Source of the DNA: a virus
Reading direction: 5' to 3' (one strand)
Length of the DNA stretch: 43,348 nucleotides
Virus record (IMG/VR): IMGVR_UViG_3300010396_000063
Location: 1-43,348 of that record
This document shows, piece after piece, positions 1 through 43,348 of the stretch (the stretch's first letter is position 1; each line of letters starts with the position of its first letter). Under the pieces are notes generated by a model, which was not told the origin of the DNA, did not search any database, and worked only from the letters and a program-made list of their open reading frames with translations. Both the position numbers and the translations under genes were made by a program.

Positions 1-1338
1 AAAGGGGGTGGGATCACCTTTTACTTTGAGGGTATCAATCGGCCAGTATGTATTAACGAGCCGTTCTCCATTGCGTTCTATGATTTCTCCGAATGGCAAG
101 TCTGGACGAAAAGTATAGCTATCAACACGCCGATGTCGTAAGAGTTGAGATTCTGTAAAAGCTTCCCAAGCATTGCGCGTTACACGCTGGTTTGCACCAT
201 CAGTAGGGAAACTATATCCGCCGTACATTACCCTAAAACGATCGGAATTTAAAAGATAGCCGCCAGGTACAAGCACTTGGTGTGTATCGCAAACATAAGT
301 GCAGCCTTCGAAAAGTTTAAGTTGTTCTTCCACGGCAAGGAAAGTTGCGCCTTGAACGATTCTTGCCTTTTTTGTGCCACTTGTGATATTCTCTGGTCGT
401 CTGTTGATAAACCAGTCCTTTTGCTTGCTACAAGCAAATAAAATTGTGAGTAGCAAGTATTTTTCTCGATTCCATTTCTCACGCACTAAGCCGGAACGTA
501 GCATTAGAGTACGTATGCGTTCACAATTATTTCCCGTCCAATAAGCGAGACGTTGAGCTAAAGCGGCATCGGCGGAAGACTCATCATATGCTCGGCCTTT
601 ACCTGTCGTGTCTGGATAAGCACGAGAAAGCACTTCAACGTTAGCTTCCCAAAGGTCTTTAAAACTTACGGCACCCCCAAAAATAGATTTACTTGTTTGT
701 GCTTTTATCGCACGTTCTATAAGCGCGTCGTCGTCTACGTCACCGTCCCATTCTTGACACGGGTAGTCTGTCCATTCTTGCTGAATGTTAGTGTGTTGTT
801 GAACTGGAAAATAAGTTGTTACTAATTGTTTAATTTGTTCGTCGAAATTAAGCCCTGCATTACCTTGTGCGCCATAGCCTGTCAAAGCCACAAATCGATT
901 TTCGGTGTAAAGTTCTATATGATGCGTTGCGTTTTTGCATGTATGCGCAAACGTTTGTGCTTGTCCGATAATGTGTAATCCTTTACGACTTGAAGATATT
1001 TCAACTGCTGCGCCTGGAAACATCGAAACAAGTTGCAGTGCAAGAGGAGACCATTTAGTACCGCAAGACTCTAAACAATCGTCAATGTCTAAAAACCAAA
1101 AAGGGTCTTGAGAAGTAAAAACGAAACCCGCACCGTGGTCTTTACCTAAAATCCCAGCCCGTAAAATCGCACTGTCTGCATCCAACCAAATTTTTGGATC
1201 ATGCGCGTTAGCAGTCATCGCATTGCGATGATCAATCGGCAATTTATCATACTTCCCGTTGCTACTTTGAACTAACCTATAAACAATAAACTGTTTGTAC
1301 GCCCGCATGGCGTCAAACGCAACTGGTAACGACTCCAT
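1..1338 (-). CDS. Primase-helicase, N-terminal prim-pol half (cut by window edge)
   Basis: This is the 5' part of a phage primase-helicase: 446 codons from ATG 1338, open to base 1. It would make primers for phage DNA synthesis. An archaeo-eukaryotic primase-type active site is visible: FLDIDDC (two metal-binding acidic residues), then SSSRKGLHIIG (the S-x-H motif), then IELYTENRFVALTG. The last residues read GDPTPF, which in related phage primases sits just before the SF3 helicase domain. That helicase domain is found at the other end of the window (42367-43348, minus), so both pieces are one gene split by the choice of ends. The frames do not match if the ends are simply joined; two bases modulo three are missing. 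The start follows an AAGGAATGG stretch and lies 20 bases after the TetR-like gene, in the same operon. Confidence 0.85.
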   Translation of the reverse strand, partial: MESLPVAFDAMRAYKQFIVYRLVQSSNGKYDKLPIDHRNAMTANAHDPKIWLDADSAILRAGILGKDHGAGFVFTSQDPFWFLDIDDCLESCGTKWSPLALQLVSMFPGAAVEISSSRKGLHIIGQAQTFAHTCKNATHHIELYTENRFVALTGYGAQGNAGLNFDEQIKQLVTTYFPVQQHTNIQQEWTDYPCQEWDGDVDDDALIERAIKAQTSKSIFGGAVSFKDLWEANVEVLSRAYPDTTGKGRAYDESSADAALAQRLAYWTGNNCERIRTLMLRSGLVREKWNREKYLLLTILFACSKQKDWFINRRPENITSGTKKARIVQGATFLAVEEQLKLFEGCTYVCDTHQVLVPGGYLLNSDRFRVMYGGYSFPTDGANQRVTRNAWEAFTESQLLRHRRVDSYTFRPDLPFGEIIERNGERLVNTYWPIDTLKVKGDPTPF

Positions 1339-1358
1339 TTTTCCATTCCTTTTGTTTT

Positions 1359-1673
1359 CTATAAAAATGTTCTTGCAACGTGCGCGAGGGCTTTTTGCTT
1401 AACGTTTTCCTCCAAGTTTGAAATGGTTTTATCTCGATTAATAATGCCTTGTGCAATGATATCTAAAATTTGTTGGTCGATTGCTTCTTGCATGACTTCT
1501 TTTTTAAGTTTATCAAACGGCCAAAAGTAATAAGAAATTAAAGCTTCAGAAACACCCATTTGTTTACTTAAAAGAATCCTATTTATTTTGTCGTACCCAA
1601 TTTTTTTAGATAACGAAATCGCCGCTTTGATTATTTCTTTACGACGAGCGGCTGGGTTTTTTCTGATTCGCAT
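1359..1673 (-). CDS. Small TetR-like helix-turn-helix protein
   Basis: A 104-residue protein whose first 60 residues resemble the TetR DNA-binding domain: RRKEIIKAAISL helix, then an HTH with KQMGVSEALISYYF (recognition helix; TetR proteins usually have GVS..LYYHF). The usual TetR ligand-binding domain of about 130 residues is absent; only about 45 residues follow. It could be a phage regulator of the replication operons. The start at 1673 has GGAGGT seven bases upstream and overlaps the previous gene by 43 bases, so it is cotranscribed with VRR-NUC and the helicase. The DNA target is unknown. Confidence 0.65.
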   Translation of the reverse strand: MRIRKNPAARRKEIIKAAISLSKKIGYDKINRILLSKQMGVSEALISYYFWPFDKLKKEVMQEAIDQQILDIIAQGIINRDKTISNLEENVKQKALAHVARTFL

Positions 1674-1852
1674 TTTGTTACCTCCAAATAAGCTACGATT
1701 TTTTCAACACATAAGGGGCAACTAGACTTAACGTTATTGAAATTAATCCCGTTAATCGCGGCTAACTCTGCATCTTTGAAATAAAAGTCGTTTGTTAGTT
1801 CTTCTCCGCACCACGCTTTGTTATCGTCACACGTAAACTTAATATGGTTCAT
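1631..1852 (-). CDS. Small Cys-containing protein, possible zinc binder
   Basis: A 73-residue protein of unknown function. It has two cysteine pairs, CDDNKAWC near the N terminus and CPLC near residue 50, which could bind one zinc ion. I chose ATG 1852 because GGAGAAGGGA lies just upstream and its ATGA overlaps the stop of the VRR-NUC gene, a translational coupling arrangement. An in-frame upstream start exists but has no such signal. A further C lies in the C-terminal VTKCES. Confidence 0.6.
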   Translation of the reverse strand: MNHIKFTCDDNKAWCGEELTNDFYFKDAELAAINGINFNNVKSSCPLCVEKIVAYLEVTKCESEKTQPLVVKK

Positions 1853-2220
1853 ATCGTCCCTTCTCCTGTTGCAAAACAAGCGTCGCCACCCAACGAATTA
1901 ATTAAATTGATCCAGGCAAGTTGGGCTTTTTCTCTTTCAGTTCCGGCATATTTCCAATTTGATTTTTTAATTTCTCGACTTAAAAACTGTCCTATTGTTT
2001 TGCCGACCATATCCTGAGTGATTTTGATAGGGCGTATACCTATCAAATCAGAAGACTTGATTATTTTGTTAATAGCCGCGGAATCGTTAGCAAGACCGTA
2101 ACGAACGAAATTTCCTTCTTTTGTGTAGAGGGCGCCTACGTTGTTGCGCCACAATCTGCACCCTTTATGAGATGCTTCAAGGCGTATGATTGATTGAATT
2201 TTACTTTCTAAAACATCCAT
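1849..2220 (-). CDS. VRR-NUC domain nuclease
   Basis: A 123-residue protein that is almost entirely a VRR-NUC domain, a PD-(D/E)xK-fold nuclease found as stand-alone enzymes in many phages and fused in FAN1. Visible motifs are the N-terminal E (VLESKIQ), RLWRNNVGA, VRYGLANDS, SSDLIGI with the metal-binding Asp, and SREIKK with the E-x-K pair. The family cuts branched or flap DNA, so a role in resolving replication or packaging intermediates is likely. The start at 2220 is preceded by GGAGGAG. It follows the SF2 helicase by 28 bases and overlaps the next gene by four. Confidence 0.85.
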   Translation of the reverse strand: MDVLESKIQSIIRLEASHKGCRLWRNNVGALYTKEGNFVRYGLANDSAAINKIIKSSDLIGIRPIKITQDMVGKTIGQFLSREIKKSNWKYAGTEREKAQLAWINLINSLGGDACFATGEGTI

Positions 2221-2248
2221 TTGCTCTCCTCCGTAAAGTAAAAATACG

Positions 2249-3874
2249 TTAACGTATATTGACGAGTTCGTCAATTATCTCAATAATTTTTGTAGAGAGT
2301 TCGTTTGCATTTTTTACATTAAGAGTTTGTGCGGTCATTACATCAACACCAAAAGTGAAATAAAACGTTTTGCAAATTTCACTGTCCGTTTTTCCCTCTG
2401 TTTTTTCATACCCAGCCCAACGTGCAATTTGTTCTCTCAATTCGCGTTGCGCGTCTTGTCGCAGTCTATGGTTTTTTGCAATAGCGAGTTGCGCGGGCAC
2501 GGATAAATAGCGTGAAATTAAAGGTGCAGCATCAATTTTATTTATCTCACCTCTGAGTTTTGCTAACACTTTTTCGTCTAATTCAAATAAGTCACCATCA
2601 ACATACTCGGGTGCGGATCGATCAGTAATTACAACTTGTGTTCCGCAATTTGGGCATTGTTTATAGATGCGTTTAAAAACAGCTAAACATTCAGGATTAA
2701 TACAAGTACGCAGAGGTATTTCGCCAATCTTACGAGATTTTTTATCTTTACGATCTAAAGACCAAACGCGTTTTGAATCGGGCAACCCGTGCATCTTAAC
2801 ATTGCTTACATGATCAATGATGATAGCGTGCGATTTGCCTTGCATGGGTCGAAGTGCGCGGCCGAATTGCTGACTATACAAACAATAGCTTCGAGTTGGC
2901 CGTGCCATCGAAACCACTTCGATCGCCGGTACGTCAACGCCCTCCCCTAATAAATCCACATTGACGATTTGTAAGATCTCGCGGTTTCTAAATTTACGCA
3001 TAATCGAAGCGCGTAAAAGATCCGGTGTTTTACTTGAAATAACTTCTGCAGTTACGTCTTGTTTTCTAAATTCTTCTGCGATTTCGGTTGCAGCTTTAAT
3101 GTCAACAGCAAAAGTCACGCCTAGTTTACCGTCTGCAATACGTTTGTAATGTGAAACAACATCGCCGGTAATATGCGATTTATGCACTGCATGTCTTAAC
3201 TTTGGAGGGCTATAATCACCTGATGCACTAATCGGTACCTCTGTTAAATCTAAATCGGAAGGCGGCGCGAAGATACGATAGTCAGTTAAGAATCCCAAAT
3301 TGATTAATTCACGCATTGGGCACCCTAAAACCATTTCATCTATGATGCCATCCGCATGACGTCCTAAACCTCTACCGTCTGCACGAACAGGTGTTGCCGT
3401 GGGATAAAATCCGCGAGCGTTCGGAAATAATGCCGCGGCTTTTCCCCACTTATTGTCTCGTAACACATGGTGTGCTTCGTCTTGTATAACTAAATTGATT
3501 TTTTTAAATAACGGTTCGTTATTCATTTTAATAAGCGTATCGACGCCAGCAACAACGCACTTACGACTTAGCGGGTCATAATAGGAGCGCCCGACCTCTG
3601 TTAAATGCAATGCGCATATTTCTCGAATCGCAGGTTTTTGCGCAATAATATTATGTGAAATTCCATGGCGTGCTAGTGTTAAAGAAATTTGACTTACGAG
3701 CTCAACACGGTGCGCAATTGCAATCGCCATGCCGTCGTTGTCTTTGATTATTTTTGCAAGCAGTACAGTTTTTCCGCCACCTGTTGCGAGTTGCGCTAAA
3801 ACATTCCTGGCACCATTGTTCCAAGCGCTATAGATTTTCGTTAAAACATCTTCTTGATAGGGTCTTAAAATCAT
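2249..3874 (-). CDS. DEAH-type SF2 DNA helicase with C-terminal zinc finger
   Basis: A 541-residue superfamily 2 helicase of the type III restriction/Rad25-like group common in phage replication modules. Q-motif-like RPYQ at residues 4-7, Walker A ATGGGKT at about 30-36, DEAH box QDEAHH at about 131-136, motif III region YPTATPVRADG, and motif VI QQFGRALRP are all present. After the helicase domains comes a four-cysteine ribbon, CINPEC and CPNC, near residues 390-410. It probably unwinds or remodels DNA during phage replication or recombination. It is the first gene of the leftward operon, directly downstream of the minus promoter at 3908-3935. Confidence 0.9.
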   Translation of the reverse strand: MILRPYQEDVLTKIYSAWNNGARNVLAQLATGGGKTVLLAKIIKDNDGMAIAIAHRVELVSQISLTLARHGISHNIIAQKPAIREICALHLTEVGRSYYDPLSRKCVVAGVDTLIKMNNEPLFKKINLVIQDEAHHVLRDNKWGKAAALFPNARGFYPTATPVRADGRGLGRHADGIIDEMVLGCPMRELINLGFLTDYRIFAPPSDLDLTEVPISASGDYSPPKLRHAVHKSHITGDVVSHYKRIADGKLGVTFAVDIKAATEIAEEFRKQDVTAEVISSKTPDLLRASIMRKFRNREILQIVNVDLLGEGVDVPAIEVVSMARPTRSYCLYSQQFGRALRPMQGKSHAIIIDHVSNVKMHGLPDSKRVWSLDRKDKKSRKIGEIPLRTCINPECLAVFKRIYKQCPNCGTQVVITDRSAPEYVDGDLFELDEKVLAKLRGEINKIDAAPLISRYLSVPAQLAIAKNHRLRQDAQRELREQIARWAGYEKTEGKTDSEICKTFYFTFGVDVMTAQTLNVKNANELSTKIIEIIDELVNIR

Positions 3875-3893
3875 AAATCTCGCTATTTCCTTA

Positions 3894-3922
3894 TTGACGA
3901 TGCCGTCAGTATACCGTAGAAT
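3894..3922 (+). promoter_or_regulatory. Sigma70-type promoter for rightward replication operon
   Basis: TTGACG (3894-3899) and TAGAAT (3917-3922) are separated by exactly 17 bases. The spacer contains GTATAC immediately upstream of the -10, as does the promoter at 9666. It precedes the 30-residue membrane peptide at 3973. Confidence 0.65.
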
Positions 3923-3935
3923 TACGAACTGTCAA
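3908..3935 (-). promoter_or_regulatory. Sigma70-type promoter for leftward replication operon
   Basis: Reading leftward, TTGACA (3935-3930) and TATACT (3913-3908) are separated by 16 bases. It lies 34 bases before the SF2 helicase start. It overlaps the divergent rightward promoter at 3894-3922, so the two probably compete or are controlled together. Confidence 0.65.
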
Positions 3936-3972
3936 TATTTCAAATAGTTAAGCAATAAGGAGGGCTTACTTT

Positions 3973-4065
3973 ATGAGTGATTCGACAAAACTTACCGCAC
4001 TATTCGTCTTAGTTACTTTTCAAACCATTTTGTTACTTACATTAATTGCAATCATGATCAGTTAA
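3973..4065 (+). CDS. 30-residue single-pass membrane peptide
   Basis: A short ORF with a strong ribosome binding site (AAGGAGG at 3957-3963, nine bases before ATG). The peptide starts MSDSTKLT and continues as one hydrophobic helix (FVLVTF, ILLLTLIAIMI) to its end. It is the first gene after the rightward early promoter. Function unknown. Candidates are a host membrane modifier, superinfection factor or leader peptide; none can be shown. Confidence 0.6.
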   Translation: MSDSTKLTALFVLVTFQTILLLTLIAIMIS

Positions 4066-4074
4066 GGCATATCA

Positions 4075-4398
4075 ATGAAGATTAGACTTGAAGAAGAAAA
4101 AGATTTGTCAGAAGAACAAAAACCGCTTGTAACAATTTCTGATAGTTTGGCAAAAGATTTAACGGTTTCATTACTTAGAACTATGAATGAATTATACGAA
4201 ACAAATGATATGGTAAGACAACATGACTTATCTATACTTGTAAATTCAGTAGCAAAGTTCACTGCGTATATTTCTGTTATAACCGAAGAAAAATTTGGTA
4301 TCCCGCGTGATAAAGCAACTGCTATCTTTGCGGACGTATCTAAGGCGTATTCTGAATTAACCGAAGTTATGCAAATCAACACAAACTCATTTCACTAA
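4075..4398 (+). CDS. Unknown helical early protein
   Basis: A 107-residue protein I do not recognise. It is acidic at the N terminus (RLEEEKDLSEEQ) and predicted to be mostly helical, with no Cys, signal peptide or membrane segment. It begins 10 bases after the membrane peptide and ends 12 bases before the next gene, so it is part of the same operon. Its place ahead of the nuclease, SSB and polymerase genes suggests a replication accessory role, but that is context only. Confidence 0.6.
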   Translation: MKIRLEEEKDLSEEQKPLVTISDSLAKDLTVSLLRTMNELYETNDMVRQHDLSILVNSVAKFTAYISVITEEKFGIPRDKATAIFADVSKAYSELTEVMQINTNSFH

Positions 4399-4410
4399 AA
4401 AGGAGTATTT

Positions 4411-5055
4411 ATGTCTATTATTATTAAAATTGTTAATCCACAATTTGAAAGAAAAGAAGATTTAATTAAATTAGCTAATTTTCTATTGCAGTTTGCTGAA
4501 ACAGACGTACAAGAAAAGCAAGAAGAAGATTGCGCAGCTCAAACAAGCAATGAAAATTACGCATTGATTCCCCCTCCTCCTTTGTCTTCCGAAACTTTAG
4601 AAGTTGAAACCCCATTAGAATTCTTACAAAACTTTGCTACTGAAATAAAAGAGGTCATTGAGCCTACGGCCAACGTGGAATTAGACGCATTAGGTTTCTG
4701 GTGGGACAAACGAATACACGCAAGCACGAAAACGAAAACCAAAGACGGCATTTGGAAATTAAAACGTGATGTTGATACCAATTTGGTTCAACAAGTTCAA
4801 GAAGAACAAAAAAGCATAATGCAAGTCAAAGCACCAGAAACTACTGATTCAGTCCTTGAAACTTCCGAAGAATTAATTGATTTTGCATTCGTGATGGATT
4901 ACGCGACCACGGCAATTAAAGATAAAAAAATCACACATTCTAAACTTGCAACTATTGCGCGTGATATGGGAATGCCCGGCGTTGCAGCTTTTAGTTCAAG
5001 ACCTGATTTACTTTCCGTTTTTTTAAACCGAATTAAAGAAGAATGTGGGGAATAA
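4411..5055 (+). CDS. Phage protein with LDALGFWWDKRIHAS-type conserved block
   Basis: A 214-residue protein. Residues about 89-130 carry a block seen in many phage proteins next to SSB and nuclease genes: LDALGFWWDKRIHAS followed by KDGIWKLKRDVD. The flanking regions are low complexity: an acidic stretch (EKQEEDC), a Pro tract (IPPPPL), and a C-terminal helical part (residues 150-214). The start has AAGGAG ten bases upstream. It overlaps the DUF2800 gene region by context but that gene starts three bases after its stop. The biochemical function is unknown; a DNA metabolism role follows from context. Confidence 0.7.
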   Translation: MSIIIKIVNPQFERKEDLIKLANFLLQFAETDVQEKQEEDCAAQTSNENYALIPPPPLSSETLEVETPLEFLQNFATEIKEVIEPTANVELDALGFWWDKRIHASTKTKTKDGIWKLKRDVDTNLVQQVQEEQKSIMQVKAPETTDSVLETSEELIDFAFVMDYATTAIKDKKITHSKLATIARDMGMPGVAAFSSRPDLLSVFLNRIKEECGE

Positions 5056-5057
5056 AC

Positions 5058-6158
5058 ATGAGTAACTTAACTCCATCCTCAGCGGCACGTCGAATCGCGT
5101 GTCCGGGATCAAGACTGTTAGAGCAGCAGTTCCCGAAACGTAATCAAGAAATATCAAAGCATATCGAAGAAGGAATAAAGGCGCATAAAATAGCAATGCG
5201 TGTTTTAACCGGCGCGCCTATTGTTGAAAGCGAATATTTTTTAAATACTGAAATGTACGATCATGCTTTGTTTTTCAAAAAAACCGTACAAGAAAAAATA
5301 AATGGTTCTATAAATCCTGATTATATAGAAACTACTTTAGATTTAAGTATGATTCATCAAGGCATGACCGGACGACCGGATTATTTTCACATTGATATAG
5401 ATAATGGAACAGTTTATATATTTGAATACAAATACGGTTTTAAAAATGTAGAAACCTATGAGAATTGGCAATTAATAGAATATGCTTATGGAATTTTCCA
5501 ACACATAGAACCCCCGTGCTTTAATGTGGTTTTTGTTGTAGTTCAGCCTCGCATAAGTAACTCAGTGAAGGAATGGCGCATTTCTCTTCTTGAACTATAT
5601 ACTTATTTTCAAACTATGACACAAAAAGAAAAGCAATCACTTGAGCCTAACGCCCCGTGCATTCCAAATCCGGAATGTATGTATTGCAGCGCACGATTTA
5701 ATTGTGCCGCATTGCAAGCGTTTAGTTTACCGCTTATAGATTATGCTCGTAGTAATATTGTTAATAATCTTACACCCGAGGCTTTATCTAATGAGTTACA
5801 ATTTCTTAGAGAAGCACGCGATTTATTAGATGCAAGAATAACTGGCTTAGAAGAAGAAGCGACTTATTTAATTAAATCAGGTAAACGAGTACCTTCTTTT
5901 ATACTTCAAGAAAGTAGAGGATCTTTGAACTGGAGTCGATCTGTTGAAGAGATTATTGCCCTCGGCGAACTTTTAGAAATAGATCTTAAAAAACCCCAAG
6001 AAGTTATTACGCCAAAACAAGCGATAAAAGCGGGGTTAGATGACAAACTCATAAGTCTTTATGCGCAATATAAACCAGGTAATTTGAAATTAGTTTTACA
6101 AAAAGATATTGCTAGAAAAGTATTTAATGTTATTGACGAAACCGTTAATAACAAATAA
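5058..6158 (+). CDS. DUF2800 protein, PD-(D/E)xK nuclease fold (Cas4/RecB-like)
   Basis: A 366-residue DUF2800-type protein. The N terminus LTPSSAARRIACPGS matches the family opening in which a Cys follows the first helix. The active site is visible as MTGRPDYFHID followed by VYIFEYKYG, i.e. the D and E-x-K of a PD-(D/E)xK nuclease, near residues 102-130. A four-Cys group (CIPNPECMYCSARFNC) follows near residue 200, like the iron-sulfur cluster of Cas4/AddB exonucleases. It likely processes DNA ends in recombination or replication. I chose ATG 5058, which has GGGGA upstream, rather than an earlier in-frame alternative start. It is followed 32 bases later by the SSB gene. Confidence 0.85.
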   Translation: MSNLTPSSAARRIACPGSRLLEQQFPKRNQEISKHIEEGIKAHKIAMRVLTGAPIVESEYFLNTEMYDHALFFKKTVQEKINGSINPDYIETTLDLSMIHQGMTGRPDYFHIDIDNGTVYIFEYKYGFKNVETYENWQLIEYAYGIFQHIEPPCFNVVFVVVQPRISNSVKEWRISLLELYTYFQTMTQKEKQSLEPNAPCIPNPECMYCSARFNCAALQAFSLPLIDYARSNIVNNLTPEALSNELQFLREARDLLDARITGLEEEATYLIKSGKRVPSFILQESRGSLNWSRSVEEIIALGELLEIDLKKPQEVITPKQAIKAGLDDKLISLYAQYKPGNLKLVLQKDIARKVFNVIDETVNNK

Positions 6159-6190
6159 TATCAGTTTGTATTTTAAAAGGAGATAAATAT

Positions 6191-7060
6191 ATGTCGCACA
6201 AAGAAATTCTATTAACGCCAGTCGGAAGACTTGTGATGGGTTCTTTATATGAACCGCAAACAACAGATGCTGAAGGTAAACCTCTTGTTATAAAAAGTGG
6301 TGCTAAAGCAGGACAACCACAAGTAAGATATTTTTTTGCTTTAGCTATTTCAAAAGGCGCAGAAAGTCATTGGTCAGAAACTTCATGGGGTTCTAAAATT
6401 TGGAATGTAGGTCATGCAAGTTTTCCACAAGGCCAAGCACACAACCCTACTTTTGCATGGAAAATTGTTGATGGTGATAGCGCTATTCCCAACAAAAAAG
6501 GCGTTAAACCAATTGATCGTGAAGGCTATCCTGGTCATTGGGTGTTAAGTTTTTCTAGTTCGTTCGCTCCTGGAATTTATAACTCGGACGGTTCACAACA
6601 AATCTTAGAACAAGATGCGGTTAACTTAGGCGACTATATACAAGTGTACGGCAACGTCCAAGGCAATGAATCTCCAAATCAACCCGGTGTGTTTTTGAAT
6701 CACAGTATGGTTGCACTAGCGGGTTATGGCAAACGCATCATTATTGGTGCCGACCCTAAAACAGTTGGATTCGGCGGACAACCTTTGCCACAAGGCGCAA
6801 GTTTAACGCCAATATCGCAGGGGTTTAACCCGCATTCGCCAGCACCTACAGCGCCTATGGTTGCCCCCGCTGCTCCTCAAGTGGCGACTGTTTCTGTAGC
6901 GCCCCCCACCCCCACACCACACTATGGGATTTTAAACCCGCCGCAAGCGCAAGCTGCCCGCGTGATGTTACCTGCAGCGAATGGTGGTACCTATGAACAA
7001 TATATTGCAGCCGGTTGGACAGACGCACAACTAATTCAACATGGATTAATGGCGCCTTGA
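6191..7060 (+). CDS. DUF2815-like single-stranded DNA-binding protein
   Basis: A 289-residue protein with the pattern of phage DUF2815/SSB-like proteins: an OB-fold-sized N-terminal domain (to about 200) with RYFFALAISKG, WKIVDGDS, DREGYPGHWVLSFSS, GDYIQVYGNV and GVFLNHSMVALAGYG, followed by a Pro/Ala-rich flexible tail (residues 215-250) and a short C-terminal helix containing YIAAGWTDAQLIQHG. It would coat single strands and recruit replication partners. Its start has AAGGAG (6178-6183) upstream. It lies between DUF2800 and the polymerase, the usual order of this module. Confidence 0.8.
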   Translation: MSHKEILLTPVGRLVMGSLYEPQTTDAEGKPLVIKSGAKAGQPQVRYFFALAISKGAESHWSETSWGSKIWNVGHASFPQGQAHNPTFAWKIVDGDSAIPNKKGVKPIDREGYPGHWVLSFSSSFAPGIYNSDGSQQILEQDAVNLGDYIQVYGNVQGNESPNQPGVFLNHSMVALAGYGKRIIIGADPKTVGFGGQPLPQGASLTPISQGFNPHSPAPTAPMVAPAAPQVATVSVAPPTPTPHYGILNPPQAQAARVMLPAANGGTYEQYIAAGWTDAQLIQHGLMAP

Positions 7061-7076
7061 TAGATAAAAAAAGAAA

Positions 7077-7095
7077 GGCGGTGTCATACACCGCC
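7077..7095 (+). other. Strong hairpin after the SSB gene
   Basis: GGCGGTGT (7077-7084), loop CAT, ACACCGCC (7088-7095): eight perfect pairs. On the plus strand there is no T-run after it, so it is more likely an mRNA-stabilising or processing hairpin. On the minus strand it is followed by a T-rich stretch and could stop antisense transcription. Confidence 0.55.
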
Positions 7096-7136
7096 AATCT
7101 GGATCAAAGGAGTCATATTATTATTAAGGATATCAC

Positions 7137-7388
7137 ATGGATAATCAAGTAAGTTTAATCGCGTGCCGGATTTTAAATAATTTATTTAATGATGAGTTTA
7201 TAAAAACACTTCCCGAAATTTCAAAAGAAGAAACTATCAATCGAATTTTATTAGAATGCGTTGTTGATCTTCTCATTATTCTCAAAGACAAACATAACGT
7301 ACCGCTAAAAGTGTCTTATACAGTGGTAGGCGAACGGTTAAAATACATCATTCAAGACAGACTTGATAACTCGCAGGATTTAAATTAA
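7137..7388 (+). CDS. Unknown small helical protein before polymerase
   Basis: An 83-residue protein, not recognised. It is rich in Leu/Ile helices (LIACRILNNLF, ILLECVVDLLIILKD) without a clear membrane segment. Its stop abuts the polymerase ATG (7389), so the two are probably translationally coupled. A polymerase partner role is possible but is context only. Confidence 0.6.
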   Translation: MDNQVSLIACRILNNLFNDEFIKTLPEISKEETINRILLECVVDLLIILKDKHNVPLKVSYTVVGERLKYIIQDRLDNSQDLN

Positions 7389-9665
7389 ATGATTTTTGCA
7401 CCCCCTTCTTTAGATATGCTCGAACGAAATACGAAATTAAAAGCAGGTCTTGGCGAAACAATTATTCTTGCAGACATAGATTTTGAAACCTATAGCGAAG
7501 CAGGTTTTATTTGGAACGATTACGTAAACAAATATGAGAAGTTACCAGGTGCAAATGATCGAGGCATATTTGCGGTAGGAATGGCCGCTTATGCAAGGCA
7601 TCCCTCTTGCGATATTTTATCTTTAGCTTACGATCTGAAAGATGGTAATGGTAAGAGACTTTGGATTCCTACCGATTCTCTTCCGATCGATCTTTTTAAT
7701 CATGTCACAAAAGGTGAATTGATAGAAGCTTGGAACGTAGGCTTTGAATATTGGATTTGGAATTATGTTGCGGTAAGACGGTATGGATTCCCTCTTTTAT
7801 CAATTCAACAATTACGATGCGCTTCAGCTAAAGCGCGTGCTTTTGGTCTACCCGGTGGATTAGAAGCTACGGGTGATGTTTTAAATATTAATTCAAAGAA
7901 AGATAAAAACGGTAAAAGACTTCTAAATAAATTTAGTATACCGCGCAATCCCACGCTTAAAGATAACAGGCGCCGCATACTACCGCAAGATGACCCGATA
8001 GATGCCCAGAATCTCTATGCCTACAATCTTCGCGACATTGAAGCAGAAGCGGAACTTTCAAGTTTAATTCCTGACTTAATTCCTTCTGAATTAGAATTTT
8101 GGTTAATTGATCAAACGATTAATCGACGTGGCGTTTCTGTAGATATAGAGAGTGTTAAAAAGTGCATAGAAATAGTGGAAAAAGCGCATGCTAAATACAA
8201 TAAAAGACTTTCTGAATTAACTAACGGTGAAGTTAATTTTGCTTCTGAAATATTAAAAATGAAGAATTACATTTTAAAAAGAGGGGTTGTTGTAGATGAC
8301 TTAAATGCTGAAACCGTCCAAAATCTTTTAAAAACAAGTTTTAAATTACCGCCGGAGGTTTTCGAAATTTTAAAAATTCGTCAAATTATCGGTTCAGCTG
8401 CAGTTAAAAAATTATATGCAATGTTAAATCGTTCAGTGGATGGAAAACTTCATGACTTATTTGTCTATCATTCTGCACGAACAGGTAGGGCAGCAGGCGA
8501 GGGGATGCAGCCTCAAAACATGCCTAATAGCGGGATGCTTGTTTATTTATGTGAAGAATGTAATTCTTATTACGGCAACATTTTAGCAACTCAATGCCCC
8601 TATTGTTTAGCCATACTTAATATTCAACATAAAAAAACACATGAATGGAGTGCTGAAGCGGTAGAGATGGCGTTAACTACGATTGCAACTGGCGATTTGT
8701 CTATTGTAGAAAATATCTGGGGAGATGCGATAGAGACGGTTTCTGGTTGTCTTCGAGGTTTAATTGTAGCTTCTAAAGATCATGACTTAATATGCTCTGA
8801 TTATAGTGCAATTGAAGCAGTAGTTCTTGCCGCACTCGCAGAAGAAGACTGGCGCTTAGAAGTTTTTAGAACGCACGGAAAAATTTATGAAATGAGCGCA
8901 TCTAAAATCACAGGGTTACCTTTTGAAGAATTTGAACGCTATAAGAAAGAAACAGGGCAACATCACCCGTTAAGAAAAAAAGTAGGTAAAGTTGCTGAAC
9001 TCGCAAGCGGGTATCAGGGATGGTTAGGCGCTTGGAAGAATTTCGGCGCGGATGAATTTTTTTGTGAAGATGAAATTAAAAAATCGATTCTTGCTTGGCG
9101 TGAGGCAAGTCCTAAAATTGTTGAGATGTGGGGCGGACAGACAAGAGCAAATTACATCAAAGAAAATTTCGGATTAGAAGGTGCTGTAATTAACGCTATC
9201 CTTATGCCGGGTCAAGAATTTAAATTTAAATCGATTTCGTATTTAGTTCAACGAGACGTATTGTATTGTAAATTACCCTCCGGGCGCGCATTGGCATACC
9301 ACAAGCCACGATTGACTCCAAGCGATCGACGCCCCGGAACCTATGCGATTAGTTTCGAAGGTTGGAACACTAACCCAAAAAACGGTGCGATTGGTTGGAT
9401 TCGAATGCAAACATATGGCGGTAAACTCACAGAGAATGTCGTACAGGCTACCGCACGTGACATTTTAGCTCATGCAATTATCAATCTTGAAAAAAGCGGG
9501 TATCACGTAGTTTTACATGTCCATGATGAAATCGTTGCAGAAATACCAGAAAATTGGGGTTCAATTGAAGAGTTTGAAACCATAATGTCGACTTTGCCAG
9601 ACTGGGCTAAAAATTGGCCACTTAAAGCGAGTGACGGTTGGCGTGCGAAAAGATATAGAAAGTAG
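7389..9665 (+). CDS. Family A DNA polymerase with 3'-5' exonuclease
   Basis: A 758-residue replicative polymerase. The exonuclease motif I is DIDFETYSEAG (residues 29-39). Polymerase motif A is CSDYSAIEAVVLAALA (about 470), motif B is RKKVGKVAELASGYQGWLG (about 528-546), and motif C is HVHDEIVAEIP (about 711-721) with the catalytic Asp. No 5'-3' exonuclease domain is present, as usual for phage enzymes. A zinc-ribbon-like insert, CEEC at 388-391 and CPYC at 403-406, sits just before the palm. It follows the previous ORF directly, and a new promoter starts at its stop codon. Confidence 0.95.
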   Translation: MIFAPPSLDMLERNTKLKAGLGETIILADIDFETYSEAGFIWNDYVNKYEKLPGANDRGIFAVGMAAYARHPSCDILSLAYDLKDGNGKRLWIPTDSLPIDLFNHVTKGELIEAWNVGFEYWIWNYVAVRRYGFPLLSIQQLRCASAKARAFGLPGGLEATGDVLNINSKKDKNGKRLLNKFSIPRNPTLKDNRRRILPQDDPIDAQNLYAYNLRDIEAEAELSSLIPDLIPSELEFWLIDQTINRRGVSVDIESVKKCIEIVEKAHAKYNKRLSELTNGEVNFASEILKMKNYILKRGVVVDDLNAETVQNLLKTSFKLPPEVFEILKIRQIIGSAAVKKLYAMLNRSVDGKLHDLFVYHSARTGRAAGEGMQPQNMPNSGMLVYLCEECNSYYGNILATQCPYCLAILNIQHKKTHEWSAEAVEMALTTIATGDLSIVENIWGDAIETVSGCLRGLIVASKDHDLICSDYSAIEAVVLAALAEEDWRLEVFRTHGKIYEMSASKITGLPFEEFERYKKETGQHHPLRKKVGKVAELASGYQGWLGAWKNFGADEFFCEDEIKKSILAWREASPKIVEMWGGQTRANYIKENFGLEGAVINAILMPGQEFKFKSISYLVQRDVLYCKLPSGRALAYHKPRLTPSDRRPGTYAISFEGWNTNPKNGAIGWIRMQTYGGKLTENVVQATARDILAHAIINLEKSGYHVVLHVHDEIVAEIPENWGSIEEFETIMSTLPDWAKNWPLKASDGWRAKRYRK

Positions 9666-9694
9666 TTGACTCGCTATAGTGTATACGCTACAAT
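9666..9694 (+). promoter_or_regulatory. Strong sigma70-type promoter for the small-gene operon
   Basis: TTGACT (9666-9671), 17-base spacer, TACAAT (9689-9694). The spacer carries TAGTGTATACGCTA (9677-9690), a motif shared at the same offset with the promoters at 41093 and 42360 (minus). It begins right at the polymerase stop codon and drives 9731 onward. Confidence 0.75.
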
Positions 9695-9730
9695 GGCCTT
9701 ATTAACTAACAGACAATAAGGACTAATAAA

Positions 9731-9970
9731 ATGAAAGACATCATCAATGCAGTTTATGAAAAATTAAAAAATAGAGAAATTCATCCAAGCGGAAAATTCG
9801 ATAGTAAAAATCGGTTTTATGCAAAAAATGCAGATTTAATTAACGTAAGGCAACCAAGCGCAGCATGGCCTTTTTCGCACATGATCGCTTGCAGAACTAA
9901 AAAATATGTAGCTAAAGTAGCGAAAAAGTACAACGCCACGACTCAAGACCAATTAGAAAGTTTAGTTTAA
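9731..9970 (+). CDS. Unknown small basic protein
   Basis: A 79-residue basic protein (KLKNREIHPSGKFDSKNRFY; KKYVAKVAKKY). ATAAGGA lies about 12 bases before ATG. It resembles small phage proteins with a PSAAWPFSHMIACRTKKYV-type block, whose function I do not know. It is the first gene after the strong promoter at 9666, so it should be highly expressed; a DNA- or RNA-binding role is a guess from charge. Confidence 0.6.
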   Translation: MKDIINAVYEKLKNREIHPSGKFDSKNRFYAKNADLINVRQPSAAWPFSHMIACRTKKYVAKVAKKYNATTQDQLESLV

Positions 9971-9985
9971 TAGGAGCCAATTAAA

Positions 9986-10288
9986 ATGAACGAATTTAAA
10001 TTAAATGTTACTAACAGTAGACCAATAAAATTTAAAGGGGAATTAATATCAGAAGATAAGACACAAATAGGTACGGGCAGGTTTATAAAATTAGCGTTGT
10101 ATAAAACAAGCGGTGGTAATTTTGTTTGTCAAAAAATAGAAATTACACAGTGGGCAGGAGAAAGAGACCAACATTTTGTTGAGATATGTAAAGATATTGA
10201 ATCAGTAGTGGGTTTTTTCGGTTTAGATGATCAAGCTAAAGAAATTTATACAGAAGCCGGTATTGACGTGTCAATTTTGATTGATTAG
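9986..10288 (+). CDS. Conserved small phage protein, function unknown
   Basis: A 100-residue protein whose layout (RPIKFKGELI, RFIKLALYKTSGGNFVCQKI, QWAGERDQHF, FFGLDDQAKEIYTEAGID) looks like a widespread phage protein family with LALYRT.GGKYVC and WxGERD blocks. It is probably a small beta-rich domain followed by a helix. The start has TAGGAGCC upstream. No catalytic residues are evident. Confidence 0.65.
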   Translation: MNEFKLNVTNSRPIKFKGELISEDKTQIGTGRFIKLALYKTSGGNFVCQKIEITQWAGERDQHFVEICKDIESVVGFFGLDDQAKEIYTEAGIDVSILID

Positions 10289-10306
10289 CTAAAGAGAGGT
10301 AAACAA

Positions 10307-10540
10307 ATGCATGCCGCAACAAAAATTTTATTTGAAGTTCAAGAAATGACTTCAAGAAATGACGCATTAGAATTTTGCAGAAATAAAAAAGAATTTTACC
10401 ATGAAGATGTTACGGAAGGTGAAAACAGCAATACCAATGTTTTTACTTTTAAAGACGGCTCTATACTCTATATTGGCTTTGACAATGAAATATATACGGA
10501 TAATTGCTCAGAAACTATTAAAATGAATAATTGGGATTAA
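10307..10540 (+). CDS. Unknown small protein
   Basis: A 77-residue acidic protein, not recognised. It has an N-terminal helix with EVQEMTSRNDALEFC and a likely beta hairpin near NVFTFKDGSILYIGFDN. AGAGAGGT lies upstream of ATG. It is the last gene before the structured RNA candidate and T-run at 10549-10641. Confidence 0.55.
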   Translation: MHAATKILFEVQEMTSRNDALEFCRNKKEFYHEDVTEGENSNTNVFTFKDGSILYIGFDNEIYTDNCSETIKMNNWD

Positions 10541-10548
10541 GTTTTTAT

Positions 10549-10641
10549 GGAAGCGTCGGCATCATGCGATCGATGATGAGGGTGTGGGCTTAACACCTGT
10601 AGACACGGCTTTTGAGTGAAAGCACGCTTCCACCCTTTTTT
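10549..10641 (+). ncRNA. Candidate four-stem structured RNA with terminator-like tail
   Basis: The intergenic region folds on paper into a closed multi-branch structure. P1 pairs GGAAGCGT (10549-10556) with ACGCTTCC (10624-10631), eight pairs. Inside are P2 CATCAT/ATGATG (10560-10578, loop GCGATCG), P3 GGGTGT/ACACCT (10580-10598, loop GGGCTTA) and P4 GCTTTT/GAAAGC (10608-10623, loop GAGT). Six T follow at 10636-10641 after ACCC, so P1 plus the T-run could terminate transcription. Size (about 83 nt) is tRNA-like, but loops do not fit a tRNA. It may be a stable phage RNA or an attenuator for the genes downstream. Confidence 0.5.
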
Positions 10642-10663
10642 ATTTTTCTTGGATAGATAACTT

Positions 10664-10984
10664 ATGCAGATAGATAAGACTGTTTTATATAAATTTAAAA
10701 ATGTTTGCGAAGAAAATATTAAATTGATGAATGAAATAAGTAGCTATATTAAAGAGACGGAAAGTTTTTTTAAAAAATTAATGAAAAATAAATCAATTTG
10801 TTATATTGATGAAAATTACAATTTTAAAATTTTCTATAGTAATAAAAATAAAAGATTAATGTATGAAAGTAATTTTTTATCAAGGCCACTAATTGAGTGC
10901 CCAATCGAAGTACGCAAAATGGTTATAGCGGGTAAACATTTAGACAAGTTAATACAAATGGCGATTGTAAATTTGCAAACTTAA
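10664..10984 (+). CDS. Unknown lysine-rich helical protein
   Basis: A 106-residue protein, not recognised. It has a lysine/asparagine-rich, AT-biased composition, an N-terminal coiled-coil-like helix (residues 1-40) and a C-terminal helix (KMVIAGKHLDKLIQMAIVNL). The ribosome binding site is weak. It follows the RNA/terminator candidate, so its expression may depend on readthrough. Confidence 0.55.
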   Translation: MQIDKTVLYKFKNVCEENIKLMNEISSYIKETESFFKKLMKNKSICYIDENYNFKIFYSNKNKRLMYESNFLSRPLIECPIEVRKMVIAGKHLDKLIQMAIVNLQT

Positions 10985-11001
10985 CATGAGGACATTAACA
11001 A

Positions 11002-11196
11002 ATGGAATTGTATCGAGTTGTGATAAGAACGAAGATAGCGCCAATTGAAGTTTCTTATTCTGAACGCGAGGAAATAGAAGGCTCTATTAAAAACATAAAA
11101 AATTTATTAGAAGTACAAGTATTAATTTACAACATGAAATGCCAATTAATCGCATTAAAAGATTTTAATTCAAAGGAGATAATATGGAAAACATAG
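11002..11196 (+). CDS. Unknown small protein
   Basis: A 64-residue protein, not recognised, with a likely beta strand (LYRVVIRTKIAPIEVSYS), a helix (REEIEGSIKNIKNLLE) and another strand (QVLIYNMKCQLIALKDF). TGAGGA lies upstream. Its end overlaps the next start by 13 bases, so the two are coupled. Confidence 0.55.
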   Translation: MELYRVVIRTKIAPIEVSYSEREEIEGSIKNIKNLLEVQVLIYNMKCQLIALKDFNSKEIIWKT

Positions 11197-11465
11197 ACAA
11201 CGAAGAAAGAGATTTAATTGAAAAGGTGGAGGAATATACTTCCAAAATACTGACCCGTATTAAAAAATTAGACTATGCTCTTTCAGAAGTGTTTAAACTT
11301 CATTCATTCTTACGCATGGATTCTATGACTAAAAGCATAGAGTTTCATTTTAAGCATGCGATGTTATTTGCTTATGAAAAAGATGAGCTAAGTTTTAATT
11401 TAGCCCTAACTAGATTACAAGAAAGCTTTAATGGTCTTATTAACTTAGCTAAAGATGCATATTAA
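11184..11465 (+). CDS. Unknown helical protein
   Basis: A 93-residue all-helical acidic protein with no recognised motif. AAGGAG (11172-11177) gives a good ribosome binding site inside the end of the previous gene. It has heptad-like leucine spacing in residues 10-45 and may oligomerise. Confidence 0.55.
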   Translation: MENIDNEERDLIEKVEEYTSKILTRIKKLDYALSEVFKLHSFLRMDSMTKSIEFHFKHAMLFAYEKDELSFNLALTRLQESFNGLINLAKDAY

Positions 11466-11488
11466 GAAAATAATAAGGAAAACAATCA

Positions 11489-11746
11489 ATGACCGCCCAA
11501 GATATCGATAATAAATTAAAAGAAGTTGATTTTAAATTAAAAGAGGTTTTGAACGAAGATAATTTTAATACCCTATTTGGTACTTCTAAAAGTTTTGAAC
11601 TTGCACAAAAATCTTTATTTTTAGCGGCAATATATAAAAAACATGACACATACAAAATAATTTTAGATGTTTTAAAATCTTATGAAAAAGACGTTATTCC
11701 AAATTTAATCGAAAATGCAGAAAAGATATTAAAACTACAAGAATAG
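11489..11746 (+). CDS. Unknown helical protein
   Basis: An 85-residue protein, not recognised, with a repeated phrase near the start (KLKEVDFKLKEV) suggesting a short coiled coil, and a C-terminal Lys/Glu-rich helix. AAGGAAAA is upstream of ATG. It lies in the run of small accessory genes; no other clue to its job. Confidence 0.5.
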   Translation: MTAQDIDNKLKEVDFKLKEVLNEDNFNTLFGTSKSFELAQKSLFLAAIYKKHDTYKIILDVLKSYEKDVIPNLIENAEKILKLQE

Positions 11747-11754
11747 ACAAAACA

Positions 11755-12078
11755 ATGAAGCCACTACAAATTGCCGAGGAAGAAAAACAAAATTGGGTTC
11801 TTATAGAAGAAAAGTTACCGCCATTTAATAAAGATCTAATGCTTAAATACCAAGTTGTTGTAAATGAAGACCGTGATTTCAGAGTTTTAGAATGTACTAA
11901 AATACGCGGGTATCTTAACATGTACGGTGAATTTCCCAATGTCTCTAATCTTATTTGGGTTCACACATTTTTTAGTAAAATAAGCGGGAAATGGGATTAC
12001 GCAATTATAGAAGAAAATAAAACTAGAAGAGTTTCACACTGGCGAGAACTAACAGAAGAGGAAAAAAACAATGACTAG
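11755..12078 (+). CDS. DUF551-like small phage protein
   Basis: A 107-residue protein that fits the loose DUF551 pattern: WVLIEEKLPPFNKDLMLKY near the start (family: W-x-x-x-x-x-x-L-P), beta strands, then VSHWRELTEEEK near the end (family: HW-x-P/E-L). The function of DUF551 proteins is unknown, though they are common in phage accessory regions. It overlaps the next gene by eight bases. A likely DUF551 remnant is also present at 13147-13200. Confidence 0.55.
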   Translation: MKPLQIAEEEKQNWVLIEEKLPPFNKDLMLKYQVVVNEDRDFRVLECTKIRGYLNMYGEFPNVSNLIWVHTFFSKISGKWDYAIIEENKTRRVSHWRELTEEEKNND

Positions 12079-12325
12079 ACCACGTTTATATAAAAAATGT
12101 AATCGATGCGCAGGTACGGGAAAATTAAAAATTCGCAGTCTTTATGTTTTAACTGCAGATACAAAACGCATGTTACGCATTATGAAAAAACACGAATTAA
12201 CTCAGTTTGCGTTAGCTAAAATTTTGGAAATATCACAAGGTACAGTTAGCGGATGGCTTCATGGAAAAACGAATAAAATAAAACCTATTTATTTTGCTAA
12301 TTTAAAAGCGCAAGGATATTTCTGA
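12071..12325 (+). CDS. Zinc-knuckle plus XRE-type HTH protein
   Basis: An 84-residue protein. Residues 10-17 read CNRCAGTG, the DnaJ-like C-x-x-C-x-G-x-G zinc knuckle half-site. Residues 30-75 form a helix-turn-helix of the XRE/Cro type (MLRIMKKHELTQFALAKIL, then EISQGTVSGWLHG as recognition helix). It probably binds DNA and regulates phage or host genes. It is coupled to the DUF551-like gene by overlap. It has one knuckle, not the four-cysteine set of DnaJ, so zinc binding would need a dimer. Confidence 0.7.
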   Translation: MTRPRLYKKCNRCAGTGKLKIRSLYVLTADTKRMLRIMKKHELTQFALAKILEISQGTVSGWLHGKTNKIKPIYFANLKAQGYF

Positions 12326-12350
12326 TGAGAAGTTGGGACTAGAGCAATTC

Positions 12351-12491
12351 ATGATTAAATACTTAATATGTGTGCTCATTTATGGGCACAATTTTGATTT
12401 TGAGAGTAGAGCACGAATCGTTGAAGAAGGAAAACTTATTGACGTCCTTATGTTTTGTAAAAGATGTAATAAATATAGGAGCGTAAGATGA
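12351..12491 (+). CDS. 46-residue Cys-containing protein
   Basis: A short ORF, MIKYLICVLIYGHNF to KCNKYRSVR-like end, containing FCKRCNKYR (C-x-x-C) and an upstream C and H (LICVLIYGH). This is the layout of small phage zinc-ribbon proteins with an N-terminal LIC..GH and a C-terminal CKRC. Its stop overlaps the next ATG as ATGA, which supports translation. The ribosome binding site is not strong. Function unknown. Confidence 0.5.
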   Translation: MIKYLICVLIYGHNFDFESRARIVEEGKLIDVLMFCKRCNKYRSVR

Positions 12492-12811
12492 CATTAGATG
12501 AAATGATTCGCCGGCTAGCTAACGGTGAACTTTTAATTTCCTCAAATTACTCTATACAATGCGTAGATAAAGTTTTATTTATTAAAGATAAAACTTTGGA
12601 TACTACTCATCATTTAGTTTTAATGGGCAATATTTTTGAATTATTTACCCTGGTTCCTTCTCAAAATAAACTCACAATGGTTGGAGAGCGTGGTACGTTA
12701 ATATTAAAAAAATCAGAAAAACATTTTTCAATACAAATCACGGGGTCGACATTCGAATATTTTTATCAATTTAACCCTGAACTTTTTATAAAAGGAATAA
12801 CGGAATGTTAG
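12488..12811 (+). CDS. Unknown small beta-rich protein
   Basis: A 107-residue protein, not recognised, with an N-terminal helix (TLDEMIRRLANGE) followed by alternating strands (LLISSNYSIQCV, KVLFIKDK, HHLVLMGNIFELFTLV, GTLILKK). TAGGAG lies upstream. It is coupled by overlap to both neighbours (ATGA at its start, seven bases at its end). Confidence 0.55.
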   Translation: MTLDEMIRRLANGELLISSNYSIQCVDKVLFIKDKTLDTTHHLVLMGNIFELFTLVPSQNKLTMVGERGTLILKKSEKHFSIQITGSTFEYFYQFNPELFIKGITEC

Positions 12812-13122
12812 AAGATGTTTTTGAAATGTTGATGAATAAAAACGAAATATGTCCTTCTTGTCGCGGAGATTGTGGGAAATTAATCAATAAGAAGACTCAT
12901 GAAATTAGATGCGTGTGCGGTCATAGTTATAAGTATCCTACTAAAAAACAGGGAACTATGATAATTACAAATAAACAACTACAGCAAATGATCTATCTTT
13001 TATCTTTAATCGTGGGTGCCGCGGATGATTGTGTAGTTGGTGGTAAATTTAAACAAACCGCAGAAAAACTATTAATAGAAATAATTAACCAACAATCTGA
13101 AGAACTTAAGGTGCTTGAATGA
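12805..13122 (+). CDS. Zinc ribbon plus conserved C-terminal helix domain
   Basis: A 105-residue protein with a zinc ribbon in residues 17-40 (CPSCRGDC and CVCGHSYKYP) joined to a C-terminal helical part (ITNKQLQQMIYLLS to NQQSEELKVLE). The C-terminal half is a paralog of the separate 56-residue protein at 13200-13370: both share the Q-x-QQMxYxLS and QQSEELK blocks. It probably arose by duplication and fusion. Role unknown. Confidence 0.6.
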   Translation: MLEDVFEMLMNKNEICPSCRGDCGKLINKKTHEIRCVCGHSYKYPTKKQGTMIITNKQLQQMIYLLSLIVGAADDCVVGGKFKQTAEKLLIEIINQQSEELKVLE

Positions 13123-13146
13123 TCGAAAAATTAATGAGGTAGACGA

Positions 13147-13200
13147 ATGAGAGAGCGGATAAGTGTAAAAGATGCAGTGCCTCCAAATGATAGGGTATAA
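13147..13200 (+). pseudogene. DUF551-like N-terminal remnant (17 codons)
   Basis: The short ORF MRERISVKDAVPPNDRV then stop matches the opening of DUF551 domains (W-I-S-V-K-D-x-L-P-P-x-x-x-x-V), which normally run on for 50 or more residues. TGAGGTAG lies upstream and its TAATG is shared with the next start, so it may still act as a translated leader. The rest of the domain is not found after it. Confidence 0.4.
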
Positions 13201-13370
13201 TGATGAAAATATCTGAAAAACAGATTCAACAAATGATGTATCATCTTTCTGCGGTCAGTACCTCACCAGAACACAGTTTCATGCCAGAAGAATATAAGAA
13301 ACTAATAAGACGATTGTTGTATGAGATATGCGATCAACAATCAGAAGAATTAAAAGAGGTAGAAACATGA
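13200..13370 (+). CDS. 56-residue paralog of the 12805 C-terminal domain
   Basis: A short ORF starting ATGATG at 13200. The protein begins MMKISEKQIQQMMYHLS and ends CDQQSEELKEVET. It aligns along its whole length with residues about 51-105 of the protein at 12805. It is coupled upstream by TAATG and downstream by ATGA. Both copies look intact, so this is a recent or maintained duplication. Function unknown. Confidence 0.6.
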   Translation: MMKISEKQIQQMMYHLSAVSTSPEHSFMPEEYKKLIRRLLYEICDQQSEELKEVET

Positions 13371-13547
13371 GTTATGTAGAATACTATTGTGCAGAATGTA
13401 ATGTCTGTTGCTGTTGGGGAAGAATGCGGTTGTTCTGAAAATTTTAATTTTTATGATGGCGTATTTTTGTGCGACGATTGCGCGATAGAAAATGGTCTAA
13501 AGAAAGAAGAAATTGATCGAGACAAGTGGGAGAACAATAGCGCATGA
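13367..13547 (+). pseudogene. Probable frameshifted small zinc-ribbon gene
   Basis: The frame starting at ATG 13367 gives YYCAEC, then runs off into a Cys/Trp-rich tail and stops at 13438. The +1 frame carries on as a sensible small protein (EECGCSENFNFYDG, LCDDCAIENG, EEIDRDKWE) to the stop at 13547, which overlaps the next ATG. Joining both frames gives one zinc ribbon with CAEC and CDDC pairs, so a single-base change near 13400-13420 (repeated TGTTG units) probably broke it. Alternatively the second frame is a 48-residue gene from ATG 13401. Confidence 0.5.
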
Positions 13548-13783
13548 GTGAATCAGAGAAAAAATACCACTGTGAAGAATGCAAGAAAGAACTATCAACC
13601 AGCTTCGTAAGGCTTCATAAGATGCTTTATGTTAACTATATGCTTAAGATGCAGAATAATAAGTTGGTTGAATTTGTTTTAAAAATATCAAAAGATTGTG
13701 GTTGCATAGGATATAACTGTAACTGCCTAAATTATTTCAGTTCAGAAGCTAAAGAACTACTAAAAGAAATAGGCGAAGTATGA
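13544..13783 (+). CDS. Cys-rich small protein
   Basis: A 79-residue protein, not recognised. CEEC at residues 10-13 and a second cluster CGCIGYNCNC (about 52-61) could form a zinc site. The middle is helical (FVRLHKMLYVNYMLKMQ). It overlaps both neighbours by four bases, ATGA style. Confidence 0.55.
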   Translation: MSESEKKYHCEECKKELSTSFVRLHKMLYVNYMLKMQNNKLVEFVLKISKDCGCIGYNCNCLNYFSSEAKELLKEIGEV

Positions 13784-13962
13784 ACTACGCTCTACAAACT
13801 AAAATCATGCGCGCTCTAGGTTTTGCGTTAGGTGCATTAAGCACCCTATCCCTTACATCAGTTTCAGATGCTGAAAAAAATAGATTGATATCTGCTGAGA
13901 ATCATTTAAGAAAAGAATTAGACGACATAATGAAGGAGTTTGAGAATGTTGAGAGAAGGTAG
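13780..13962 (+). CDS. Unknown small helical protein
   Basis: A 60-residue protein, not recognised. Residues 8-28 (KIMRALGFALGALSTLSLTSV) are moderately hydrophobic, and the C-terminal half is a charged helix. It could be a weak membrane anchor or simply an amphipathic helix. Coupled to the gene before by overlap. Confidence 0.5.
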   Translation: MNYALQTKIMRALGFALGALSTLSLTSVSDAEKNRLISAENHLRKELDDIMKEFENVERR

Positions 13963-14134
13963 CTGGTGGATAAAAAGCTCTATTGATGAAAGGTGGAATT
14001 TAGATGGTAGAGGATTAGTTGGTATGTTTATGTCATATAAGAACATTCCGGAAGCAATAGGGTGGATAGAAGCTTGTGAAAAACGGTATGGGGAAAGGCC
14101 ATACGATCTTGAATTTGGTTATATGAAAGATTAA
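13946..14134 (+). CDS. Conserved small phage protein, DxRWN type
   Basis: A 62-residue protein with a layout known from many phages: W-x-x-K-S-x-x-D-x-R-W-N (WWIKSSIDERWN), then a helix with AIGWIEACEKRYGERPYDLEFGYMKD at its end. Function unknown. I chose ATG 13946, eight bases after AAGGAG, over an upstream TTG. It is the last gene of the rightward operon. Confidence 0.6.
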   Translation: MLREGSWWIKSSIDERWNLDGRGLVGMFMSYKNIPEAIGWIEACEKRYGERPYDLEFGYMKD

Positions 14135-14147
14135 AGAATGCGTTTAT

Positions 14148-14162
14148 ACTATGCTGCATAGT
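14148..14162 (+). terminator. Weak hairpin between convergent operons
   Basis: ACTATG (14148-14153), loop CTG, CATAGT (14157-14162), in the 44-base gap between convergent genes. There is no clear T-run on either side, so it is at best a weak terminator. Confidence 0.3.
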
Positions 14163-14178
14163 CGGTTACATTAAAACA

Positions 14179-14421
14179 CTAGATTGATAAATTATATTGG
14201 GTTATTTGTTCCTTTGTGATTTTAGCCCAACCTTTCAATAACACGACGCTAGAAACATAAGCTTTCACAACTTCATCAGGTTTTGATTTTTTATTTAATT
14301 TATCTAAAGGCAGTTTAGGGATATCTGTAAGTTCTATCATTGGGCAATGATATGCGATAGGCGTTGTATTGCTAGCACAAGAACATAGCGCTGCTAATAA
14401 CACCGCTAACGCCAGTCTCAT
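14179..14421 (-). CDS. Rz1: Rz1-like outer-membrane spanin lipoprotein
   Basis: An 80-residue lipoprotein: N-terminal signal RLALAVLLAALCSC with a lipobox-like LCSC, then a short periplasmic part (about 65 residues, with Pro and a helix near the C terminus). It would sit in the outer membrane, bind the Rz coiled coil and fuse the membranes at lysis. I chose ATG 14421, which overlaps the Rz stop as ATGA, over an upstream in-frame start. It is the last gene of the late operon. Confidence 0.7.
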   Translation of the reverse strand: MRLALAVLLAALCSCASNTTPIAYHCPMIELTDIPKLPLDKLNKKSKPDEVVKAYVSSVVLLKGWAKITKEQITQYNLSI

Positions 14422-14717
14422 GTTAAAATACTCGCTTGCTCTACCGCCCAACTTATTGCTTTTTCACATTCTTGCGGTACTTCAATTTCCATGATTCTAT
14501 GAGACTCATTTTCAACTTGATTCAATTTATCTTCTGCTTGATGATGCGCAAGTTCAACTTGTGCTTCTTGGACTTTCGATTTTTCCTCAAGCATAGCAAT
14601 TTGAGACTTCAATTCATTAATAGTATTTCTTTGGCTTCTAATTGATAAATATTGACCGCCAATCAAAAACACGAAGCACATGGTTACGATCAACCCAAAT
14701 AGCCGCGAATTAGTCAT
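14418..14717 (-). CDS. Rz: Rz-like inner-membrane spanin
   Basis: A 99-residue protein with an N-terminal membrane segment (LFGLIVTMCFVFLIGG) and a periplasmic coiled coil (residues 27-80: NTINELKSQIAMLEEKSKV and so on). This is the standard i-spanin layout, with Rz1 directly downstream. It overlaps the holin-like gene by eight bases. Confidence 0.75.
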   Translation of the reverse strand: MTNSRLFGLIVTMCFVFLIGGQYLSIRSQRNTINELKSQIAMLEEKSKVQEAQVELAHHQAEDKLNQVENESHRIMEIEVPQECEKAISWAVEQASILT

Positions 14718-14961
14718 GTTCTTTTTTCCTTTGAGGCTCTGTCTTGCGTTTCAATCTTAAATTAATTCCGAAGCCTACCGCTATTGCCGCATCACCCCCA
14801 GCAAAATCCATTGCGCCCCAACTATGCCCTTGAACCGAATTGATAATAGCGAGAGTAAAAAACACAAAGAAAGACGCAAAACATAAAACACGTCCGTTAT
14901 CGAATGTGTGGTTATCTATGCCGGTAAAGATGTCTCGAAAAAGCTTTCTCATTATTTTCAT
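14710..14961 (-). CDS. Holin-like small membrane protein
   Basis: An 83-residue protein with two hydrophobic stretches (RVLCFASFFVFFTLAIINSV and FAGGDAAIAVGFGINL) and a basic C terminus (LKRKTEPQRKK). Size, topology and location between endolysin and spanins point to a class II holin-like protein, though there is no direct proof. I chose ATG 14961, with GGAGGG eight bases upstream and an ATGA overlap with the endolysin stop. Confidence 0.6.
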   Translation of the reverse strand: MKIMRKLFRDIFTGIDNHTFDNGRVLCFASFFVFFTLAIINSVQGHSWGAMDFAGGDAAIAVGFGINLRLKRKTEPQRKKEHD

Positions 14962-15443
14962 GTTAAAGCCCTCCAAATCCAACCTTCTAAAAATTTCAAT
15001 TGGGATTTTTTATATTTTACTATGTTGTTATAATATCTGCATAGCTCAACTCTAAAACGGTCTGTTAACCATCCTATGTGCGCGCCATTAATCGCTTGAA
15101 TTGTGACAGAGCCTAATATCCCATCGGCTAATACCCGATTGCCCGTCATATACAATGCTTTTTGGATCAATTGTACAGCTTGCATTGGATCCATGTTTAT
15201 AATTGCGAAAAACAATTTTTCTGCAATTAGCTGATTTTGTATTTCACTTAAACGGTATCTATCCCAATAATCTTTTAAAAAAATGCCAAATGCTTTTTCA
15301 GGAGTTAAATTTTTAATATCGATGTTTGGATATTGACGTTTACTAATTCCATATTTTGTCTCACCCCCTGGATCTTGGGGGTCATTAACATACCCCCCTT
15401 CAATATCCAAAAGATCTTTTTTTACGAGATCAAAACTAGCCAT
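14958..15443 (-). CDS. Endolysin, GH108-type N-acetylmuramidase
   Basis: A 161-residue enzyme. The N-terminal part has IEGGYVNDPQDPGGETKYGI (catalytic Glu15 in EGGY), the signature of glycoside hydrolase family 108, and the YWDRYRL block. The C-terminal half has a predicted peptidoglycan-binding-3 type segment (GNRVLADGILGSVTIQAIN). It would cut the glycan chain of peptidoglycan. No signal peptide is present, so export probably relies on the holin. Its start overlaps the fibre gene stop by one base. Confidence 0.9.
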   Translation of the reverse strand: MASFDLVKKDLLDIEGGYVNDPQDPGGETKYGISKRQYPNIDIKNLTPEKAFGIFLKDYWDRYRLSEIQNQLIAEKLFFAIINMDPMQAVQLIQKALYMTGNRVLADGILGSVTIQAINGAHIGWLTDRFRVELCRYYNNIVKYKKSQLKFLEGWIWRALT

Positions 15444-16630
15444 TAGGTGCCTAAATATTTAATCTGAAATGCTGGCAATTCAGGAGCGCTAGCTGAAATA
15501 ATTCTACTTATTCCGGTGTTGTTATTTGCGAATAATGCGACTTCGTCATTAACTGCCATTTCAAGAATCACGCTTCCGCTCAAAGTTACATCGTCGCCGT
15601 TACCATTATCAATCTGACTTAAACGTTGGAAATTAACAAAAGATGGTCCGCCCGCGGGTTTTAACCATAACTCAAGATAACAACTCCCAGTTGAACTCGC
15701 GCCGCCGAATCTCAGAGTTATAATCCCAGTGACTTCAAAAACTCCCGCTACTAAAGCTTTATACGAATAATTAGTAGTCGAATCAAAAGACACAACGCCT
15801 TTGCTATGATCAAAATCAAGAGTCTTAAATATAATTAAATTATTGGTATGATCACCGGGTATTGTTTGCGCGCTACCTTCATTGTACATCCCCATACCAA
15901 TAAAGTTAGGATTCAAAATGACTTGTGGTTGAACAAACAATTCTGTTGCAGATTTCGCAATACCCATACGAACGCGATTCAATCCGGGCAAAACCGTACT
16001 AACTTGTCCTGCAGAACTTGCAGATAAATAATAAATCGAGCCTGGTGTTAATCCGCTAAATAAATTACATACGCCGCTTAATATCACACGGCCATAAGTT
16101 ACGTCTGCAATGCCTATGACATTTCCGGCAACCGTGCCATTTGCTTGTGCTTTCTTGAAAGTAGGCACACCAGTGTCATAATAAACCACGTCGCCATCGA
16201 CAACACCGGCATCAAAGCCGACGCCTAAAATAGCATTCGTGGCATCTAACATCCCCCACGCGGATTTATCGCTAGGATCAAAAGTATTAGTATCACTAAG
16301 AGACATATAATTGCGATAACCGTTGCCGTCATCATATCTCACCATCGCAAATTTGTTGTAGGAATAAGGACTTCCACCATTATCTGCAGAAGTGATAAAT
16401 TCAGGTACGCCGTGGATTTGATACTGTTGAATGTTAAGGGTTAAGTCATAATAAAATTGATTTGTTTGATCACGTGGAATAGCTTTAGCTGCTGGATCAG
16501 TTGCTAAATCTCTTTGATAATCTAAACCCCATCCTGTTTGATAACTTACACTCCCGCCTGATTGAGTGTCGGTAGGTATCGCAGCCTTATCCCCAGTTTC
16601 AGCAAACGGACGTTTGTAAAATTGCACCAT
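15443..16630 (-). CDS. Tail fibre protein
   Basis: A 395-residue fibre. The N terminus (MVQFYKRPFAETGDKAAIP, SYQTGWGLDYQRD) is the conserved baseplate-attachment opening of fibres in this phage group. The middle is beta-rich with a GxVxGNVIGIADV type block, and the C terminus (FEVTGIITLRFGG, SCYLELWLKPAGG, NDEVALFANN) looks like a C1q/TNF-like trimeric domain, a likely receptor-binding tip. AGGAGA is upstream. It follows the DUF2612 gene, the usual place for the fibre. Confidence 0.8.
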   Translation of the reverse strand: MVQFYKRPFAETGDKAAIPTDTQSGGSVSYQTGWGLDYQRDLATDPAAKAIPRDQTNQFYYDLTLNIQQYQIHGVPEFITSADNGGSPYSYNKFAMVRYDDGNGYRNYMSLSDTNTFDPSDKSAWGMLDATNAILGVGFDAGVVDGDVVYYDTGVPTFKKAQANGTVAGNVIGIADVTYGRVILSGVCNLFSGLTPGSIYYLSASSAGQVSTVLPGLNRVRMGIAKSATELFVQPQVILNPNFIGMGMYNEGSAQTIPGDHTNNLIIFKTLDFDHSKGVVSFDSTTNYSYKALVAGVFEVTGIITLRFGGASSTGSCYLELWLKPAGGPSFVNFQRLSQIDNGNGDDVTLSGSVILEMAVNDEVALFANNNTGISRIISASAPELPAFQIKYLGT

Positions 16631-16634
16631 GCTT

Positions 16635-17354
16635 TTACTCTCCTAAACCTAAAATAAATTCTGATATAAAATTTCCATTCTGGAAATTCATGTTGTCATT
16701 GATCATCGGTACTTCATTAAATCCAAAAATAGAATCCGATTTAATGTAGTATTTTATTTTAACGCCCGCCGGTCTTGGTAAAATATCATAGGTAGATAAG
16801 ATATACAGCAATTGTTGGGATACATTAAAATTAAAAACATAAGTGATAGACATATCAAGACCATCTAACGCATATACCTCACCTAGGTCTTTGAACAAAT
16901 ATGCTAAAAAAGTATTTGTTTGTGTCAATGAACCTGCAGAAACTAATTGATAATATCGAAGTCTTAAAACCAATCGTTGTTCGTCAATTGTTAATTGTGA
17001 TTGAGAGCCACTAGTCGTAAAGCTCCCGTTTTCAAAATTACGCCCACCTTGAATCGCGCTAGGGTCAGGAGCATTAAAAACATTTGTTCCCCAAATGGGT
17101 TTTCCAATTTTGTCTGGATCAACTCCGATTGACAATGGAAGGTTTAATATAATCGCCCATACATGCAAACCAAATTCATCAGCGGTTATTAAGTTAAATA
17201 CATCGTTAAACCAATCTTCCCAAAAAGCGGAATATTGAAAATCGTAAAAAATCTGCTTTGAAAAAAGTAAAGACTGTAATTTCAGAGCTTGATCATATTG
17301 CCAAAGCAATGTTTGTAAAATGTCAACCTTATAATCAAACTCTTGTATCTTCAT
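16635..17354 (-). CDS. DUF2612 baseplate/fibre adaptor protein
   Basis: A 239-residue DUF2612-type protein, found between baseplate J and the fibre in compact myoviruses. The opening (VDILQTLLWQYDQALKLQSLL, WEDWFNDVFNL) and internal FGLHVWAIILNLP match the family. It probably links fibre to baseplate wedge. Its last 30 residues include FGFNEVPMINDNMNF, closely repeated at the C terminus of the neck-region protein at 25748. Confidence 0.85.
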   Translation of the reverse strand: MKIQEFDYKVDILQTLLWQYDQALKLQSLLFSKQIFYDFQYSAFWEDWFNDVFNLITADEFGLHVWAIILNLPLSIGVDPDKIGKPIWGTNVFNAPDPSAIQGGRNFENGSFTTSGSQSQLTIDEQRLVLRLRYYQLVSAGSLTQTNTFLAYLFKDLGEVYALDGLDMSITYVFNFNVSQQLLYILSTYDILPRPAGVKIKYYIKSDSIFGFNEVPMINDNMNFQNGNFISEFILGLGE

Positions 17355-18547
17355 GGTACGACATCCACTGTTATGCTATCCGCAACGATATTTGCCAGTT
17401 GATAAATGAACATAGGCAACTCATCCGTCGTCCAGCTCACTGTAGAAGCAAGTGAAACTTCCATTTTTTTAACATAAAGCCCGGGTACTTCTATATTAAC
17501 TGCTCCTGCTAATTCAAAAGGAGAAACTGACGCACCAACAACAAACCCCTGTTCGCCTGGCAATAACCCATTTGCATAATCCAAAATGGCCTGCTTAACT
17601 GCGCTAACCGGGTCTTGAATTGAAGTATTTGCCCTCACGGTGGCTTTAGCCAAAACCGGGACTATTGTTGGACGATCGAATTTCACATCATAGCTTTGGC
17701 CACTAATTGGTACGGTTAAAGTTACGGTGGTGCTTCCATTATATGCGCAACCCATGCTTTTTTTATTTAAAAGCGAAGTCGCAACGTCATTGTCCGTACC
17801 ACCATCAACGATTACATAAATAGAATGCGGAATTAATGTTTTACCATCGATAACAATTGGGCTGTCAGTATAATTCTCACGAAACACTAAACTTTTAACG
17901 CCAGGCACTAAATATAAATCCGAGATAATAGCTTCAGGTAAAGCCGTCCCTTGTGCAGCTAATGTCACACGGCGCAATTCTCTTGCTTGTTCGTCGGTTT
18001 GTTCTTCACTTCCTACTATTCCCTGCGCTAGGTTATTTACCATTTCCCAACCCAAAATGTCGCTTATTATTTGCGTGATGAAATTTGCAGGCACGCTAAT
18101 CGCACCAGGTACAACCGCTGAAAAAACAACAGAGGCAGTTCCAGACCCATCCAGAGTCACGGTACTATTTGACTGAAAAACAATGCCGGTATTTGACGAT
18201 GCTTGCGCCCCTGCTGGTATAACCGTCCCTGCTACTCCGTTTAATACGCATGTCGCATAGGAAGGCTGAGCCGCAATACGTTGTGAACCCGTTAATGCAA
18301 GTATTGCATCTAGGAAAACTCCGCCAGCTAAATTAGGATTAATTTGGTTAGCTAGTGCGGCATTGTTTCGTAAAACATCACTGCGAGCTAAAGTTTCAGC
18401 GGCAATTAAAATCCCCTGAGGTGTACTTGGGTCAACATTTAAATCCTGCCCAAATGCCGCCTTATATTCGTTTTCAACAAGAGTTTTTATTTCCCCTGTG
18501 TCGGGAACAATAACCCCCGTGCTATTGATATAGATATAATCAGCCAT
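17351..18547 (-). CDS. Baseplate J-like wedge protein
   Basis: A 398-residue baseplate J/gp6-like protein. Visible family features are ADPSTPQG-like NVDPSTPQGILIAA near residue 45, GGVFLDAILALTGSQR, repeats of VVPGAISVPA, and GIVGSEEQTDEQARELRR near 185. It would form the wedge ring of the baseplate. It overlaps gp25 at its start by eight bases and DUF2612 at its end by four. Confidence 0.92.
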   Translation of the reverse strand: MADYIYINSTGVIVPDTGEIKTLVENEYKAAFGQDLNVDPSTPQGILIAAETLARSDVLRNNAALANQINPNLAGGVFLDAILALTGSQRIAAQPSYATCVLNGVAGTVIPAGAQASSNTGIVFQSNSTVTLDGSGTASVVFSAVVPGAISVPANFITQIISDILGWEMVNNLAQGIVGSEEQTDEQARELRRVTLAAQGTALPEAIISDLYLVPGVKSLVFRENYTDSPIVIDGKTLIPHSIYVIVDGGTDNDVATSLLNKKSMGCAYNGSTTVTLTVPISGQSYDVKFDRPTIVPVLAKATVRANTSIQDPVSAVKQAILDYANGLLPGEQGFVVGASVSPFELAGAVNIEVPGLYVKKMEVSLASTVSWTTDELPMFIYQLANIVADSITVDVVP

Positions 18548-18890
18548 TTATTGTCCCGTTCCCAAATTCCGTTCTAATAACCGCAGTATAATAAAAACCG
18601 TTCTTATCGTCGGTATACATTGTAAAAGAAATTACCTCTATTACACCATCAACATTTAATAACGCACGTCTAACCGAAGCTTCATATTGAGAATAATTTG
18701 GAACCCCCGCCCATATTGTTTCAAAGTCTGGAATTCCTTGGTCAACTTGTAGAACGATTTCACCTAAAACGGTTCTGACTACGTGCATACAATTTTGTAG
18801 TACCGCTTCTATGTCAGTAACAATTGCAATATTTCCGATAGTATCTAAATAAAGGTCGTTATTTTTATCAACCGCAAATGTTTTCGTCAT
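18540..18890 (-). CDS. gp25/gpW-like baseplate protein
   Basis: A 116-residue protein like T4 gp25 in fold and position: an N-terminal strand pair (NNDLYLDTIGNIAIVTD), a helix (IEAVLQNCMHVVRTVLGEI) ending near D-x-G-I-P-D, and a C-terminal strand segment. It would join the wedge to the sheath. It precedes baseplate J in the operon, as is usual. Confidence 0.8.
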   Translation of the reverse strand: MTKTFAVDKNNDLYLDTIGNIAIVTDIEAVLQNCMHVVRTVLGEIVLQVDQGIPDFETIWAGVPNYSQYEASVRRALLNVDGVIEVISFTMYTDDKNGFYYTAVIRTEFGNGTING

Positions 18891-18898
18891 AACTCTCC

Positions 18899-19651
18899 CT
18901 ATGGCACATGCGGCGTAATATCGCCAGACGCTGTAATATCTCCGATAACTCGAGAATCGCCGGTCACGGTCATATTACCCGTCATATTCATATTGCCCGT
19001 AATAGAAAAACCTCCACCTCCTGTAACCGACAAACCGCCTGTTGCAGTAATAGCGCCATTAACGATTAACCCGCCAAGCGCGGTTATCTCTACATGGTCG
19101 GGAAATATTTCAAAAGCCGCAGTGTTTGTATCATCTGCCACCGTGGCTTTAATTTTATCCGTGCCGAAAGAAAGTTTTACTTTACCGTCGATGCTTTGCA
19201 ATACCGCATTCTCTAAATCTTCACTTGCGATATTGTAATTTTGAACAAGAATGTTAGGAATGAACAAGCTATCAGCAAAATTATTTTTTCTTAGAGTATT
19301 AGGCTTTGCTTCACTATAAGATTGTAGAAACAAAGAAATATCACGGTCATTTGCTAAGATCCACCCTAAATCGTTTTCTTTCAAATTAAAGTTAAGCATG
19401 AAATTGCCCCCTCCAATTTGAAGAACCGGAAGACTAGCTATTTGTGCGCGACTAACTTGCGATCCGTCCGTTGTTAAAACCGCGATTAGAGGTTGGACTT
19501 GTACTCTATTTTTTTGTCGATCAAAAGCCATTACCCTAGCCGGAAGCATCCCATTTACATCTTGCAACATTTTATTAAAAGCAAAACGCATGGTTCCAAT
19601 GAGCGAATCATTATCTGCTGGGTTAATTGATGGATTGTTATTGCTGTTCAT
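18899..19651 (-). CDS. Baseplate spike, Gp138 N-terminal-like
   Basis: A 250-residue protein with a Gp138-type OB-fold N-terminal domain (LPARVMAFDRQKNRVQVQPLI, VLQIGGGNFML, GWILANDRD) and a C-terminal glycine-rich beta-helix of repeated TGxMxxTGNMxVTGDxxVxGDI units (residues 195-250). This is the spike that pierces the outer membrane. The short repeats suggest a needle tip similar to that of Pam3 and phi92 spikes. Confidence 0.85.
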   Translation of the reverse strand: MNSNNNPSINPADNDSLIGTMRFAFNKMLQDVNGMLPARVMAFDRQKNRVQVQPLIAVLTTDGSQVSRAQIASLPVLQIGGGNFMLNFNLKENDLGWILANDRDISLFLQSYSEAKPNTLRKNNFADSLFIPNILVQNYNIASEDLENAVLQSIDGKVKLSFGTDKIKATVADDTNTAAFEIFPDHVEITALGGLIVNGAITATGGLSVTGGGGFSITGNMNMTGNMTVTGDSRVIGDITASGDITPHVP

Positions 19652-20472
19652 CGTAGCCGCCTAGCTTCTGCTATGTAATAAAAAGGCGTATCTCTATTTG
19701 CAATATTAAAGCCTAATTTATAAATAACATAATTACCATTAATCGCAGGATAAATTTTACTTTTAATTTGTAAACCTCCACCCAATGTAGTTTTATTATC
19801 TAAAAGAAACGTAACTTTAACACCTTGCTCGGTGAGTTCAGGTATCCCAATCATTCCGGTCGATTCGTCTAAAATTGTTAATGTGTTATTTAAAGGCACA
19901 TTAGCGGTTTTAATAATAAGAGACGCATCATCTGCAAAAGCATTAATGCCGCCGATATTATTAAGCGCCTCAATCTGTTTAAGTGCTCCGCCCGTATATG
20001 TATAATTAGCTATGTTTTTATCTTCTGTTTGAAACAACAAAGTTAAATTGCAATCTTGAGCGACTTGTTTTGATAACTCTCTTAAAGAAACTTGCCCCGC
20101 TTGATTTCGTGCAATAATATTTCCTTTTAAAAAATTACCCGTTAAACATTTTAATGTCACGGCTATGTCGGGCGGTTGCGAAGGCTTAGCGCTAACAATG
20201 TTACCGCTAAATATTTTAGATGCCCCGTATGATTCTCGCCCCGCTTCCAAAATAACTAGTTTGGGAGTGCGATTTAAATTGAAAGGTGAAGTTTCAGTTA
20301 ATATATAATCTTGCGTGGTTCTATCCAAATTGGACAGAGTTATTTCTGCTTCATTTTGAATTGCGTTTGCATATTTAGTACCTCTAGCAGTTATGGCAAT
20401 GCCCTCATAAGTTTTGAGTTGGCCGCCAACTTCAATGCTTACTTTGACAATCCGAGGGTCAAGTGCCGGCAC
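19648..20472 (-). CDS. Baseplate hub protein
   Basis: A 274-residue protein of the hub class (T4 gp27/Mu gp44-like), with typical phrases ANAIQNEAEITLSNLDRT, DIAVTLKCLTGN, LRELSKQVAQDCNL, and NGNYVIYKLGFNIANRDTPF. It would form the trimeric hub under the tail tube. It overlaps the plug gene by 14 bases. Confidence 0.8.
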   Translation of the reverse strand: MPALDPRIVKVSIEVGGQLKTYEGIAITARGTKYANAIQNEAEITLSNLDRTTQDYILTETSPFNLNRTPKLVILEAGRESYGASKIFSGNIVSAKPSQPPDIAVTLKCLTGNFLKGNIIARNQAGQVSLRELSKQVAQDCNLTLLFQTEDKNIANYTYTGGALKQIEALNNIGGINAFADDASLIIKTANVPLNNTLTILDESTGMIGIPELTEQGVKVTFLLDNKTTLGGGLQIKSKIYPAINGNYVIYKLGFNIANRDTPFYYIAEARRLR

Positions 20473-20773
20473 GTATAGCCCCCAATTCTGCTTGAGATAT
20501 ATAAACTAAAGATTGCGTTATACCAAATTTGGTATAATCCGGCAGCTCATTGTCGGCAGTGTCAATGAAAAAATTTCCCGATTCTAAATACCGATACGGA
20601 ATTAATAAAGTTCCGCCAACTGCCCGGACATTTTGAATGATTATTTCATTGTTACGTAAGATGGTAACAGACATACACCCGCAAGTTTCAATAATAGAAA
20701 TATTATATTGATTGTCATCCAATCGAATCGATAGAGCTTGATTAGGAATAGCTGCAAGATCAATTTCTAACAT
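20459..20773 (-). CDS. Baseplate plug protein (DUF6983-like)
   Basis: A 104-residue protein that fits the small plug described in the cyanophage Pam3 baseplate (DUF6983-like): beta-rich, opening DLAAIPNQALSIRLDDNQY and including GGTLLIPYRYLESGNFFI. It sits between Dit-like and hub genes, as in that phage. It would fill the hub opening. Confidence 0.65.
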   Translation of the reverse strand: MLEIDLAAIPNQALSIRLDDNQYNISIIETCGCMSVTILRNNEIIIQNVRAVGGTLLIPYRYLESGNFFIDTADNELPDYTKFGITQSLVYISQAELGAIRAGT

Positions 20774-20783
20774 ACAAGCACCT

Positions 20784-21323
20784 CTATCTTTTTCTTATAA
20801 AATCTTCAAGATCAGCTAAAACACTTTGATTTCGTTCTTTTGGTTGTAAAACTCCGCGGTCTACTTTAGTAGAATGCGAAGGATTTTTTGGTAAAATGCC
20901 ATACTGAGCTTGAGCAAACTGAACTTGTTTTAATTTTAAAGCCACAGTTAACGTACTATGCTGGTCTGGGTCTTCTTCGTGAGGCATTCCTGCTATCAAT
21001 TGGTTAGCATAAACATCCGCATTTGTTTGAACCGTAAGCAAAGTCCCATTTAAAAAATATTGTTTGATGTTTCTATACGTGTCCGAATAGTCTCTTGCTT
21101 GGACTATCATTGAAAGTTCAATTTCCGTAGGTAAAATAATTCGATGGTCGGTTATGACTGCACCAGTTTCTACCGGGTGCTCCATAACTTTAGCTTCTTG
21201 CTTAATCGTGGCTTTTAATGCTCTAGCTCTGGAAAATACTTGTAAAAAAGTAGTTTGATCATATACCGCAACATCATCAAATAACGTTGGAAAAATACTG
21301 TCTATGATGCGCGTTATAGCCAT
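20784..21323 (-). CDS. Dit-like tube initiator/baseplate protein
   Basis: A 179-residue protein with a Dit-like N-terminal domain (VAVYDQTTFLQVFSRARALKATIKQ, HPVETGAVITDHRI, ELSMIVQAR) and an Arg/Lys-rich C terminus. It would connect the tail tube to the hub. It starts one base before the tape measure stop. Confidence 0.75.
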   Translation of the reverse strand: MAITRIIDSIFPTLFDDVAVYDQTTFLQVFSRARALKATIKQEAKVMEHPVETGAVITDHRIILPTEIELSMIVQARDYSDTYRNIKQYFLNGTLLTVQTNADVYANQLIAGMPHEEDPDQHSTLTVALKLKQVQFAQAQYGILPKNPSHSTKVDRGVLQPKERNQSVLADLEDFIRKR

Positions 21324-22675
21324 TAGCCTAGTACTCCGTCATCCATACCGTTAACGGTTTGTCGCATTTGATCTGAAAATAAATTATTTTTTAAAGCAGA
21401 AGCTATGCCATAGCCGTCCGTTGCCTGAGTATAAATATTAATTTCGCCCATATTAATAGAATTATTTCTATTAGAAGATCGACTTGAACTAAAAATGCTA
21501 CCGGACGATTGAGACGCCAAACGATTATTAGATGCAAGTTTTATTGCTTGTTGACCCGATAGAAGTCCATCTAATGTCACACCGTTATTATTTCCAGTTA
21601 GGAAACTACTAACTTTTTTAAATCCTTCAACAACCGCATCAATCGCTTGCATAACAAACTTTAACGTTTCTTTTATCCCGTCAAATACTGTTTTGATAAC
21701 TTTGCCAACCACCGGCCATCGTTCCAATATCTCACCCGTTACAGATCGATTGCCTTTTAAGAAATTTTGAATGTCATCATAAACAAGAGCAAATGCCGTA
21801 CTTAAAACAGCTAAAGCCACAATCATTGGGAGTAGCGGCGCCATGAAACCCCAGGCTGCGACGGCTGCACGTACTAACGCCGGAGTTACGAGGTAAGTAA
21901 TAATCCCCGCTAAAGCGATCAAACCTCCTTTGATAAAGTCAGAATGCTTTTTAAAATAAAGTCCGACTTTTTCAAAACCTTCAACGAGTTTTATTAAAAA
22001 TGGAAGAACTGCTGTAGAAATTTGAAGGTAAAAGTATCTAAATAAATAGGTCGTTTTTTCCCATTCATTATTGAACTTTCGGACTAACTCAGCGTCCTGT
22101 TTTGTAACAGTTCCGAATTCTTTTTGTTTAGCAAGCAATGCATCAATTTCGCGACGTCCTTGCTGTAAAAATAAAATAGTTCCTTCGTCAAGACCTATCT
22201 TCTTACCAAAAGCCAACGCTCGATCTTGCCCTACTTTTCTAAAAGTATCAGCTAAACGCGGCATTAAGCTTAAAGCATCTTTTGTCGTGATATTGAGTGC
22301 AGAAGCTAAATTTCTAACGGAAGATTGAAAACCTTGCGCAGACCCTCCGGCCTCTTTAACTGCACGATCCCAAACGTCCAATTCTTCGACATTAACTTTC
22401 AACGAACGCGCAGCGTCACCAACTTCGCGAGCATATTCGCCCGCCGCTTTAACTGAATTGTAAATATGACCTACGCTTAACCCAGCAAGAACAAAACCGC
22501 CAATGCTTTTGGCTAAACCAATAAATTGGTTACTGAGATTTTGACTTATTTTCCCGGTGTTTTCTAAAGAATGCGCGAGATCATCCGTCGTTTTCTTAGC
22601 ACGTTTTTCGTCTCTTTCCAGCTCATCAATGCCCAGAGATTTATAGACAATATATAACGTATCTAAAACAGTCAT
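21323..22675 (-). CDS. Tape measure protein (short)
   Basis: A 450-residue protein. The N-terminal half is a long coiled coil with DELERDEKRAKKTTDDLAHS and WDRAVKEAGGSAQGFQSSV. Residues about 255-300 are hydrophobic (LIALAGIITYLVTPALVRAA, LPMIVALAVLSTAFALV). Tape length sets tail length; at roughly 0.15 nm per residue, as known for other phages, a tail of about 65-70 nm is expected. It overlaps the frameshifted chaperone by four bases. Confidence 0.88.
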   Translation of the reverse strand: MTVLDTLYIVYKSLGIDELERDEKRAKKTTDDLAHSLENTGKISQNLSNQFIGLAKSIGGFVLAGLSVGHIYNSVKAAGEYAREVGDAARSLKVNVEELDVWDRAVKEAGGSAQGFQSSVRNLASALNITTKDALSLMPRLADTFRKVGQDRALAFGKKIGLDEGTILFLQQGRREIDALLAKQKEFGTVTKQDAELVRKFNNEWEKTTYLFRYFYLQISTAVLPFLIKLVEGFEKVGLYFKKHSDFIKGGLIALAGIITYLVTPALVRAAVAAWGFMAPLLPMIVALAVLSTAFALVYDDIQNFLKGNRSVTGEILERWPVVGKVIKTVFDGIKETLKFVMQAIDAVVEGFKKVSSFLTGNNNGVTLDGLLSGQQAIKLASNNRLASQSSGSIFSSSRSSNRNNSINMGEINIYTQATDGYGIASALKNNLFSDQMRQTVNGMDDGVLG

Positions 22676-23222
22676 CTATTCCCCTTTTTCTGTGCATGTT
22701 GGGCGGCTAAATATTCATTATATCGAGTAACCGCGATTACTTCCCACATAAGGAACGCATCTTCTAGCGTGTACTCAGTTTGCAACTCTTTTAAGGTTGC
22801 TTTTCCGTCCGCGAGGATCGCTCCAAAAAAGCCGTCCAGGTTTTGGAAATCCACGCTAGGGCACTCTGGGCTGAATCTTGAAAGAAACTTGAGATCAGCC
22901 CTTTTTGAAAAAAAGAGCAATTATACTCCAACATTGCAATTTCAATTTTACCTAATGTTTGCCATGGATATTCGACACGAGATGAAATTTGATTATCGAT
23001 AAGAACTTTATTAGATAAACGCATTTCTTTACCGTCAAGAACTATCGCTACAAAACTCATTAACTTTACCATTGTTTCTTCATTTACTGCATAATCACCA
23101 AGCTTTGGTAATCCGGATAAAGGATATTTAGCTACAATCTCGCGTCCTGGAATCGCTGGGAATTTAGAAATGATCAAATCAATTCCGTCGATTTGAACAG
23201 ATTTAGGTTGTAGTAAATCCAT
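22672..23222 (-). CDS. Tail assembly chaperone, -1 frameshift fusion
   Basis: The open frame from 22920 to 22672 has only a weak alternative start and is the -1 frame relative to the upstream gene. A T_TTT_TTG heptamer at 22830-22824 (minus strand) fits X_XXY_YYZ in the correct frame and gives a product of about 183 residues ending AAQHAQKKGNR. The second frame ends four bases into the tape measure gene. Programmed frameshifting at this locus is well known in tailed phages. Confidence 0.65.
22791..23222 (-). CDS. Tail assembly chaperone, short form
   Basis: A 143-residue acidic-basic protein between tail tube and tape measure, the standard place for the tape-measure chaperone. Residues 1-132 should be shared with the longer frameshift product. 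After residue 132 (F, at 22829-22827) the zero frame reads a short tail and stops at 22791. No sequence match to a named family is clear. Confidence 0.7.
   Translation of the reverse strand: MDLLQPKSVQIDGIDLIISKFPAIPGREIVAKYPLSGLPKLGDYAVNEETMVKLMSFVAIVLDGKEMRLSNKVLIDNQISSRVEYPWQTLGKIEIAMLEYNCSFFQKGLISSFFQDSAQSALAWISKTWTAFLERSSRTEKQP
22824..22830 (-). other. Candidate -1 slippery heptamer T_TTT_TTG
   Basis: In the chaperone zero frame the codons read GCT TTT TTG; a slip of one base back gives TTT TTT GGA and leads into the -1 frame. About 20 bases downstream a hairpin (GCAAC/GTTGC) could act as stimulator. A second candidate, T_TTT_TTT at 22914-22908, is also in frame but less centrally placed. 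Confidence 0.55.
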
Positions 23223-23665
23223 TAGGTAGCTACCCCATTTTCAAATGCGAAATTATAGGTTTTAGTTTTCAAACGACCTGCACTAGCCACACCGGTTGCC
23301 GGCATCCCGTCCGTAATAAAACCATTATTTAGTACGACTATTTGTCCGCTTGGATAAATGCCGGTCATAGTGATAATGTCACGAACGTTTGCTTTGCCTT
23401 TACCGACTCGGTTTGCTTGAAACAAGATAGAAAGCAACTCATCGTCTTCGCTTTGCGGAACAACGCTTAATGTAACTTTAATTGGGTTTGCTTTAGACCA
23501 TGTAATCAAATCACCATTTAACCCCATCGCACTATCACCTATTTGCATCGATGGAAAATCAAAAGGGTCGTTATCGTCTGCAAAATTAGTAATGTTGATA
23601 CCTAGCGGAAAAGTGACCGTTGTAAGTATATTAACTCGTAAACCAAAACCGGATATGTCTTGCAT
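23222..23665 (-). CDS. Tail tube protein
   Basis: A 147-residue beta-rich protein between sheath and chaperone, the position of the tail tube (DUF3277-like) in phages with a DUF3383 sheath. Features include [39 protein letters not shown] and a C-terminal [15 protein letters not shown] strand. It ends one base into the chaperone gene start. Confidence 0.75.
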
Positions 23666-23679
23666 TAGTCATTCCCTCG

Positions 23680-25191
23680 TTAGATTAATTCATGAGTGCC
23701 GTTAATTTTACGGACGTCATCATCTTTACTATAAATCAAAGTATACTCCGCGTGATATTCAACTCCGTCATTTACTTCAACTGGAACAATTACACAGTCC
23801 AGCCAATATCCGACATTTTGGACTTGATACCAAGCATTAGGATCATTAGTTTGCTGAGTAATAAATTGCTTTTGATCTTCAGTAAGGATTTTATCTACAC
23901 TAATAGTGCCATTATTAATTGCCAAATTAACTACGTTTTGGAGAGTACTTAAAATCTGGCTTCGACCTTGACCATTTGCAGAGATTTTAGCTAACTGAGT
24001 AATTAAATTTAATAGCGCAGCGCTGGCAACACTCTTTAACCATTGCTCATTCGCGTAGGTATTCATGTCCTTAGCATCAGTCGCGCCGCCCATCAATACT
24101 CCGCGCTGATAAAAAGCTAATTGCTGACCTGCCGTTTGAGTTAAACCGATATAGTTCACTCTTAATGGATCTAAAGTATTCGCCGCTAAATCTGTACTAA
24201 CTGAAGGACTCAACAAAGGGAATTTTTGAAACATATAATTCTGAACGGAATTAACTCTGAGATAATTCGTTGCAGCAAGTATCATCATAGGCGCCATCTC
24301 GGGGTATTCACCTGCGACACTTGAAATTGTTAAACCTGTCCCGCCATATCCAATTAATGCCGCAGACCATGATGTGGCATCCGCATACGCAGTTGGCACC
24401 ATATATTGGTATTTAACATTTTGCCCCGCGTTCCATTCTGCTGCCTCAGCGTGTTGATCAATCGTTAGTGTAGGTATAAATAAAAACGATCCAAAATTAT
24501 CTGAGCGAGAAGCAGATTGATCTAACGTATCAGTAATAGCTTCAACTGCAGACCCATTAGAAATAACTAAATTATCCCCCCCAGACCAACCAAGATGAGT
24601 GCCTAGAGGCGTACCCGTTACGCCTTCAACATAAGCAATCGTTGCATCGCCTGTTGAACCGCCCACGAAATTAAAACTTGCTCGTGTGGCATCATAAGTA
24701 ACAGTAGCAGAAGTCCACATGGTGCCACTTGCAGTTCTAATCGCCGTTTGAACGATGGTCGCAACATCCGCTAAACTTGTTGCCCCAGAAAAATCTAATG
24801 CGGTAAAAGTATTAGTTGTTCCTAAAATGTTTAAACCGAAAGATCCATTCGTTATTCCTTGCCATGCTGTAAGACTTGAAACTACCGAAGAGTTATCCCC
24901 CAAAATTCTTGGAGACACTGCCGTTTCAACCCAGCGAGAATAAGAAATGGATTGAGGAGAAGTTATATTTTTACTTACCCACCCAAAATAAAAGCTAGCT
25001 CTTTTATATTCTTCTGAAGTCGTACCAAAATAAGCGCCGACAGCCGCAGCACTTGTAAATTCTTTGTCGGTATCTACCGGCAGATAGATGTTAGAAGTGA
25101 ATAAGCGAGCTATTAATTTTCTTTGACCGACACTTCCGCCTGCCCCGACACCCGATGTGATATTCACATATCGATTACTATTTATAGTCAT
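23680..25191 (-). CDS. Tail sheath protein (DUF3383)
   Basis: A 503-residue contractile sheath protein of the DUF3383 type: N-terminal RYVNITSGVGAGG, then R-LIARLFTSN, YFGWVSKNITSPQSISYSRW, the C-terminal GVEYHAEYTLIYSKDDDVRKI with the conserved handshake strand. Presence of a sheath makes this a myovirus-type particle. AGAGGGA precedes the start. Confidence 0.92.
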   Translation of the reverse strand: MTINSNRYVNITSGVGAGGSVGQRKLIARLFTSNIYLPVDTDKEFTSAAAVGAYFGTTSEEYKRASFYFGWVSKNITSPQSISYSRWVETAVSPRILGDNSSVVSSLTAWQGITNGSFGLNILGTTNTFTALDFSGATSLADVATIVQTAIRTASGTMWTSATVTYDATRASFNFVGGSTGDATIAYVEGVTGTPLGTHLGWSGGDNLVISNGSAVEAITDTLDQSASRSDNFGSFLFIPTLTIDQHAEAAEWNAGQNVKYQYMVPTAYADATSWSAALIGYGGTGLTISSVAGEYPEMAPMMILAATNYLRVNSVQNYMFQKFPLLSPSVSTDLAANTLDPLRVNYIGLTQTAGQQLAFYQRGVLMGGATDAKDMNTYANEQWLKSVASAALLNLITQLAKISANGQGRSQILSTLQNVVNLAINNGTISVDKILTEDQKQFITQQTNDPNAWYQVQNVGYWLDCVIVPVEVNDGVEYHAEYTLIYSKDDDVRKINGTHELI

Positions 25192-25207
25192 TCAAAAATC
25201 CCTCTGT

Positions 25208-25744
25208 CTAAACTCGCTTTATGTTAAATTCAAATGATTCTATCACTGGATCTATTGATACTCTAGTTTGCTTATGCGTTAAAATAAAGTCAAACGAAGG
25301 TGATGCCTCGAAACGATCTCTATCGTCTGTAAAATAAGGATTTCGCACATCAGTAACTCGCAAGATTCCTACCTCTTTTAAAAGTAGTTGTTCTCTTGCA
25401 CTGTCGCTTTGCATAATCGCTGCAGCCTCGTTCACTAAATCAGAGGCGGTATAGCTTGGGTTAGATGGTTTTTGAATTACAAGCGCACTCATTTGAAAAA
25501 CAGTTTCATACCACTGTTCTTCGATATGCTCCATCACACTATCAACAGTATTCCATATGCTATCACGTCTCAAAAATCCGTAACGCTTATCCCCTACTTT
25601 ATAAAAATATACGGTTGGGGGTGTGTCGGTTCCTTGTTGAGTTGGTTGGTACGCTTGTTTTGATATCACATCAGTGTAGCCCGCATTAATCAATCCCGTT
25701 TTTAAAATAGGCCAAAACACTTTTATTAATTCATTATCTGTCAT
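25208..25744 (-). CDS. Phage gateway/tail terminator-like protein
   Basis: A 178-residue protein with the pattern of phage gateway (neck) proteins: GYTDVISKQAYQPTQQGTD, PPTVYFYKVGDKRYGF, ETVFQMSALV, REQLLLKEVGILRVTDVRNPYF, EASPSFDFILTHKQ. It would close the tail top before joining to the head. It sits directly before the sheath gene. Confidence 0.75.
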   Translation of the reverse strand: MTDNELIKVFWPILKTGLINAGYTDVISKQAYQPTQQGTDTPPTVYFYKVGDKRYGFLRRDSIWNTVDSVMEHIEEQWYETVFQMSALVIQKPSNPSYTASDLVNEAAAIMQSDSAREQLLLKEVGILRVTDVRNPYFTDDRDRFEASPSFDFILTHKQTRVSIDPVIESFEFNIKRV

Positions 25745-25747
25745 GCG

Positions 25748-26215
25748 TTAATTCTCCGTATCTTGAGGGAAATTACCATGACTATAATTTTCATTGTCAT
25801 TTATAGTTGGTACTTCATTAAAACCGAAAGTATCAACATCGGGATTGAACTTACCGACCATAACGCAAAGAACGCCAACCCAACCATCTACAGGATACCA
25901 ATTGTTATTAGACTCACATTGATAGCGCTTACCGTCAAAAATAATTTGATCCGCCGATACATCGCGTTGAACATCAATAACATTCGTAGGAGTATAAAAA
26001 ACCGCATAAGTTTTTTGGAAGTCCAACCCGTAGACCTCATAGAGGCTTTTAGATATTGGCTGAAAACTACCTTGAATATAAACTGCTGGAGCATACAAAG
26101 TCACATCCTGACCAACATCATTTAACGTACGTTGCAATGCTTTGTAATAGGTGACCGTTTGCGGTGCGATTACCGTTAAAGCAAGATTTAATAAATTGGA
26201 TCCTGGAACTGACAT
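25748..26215 (-). CDS. Neck/collar-region structural protein
   Basis: A 155-residue protein located between the HK97-gp10-like and gateway proteins; probably part of the neck or head-tail joining complex. Strands such as QTVTYYKALQRTLNDVGQDV and TYAVFYTPTNVIDVQRDV are visible. Its C terminus (FGFNEVPTINDNENY and GNF) repeats the C terminus of the DUF2612 protein at 16635. Function is by context. Confidence 0.6.
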   Translation of the reverse strand: MSVPGSNLLNLALTVIAPQTVTYYKALQRTLNDVGQDVTLYAPAVYIQGSFQPISKSLYEVYGLDFQKTYAVFYTPTNVIDVQRDVSADQIIFDGKRYQCESNNNWYPVDGWVGVLCVMVGKFNPDVDTFGFNEVPTINDNENYSHGNFPQDTEN

Positions 26216-26706
26216 TAAGGTTTCTCCACTTTACCCAAAACGCTATCAAGTAACATGCCTGTATCAATTAAAGGTTTTGTAAGTCGGCCTATCGTTTTTT
26301 TATCTTTTCTTCGAGATAAACGCGCTTTAATTGTTCCGGGCTTTAAGGGAGGTTCATAAATAGCAGATATCGTGTCTTTAACATCTCCCGCAGCTTTATC
26401 TACTAAAAGTTCCATAACGTCTCTACTTGTAGAGTTACCTTTAAGTATGGAACTAACTCCTGCGGCAATTAAGCGTTTCCACTTCGCTTCTTCTCTAATA
26501 ATAGTCAGACGCAGCATAGGTCGAGGCGGGATATTATGTTGCGGCCATCCATATTCCGAAATAGCGGCAGCCATAGCAACCTGAAAACCAGATTCGTACT
26601 TGGCATTTTCAAACCACCCAACTTTGCCAAGTACACCTTTTATGCCTTTAAGTGCAACTTTAAAATTTTTATCTGCATCACCTTGCACTCGATTGACTTT
26701 TATCAT
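26215..26706 (-). CDS. HK97 gp10-like head-tail connector
   Basis: A 163-residue protein with a gp10-like/tail completion pattern: GWFENAKYESG, AAISEYGWPQHNIPPRPMLR, and the C-terminal PLKPGTIKARLS with KPLIDTGMLLDSV. The IPPRPML and L-I-D-T-G-x-L-x-x-S motifs are diagnostic. It would complete the tail-side connector. It is coupled to DUF4054 by TAATG. Confidence 0.8.
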   Translation of the reverse strand: MIKVNRVQGDADKNFKVALKGIKGVLGKVGWFENAKYESGFQVAMAAAISEYGWPQHNIPPRPMLRLTIIREEAKWKRLIAAGVSSILKGNSTSRDVMELLVDKAAGDVKDTISAIYEPPLKPGTIKARLSRRKDKKTIGRLTKPLIDTGMLLDSVLGKVEKP

Positions 26707-27143
26707 TAGAAGATACCATAAACTTTCCTGAACGCTTGACCTTCAGGTAAGCCCCCAATGTAATTACCGCCAACCGATCGGACTTGCAACAATCCTAAAA
26801 GTTGAATGCCATAAAGTGTTGTAGATAACCACCATTGCCATTGATTTTTTAATGGTGGTGGAGTCAATGACACAGTGACTTTATCAACCGTCGAATTTTG
26901 AATTAAAACTGAAGTTTGGCCTCTTGCAATTAAAACAGACGAAGCCACTAGATGAGCGGTCATTAGGTTTAACGCTAATAACCGGCATCCGTTTTGGAGA
27001 TTACCATAATCTGACGTATCATCAATATAGCAAATCGCTTGATCCCAGTACATCTGTAACATAGCATCAGGAAATTGCACGGAGTTAGCATACGCTGGAA
27101 ATTGCGCCCGAAATAACGTGGGTTCAAATACCAGCGTCGCCAT
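26706..27143 (-). CDS. DUF4054 head-tail adaptor
   Basis: A 145-residue DUF4054-type protein (adaptor ring below the portal): [20 protein letters not shown] opening, [32 protein letters not shown], and the C-terminal [20 protein letters not shown]. It lies one gene after the major capsid protein, as in related phages. Confidence 0.85.
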
Positions 27144-27145
27144 AT

Positions 27146-27532
27146 CTAACCACCTCTGTTTTTGTTAGTCGAAGGCTTCGGCTTTGATTTAACCTCAGTG
27201 TCTTTATAATCATCTGGACTAACTGGTGCAGATTTATCTTTCTCTTGCATATCCGCCGCTACTTTTTCAACGGCAACAGATTTCTTTTCAACTCTAATAA
27301 AACCGTTTTCTTTATGCTTTTTGAAAAGCCAGATAGATTCAAGAATTGCTAAATCTTCGTCGTTAACTTCAGTAACAACGCCTTTAGGTGTAATAATATG
27401 TTTTTTGTCGACAACATTTGCGCCGCCATTAATTGTGATAGATCTTTCAACCACTGCTATGCCGTCGCCAATGTTTGGTACAAACGTTTGATAAGTCACG
27501 CCCGTCGACATTGTAGAGTATATGTAATTCAT
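27146..27532 (-). CDS. Unknown capsid-region protein
   Basis: A 128-residue protein between the major capsid and DUF4054 genes. The first 80 residues look like a small beta-rich domain; the C-terminal 45 residues are charged and low complexity ([31 protein letters not shown]). It may be a head protein with a flexible tail. Not recognised. Confidence 0.6.
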
Positions 27533-27558
27533 TTAATCCTCTCCTCATATAATAGATA

Positions 27559-27578
27559 AGCGCCGTAGTCGCGGCGCT
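27559..27578 (-). terminator. Hairpin after the major capsid gene
   Basis: AGCGCCG, six-base loop, CGGCGCT: seven perfect pairs, 15 bases after the capsid stop codon in the direction of transcription. The run after it is only modestly T-rich, so it may be a partial terminator or a stabiliser raising capsid mRNA level. Confidence 0.5.
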
Positions 27579-27592
27579 ATGATACTACTATA

Positions 27593-28696
27593 TTAAATTC
27601 CTGATCTACGCACAACCGCGTAAGGACGTTTACACATAACGCCAGCAGTGGCATTTGTATAATCTTCTAAATATCCTTTTGCAAGTTGTTGAACACCCAA
27701 CACTTGGAATTTAGCGGGTATAACTTGAATAAAAGTGCGGCCATCGTCAGTTGATAAATCTTTTACTGACTCAGCGTAAAGATAAAACACATTCGCACCG
27801 CCATTCGCGCTATTGAATTCAGGAGCGGATGTTACACGGATGCGAGGATAAGCTTCTCGTAACCATTGACGAACAGAGATACCGAAATCAGAAGGTTTCG
27901 CCAAGTAATCTACCGCTGCAGTTGCAATAGCAAGGGTTATATCAACTTCTTGTGGATCAATCTGATCTTGTGATTGATTACGTAAAGTTGAAATTGCAGT
28001 TAAAATGTCTTTTTGAATTTCCAAAAAGGTTTTTGAAGACCACAATGGTGAACCCGACGCACCATTAGGTACGCTAGTATAGTTAGGTAAACCTGGATCG
28101 TTCAAAATACCATACGTGCGGTTATTGCCATTGTTATAGCCAAAAAAACCTACTTTGTTACGTTCGATTTCTAATGCTAAAGCTGCTGCTTCTCGTTTAG
28201 AAGAGGCAGTGTCGATTCGAGCACGAGAAGCACGAGCTTCTTCCAACATGCCAATTTGCATACCTTCTTCAAAACGAACGATGGTACGACGTTCCCAATT
28301 TGGGTTCCAAGAAGAGAAAGGAACGTTTTGGTAATCGCCATAAGGTTTTGCTTTACCAGTTAATTCTAAAACGCCTTGGACAACTTCTTCGTCTTCCCAA
28401 GATCCGCTTGTCATAATGCCGACTAAATCGTCTATTTTTCGAGCAGCCGTAATGACATAAACGAAGCCCGGGAGCCAATTTTGTAAAAACTGAATGGGAA
28501 CAGGAATGCTACCAGTTGTTACGGTCGGTTCGATCGCATCCATTGCCCAATTGATCATGGCTTTTAGATTTTTTTCACCGTCACGATGATCTAAAGCAAT
28601 CCCAAGTTTATGTAAGCTTTTATATTCTGTTGGCGCAAAGTCACGCAAGGAGCGTACGTCACGTGGTGAAATATAAGATCTTTCCTGACTTCTCAT
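27593..28696 (-). CDS. Major capsid protein (DUF2184)
   Basis: A 367-residue DUF2184-type HK97-fold capsid protein. Family-like blocks include SIPVPIQFLQNWLPGFVYVI, RKIDDLVGI, GSWEDEEVVQGVLE, GKAKPYGDYQNVPFSSWNPN with the RRTIVRFEEGMQIG that follows, and GFFGYNNGNNRTYGILNDP. It forms the icosahedral shell. It is preceded by cement and DUF2213 genes. Confidence 0.93.
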   Translation of the reverse strand: MRSQERSYISPRDVRSLRDFAPTEYKSLHKLGIALDHRDGEKNLKAMINWAMDAIEPTVTTGSIPVPIQFLQNWLPGFVYVITAARKIDDLVGIMTSGSWEDEEVVQGVLELTGKAKPYGDYQNVPFSSWNPNWERRTIVRFEEGMQIGMLEEARASRARIDTASSKREAAALALEIERNKVGFFGYNNGNNRTYGILNDPGLPNYTSVPNGASGSPLWSSKTFLEIQKDILTAISTLRNQSQDQIDPQEVDITLAIATAAVDYLAKPSDFGISVRQWLREAYPRIRVTSAPEFNSANGGANVFYLYAESVKDLSTDDGRTFIQVIPAKFQVLGVQQLAKGYLEDYTNATAGVMCKRPYAVVRRSGI

Positions 28697-28709
28697 GTTG
28701 CTTACTCCT

Positions 28710-29219
28710 TTACGCTGGAATTGTTAAAGTGGGTGTTAACTCGATAACGGCTAAGCCTGCGCCCGCTACTGTATATTCTGCGACTGTTGCATATGCAAAA
28801 GCTTGACCTGCGCCCAGGGAACCTCCAGGGGAAATAGTAGCTAAAGCACCCGTAGTGGTGTTATATACAACTAAATCACCGACCGCCGCTGCTGCAGGTA
28901 AACTCACAACCATACGACCCATTGTGACGAAATTTGCTTGCGCGTTGTTGGGGAGAGTTAAGCTTGGCGCTAATGATCCACCTGCTTGAGTTCCTAATAG
29001 CGCGTTCTGTTTTGGACAAGCCATAATACCTGCGAAAACGCCTGTGCCGCCTGCGGCCACGGTGGCTTCATCGGTAATCGTAAAAGCACGACCAAAAACG
29101 TTATTGCTTGCATCACTCGAAACAACATTAAAAACTTGTGAACGATATGGGCTGTTATCGTAAAGTTCACCTACAACAGCAAAACCTTGATTTAAACTAA
29201 CTGAAGATTGAAAGGACAT
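28710..29219 (-). CDS. Capsid decoration/structural cement protein
   Basis: A 169-residue Ala/Gly/Val-rich beta protein directly before the capsid gene, matching the structural cement type (SLNQGFAVVGELYDNSPYRS, then GRAFTITDEATVAAGGTGVFAG, MGRMVVSLPAAAAVGDLVVY). It would bind capsid three-fold or local axes and stabilise the head. Confidence 0.82.
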   Translation of the reverse strand: MSFQSSVSLNQGFAVVGELYDNSPYRSQVFNVVSSDASNNVFGRAFTITDEATVAAGGTGVFAGIMACPKQNALLGTQAGGSLAPSLTLPNNAQANFVTMGRMVVSLPAAAAVGDLVVYNTTTGALATISPGGSLGAGQAFAYATVAEYTVAGAGLAVIELTPTLTIPA

Positions 29220-29221
29220 AA

Positions 29222-30469
29222 CTATTTAGCTCCTTTTAAATATGCGTCGACTACGGTTGATTCGGTTTTAACTCCGCCATCTAATGCCACGCCGGTTTGG
29301 CTGAGTTTTCTACCCGCTAAATAGCCCTGCAAAACTGATTCTTCATGTCCTGGTTTGCAAGACAAACCTAGTTTTTTCACACCATATTGTGCAACTTCAC
29401 TCAGTGTCTTTTCTGAATGATCGAAAGTGCCAATATGATTTGAGAGTTGTTTTGCTAACGCATCACGCTGTGAAATTTCACGGAGTAATTGCTTGGTAGA
29501 TAATTTGGAATCCATACCTTCCTTTTTATCGCCTTTTTTATCTTCGTCTTCATCTTCGATATCAACGCGCTTAACAAAATCTTTTGGTTCCACATCAGCG
29601 TCTTTAACCATATCGCCGTCTGGTTTCATTTCGTCTTCATCGGTTTCATTTGCTGGTTTCATTGCACTTTGCAAACCTTCAACTAAACCCATGACTGTTT
29701 TAATTTGTTCTGCGAGAGATTCAAGTGTTAAGCTTGGTTGATCTTCGTCTTTCGTTTCGACTTCCACTTCTGGAGTGTTGTCCGGCATTTTATCTAGCCC
29801 CCTGCTATCAAAAGTAAATTTAAAATGATCTAATACTGCTACATCTTTACCAGCTCGACCTTCATCTACTAGAGCTAGATGATTACCGCGTATCTCTCTC
29901 TGTATTGCATCGTAGTGCTGTCCGCTAAAAGACCCCGTGGTTATATCGTACACGCAGCGATAACCTATCGACAACTCTTTTTTGCCGTCTTGAATTAAAC
30001 GTGCAAGTGTGTCAGAAAAAACTTTTAGATTACCTTTTAGATATCCGTCTTCAAAATAAACTTCTTCACCAACAACACCATGAATTCCTTTTTGCTCTGC
30101 AGGTAAAAGACCGTCTTCTTCTGCGCCCAACATCGCATGGTCATTTGTCCACGGTATTAATTTGAAAGAATCAATACACGCTTGATCTGCTAATTCTTCT
30201 TCAGGACGATAAACGTAATAGATTTTTTCTGCTTCTAATTCAGGACTAATGCTTCGGCCTAAATAAGGAAACACGCCAACTTTAGAAAGTGGATTGCCTT
30301 TAATTTCATACCACCCATTTAAGTCCATCAAACGGGCGGAATCGTCACCTGCATCCCGCGCTTTACTATATGCAATCGCCACGGCTTGTTCTTTTGAATA
30401 ACCAGAATTAATCAATTCAATTATATTTTTTGAGATTGCTTCCTGACTCGATTCCGACTTTAACGGCAT
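29222..30469 (-). CDS. DUF2213 head maturation protease/scaffold
   Basis: A 415-residue DUF2213-type protein. The N-terminal 210 residues carry the protease-like domain ([68 protein letters not shown]). A highly acidic linker ([27 protein letters not shown]) leads to a helical scaffold-like C terminus. It likely scaffolds the prohead and cleaves it. I chose ATG 30469, which follows GAGGG, over the longer frame at 30499. Confidence 0.8.
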
Positions 30470-30480
30470 AATACCCTCGT

Positions 30481-30744
30481 TTATTCGAAAATTTCCCAAT
30501 CTTCTGCAAGCGCGTCATTGTTTGAAATGGACCAAACCCCGCAAGTTCCATCCGCAGCTTTCAAATCAATATGTGGGCGGTATTTAATTTTCGTCCCCAT
30601 TTGAAATACGGCGTTTAATGGTGCCCTATTTATTTCAAATTCTGACCCATGAACCAAATACACAAACATGTTTTTACCGTTCCACCCTGTGCGTGTTAAT
30701 TTTTTACCTTGTTTAATTAGTTCTAACGCTTCGCTGAAGTTCAT
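30481..30744 (-). CDS. tad2: Tad2-like anti-defence protein (DUF2829)
   Basis: An 87-residue DUF2829 protein: [15 protein letters not shown]-like opening, [14 protein letters not shown] (residues 18-31), HIDLKAADG (58-66) and DALAEDWE (76-83). DUF2829 is the family of Tad2, which binds and sequesters the gcADPR signal of Thoeris defence (and in some members other cyclic nucleotides). It is unusual to find it inside the head operon, between MuF-like and DUF2213 genes. Whether this one binds a signal is not known. Confidence 0.75.
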
Positions 30745-30829
30745 GTTCTTTCCTCAAATTATTACAATCTTTACATTCTAAATTATGACACATGAATAGT
30801 ATGTCGTCATTTCCGCAACCCCACGCCAT
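30713..30829 (-). CDS. 38-residue Cys-rich peptide
   Basis: A short ORF starting [20 protein letters not shown] with four cysteines and a His in the first 22 residues (WGCGN, FMCHNLEC, DCNN), which could bind a zinc ion. Its ATG overlaps the MuF-like stop (TAATG), and it overlaps the Tad2-like start by 32 bases. This placement and Cys spacing argue for a real small gene. Confidence 0.5.
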   Translation of the reverse strand: MAWGCGNDDILFMCHNLECKDCNNLRKEHELQRSVRTN

Positions 30830-31737
30830 TAAAATTCTTCTCCATCTTCAAATTGAACGATAGGAGACATTGTACATCTACAATTAATAGCTTGTCCTGG
30901 AATGCCGCGCTGAGGAGATTCATACCCTTTAGCGACTTGCTCCTGGTTTATAACCGGAAGGTCATCAAAACTATAAATGTTTCCACTCATAGCCATGTGA
31001 CTTTGTCGCGGATGTTGCCCACCCCCACTATGAATCCATTTAAATTTTTTTACGCCCAACGATTGCATACGTTGTTTGTTAATAGAATTATATGCTTTTC
31101 GGGTTTGATCTAATGCGATATTTGTTGCACGTCTTTTTGTTTGTCCTGTGTATTTAGAAATTGCAGGTATTAAATCTTGCAACCCATTACCGGTGGTAAT
31201 AGACCGCATAACTGAGCCCGTTATGTCTTTAAAATATTGCGAAGGTATAGACTTAATCAAACTCACATTCTCTGCAATAATTGCTTTTGAAACGTCTTCC
31301 ATCCCTTTGGGAACAACGCCTGTTTTTAATGAAAGCCCACCGCTCAATTGTTTTAAACTTTCATGTAGAGTTGATTTGCTAGTTTTATCCGCGCCTTTAA
31401 CCATCGCTTTAGCCAAATCTGGTGCACGTAATGCAAACAATCGATAGAATTTAGCAGTTAATGCGTTCATTAACTTTCGAGCTTTAGATGTTATGCTTGC
31501 GTCCATTGCCGCTGCTTCTTCTTGTTGATCGAAATATTCATCTGCAATCTCACCATTAAATAATCGGATAAGTTGTTTACGAGTTTCTAATGTCATCCTA
31601 TCGACAAGTTTATGTAATGCCGTTTTATATTTGACTTGTTGGGACGCGTTGTAATTAAGCGACGTCCCAAGAAGATTGGTTTCTTCTCTCGCTTTCGCCC
31701 ATTTACGTTTTTTTTTCGTTAATGGAGGATTAGGCAT
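30829..31737 (-). CDS. MuF-like minor head protein
   Basis: A 302-residue protein of the SPP1 gp7/Mu gpF type. The C-terminal 100 residues carry the head-morphogenesis block: [51 protein letters not shown] and a terminal INCRC motif. The N-terminal half is helical. It probably enters the capsid with portal and may be ejected with DNA. It overlaps the portal gene by eight bases. Confidence 0.85.
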
Positions 31738-33262
31738 ACTCTAGACTGCTTTGCTCTTCCGGTTGTTCTTCGTTTGGCATATCCGCAGATATACCATTAT
31801 AGCCACTAGACGGATCGTTGATGATTCGTTGGCGTTCGTCTTCACCATCAATCGCGCCCGATTGCATCAACACCAATCCAGTATCAGCTTTTAACTTATT
31901 AATATCCGCTTGTTCTTTGGCGCTTACTTCATTAAGTGGATTCCAAGTTACACTCGTTGAAAAAGGATTAATACCAAAACTCGGCGCGATCTCAGAACGT
32001 ATTAATAACAAATGATGCCGTTCAATTAATGGTGTTAAATCATGAGATTGAATACTTTTTAATTCTTCATGATAACTTTTCTCTTCATAATCACCCGTTG
32101 AATTAAAACCTTTGGGGGTGGTTCCGAGTAATTTGACAGCGGGGATATTTGCCGCTGCGGCTACAATTTGATACTGCGTCATGATTACGGCATCGAGATC
32201 AGCAAGCGAAGTGTCAAACTGTTGCATTTCTTCGTCTAACCCAATCGTTTTAATCCCGTAGTTATCTCTGTTGTAAATCCATTTCTGAATATTTTTATCA
32301 AAATTAATTTCGTTTGCTAACGCCTGTGTAAGATCTACTTTTAAAACGTCCGTACGTTTTGTTAATGCAAGTTGTGGCGCTTCATTTGCTGTACGTTCTG
32401 CAGCATATACACGCTCATATATTTTTTGTGGTATTGGCACGCCGCCATAAATGTATGTTGGTTTTAAAATGTCTGGCAATTCTTCAGTGCGATAGATAAT
32501 TAAGTGTGTTCTATGGATACGGTGTCCGTTAACTCTCCACCAGGTCGGCTCATAAAAAAACATTGAAGAAGGGTCACTCGCGGCTTCACCATCTAATTCT
32601 GGGGTTATCCAATACGGATCAATTTGTGATATCCCTTTATAGCTTCCCGGCATTATCCCATCGGGATTAAAAGGTTTTTTATAATAGTCTGGGTCTTCCG
32701 AATTAACTTTAAACATCGCTATGCGAATGCCAAATACGCGACCCTTATTGATGAATTCAATAAGATTCGAATTTAATTTGTATTTAACATCTGCTCTACG
32801 TATAGCATCTAAAATCTCAGGATCTACCTCTGTACCATCATTAACGGTCAACTCATAGCCGTTTCTTACCGCATCACGTGCTGGCATAGAACAACATTTG
32901 TTTATCAACCATTGCTGAGAGAGTAAAGCCGCCATTTGATAACCGATAAAACTTTGTGATCCGTACCAACCCAGTTGAGCGCTAGGCATATTCACGCCAT
33001 AAGGGAAAACCAAAGGCATGCCATCTTGAGCGAAACCCGCGACGTCTTTTGCGTCCATTGCAAATCCATTTTCGTCAACAGGTTTGAAATTAGCAGCCGT
33101 TCGTTGAAAGGTTTTAGCAATAGCTGTGTTAAAAACCTCGGAATAAGATTTACCTTCATATTGAATGTCAGTTGAAAACATCCCGACGGGTTTTTCTTCA
33201 GGCTTTGATTCTTGAGGAACGTTGCCTCGCAATATATCCCAAATCTGTTTTAATTTACTCAC
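31730..33262 (-). CDS. Portal protein (DUF1073)
   Basis: A 510-residue DUF1073-type portal protein; [20 protein letters not shown] with the [10 protein letters not shown] that follows, [45 protein letters not shown] and [20 protein letters not shown] are characteristic. It forms the ring through which DNA enters. I chose GTG 33262, with AGGGGG eight bases upstream and overlap with the TerL stop, over the upstream ATG 33298. Some automatic annotations call this domain Acb1 family; that does not mean anti-CBASS activity. Confidence 0.88.
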
Positions 33263-34868
33263 TGAAAAACCCCCTGGCAATTTTTTTAGACGGTGCAAAA
33301 GCTATCATAACAGAGTCTGCACGATTAGGAGAACGGGCGCCAGGTGGTGTTTTATCAACAACAATCTTGCCAACTGAGTTTTGAGAGTAGGTCGGTTGTG
33401 AAAGCTCAATAATTAATTTGTCGAGCTTAGGGATTCCGCTGGAAAGAGAAATGATTTCGTTAGGATCAAACTCTTTATTCTCCATAACAGCTCGATAAGT
33501 ATTTTTAAAACGTTCTCTTAAATACCACCACGCCTGCGCTTTGGCATTCTGAAAAAAATCTTCGTTTGTTCTACCTTTTCTCTTTTCTCGCGCTGTCCCT
33601 TCTCTATAAGAAATGTCTTGTTCGGGGTTGACAACTTTGCCCGATCCTCGAAACGGAACTACCAATATAGAATTTCCGTTTCGTTTTTCATTTAAAACTC
33701 TGGCGTCCCCGCGAACATTCGCGCCAATTCCGTCTGAATCATAATCAATCTGTGTGTAATCTAAAATGTCGCAAAGATTAAAAACTTTTTCTACTGACTC
33801 AAATATGTCGCTACCTTTGCCCGAGAAGGCTTCGTTATACTCTACTAAAATCCCATGACGTCCAGTGACTGCATTGTCGTCGCCTTCATCTGCAACATCA
33901 AAACCCATTTTGCGAACGCCGCTAGGGTTAATCCCCAATTTCACATGGGCGTCAACTGCTGCACGCACCCAGATATTGGGAATTAAGATGCCAGTTAATG
34001 ACGCTGAATAGTTTAGATCTAACTCTTGAGCAATAACGACTGGATCATCAATGTCGCGACATTTCTTATCGTACCAATCTTTATCCTTACGTGGATCGTC
34101 TTGCCAATGAAAACTAAATACTTCGATGTTTCCGCTGTGACGTTTACGCGCAAATGGGTTACTCATCCCTCGAGGCGTTGATACATCAATACGACAATTG
34201 GTTGTTTCAGAAAGTGACGCTTCGACTAAATCCGGTCTTGGTAACCAAGCTGCTTCATCTACAAAATAAATACTGCAGCGATCACCACGGCCAATCCCGT
34301 CACCAGCTTCGCCGGATATAATAGACCCCGTTTCTGGAAATTCAATTCGCATGTGTGGCGCATGCTTTCGTCTTTCCCAAGATCCTCTAAACTCAGGTGG
34401 CAAGCATTCGATAAACTGGCGCCCCTTGTGAAATAAAGACTTCGGGTTGCCAAGTTTATCAACGTACTCTTCTTTACGAGACCCGAAACCTGCGCTAAAT
34501 CCACGATAGAAAAGACACATAGTTGTTGCAAACGCTATCGCTAACCAGCTCATCCCCATTTCACGAGATTTATCAACTATGCCGGGTTGCCGATTCTTCC
34601 AACGTTCCATTACCCATTGAACCCATTCTTCCTGCTTTGGAAAAAGAAGAAAAGGGATAACAGTGGGAAGACCGCGATCTACATTTCGGGGATCAGACGT
34701 ACACCCCCAATCAATAATAAATTGCGCTGGGTTCTCTTGATAATGTTTGTTAAGGATAGGTGAGAGTGTTTCTTTTTCTTTGCGTAATTCTTTTAGTCTT
34801 TGAGCTCTCCATTCAAAAACTTGGATATAATCGGGGTTTTTAAAATCGAATGGGAATGGTAGAGGCAT
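33255..34868 (-). CDS. terL: Terminase large subunit
   Basis: A 537-residue packaging motor. ATPase: Walker A-like KSREMGMSW (residues 100-108), Walker [10 protein letters not shown] (200-208), coupling STPRG (230-234). Nuclease: [12 protein letters not shown] (321-332) and [10 protein letters not shown] (374-383), the RNase H-like acidic residues. It cuts and pumps DNA into proheads. The small subunit lies about 4.4 kb upstream, with fibre genes between. Confidence 0.95.
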
Positions 34869-35134
34869 TAGACAGGGTTATACCCTAAATTAAAAAGATC
34901 TTCGTATGTGCCAACTGTAAATGTAGGCGAAAAAGCATTAACTTCTGTTGCAATTTGATCTCTGCCTAGGCCGCCTTGATCAATGCAGTCGGTGCCATTG
35001 ATAGCCCATGTGTCGCCAGCCGAATTCACAAGAATGTTTGTTAGTTGATTACCTTCTCCAACATTAGCTAACGCATTAAACTCATCAAGTTTAGCTTGGG
35101 ATGACGCCATATCTGAAAACGTTAGAATTATCAT
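34868..35134 (-). CDS. Unknown small protein
   Basis: An 88-residue protein, not recognised. AAGGTG lies five bases before ATG. It looks like a small mixed domain with no Cys pair, signal or membrane segment. It is located between the lectin-like protein and TerL, with its stop overlapping the TerL ATG by one base. Confidence 0.55.
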
Positions 35135-35144
35135 CTAATCACCT

Positions 35145-36008
35145 TTAAATGGTAGCTTGCAAATATGCTTGCTGTGCTGATGTAAGAGCAAACGGAAAAC
35201 AAATGCCAGCAAACATTTGACCAACCAAGGAGCCGTTACCGATAGAGCCACCGTTAGCCAGCACCGTTACAAGCATATTTGTATTAGGCCATGCAACCTG
35301 TGTTAATGAAGAAATTGATGCCGTTGCACCTCCGTTGATCCAAACTTGTTGTGTTGACGCCGTACCGTTTCTAACACCAGTCCAATTGAACCAGGTGGAA
35401 GATGGAATAACGCCCGTACTTGTTTGAGCTGTGTCACCACCAACATTACTGTAAGGACTGCGATAAGTAAAACGAGCAACATTACTCGCAGTAGTAAACA
35501 ATCCGCTTAACGAACCATTGCCGCCTTCTAATATCGGATTATTAGATGATGCACCACTATTTGTATACATTCTAAAATATTGTGAGTACGAATTAATGTT
35601 TTTAAGTATCGTACTTGTCGCTTGTAAGTATGAATTTGATGCCGAAACAATCGTCGGCTTAGATGAATACCCAGTAGCCGAATACTGCGGCTGATTTGCA
35701 AGCGTCGATTGCGTAAGATTGCAACCGTTACTCATCTGATCGTATAAAGTGACGATATAGACATTCGTAGACGCTCCGATCCATGTGGTTAGGTTTCCGC
35801 CTGCTGCTACCGATGAGTTACCAGAAACTTGGCCGCGATAGAAAGAAACATCAGTAGTCGCATTATCACTTGACCTTCTTAACTTGCACGCATATCCCGT
35901 ATACGCACTGCGCAATAGCCACAAACTCCAAGCGTGTGCCGCCCCTGTCACATAATCCAAAGGACGCACAAACCCAGACCCTGCAATGATGCCGCACCCT
36001 TTTGTCAT
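35145..36008 (-). CDS. Arabinofuranosidase-B-like lectin-fold tail protein
   Basis: A 287-residue protein resembling the alpha-L-arabinofuranosidase B catalytic-type (concanavalin-like) domain: LLRSAYTGYACKLRRSSDNA with the TTDVSF that follows, YIVTLYDQMSNGCNLTQST, ANQPQYSATGY. In phages this domain occurs in fibre tips and host-range proteins. I chose ATG 36008, which overlaps the previous stop (ATGA) rather than the upstream frame start. The same domain recurs at the C terminus of the gene at 36488. Confidence 0.65.
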   Translation of the reverse strand: MTKGCGIIAGSGFVRPLDYVTGAAHAWSLWLLRSAYTGYACKLRRSSDNATTDVSFYRGQVSGNSSVAAGGNLTTWIGASTNVYIVTLYDQMSNGCNLTQSTLANQPQYSATGYSSKPTIVSASNSYLQATSTILKNINSYSQYFRMYTNSGASSNNPILEGGNGSLSGLFTTASNVARFTYRSPYSNVGGDTAQTSTGVIPSSTWFNWTGVRNGTASTQQVWINGGATASISSLTQVAWPNTNMLVTVLANGGSIGNGSLVGQMFAGICFPFALTSAQQAYLQATI

Positions 36009-36475
36009 ATTAATGTTCCTGACAGTTGCCACACGTTCGTATCAAGTTTAGTAAATTGGCACTCCGCTCCTTTTCCGGCGGTAGTAACTTTATCTAAATA
36101 GCTAATAATGTTGATTGATGGATCTTCTTTAACGAATGTAATCTGCCCCGTATTGATTTGAGTAAAGTTAATTACTGTTGCTCCACCTGCAGGAAACGGA
36201 ACCGTAGAATCTAGCGGAATGGTCACTGTAATAGGACTTGCATTATCGAGGGTTTGAATTGTATTCCGATCGCTTAACGTTAACATTTTGCTAGTGCTAG
36301 TATCCGAAACCACGGGGAAATTACGCGCTAAGGCAACATCTATCGCGTCAAAATTATCTTTGACTGACGATCCGGCCGGCGTGTAATTAACGGGCGCAGT
36401 ATTTGCATTTATGTTAACGGCGTCTCCGTAAAGATTTTTTATTGCGTTTAATCTTGTTATAAATGTGTTCGGCAT
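36005..36475 (-). CDS. Fibre-associated beta protein
   Basis: A 156-residue protein with an N-terminal linker VNYTPAGSSVKDNFDAIDVA, the motif used to join fibre segments, and a C-terminal beta domain (KMLTLSDRNTIQTLDNASPI, TVINFTQINTGQITFV) like those found between fibre repeats. It likely is a fibre or fibre-associated subunit in the TerS-TerL cassette. Confidence 0.6.
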   Translation of the reverse strand: MPNTFITRLNAIKNLYGDAVNINANTAPVNYTPAGSSVKDNFDAIDVALARNFPVVSDTSTSKMLTLSDRNTIQTLDNASPITVTIPLDSTVPFPAGGATVINFTQINTGQITFVKEDPSINIISYLDKVTTAGKGAECQFTKLDTNVWQLSGTLI

Positions 36476-36487
36476 AGCATTAATCCT

Positions 36488-38662
36488 TTACAAATACGTG
36501 TTAATATAGTCTGTGATTGTCGATATCTCACCTAAACTTAAAGCCGCAGGATATAGCGCTAAGAAACCTATTTTATAATCGCCCACCGTCGTTGTCCCGC
36601 CAGAAATATATCTTGCGCCAACGAGAAACTTGTTGAAACTAAATGCACCAGACGATGCAACCGTCGTGCCGTCAACTTTGTCGATAGTCATCGTATTGTT
36701 TGAGCCGTTAAATCTATTCGCTAAAACCATTTGAACGCCCAGTGTGTCGGGTCTAGATTTGACGCTTAAATTTCCATTTCGCACCGAAATGTCTTGAGGA
36801 GGGTTGTCCTCATAGAATGCGACGTTATTAAGCGTAGACGCGAAATCATCGCCGTTAGCTGGATCATAAAGCGTAACAATCGAGGATTGATACGACGTTG
36901 CTGCACGTGCGGCCATCGCGATAACGGTAAGTTGCGGCAAAATATAATCTGAAGGGAAAGCGAGTTGCATGAATTTATTAAAACCTGGATTAGTTCTAAT
37001 GGTTGGCACGCCGTTAATGTTTTGGACATTGCCAGCGGCATCAATCCACAAAGCTTGGCCCGAATTTGTGAATGAATAGCCGTTTCCCGACTGATCCATC
37101 AATTGAACGTCTATATCACTACCTAATCCCCAGTCTGCAAGTTTGCCACCCACGTCAATATCAGATACTAACGAGGCACGACCTGCAAAATCCGGGCGCA
37201 CGAAACATGTTGCGCTATCAGAAGTACGAATAGCTTTCACAAGATACCCGCTATATGCGCTTCTTACTAGTGCGAGTGACGCCAGAACCATCGGGTTTGA
37301 ACTTAACGTCGGGATATCAATATTAACAGAATTAATCAAATTAATTTGTAATCCTGCGCCTTCGTAATGAACGCATTTAATTGCGACGTCTGTTTGTGTG
37401 CACGTAAAAGTCGCAACGTCAGCATAGCTACTCGGTGTCGCTACTGCATAAAGAGTCGAAGCTCGCGCTGTAACTACCCCCTGATATTCGAGCGTCTGAT
37501 TTAGTTGAGTCCACATTTCCCAGGTACATTGATTTGAGCTATTTCCTATAACGGTGACAAACGACCCCTCAGGAAACATCGCAGGGATTTGAAGTATGAC
37601 TTTGCCTGGGGAATTAACAAAATAAATCGTGTTAGGGACTACTTCAACATAACCGACGTTATTTAAATAAACCTTATTGACGCCTACCGCTCCGCCCAAA
37701 GCCACATCGATTGCAGCAAGGTTACTTTCGACTGTCGGACTAGTTGGTGTGTAATTAGATCTTGTTGTACTAGCATACGTATTCGCCGCAAGATCAACAT
37801 TATTAATCGTGGGAGCGCCGCTCACAATCGTTGGATTAGGAACGTTTGCAGTTTTATTGATGGTGATCGTATCGCCTTCTGAGAAGAACGAACTTAAATT
37901 GCGCGCATTGGGTGAAATCAAATTAACAATGTTTGTGTTACCGCTAATACATTTTAAAAATATATCACCTAAAGTACTGCCTGTACTGCTCCAACCGCAA
38001 TTACCAATGGGAACTCCAACATCCGGATCATACGAAGATATTGTTGTACTGATGAATCTACAATTCGACTCGGTTAACACCGTCCCATAAATTAAAGTAT
38101 TTGCTGCGCCGAAATTGACATCAGCTGCACTCATACCAACATTAAAGTTATTCCATGTGGTATTGCTGGATGTAATCGTACCGAAAACTACGTCACGTAA
38201 ATTAGCGAATCCGTTTTTATTTGTTGGTACTTGTAAATTCCAACTATTCGCATTAATTGTAGCGCTGTAAAAACCTAATTTCCCAACGGCTCCGGATGTT
38301 ATTGCGCTCCATGCAGTTGCATCTAATGACACATCACCCAAATTCACGATGGTTGTTTCAGAGTTATACGCAAAGAAACCGGAATAGGGGACGAGTTGTA
38401 AGTTTAAAGAAGGTTCACTGTATGTTCCAGGAAATAAACCCACAAGAAATGGTGCGTCTGAGGCAACACCCGCCGCATACGCATCGGCGATCAAACTAAA
38501 CGGCGACCCTACACTTCCATTGCCGCCCGCACTTCCATTGGGCGCAACCCAAAATATGCTATTCGGATCAAAGGGGACATTTCCACCTCCTCCGCCACCG
38601 CTGGCTGCAGTTCTAACACCAAAGATAATGCAATATTTTAAAAACTCGGAAGGTGTAATCAT
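36488..38662 (-). CDS. Large fibre/receptor-binding protein, beta-helix plus lectin-like domain
   Basis: A 724-residue protein. Residues 15-60 read as a right-handed beta-helix opening (NSIFWVAPNGSAGGNGSVGS, then PFSLIADAY), followed by a long solenoid (to about 320), the linker RSNYTPTSPTVESNLAAIDV, an intermediate beta domain, and a C-terminal concanavalin-like domain (LVRSAYSGYLVKAIRTSDSA, VQLMDQSGNGYSFTN) like that of the gene at 35145. It could be a depolymerase or receptor-binding protein; no catalytic residues can be assigned. ATG 38662 overlaps the preceding stop (TAATG). Confidence 0.65.
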   Translation of the reverse strand: MITPSEFLKYCIIFGVRTAASGGGGGGNVPFDPNSIFWVAPNGSAGGNGSVGSPFSLIADAYAAGVASDAPFLVGLFPGTYSEPSLNLQLVPYSGFFAYNSETTIVNLGDVSLDATAWSAITSGAVGKLGFYSATINANSWNLQVPTNKNGFANLRDVVFGTITSSNTTWNNFNVGMSAADVNFGAANTLIYGTVLTESNCRFISTTISSYDPDVGVPIGNCGWSSTGSTLGDIFLKCISGNTNIVNLISPNARNLSSFFSEGDTITINKTANVPNPTIVSGAPTINNVDLAANTYASTTRSNYTPTSPTVESNLAAIDVALGGAVGVNKVYLNNVGYVEVVPNTIYFVNSPGKVILQIPAMFPEGSFVTVIGNSSNQCTWEMWTQLNQTLEYQGVVTARASTLYAVATPSSYADVATFTCTQTDVAIKCVHYEGAGLQINLINSVNIDIPTLSSNPMVLASLALVRSAYSGYLVKAIRTSDSATCFVRPDFAGRASLVSDIDVGGKLADWGLGSDIDVQLMDQSGNGYSFTNSGQALWIDAAGNVQNINGVPTIRTNPGFNKFMQLAFPSDYILPQLTVIAMAARAATSYQSSIVTLYDPANGDDFASTLNNVAFYEDNPPQDISVRNGNLSVKSRPDTLGVQMVLANRFNGSNNTMTIDKVDGTTVASSGAFSFNKFLVGARYISGGTTTVGDYKIGFLALYPAALSLGEISTITDYINTYL

Positions 38663-39315
38663 TATTGCTGCTCCCACGCGGTAATCGTTTGAACTTCGCC
38701 ACCCGTATCAATATTTGATAAAACAAGTGTCGCCGCGGGAGGAGTTATAATGTCCCCTGTAAATGACATCGCTGAGGAACCGTCATAACCGGCACCACCT
38801 GACGTCACACTGATAGATAAAAACTTGTAGTATGGGTCAAGCTTAGCCCCAGTTCCTGTGCCGCCGGAGACATCGACGTTCCCAATCGGTAAAGTCGTAT
38901 AACTTCCAGGAACCGTTACTACCACCGTTGAGATAGCGTTGCTCGCTCCTACCCCGGTTACTTGGACTTGTGCCGCAGTTCCAACGCCACCGATTAATGT
39001 TAATGTGTCACCTATCGTATATCCCGTTCCGCCGATAGCAATGTTCGGTGTTAATAATGCAAACACCGGCGCGAATACGGCGCCTTCACCATTCCCGGTC
39101 GTAGAAATATTAACAGTTCTAAATGACCCTGCCGTATTAACCGTCACTGAATCAATTGCAAATCCAGGGTAATATTCGAAACTTTGTTTATAAGTTAAAC
39201 CCTGGTATTGGGTAGTAATATAAGCGAGTTTAGTACCGTTATATGTAAAATGTTGCTCTAAGCTATCGAGTGGTATTTGATCGCCCTTCGGTTTAGTAAT
39301 TATCGTCTCGCTCAT
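38662..39315 (-). CDS. Glycine-rich repeat fibre protein
   Basis: A 217-residue protein with Gly/Thr/Val-rich repeats (GGTGYTIGDTLTLIGGVGTA, VDVSGGTGTGAKLDP, VTSGGAGYDGSSAMSF), a pattern common in phage fibre and adhesin proteins, and a helical-free beta structure. It overlaps the TerS stop by four bases and the next fibre by one. Likely a structural fibre piece. Confidence 0.6.
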   Translation of the reverse strand: MSETIITKPKGDQIPLDSLEQHFTYNGTKLAYITTQYQGLTYKQSFEYYPGFAIDSVTVNTAGSFRTVNISTTGNGEGAVFAPVFALLTPNIAIGGTGYTIGDTLTLIGGVGTAAQVQVTGVGASNAISTVVVTVPGSYTTLPIGNVDVSGGTGTGAKLDPYYKFLSISVTSGGAGYDGSSAMSFTGDIITPPAATLVLSNIDTGGEVQTITAWEQQ

Positions 39316-39767
39316 GCTTTAAATTCTCCATTCATAAAACTTTGATAAATCCTTGACGCCTCAACCGGATCATGTGTATTAATGATAATTTTTGATTTCA
39401 CATTATCATTTTTTATAGTAGCATCTTCATCATTGACCGGCGCTGAATTTTCAGACCATCGATGTTGAGTTTTGAGATAAAAAATAATAGCACTAACGTT
39501 ACCTTTTTTACACTGCTCAAACAGCTTACCAACTACAAAACTTTTTGTCTTTGCTTTACCGCGTTTGATAGCCTCATACATTTCAGGGTGTTTATTCATG
39601 CGTTTATACCACGTATCTCTCGATGTTCCGAAGTAGTGATACATTTCTTCTTGCGTCAATCCGCGTCCAGCTAGCATTTCAATTTCTTTAATGACTTCGG
39701 GCGTAACTTCCCAAATTCTTTTTTGTCCACGTTTTAAAAGTTGGTCAGGCGCTTTTTTCTTCGTCAT
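39312..39767 (-). CDS. terS: Terminase small subunit
   Basis: A 151-residue protein with an N-terminal HTH (LAGRGLTQEEMYHYFGTSRD then TWYKRMNKHPEMYEA), a central helix with AKTKSFVVGKLFEQCKKGN and FYLKTQHRWSE, typical of terminase small subunits. It recognises phage DNA for packaging. It overlaps the methyltransferase remnant by 23 bases. Confidence 0.88.
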   Translation of the reverse strand: MTKKKAPDQLLKRGQKRIWEVTPEVIKEIEMLAGRGLTQEEMYHYFGTSRDTWYKRMNKHPEMYEAIKRGKAKTKSFVVGKLFEQCKKGNVSAIIFYLKTQHRWSENSAPVNDEDATIKNDNVKSKIIINTHDPVEASRIYQSFMNGEFKA

Positions 39768-39984
39768 ATCTCACCGCTTGTTGTCCGGTCATTTTTTCAC
39801 ACCGTTTGATTATAACATCGCAATATCTTTCGTCTAATTCCATCATTAAACATTTGCGATTTAATTTTTCACATGCCATCAAAGTCGTTCCGCTGCCGCC
39901 GAATGGATCATAAACATAATCATTAGGTCTCGAATTATTTTCAATTGGACGCATCATACAAGTCGATGATTGCCCAGAACCCAT
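39745..39984 (-). pseudogene. DNA methyltransferase C-terminal remnant
   Basis: A 79-residue frame with CMMRPIENNSRPND, then VYDPFGGSGTTLMACEKLNR (AdoMet-binding FxGxG motif) and CDVIIKRCEKMTG. This is the C-terminal end of a ParB-methyltransferase fusion of the kind found next to terS. The catalytic DPPY block and target recognition region are missing, and its frame differs from the ParB half by one. It most likely is a deletion remnant and not active. Confidence 0.75.
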
Positions 39985-40460
39985 ACGTCTCCTTTTTTCG
40001 TGATAGGTTCTTGTGGGATGTCGAGTCCACCTTCTTCTTCATCATCTACCGAGTACAAGGGCTCTGGATTTATAATTTCGAAAATTTCATCGTCACTAAA
40101 ACCTGTTAACGTAGGATCGAATCCTTGTTCTTGTAACGTCACAAATTCGTCGCGTAAAAGCTCTAAATCCCACCCTGTTTTAAGTGCGAGTTTATTGTCT
40201 GCAATTGAGTAGCCTATTTGGAGGGCGTTTTCTAAATGATCATAGCGTATGGCAGGAATGGTTGTTTCCTCCAAGCGTCGCATAGCTTCAATACGACAAT
40301 GCCCTGCAACGACGACATTATCTTTCGTAATGATGATTGGATTAATAAAACCATACGTTTTAATTGATTGCATGACTTCTTCGATTTGTTCGTCTGAATG
40401 CGTCCTTGTATTTTTTTCATACTCTTTAATGTCACACAGGGGCAGGTTTAAAAATTGCAT
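39954..40460 (-). CDS. ParB-like N-terminal domain protein (methyltransferase fusion, truncated)
   Basis: A 168-residue protein with a ParB/sulfiredoxin-like domain: TRTHSDEQIEEVMQSIKTYG, PIIITKDNVVVAGHCRIEAM, RRLEETTIPAI. The C terminus ends in GDVWVLGNHRLV, exactly where a methyltransferase domain begins in ParB-methylase fusions (NHRL-x-CGD). The stop follows at once, so the enzyme part is lost. It may keep a DNA-binding or NTPase role. The start at 40460 has GAGAGGATC upstream. It is the first gene of the late operon. Confidence 0.75.
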   Translation of the reverse strand: MQFLNLPLCDIKEYEKNTRTHSDEQIEEVMQSIKTYGFINPIIITKDNVVVAGHCRIEAMRRLEETTIPAIRYDHLENALQIGYSIADNKLALKTGWDLELLRDEFVTLQEQGFDPTLTGFSDDEIFEIINPEPLYSVDDEEEGGLDIPQEPITKKGDVWVLGNHRLV

Positions 40461-40536
40461 TTTCGATCCTCTCAATAAGTTTTAAACCCTATCATCTTAT
40501 TGTCGTCTACACAATACAATGCTCAATTAGTGTCCA

Positions 40537-40832
40537 TACCCCGAAGGTAAGGGTTCGGGGTAAGTTCGGGGTATTATAACCTATTGATTCCATACATATT
40601 ACCCCGATACCCCGATATACCCCTTAAAAGTAATTAATAATAAATATATATTTGTGATATATAGATATGTATATATGCATATAGGTATGTATATATACAT
40701 ATATGGGTGGGAGTAGGAGTGGGAGGAAGAGAGTAGGAAAATCCGGGGTATTTCGGGGTATCGGGGTAACTTTAATAAAATCAACAACTTGCAATACCCC
40801 GACCTTACCCCGAAGGTGAGGTGTCGGGGTAA
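40537..40832. repeat. Mirrored TCGGGGTA box array, candidate replication origin
   Basis: Ten exact and two variant copies of TCGGGGTA (either strand) lie in two arms, 40537-40625 and 40743-40831. Reading inward from each edge, the order and spacings are the same by mirror symmetry (gaps 10, 3, 26, 0, 2 bases). Arms are separated by 117 bases: AT-rich, palindromic DNA (about 40626-40703) and a purine-rich strand (about 40704-40744). Iterons next to an AT-rich unwinding region are the usual shape of an origin. It also could be a packaging, partition or regulatory site. The 375-base gap 40476-40850 has no convincing gene. Confidence 0.65.
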
Positions 40833-40850
40833 GAAATAGGAGGTAAATGG

Positions 40851-41096
40851 ATGAATGCAAAAGATAAGCATATATGCATAAAAAAAAGAGCAGAATGTAA
40901 AAAATTAGGTCTGAATAAATACTACACAGGGGAACCTTGTATCAGGGGGCATATTGCTGAACGATATGTGAGCACCGGGTTATGTGTTCAGTGCATAAAA
41001 GAACCAAACGATCATGTAATAGTGCGAGTGCCTAAACGCCATGTGAGTTTTATTAAATCAATTTTAGCGGCATTAGAGATTGACGATAGTGTTTGA
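40851..41096 (+). CDS. Small zinc-binding protein, HNH-like N-terminal motif
   Basis: An 81-residue protein with KYYTGEPCIRGHIAERYVST followed by GLCVQC, the zinc-finger block often fused to phage HNH or Vsr-like endonucleases; here it stands alone without a nuclease domain. AGGAGGT lies seven bases before ATG. It lies at the right edge of the origin candidate, so it could bind there; this is only a context guess. Next to it begins the strong promoter at 41093. Confidence 0.65.
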   Translation: MNAKDKHICIKKRAECKKLGLNKYYTGEPCIRGHIAERYVSTGLCVQCIKEPNDHVIVRVPKRHVSFIKSILAALEIDDSV

Positions 41097-41121
41097 CACG
41101 CTATATCGTCTTCGCTATAAT
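41093..41121 (+). promoter_or_regulatory. Consensus sigma70-type promoter for receiver operon
   Basis: TTGACA (41093-41098), 17-base spacer, TATAAT (41116-41121): both boxes match the sigma70 consensus exactly, so it needs no phage factor. The spacer holds TATCGTCTTCGCTA (41104-41117), a degenerate copy of the motif shared with promoters 9666 and 42360. It precedes the receiver gene by 28 bases. Confidence 0.8.
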
Positions 41122-41148
41122 ACTCCTTTAGCTAAGGAGCAATACTGT

Positions 41149-41508
41149 ATGGAAATTTTACTAGTAGAAGACAGCGACCTTCCGCGTTATGTTATAAAAA
41201 CCAACTTAGAAATGTTGGGGCATCATGTAACGGCTTTAAAAAATGGCCAAGACTGCCTTAATTATTACAAACGTGGATATGATGTTATTTTGTTAGACAT
41301 TGGCCTTCCTGACCTATCAGGCTACGAGGTAGCCCGATATATTAGATTGCATGAAGAAAAACGAAACATTATCATCGCTATTAGTAATGACGGGGATAAG
41401 ATAAGAGAACAATGCGTGCGCGCAGGTATTAACGCCGCATATAAAAAACCCTTAGATTTTGAAACGCTCAATAGGATATTAAAATGCAAAATGAGAAAAA
41501 TTGCATAA
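41149..41508 (+). CDS. Stand-alone CheY-like response regulator receiver
   Basis: A 119-residue receiver domain with no output domain. Key residues: acidic pair E7 and D8 (VEDSD), phosphoacceptor D50 (ILLDIGLPDLSGYE), Ser79 (AISND) for the conserved Thr/Ser, and Lys100-Pro101 (YKKP). It should be phosphorylatable by a histidine kinase, but no kinase is in the window, so it would tap or titrate a host kinase. I chose ATG 41149, right after AAGGAGC and the promoter, over a longer upstream frame. First gene of a three-gene operon with HTH and exported protein. Confidence 0.85.
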   Translation: MEILLVEDSDLPRYVIKTNLEMLGHHVTALKNGQDCLNYYKRGYDVILLDIGLPDLSGYEVARYIRLHEEKRNIIIAISNDGDKIREQCVRAGINAAYKKPLDFETLNRILKCKMRKIA

Positions 41509-41675
41509 CCGTAGACGAAGCAGCAAAAAAGTTGAAAGTATGCAAACAAAGGATACGTACAAAAATTAAAGATGGCCATTTTCCGAATGTCACACGGTGC
41601 CGGTGTGGCCACTCTTATCTTATCCCGATTGACGACTTAGAAATAGCAAAAATAGATCATCGGAGAAAAACATGA
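41484..41675 (+). CDS. HTH_17/MerR-like DNA-binding protein
   Basis: A 63-residue protein with a winged-helix-type HTH: ITVDEAAKKLKVCKQRIRTK, then IKDGHFPNVTR and a short wing ending YLIPIDDLE. This is the excisionase-like/MerR N-terminal type. It overlaps the receiver gene by 25 bases and the next gene by four, so all three are made together. It may act as excisionase-like or regulator; no integrase is seen. Confidence 0.75.
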   Translation: MQNEKNCITVDEAAKKLKVCKQRIRTKIKDGHFPNVTRCRCGHSYLIPIDDLEIAKIDHRRKT

Positions 41676-42112
41676 AGAAATTAGTTTTATTAGCTTGTGG
41701 CATTTTATCGATTAATTCCTCTCTAGCGTCTGCGCCAAAAAATCTAAGTTGTGCGCCATTGATACATTGTGATGTATCCAAACACTGCATAATGATAGGC
41801 CAAGAGTATGAATGGCAGCTGTATTATACATTTAAAGCTCATAGTACGATAAGTGGAAATCATAAACTTAAAAGAGTTATTGCGAGAGCCAATTTTGATA
41901 GGTATGGAAATTACAAAATCGGTACCAATGTTATTTGCGAATATGAAAATTATGTTGAGTTTAATTCGATGCCGCAATTTTTAATACATCCTAAAGATGT
42001 TAAAAATGGTGAATGGGTGTTTACGGGAGGAGCTCCTTCACCTGAATTTTATTTCGCCCATTGTAAAGCAGACTTTGCTAGTAAGACGCGTTGCGCATTA
42101 GAGTTAGATTAA
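41672..42112 (+). CDS. Exported Cys-rich protein, likely moron
   Basis: A 146-residue protein with a Sec signal peptide (MKKLVLLACGILSINSSLAS) and a mature part with six cysteines (LSC, IHC, KHC, VIC, AHC, TRC), likely disulfide-bonded. It should act in the periplasm or outside. Not required for a virion, so it is probably a host-modifying or exclusion protein. It starts within an ATGA overlap with GGAG upstream, and ends before a strong terminator. Confidence 0.7.
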   Translation: MKKLVLLACGILSINSSLASAPKNLSCAPLIHCDVSKHCIMIGQEYEWQLYYTFKAHSTISGNHKLKRVIARANFDRYGNYKIGTNVICEYENYVEFNSMPQFLIHPKDVKNGEWVFTGGAPSPEFYFAHCKADFASKTRCALELD

Positions 42113-42125
42113 GCACAATGAATTA

Positions 42126-42142
42126 GGGCGCCTATGGCGCCC
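42126..42142. terminator. Bidirectional intrinsic terminator
   Basis: GGGCGCC (42126-42132), loop TAT, GGCGCCC (42136-42142), flanked by ATTA and TTAATTTTTA. Seven G/C-rich pairs and T-rich sides both ways; it sits between the convergent exported-protein gene and the small membrane gene. Confidence 0.8.
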
Positions 42143-42149
42143 TTAATTT

Positions 42150-42299
42150 TTATCCTAATTTATCCAGCAAGAAAAGCGCATATAACCAACCTAACAAAGA
42201 CATTCCTACTGAAATTAAATACACTTTAAATGGAACGTCGCGATTTGTTTTTAAAACAGGTTGATTATTTTCTCGAGCTAAGTACTTGTAGTCTTTCAT
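42150..42299 (-). CDS. 49-residue membrane protein
   Basis: A short ORF (ATG 42299, stop at 42150). Its first 24 residues are polar (MKDYKYLARENNQPVLKTNR), followed by one hydrophobic helix (VYLISVGMSLLGWLYALFLL) and a short DKLG end. A strong promoter with the shared operator motif lies 33 bases upstream and a terminator behind it, so it forms a single-gene unit. Function unknown; an inner-membrane phage factor such as exclusion is a guess. Confidence 0.6.
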   Translation of the reverse strand: MKDYKYLARENNQPVLKTNRDVPFKVYLISVGMSLLGWLYALFLLDKLG

Positions 42300-42331
42300 T
42301 TGTTGCTATCCTTGTAATTGATCACGCGTAT

Positions 42332-42360
42332 ATCGTAGCGTATGCGCTACGATAAGTCAA
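42332..42360 (-). promoter_or_regulatory. Sigma70-type promoter with inverted-repeat operator
   Basis: Reading leftward: TTGACT (42360-42355), 17-base spacer, TACGAT (42337-42332). Spacer and -10 are covered by a 9-base perfect inverted repeat (ATCGTAGCG/CGCTACGAT, 42332-42353, four-base centre). The included motif TAGCGCATACGCTA matches that at 9677 in 12 of 14 bases at the same offset. Drives the 49-residue membrane protein. Confidence 0.7.
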
Positions 42361-42366
42361 GTAAAA

Positions 42367-43348
42367 TTATTTGCTTTGGGATTCAGTATAAGCAGCGGCA
42401 ATAGCAGAAGGGTTAGTGATATTTAAATCCGGATGATCTTTACGTATATAAATTCGCGATTTAATACCGTCAGGCATAACAATGTTGTTAACCCGCCCGT
42501 CTTTTAAATGGGGGTGCGGTATGTAATTTATATTATCTAAAATTTCTTTACCTTTTTGAAAAGATATCCTGTTTCTCATATTTATTTCGGTCAGCATGTC
42601 GTTAAAATATTTAGATGAGATATACCCGTTTCTGAAGCCAATTTTACCTTCTTCTATGCGGTCTAAAGTTTCTTGTTCTAATCGACTCTTGCCTTGTGAA
42701 ATTGCTTTATGTGTCGAAGAAGTAATAGGCGCGCGTTGACAATCAATGGCGGGATTAAACTCTTTTGGTATTTGATAATTTGATAAAAAGTGATTAACAA
42801 TAGCAAAACCGTTTTCTTTTGTAAGCCATGTATATAACCGATGAAAATATTCATTGGTCATACCAAATTGTTTTAAGTCACCAACAGATTGTTGTTTCGT
42901 AAAAAAAGGAGCAAAACGTCTATCGTTGTTGGTTTTAATAATTGCATCTTGATGGTTTGAATTTAGAATAAAGTTTCCACAGACATCACGAATAATTTTA
43001 TGAGAAAATTTAGCGTGTATTTCTAGTCGATTACTAGTGATCATCGGTTTGATTTTTTCTGCAACTTCACCCCGTTTACCGTCAATAGAAAAAACATCCT
43101 CGACGCCGTAGAATTCGCGACCGAACATCCAATCGTTGTATTTATCACAAATTTGACTTGCTTCAGGAAAATAGGTGTAACGTTCTCCGATACAAAAAGC
43201 CATGACGCGCGTAAATAACGTCTTGCCATTACCTTCAACGCCTTGTATTACTGGACACCATTGAAACTTAACACCACGGTGTTGAATCATCGCGCTTAAA
43301 TAGCTAAGCATAATAGCGGCGTCTTTTTCTTCCGGCATCGTTAAATCC
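42367..43348 (-). CDS. Primase-helicase, C-terminal SF3/D5-like helicase half (cut by window edge)
   Basis: The 3' part of the primase-helicase: 326 codons open at base 43348. Walker A is GVEGNGKT (residues 33-40 from the internal Met at 43338), with FYGVEDV as Walker B-like, sensor GNFILNSNHQD and NDRRFAPF, and the family tail GRVNNIVMPDG. This fits superfamily 3/D5-type phage helicases. The N-terminal prim-pol half is at 1-1338. It is not a separate gene: no start or ribosome binding site precedes MPEEKDA, and the frame continues upstream. Confidence 0.9.
   Translation of the reverse strand, partial: DLTMPEEKDAAIMLSYLSAMIQHRGVKFQWCPVIQGVEGNGKTLFTRVMAFCIGERYTYFPEASQICDKYNDWMFGREFYGVEDVFSIDGKRGEVAEKIKPMITSNRLEIHAKFSHKIIRDVCGNFILNSNHQDAIIKTNNDRRFAPFFTKQQSVGDLKQFGMTNEYFHRLYTWLTKENGFAIVNHFLSNYQIPKEFNPAIDCQRAPITSSTHKAISQGKSRLEQETLDRIEEGKIGFRNGYISSKYFNDMLTEINMRNRISFQKGKEILDNINYIPHPHLKDGRVNNIVMPDGIKSRIYIRKDHPDLNITNPSAIAAAYTESQSK

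Follow-up and report, generated by a model that had tools for sequence, protein, structure and literature searches.

The box array at positions 40537–40831 of the window (the whole 43,348-base stretch of virus DNA analysed here, an IMG/VR record) is most probably the replication origin of its phage, onto which the phage's own primase-polymerase (PrimPol) would be loaded. We infer this function, and the identity of the protein reading the boxes, from the mirror arrangement of the array, the AT-rich core between its arms, the IHF-consensus sites within them, the conservation of the array together with a PrimPol replication module, and the replacement of the box where the PrimPol C-terminal domain differs. 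Comparison with relatives gives good support to the best guess of the preliminary description, a replication origin with unusual dyad layout: boxes, mirror order and spacing are all retained in them, and the array comes after the replication module.

Twelve boxes make up the array, ten of them exact copies of TCGGGGTA (starting at 40537, 40600, 40608, 40795 and 40806 in the minus orientation, and at 40555, 40566, 40753, 40761 and 40824 in the plus orientation) and two of them variants, TACCCCTT at 40618 (minus, two mismatches) and CCGGGGTA at 40743 (plus, one mismatch). They form two arms of 89 bases with six boxes each. Read from left to right, the left arm (40537–40625) runs minus, plus, plus and, past a 26-base gap, minus, minus and variant minus, with an inner tandem pair at 40600–40615; the right arm (40743–40831) mirrors it, running variant plus, plus, plus, a 26-base gap, minus, minus and plus, with its inner tandem pair at 40753–40768. 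Gaps of 10, 3, 26, 0 and 2 bases are identical in both arms, all twelve boxes pair in mirror, and the outermost box pairs of the two arms are direct repeats of each other. A rescan of the window letters recovered every box start and orientation given in the preliminary description, and its gap series, mirror order and 117-base core were likewise borne out.

Exact copies of TCGGGGTA are expected from composition 0.69 times in the whole window, where a single copy (at 24299) lies outside the array, and 0.005 times in 295 bases, so the ten copies found there are not due to chance (Poisson P for at least ten exact boxes in the array, ~1e-30). Comparing the arms with each other, 46 of 48 box positions are identical against 19 of 41 spacer positions; the spacing has therefore been kept while the spacer sequence drifted, and, with spacing conserved beyond sequence, a recent inverted duplication alone does not account for the mirror spacing. 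Rfam and tRNA scans returned no match. Multiple short repeats in a defined array, as seen here, are characteristic of iteron-type origins.

AT-rich DNA adjacent to the boxes, also expected of an iteron-type origin, is present as well. The 117-bp core (40626–40742), a predicted unwinding element, is 74% AT, and the 60-bp stretch starting at 40624 is 88% AT, a level reached by 0.13% of window stretches. All core elements listed previously are present, namely the palindrome TATATGCATATA (40672–40683), the 16-base palindrome TATGTATATATACATA (40686–40701) and then a purine-rich tract (about 40705–40740). The exception to the AT-rich core is L236/G013, in which an otherwise canonical array (L236, 4426–4520) has a GC-rich core with alternating CG/TG (GTGTGCGCGCGCATGCGCACGC).

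Each window arm also contains a perfect IHF-consensus site (WATCAANNNNTTR) in the 26-base gap, with outer and inner boxes on either side: AATCAATAGGTTA at 40577–40589 on the minus strand in the left arm, and AATCAACAACTTG at 40779–40791 on the plus strand in the right arm. Across 18 representative arrays, the outer thirds hold eight perfect sites, against 0.14 expected from shuffles, and 18 sites with one mismatch allowed, against 4.2 expected, with the perfect sites occurring in only 6 of the 18 arrays. The array of Vibrio phage 1.075.O keeps perfect IHF sites in both arms despite its different boxes. Several arrays, not including that of the window, have TACTACTA/TAGTAGTA trinucleotide runs resembling DnaA-trio elements that flank the inner boxes (L246, 38160–38290; L180, 11875–11945; L070, 2165–2240; L247, 13080–13120).

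Phage sequences gave no match to the window array in a direct blastn search, and relatives were reached only through box-pattern scans and PrimPol homology. Pattern scans of viral contigs (IMG/VR) revealed further arrays of the same plan in many contigs; a scan of genome contigs gave four matches, none with a clear full array. The array is also found in phages identified independently through PrimPol homology rather than the box, including Klebsiella phage MEW1, Acinetobacter phages Scuro and LAPP1, Pectobacterium phage PEAT2 and Edwardsiella phage PVN06; in Shewanella phage SppYZU01 it is degenerate. Using the MEW1 array as a query produced 70 further phage records, mostly Klebsiella jedunaviruses. 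The recurring plan consists of outer boxes, a gap usually of 36–39 bases, an inner tandem pair with a gap of ~0 and a core of about 70–120 bases, followed by the mirror image. The 26-base gap of the window array is about one helical turn shorter than usual. A search of related phages for box order and spacing, named as a check in the preliminary description, left its reading standing. No array was detected in G029 and RHph_Y5A, which encode related PrimPols.

Genomes of the jedunavirus type carry two arrays about 12–14 kb apart, one near terS and the other before the neck gene, an arrangement that calls for an extra explanation; the two may be separate origins, or an origin with a helper site. 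One genome, G028, was considered as a satellite stealing the array; we rejected this idea on finding that it shares its source metagenome with G027 and that the two resemble a single phage severed at both of its arrays. This apparently split phage (L258/L259 in G027, 34,750 bp; L285 in G028, 13,618 bp) suggests that arrays can split assemblies.

The array travels with replication genes. All searched records of 27 kb or more that carry an array encode PrimPol, against none of 26 long control records holding only a lone chance match to the pattern. Among 20 compared genomes, the genes common to array phages are those for PrimPol, VRR nuclease, DEAD helicase, a Cas4-like protein and an SSB-like protein; TerS, MCP, sheath, ParB, HTH17 and the response regulator are not generally shared. 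As expected for linkage to an initiator gene, all 22 genomes examined have the array 3' of PrimPol, at distances of 8–5,703 bp (sign test on the 3' position, 5e-7, which is too optimistic because the genomes share ancestry). The window phage itself is myovirus-like (it has a tail sheath) and encodes PolA, a DEAD helicase and a VRR-type nuclease. Its array lies 1.5 kb downstream of the PrimPol gene, and its VRR-nuclease-like and DEAD/ResIII helicase genes (1849–3874, minus strand) belong to the conserved replication module of array phages.

One minus-strand PrimPol gene is cut by both contig ends, leaving an N-terminal part at 1–1338 (AEP primase-polymerase and NrS-1 HBD domain) and a C-terminal part at 42367–43347 (SF3/DUF5906 helicase and a winged-helix-like domain, residues about 212–302 of that part). 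The AEP domain is related to that of NrS-1 (phmmer matches to 6k9a, 6a9w and 7rr3, E about 1e-19), and the helix bundle domain matches Pfam NrS1-1_pol-like_HBD above the cut-off (52.8 bits, E 4e-14). The SF3 helicase matches DUF5906 (48 bits), with an invariant Walker A motif, GxxGNGKT, and a predicted hexameric form; compared with NrS-1 structures 6k9c/6k9e, the C-terminal part gives a sequence E of 5e-4, and the best fold matches of its model reach E 9e-14. The NrS-1 PrimPol is known from biochemistry to synthesise DNA de novo from a specific template motif (PMC8718748).

At the level of sequence comparison, the box and the PrimPol C-terminal domain co-vary across phages. Among phages with TCGGGGTA boxes, the domain is 57.6% identical against 47.9% for the helicase, and two members with divergent helicases keep the domain (63.9% against 35.6% in G003; 61.5% against 36.8% in PVN06), as joint movement of domain and box would predict. 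A consensus stretch of the domain, YDWHPALKDGRVNN, is kept in the TCGGGGTA phages and missing in the PrimPols of G029, RHph_Y5A, G009, Chi, NrS-1 and the others compared. The window's own domain calls for caution, being the most divergent of the TCGGGGTA group (39.9%). Models of the domain have the order helix-strand-helix-helix-strand-wing-strand, and their VIA-align matches are mostly to winged-helix domains, weak at Z of 5 or less; Foldseek with the isolated domain gave no significant match. With a medium-confidence model and such matches the domain appears winged-helix-like, and it is a better candidate for reading the boxes than the binders first proposed.

Those were a ParB-like protein (39954–40475), for which none of the 20 compared genomes has a relative, and the zinc-type neighbour orf40851, with relatives in only five of them. 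The HTH protein at 41484 (HTH17) and the response regulator, both lacking relatives in the same 20 genomes, were also rejected as binders. A TetR-like HTH protein (1359–1673, minus strand), which adjoins the PrimPol gene and is conserved in array phages, is a second candidate, as an alternative or accessory binder. In four loci (L248, 38062–38562; L247, 21427–21927; L280, 18193–18702; L259, 6829–7260), the PrimPol-adjacent TetR-like proteins have two tandem HTH domains instead of one. The ParB-like gene is part of a broken ParB/DNA-methylase fusion (39745–40475, minus strand), in which the ParB part stops after GNHRLV, the methylase C-terminus is a separate ORF and about 160 residues of phrog_498 are missing between the two. 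The response regulator, encoded in the cluster beside the array (41080–41508, plus strand), is a stand-alone receiver domain (Pfam E 9e-18).

The most telling case of a box replaced where the PrimPol C-terminal domain differs is G009, which resembles the window phage in TerL (53%), portal (47%) and MCP (47%) and has a diverged PrimPol. It lacks TCGGGGTA arrays, and 8 bp from its PrimPol gene there is an array with the same arrangement, built of GTCCCAA boxes. Arrays of other boxes also lie 3' of more distant PrimPols, with twelve AAGTGTA boxes in NrS-1 (AB746912), the first one 13 bases past the PrimPol gene, seven TTGTAAC boxes in Chi, and weaker arrays of further boxes in phiAxp-2 and Vibrio phage 1.075.O, four exact boxes each. 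The generic array detector gives about two matches per Mb in control phage DNA at a score of at least 14.5, and the Chi and G009 arrays therefore rest on their position beside PrimPol as well as on their score. Unrelated inverted/direct 7-mer arrays picked up by this detector, GACCGTC (L124, from 1141) and TGACACA (L060, from 2701), are possible origins of other phages.

The NrS-1 PrimPol starts DNA synthesis in vitro from the template motif 5'-TTTGGTTA-3', and sites of this motif "may" mark where replication of the NrS-1 genome starts (PMC8718748). Exactly one copy is present in the 37,159-base NrS-1 genome, inside the array, which spans 17061–17378; the chance of a single copy falling in the 318-base array is about 0.9%, one copy genome-wide being unremarkable. 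In the open-access literature, we found no paper naming an NrS-1 origin or any Jedunavirus replication origin. The annotated NrS-1 ORF NRS1_29 (L298, 17055–17456) covers the box array and translates to box repeats, and is probably not a gene.

Many arrays lie between divergent operons near terS, a position that also fits packaging or regulation. A packaging (cos/pac) site read by the small terminase would resemble lambda cosB, where IHF acts between terminase sites; IHF sites do occur between the box groups, and the array is directly upstream of terminase or late genes in the window, MEW1, LAPP1, PEAT2 and PVN06. Terminases are, however, not co-conserved with the array: several TerL types accompany the same TCGGGGTA box, tblastn with the window TerS found no relative in any of the other 20 genomes, and G009 shares the TerL of the window phage but not its box. 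The array adjoins PrimPol in NrS-1, Chi, phiAxp-2 and G009, its mirror symmetry is unexpected for directional packaging, and phage IME346 carries the array, yet its genome is reported to lack fixed termini (PMC9007800), all of which makes a packaging site improbable. We also consider it unlikely that the segment is an operator/promoter region, in which a phage regulator such as the TetR-like protein would act on the boxes to control divergent early and late operons. The frequent location between divergent genes, the conservation of the TetR-like protein beside PrimPol and two promoters annotated near or in the array of KpV52 would suit such a region, but promoter-like matches in the window array are at chance level (one found against 2.3 expected), layout and PrimPol linkage persist while neighbouring genes differ, a different PrimPol C-terminal domain comes with a different box, and the putative recognition helix of the TetR-like protein varies between phages with one box.

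Another possibility, which we regard as doubtful but serious, is that the segment is the origin and the boxes are read by a different protein of the module (the TetR-like HTH protein) or a host factor, which would recruit PrimPol. A small HTH-type gene directly upstream of PrimPol in many genomes is consistent with this, but the PrimPol C-terminal domain and the box correspond more closely than do the box and the TetR-like proteins, which are only 21–38% identical to that of the window. Moreover, SaPI Rep and SCCmec Cch2 use C-terminal domains of their own to bind origin repeats, and two hexamers apparently take part in the case of SaPI Rep (PMC7581432). Mirror arms with IHF sites recall attP, and a ParB-domain gene is adjacent, so an integration attachment site, a partition site or a mobile inverted-repeat element might be imagined; we judge these highly improbable, as none of the profiled window proteins was recognised as an integrase, MEW1 has arrays and no annotated integrase, the broken ParB gene is not conserved, and each genome has one or two arrays at positions that recur, no transposase having been seen.

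For an origin read by PrimPol itself, the following mechanism can be envisaged. The NrS-1-type PrimPol-SF3 helicase would bind the boxes through its C-terminal winged-helix-like domain, probably with one hexamer per six-box arm, and thus two hexamers on twelve boxes. The match of six boxes to six subunits is attractive but speculative, and in other phages fewer boxes are recognisable. Bending of each arm by IHF, within the gap that separates its outer from its inner boxes, would bring these together, the facing hexamers would melt the AT-rich core, and the primase-polymerase would start synthesis de novo inside the origin, giving rise to two forks. Cumulative GC skew has its minimum at the array in the window, SppYZU01 and G022, and elsewhere in most other genomes; GC skew was not used as support because third-position skew has no clean strand switch.

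Among known systems, NrS-1, the phage from which this kind of enzyme first became known, shares the PrimPol plus SF3 helicase architecture, a module with helicase, endonuclease, RecB and SSB, and a box array 13 bp 3' of the PrimPol gene that holds the genome's only TTTGGTTA, but it differs in its box, AAGTGTA(ACC) instead of TCGGGGTA, its less symmetric layout and its C-terminal domain, which is about 19% identical. The SaPI/SCCmec origins (SaPI Rep, PriRep1, Cch2) similarly have short iterons 3' of the gene for a self-loading initiator-helicase that binds through its C-terminal domain, and the window PrimPol model matches PriRep1 with dsDNA (7pds). They belong to island elements, however, and not to virulent phage genomes, their box is different, and a window-type array may be several kb from the gene; IHF sites and a two-arm layout of tandem pairs were not found described for them in the open-access literature. 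In phage P4, the primase-helicase initiator alpha acts with two cis sites, ori and crr, that have the same iterons, which would resemble the two arrays of jedunavirus-type genomes; P4 itself is a satellite phage. SV40 and papillomavirus dyad origins, where SF3 helicase hexamers assemble as a pair on inverted sites beside AT-rich DNA, differ in belonging to eukaryotic viruses, in their N-terminal origin-binding domain, in having fewer boxes and in having no known part for IHF.

Taken more broadly, the comparisons suggest, with roughly even chances of being right, that phages with NrS-1-type PrimPols use a class of origin undescribed in the open-access literature, a mirror double array in which each IHF-bent arm would load one PrimPol-helicase hexamer via a swappable winged-helix domain. 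One protein would then recognise the origin, unwind it and start synthesis without a separate primer; box and domain would have been swapped as a unit among phages with widely differing hosts, with two such sites in some genomes.

NrS-1-type PrimPols start DNA synthesis without a primer, and where they do so in their genomes is only a guess in the open-access literature. The array offers a precise candidate start site for the window phage, for NrS-1 and for about 70 records of cultured phages, mostly Klebsiella jedunaviruses, which are testable in ordinary laboratories. The natural swaps of box and domain provide a set for reading how an SF3 initiator chooses its DNA, and the system may amount to a portable, primer-independent replicon.
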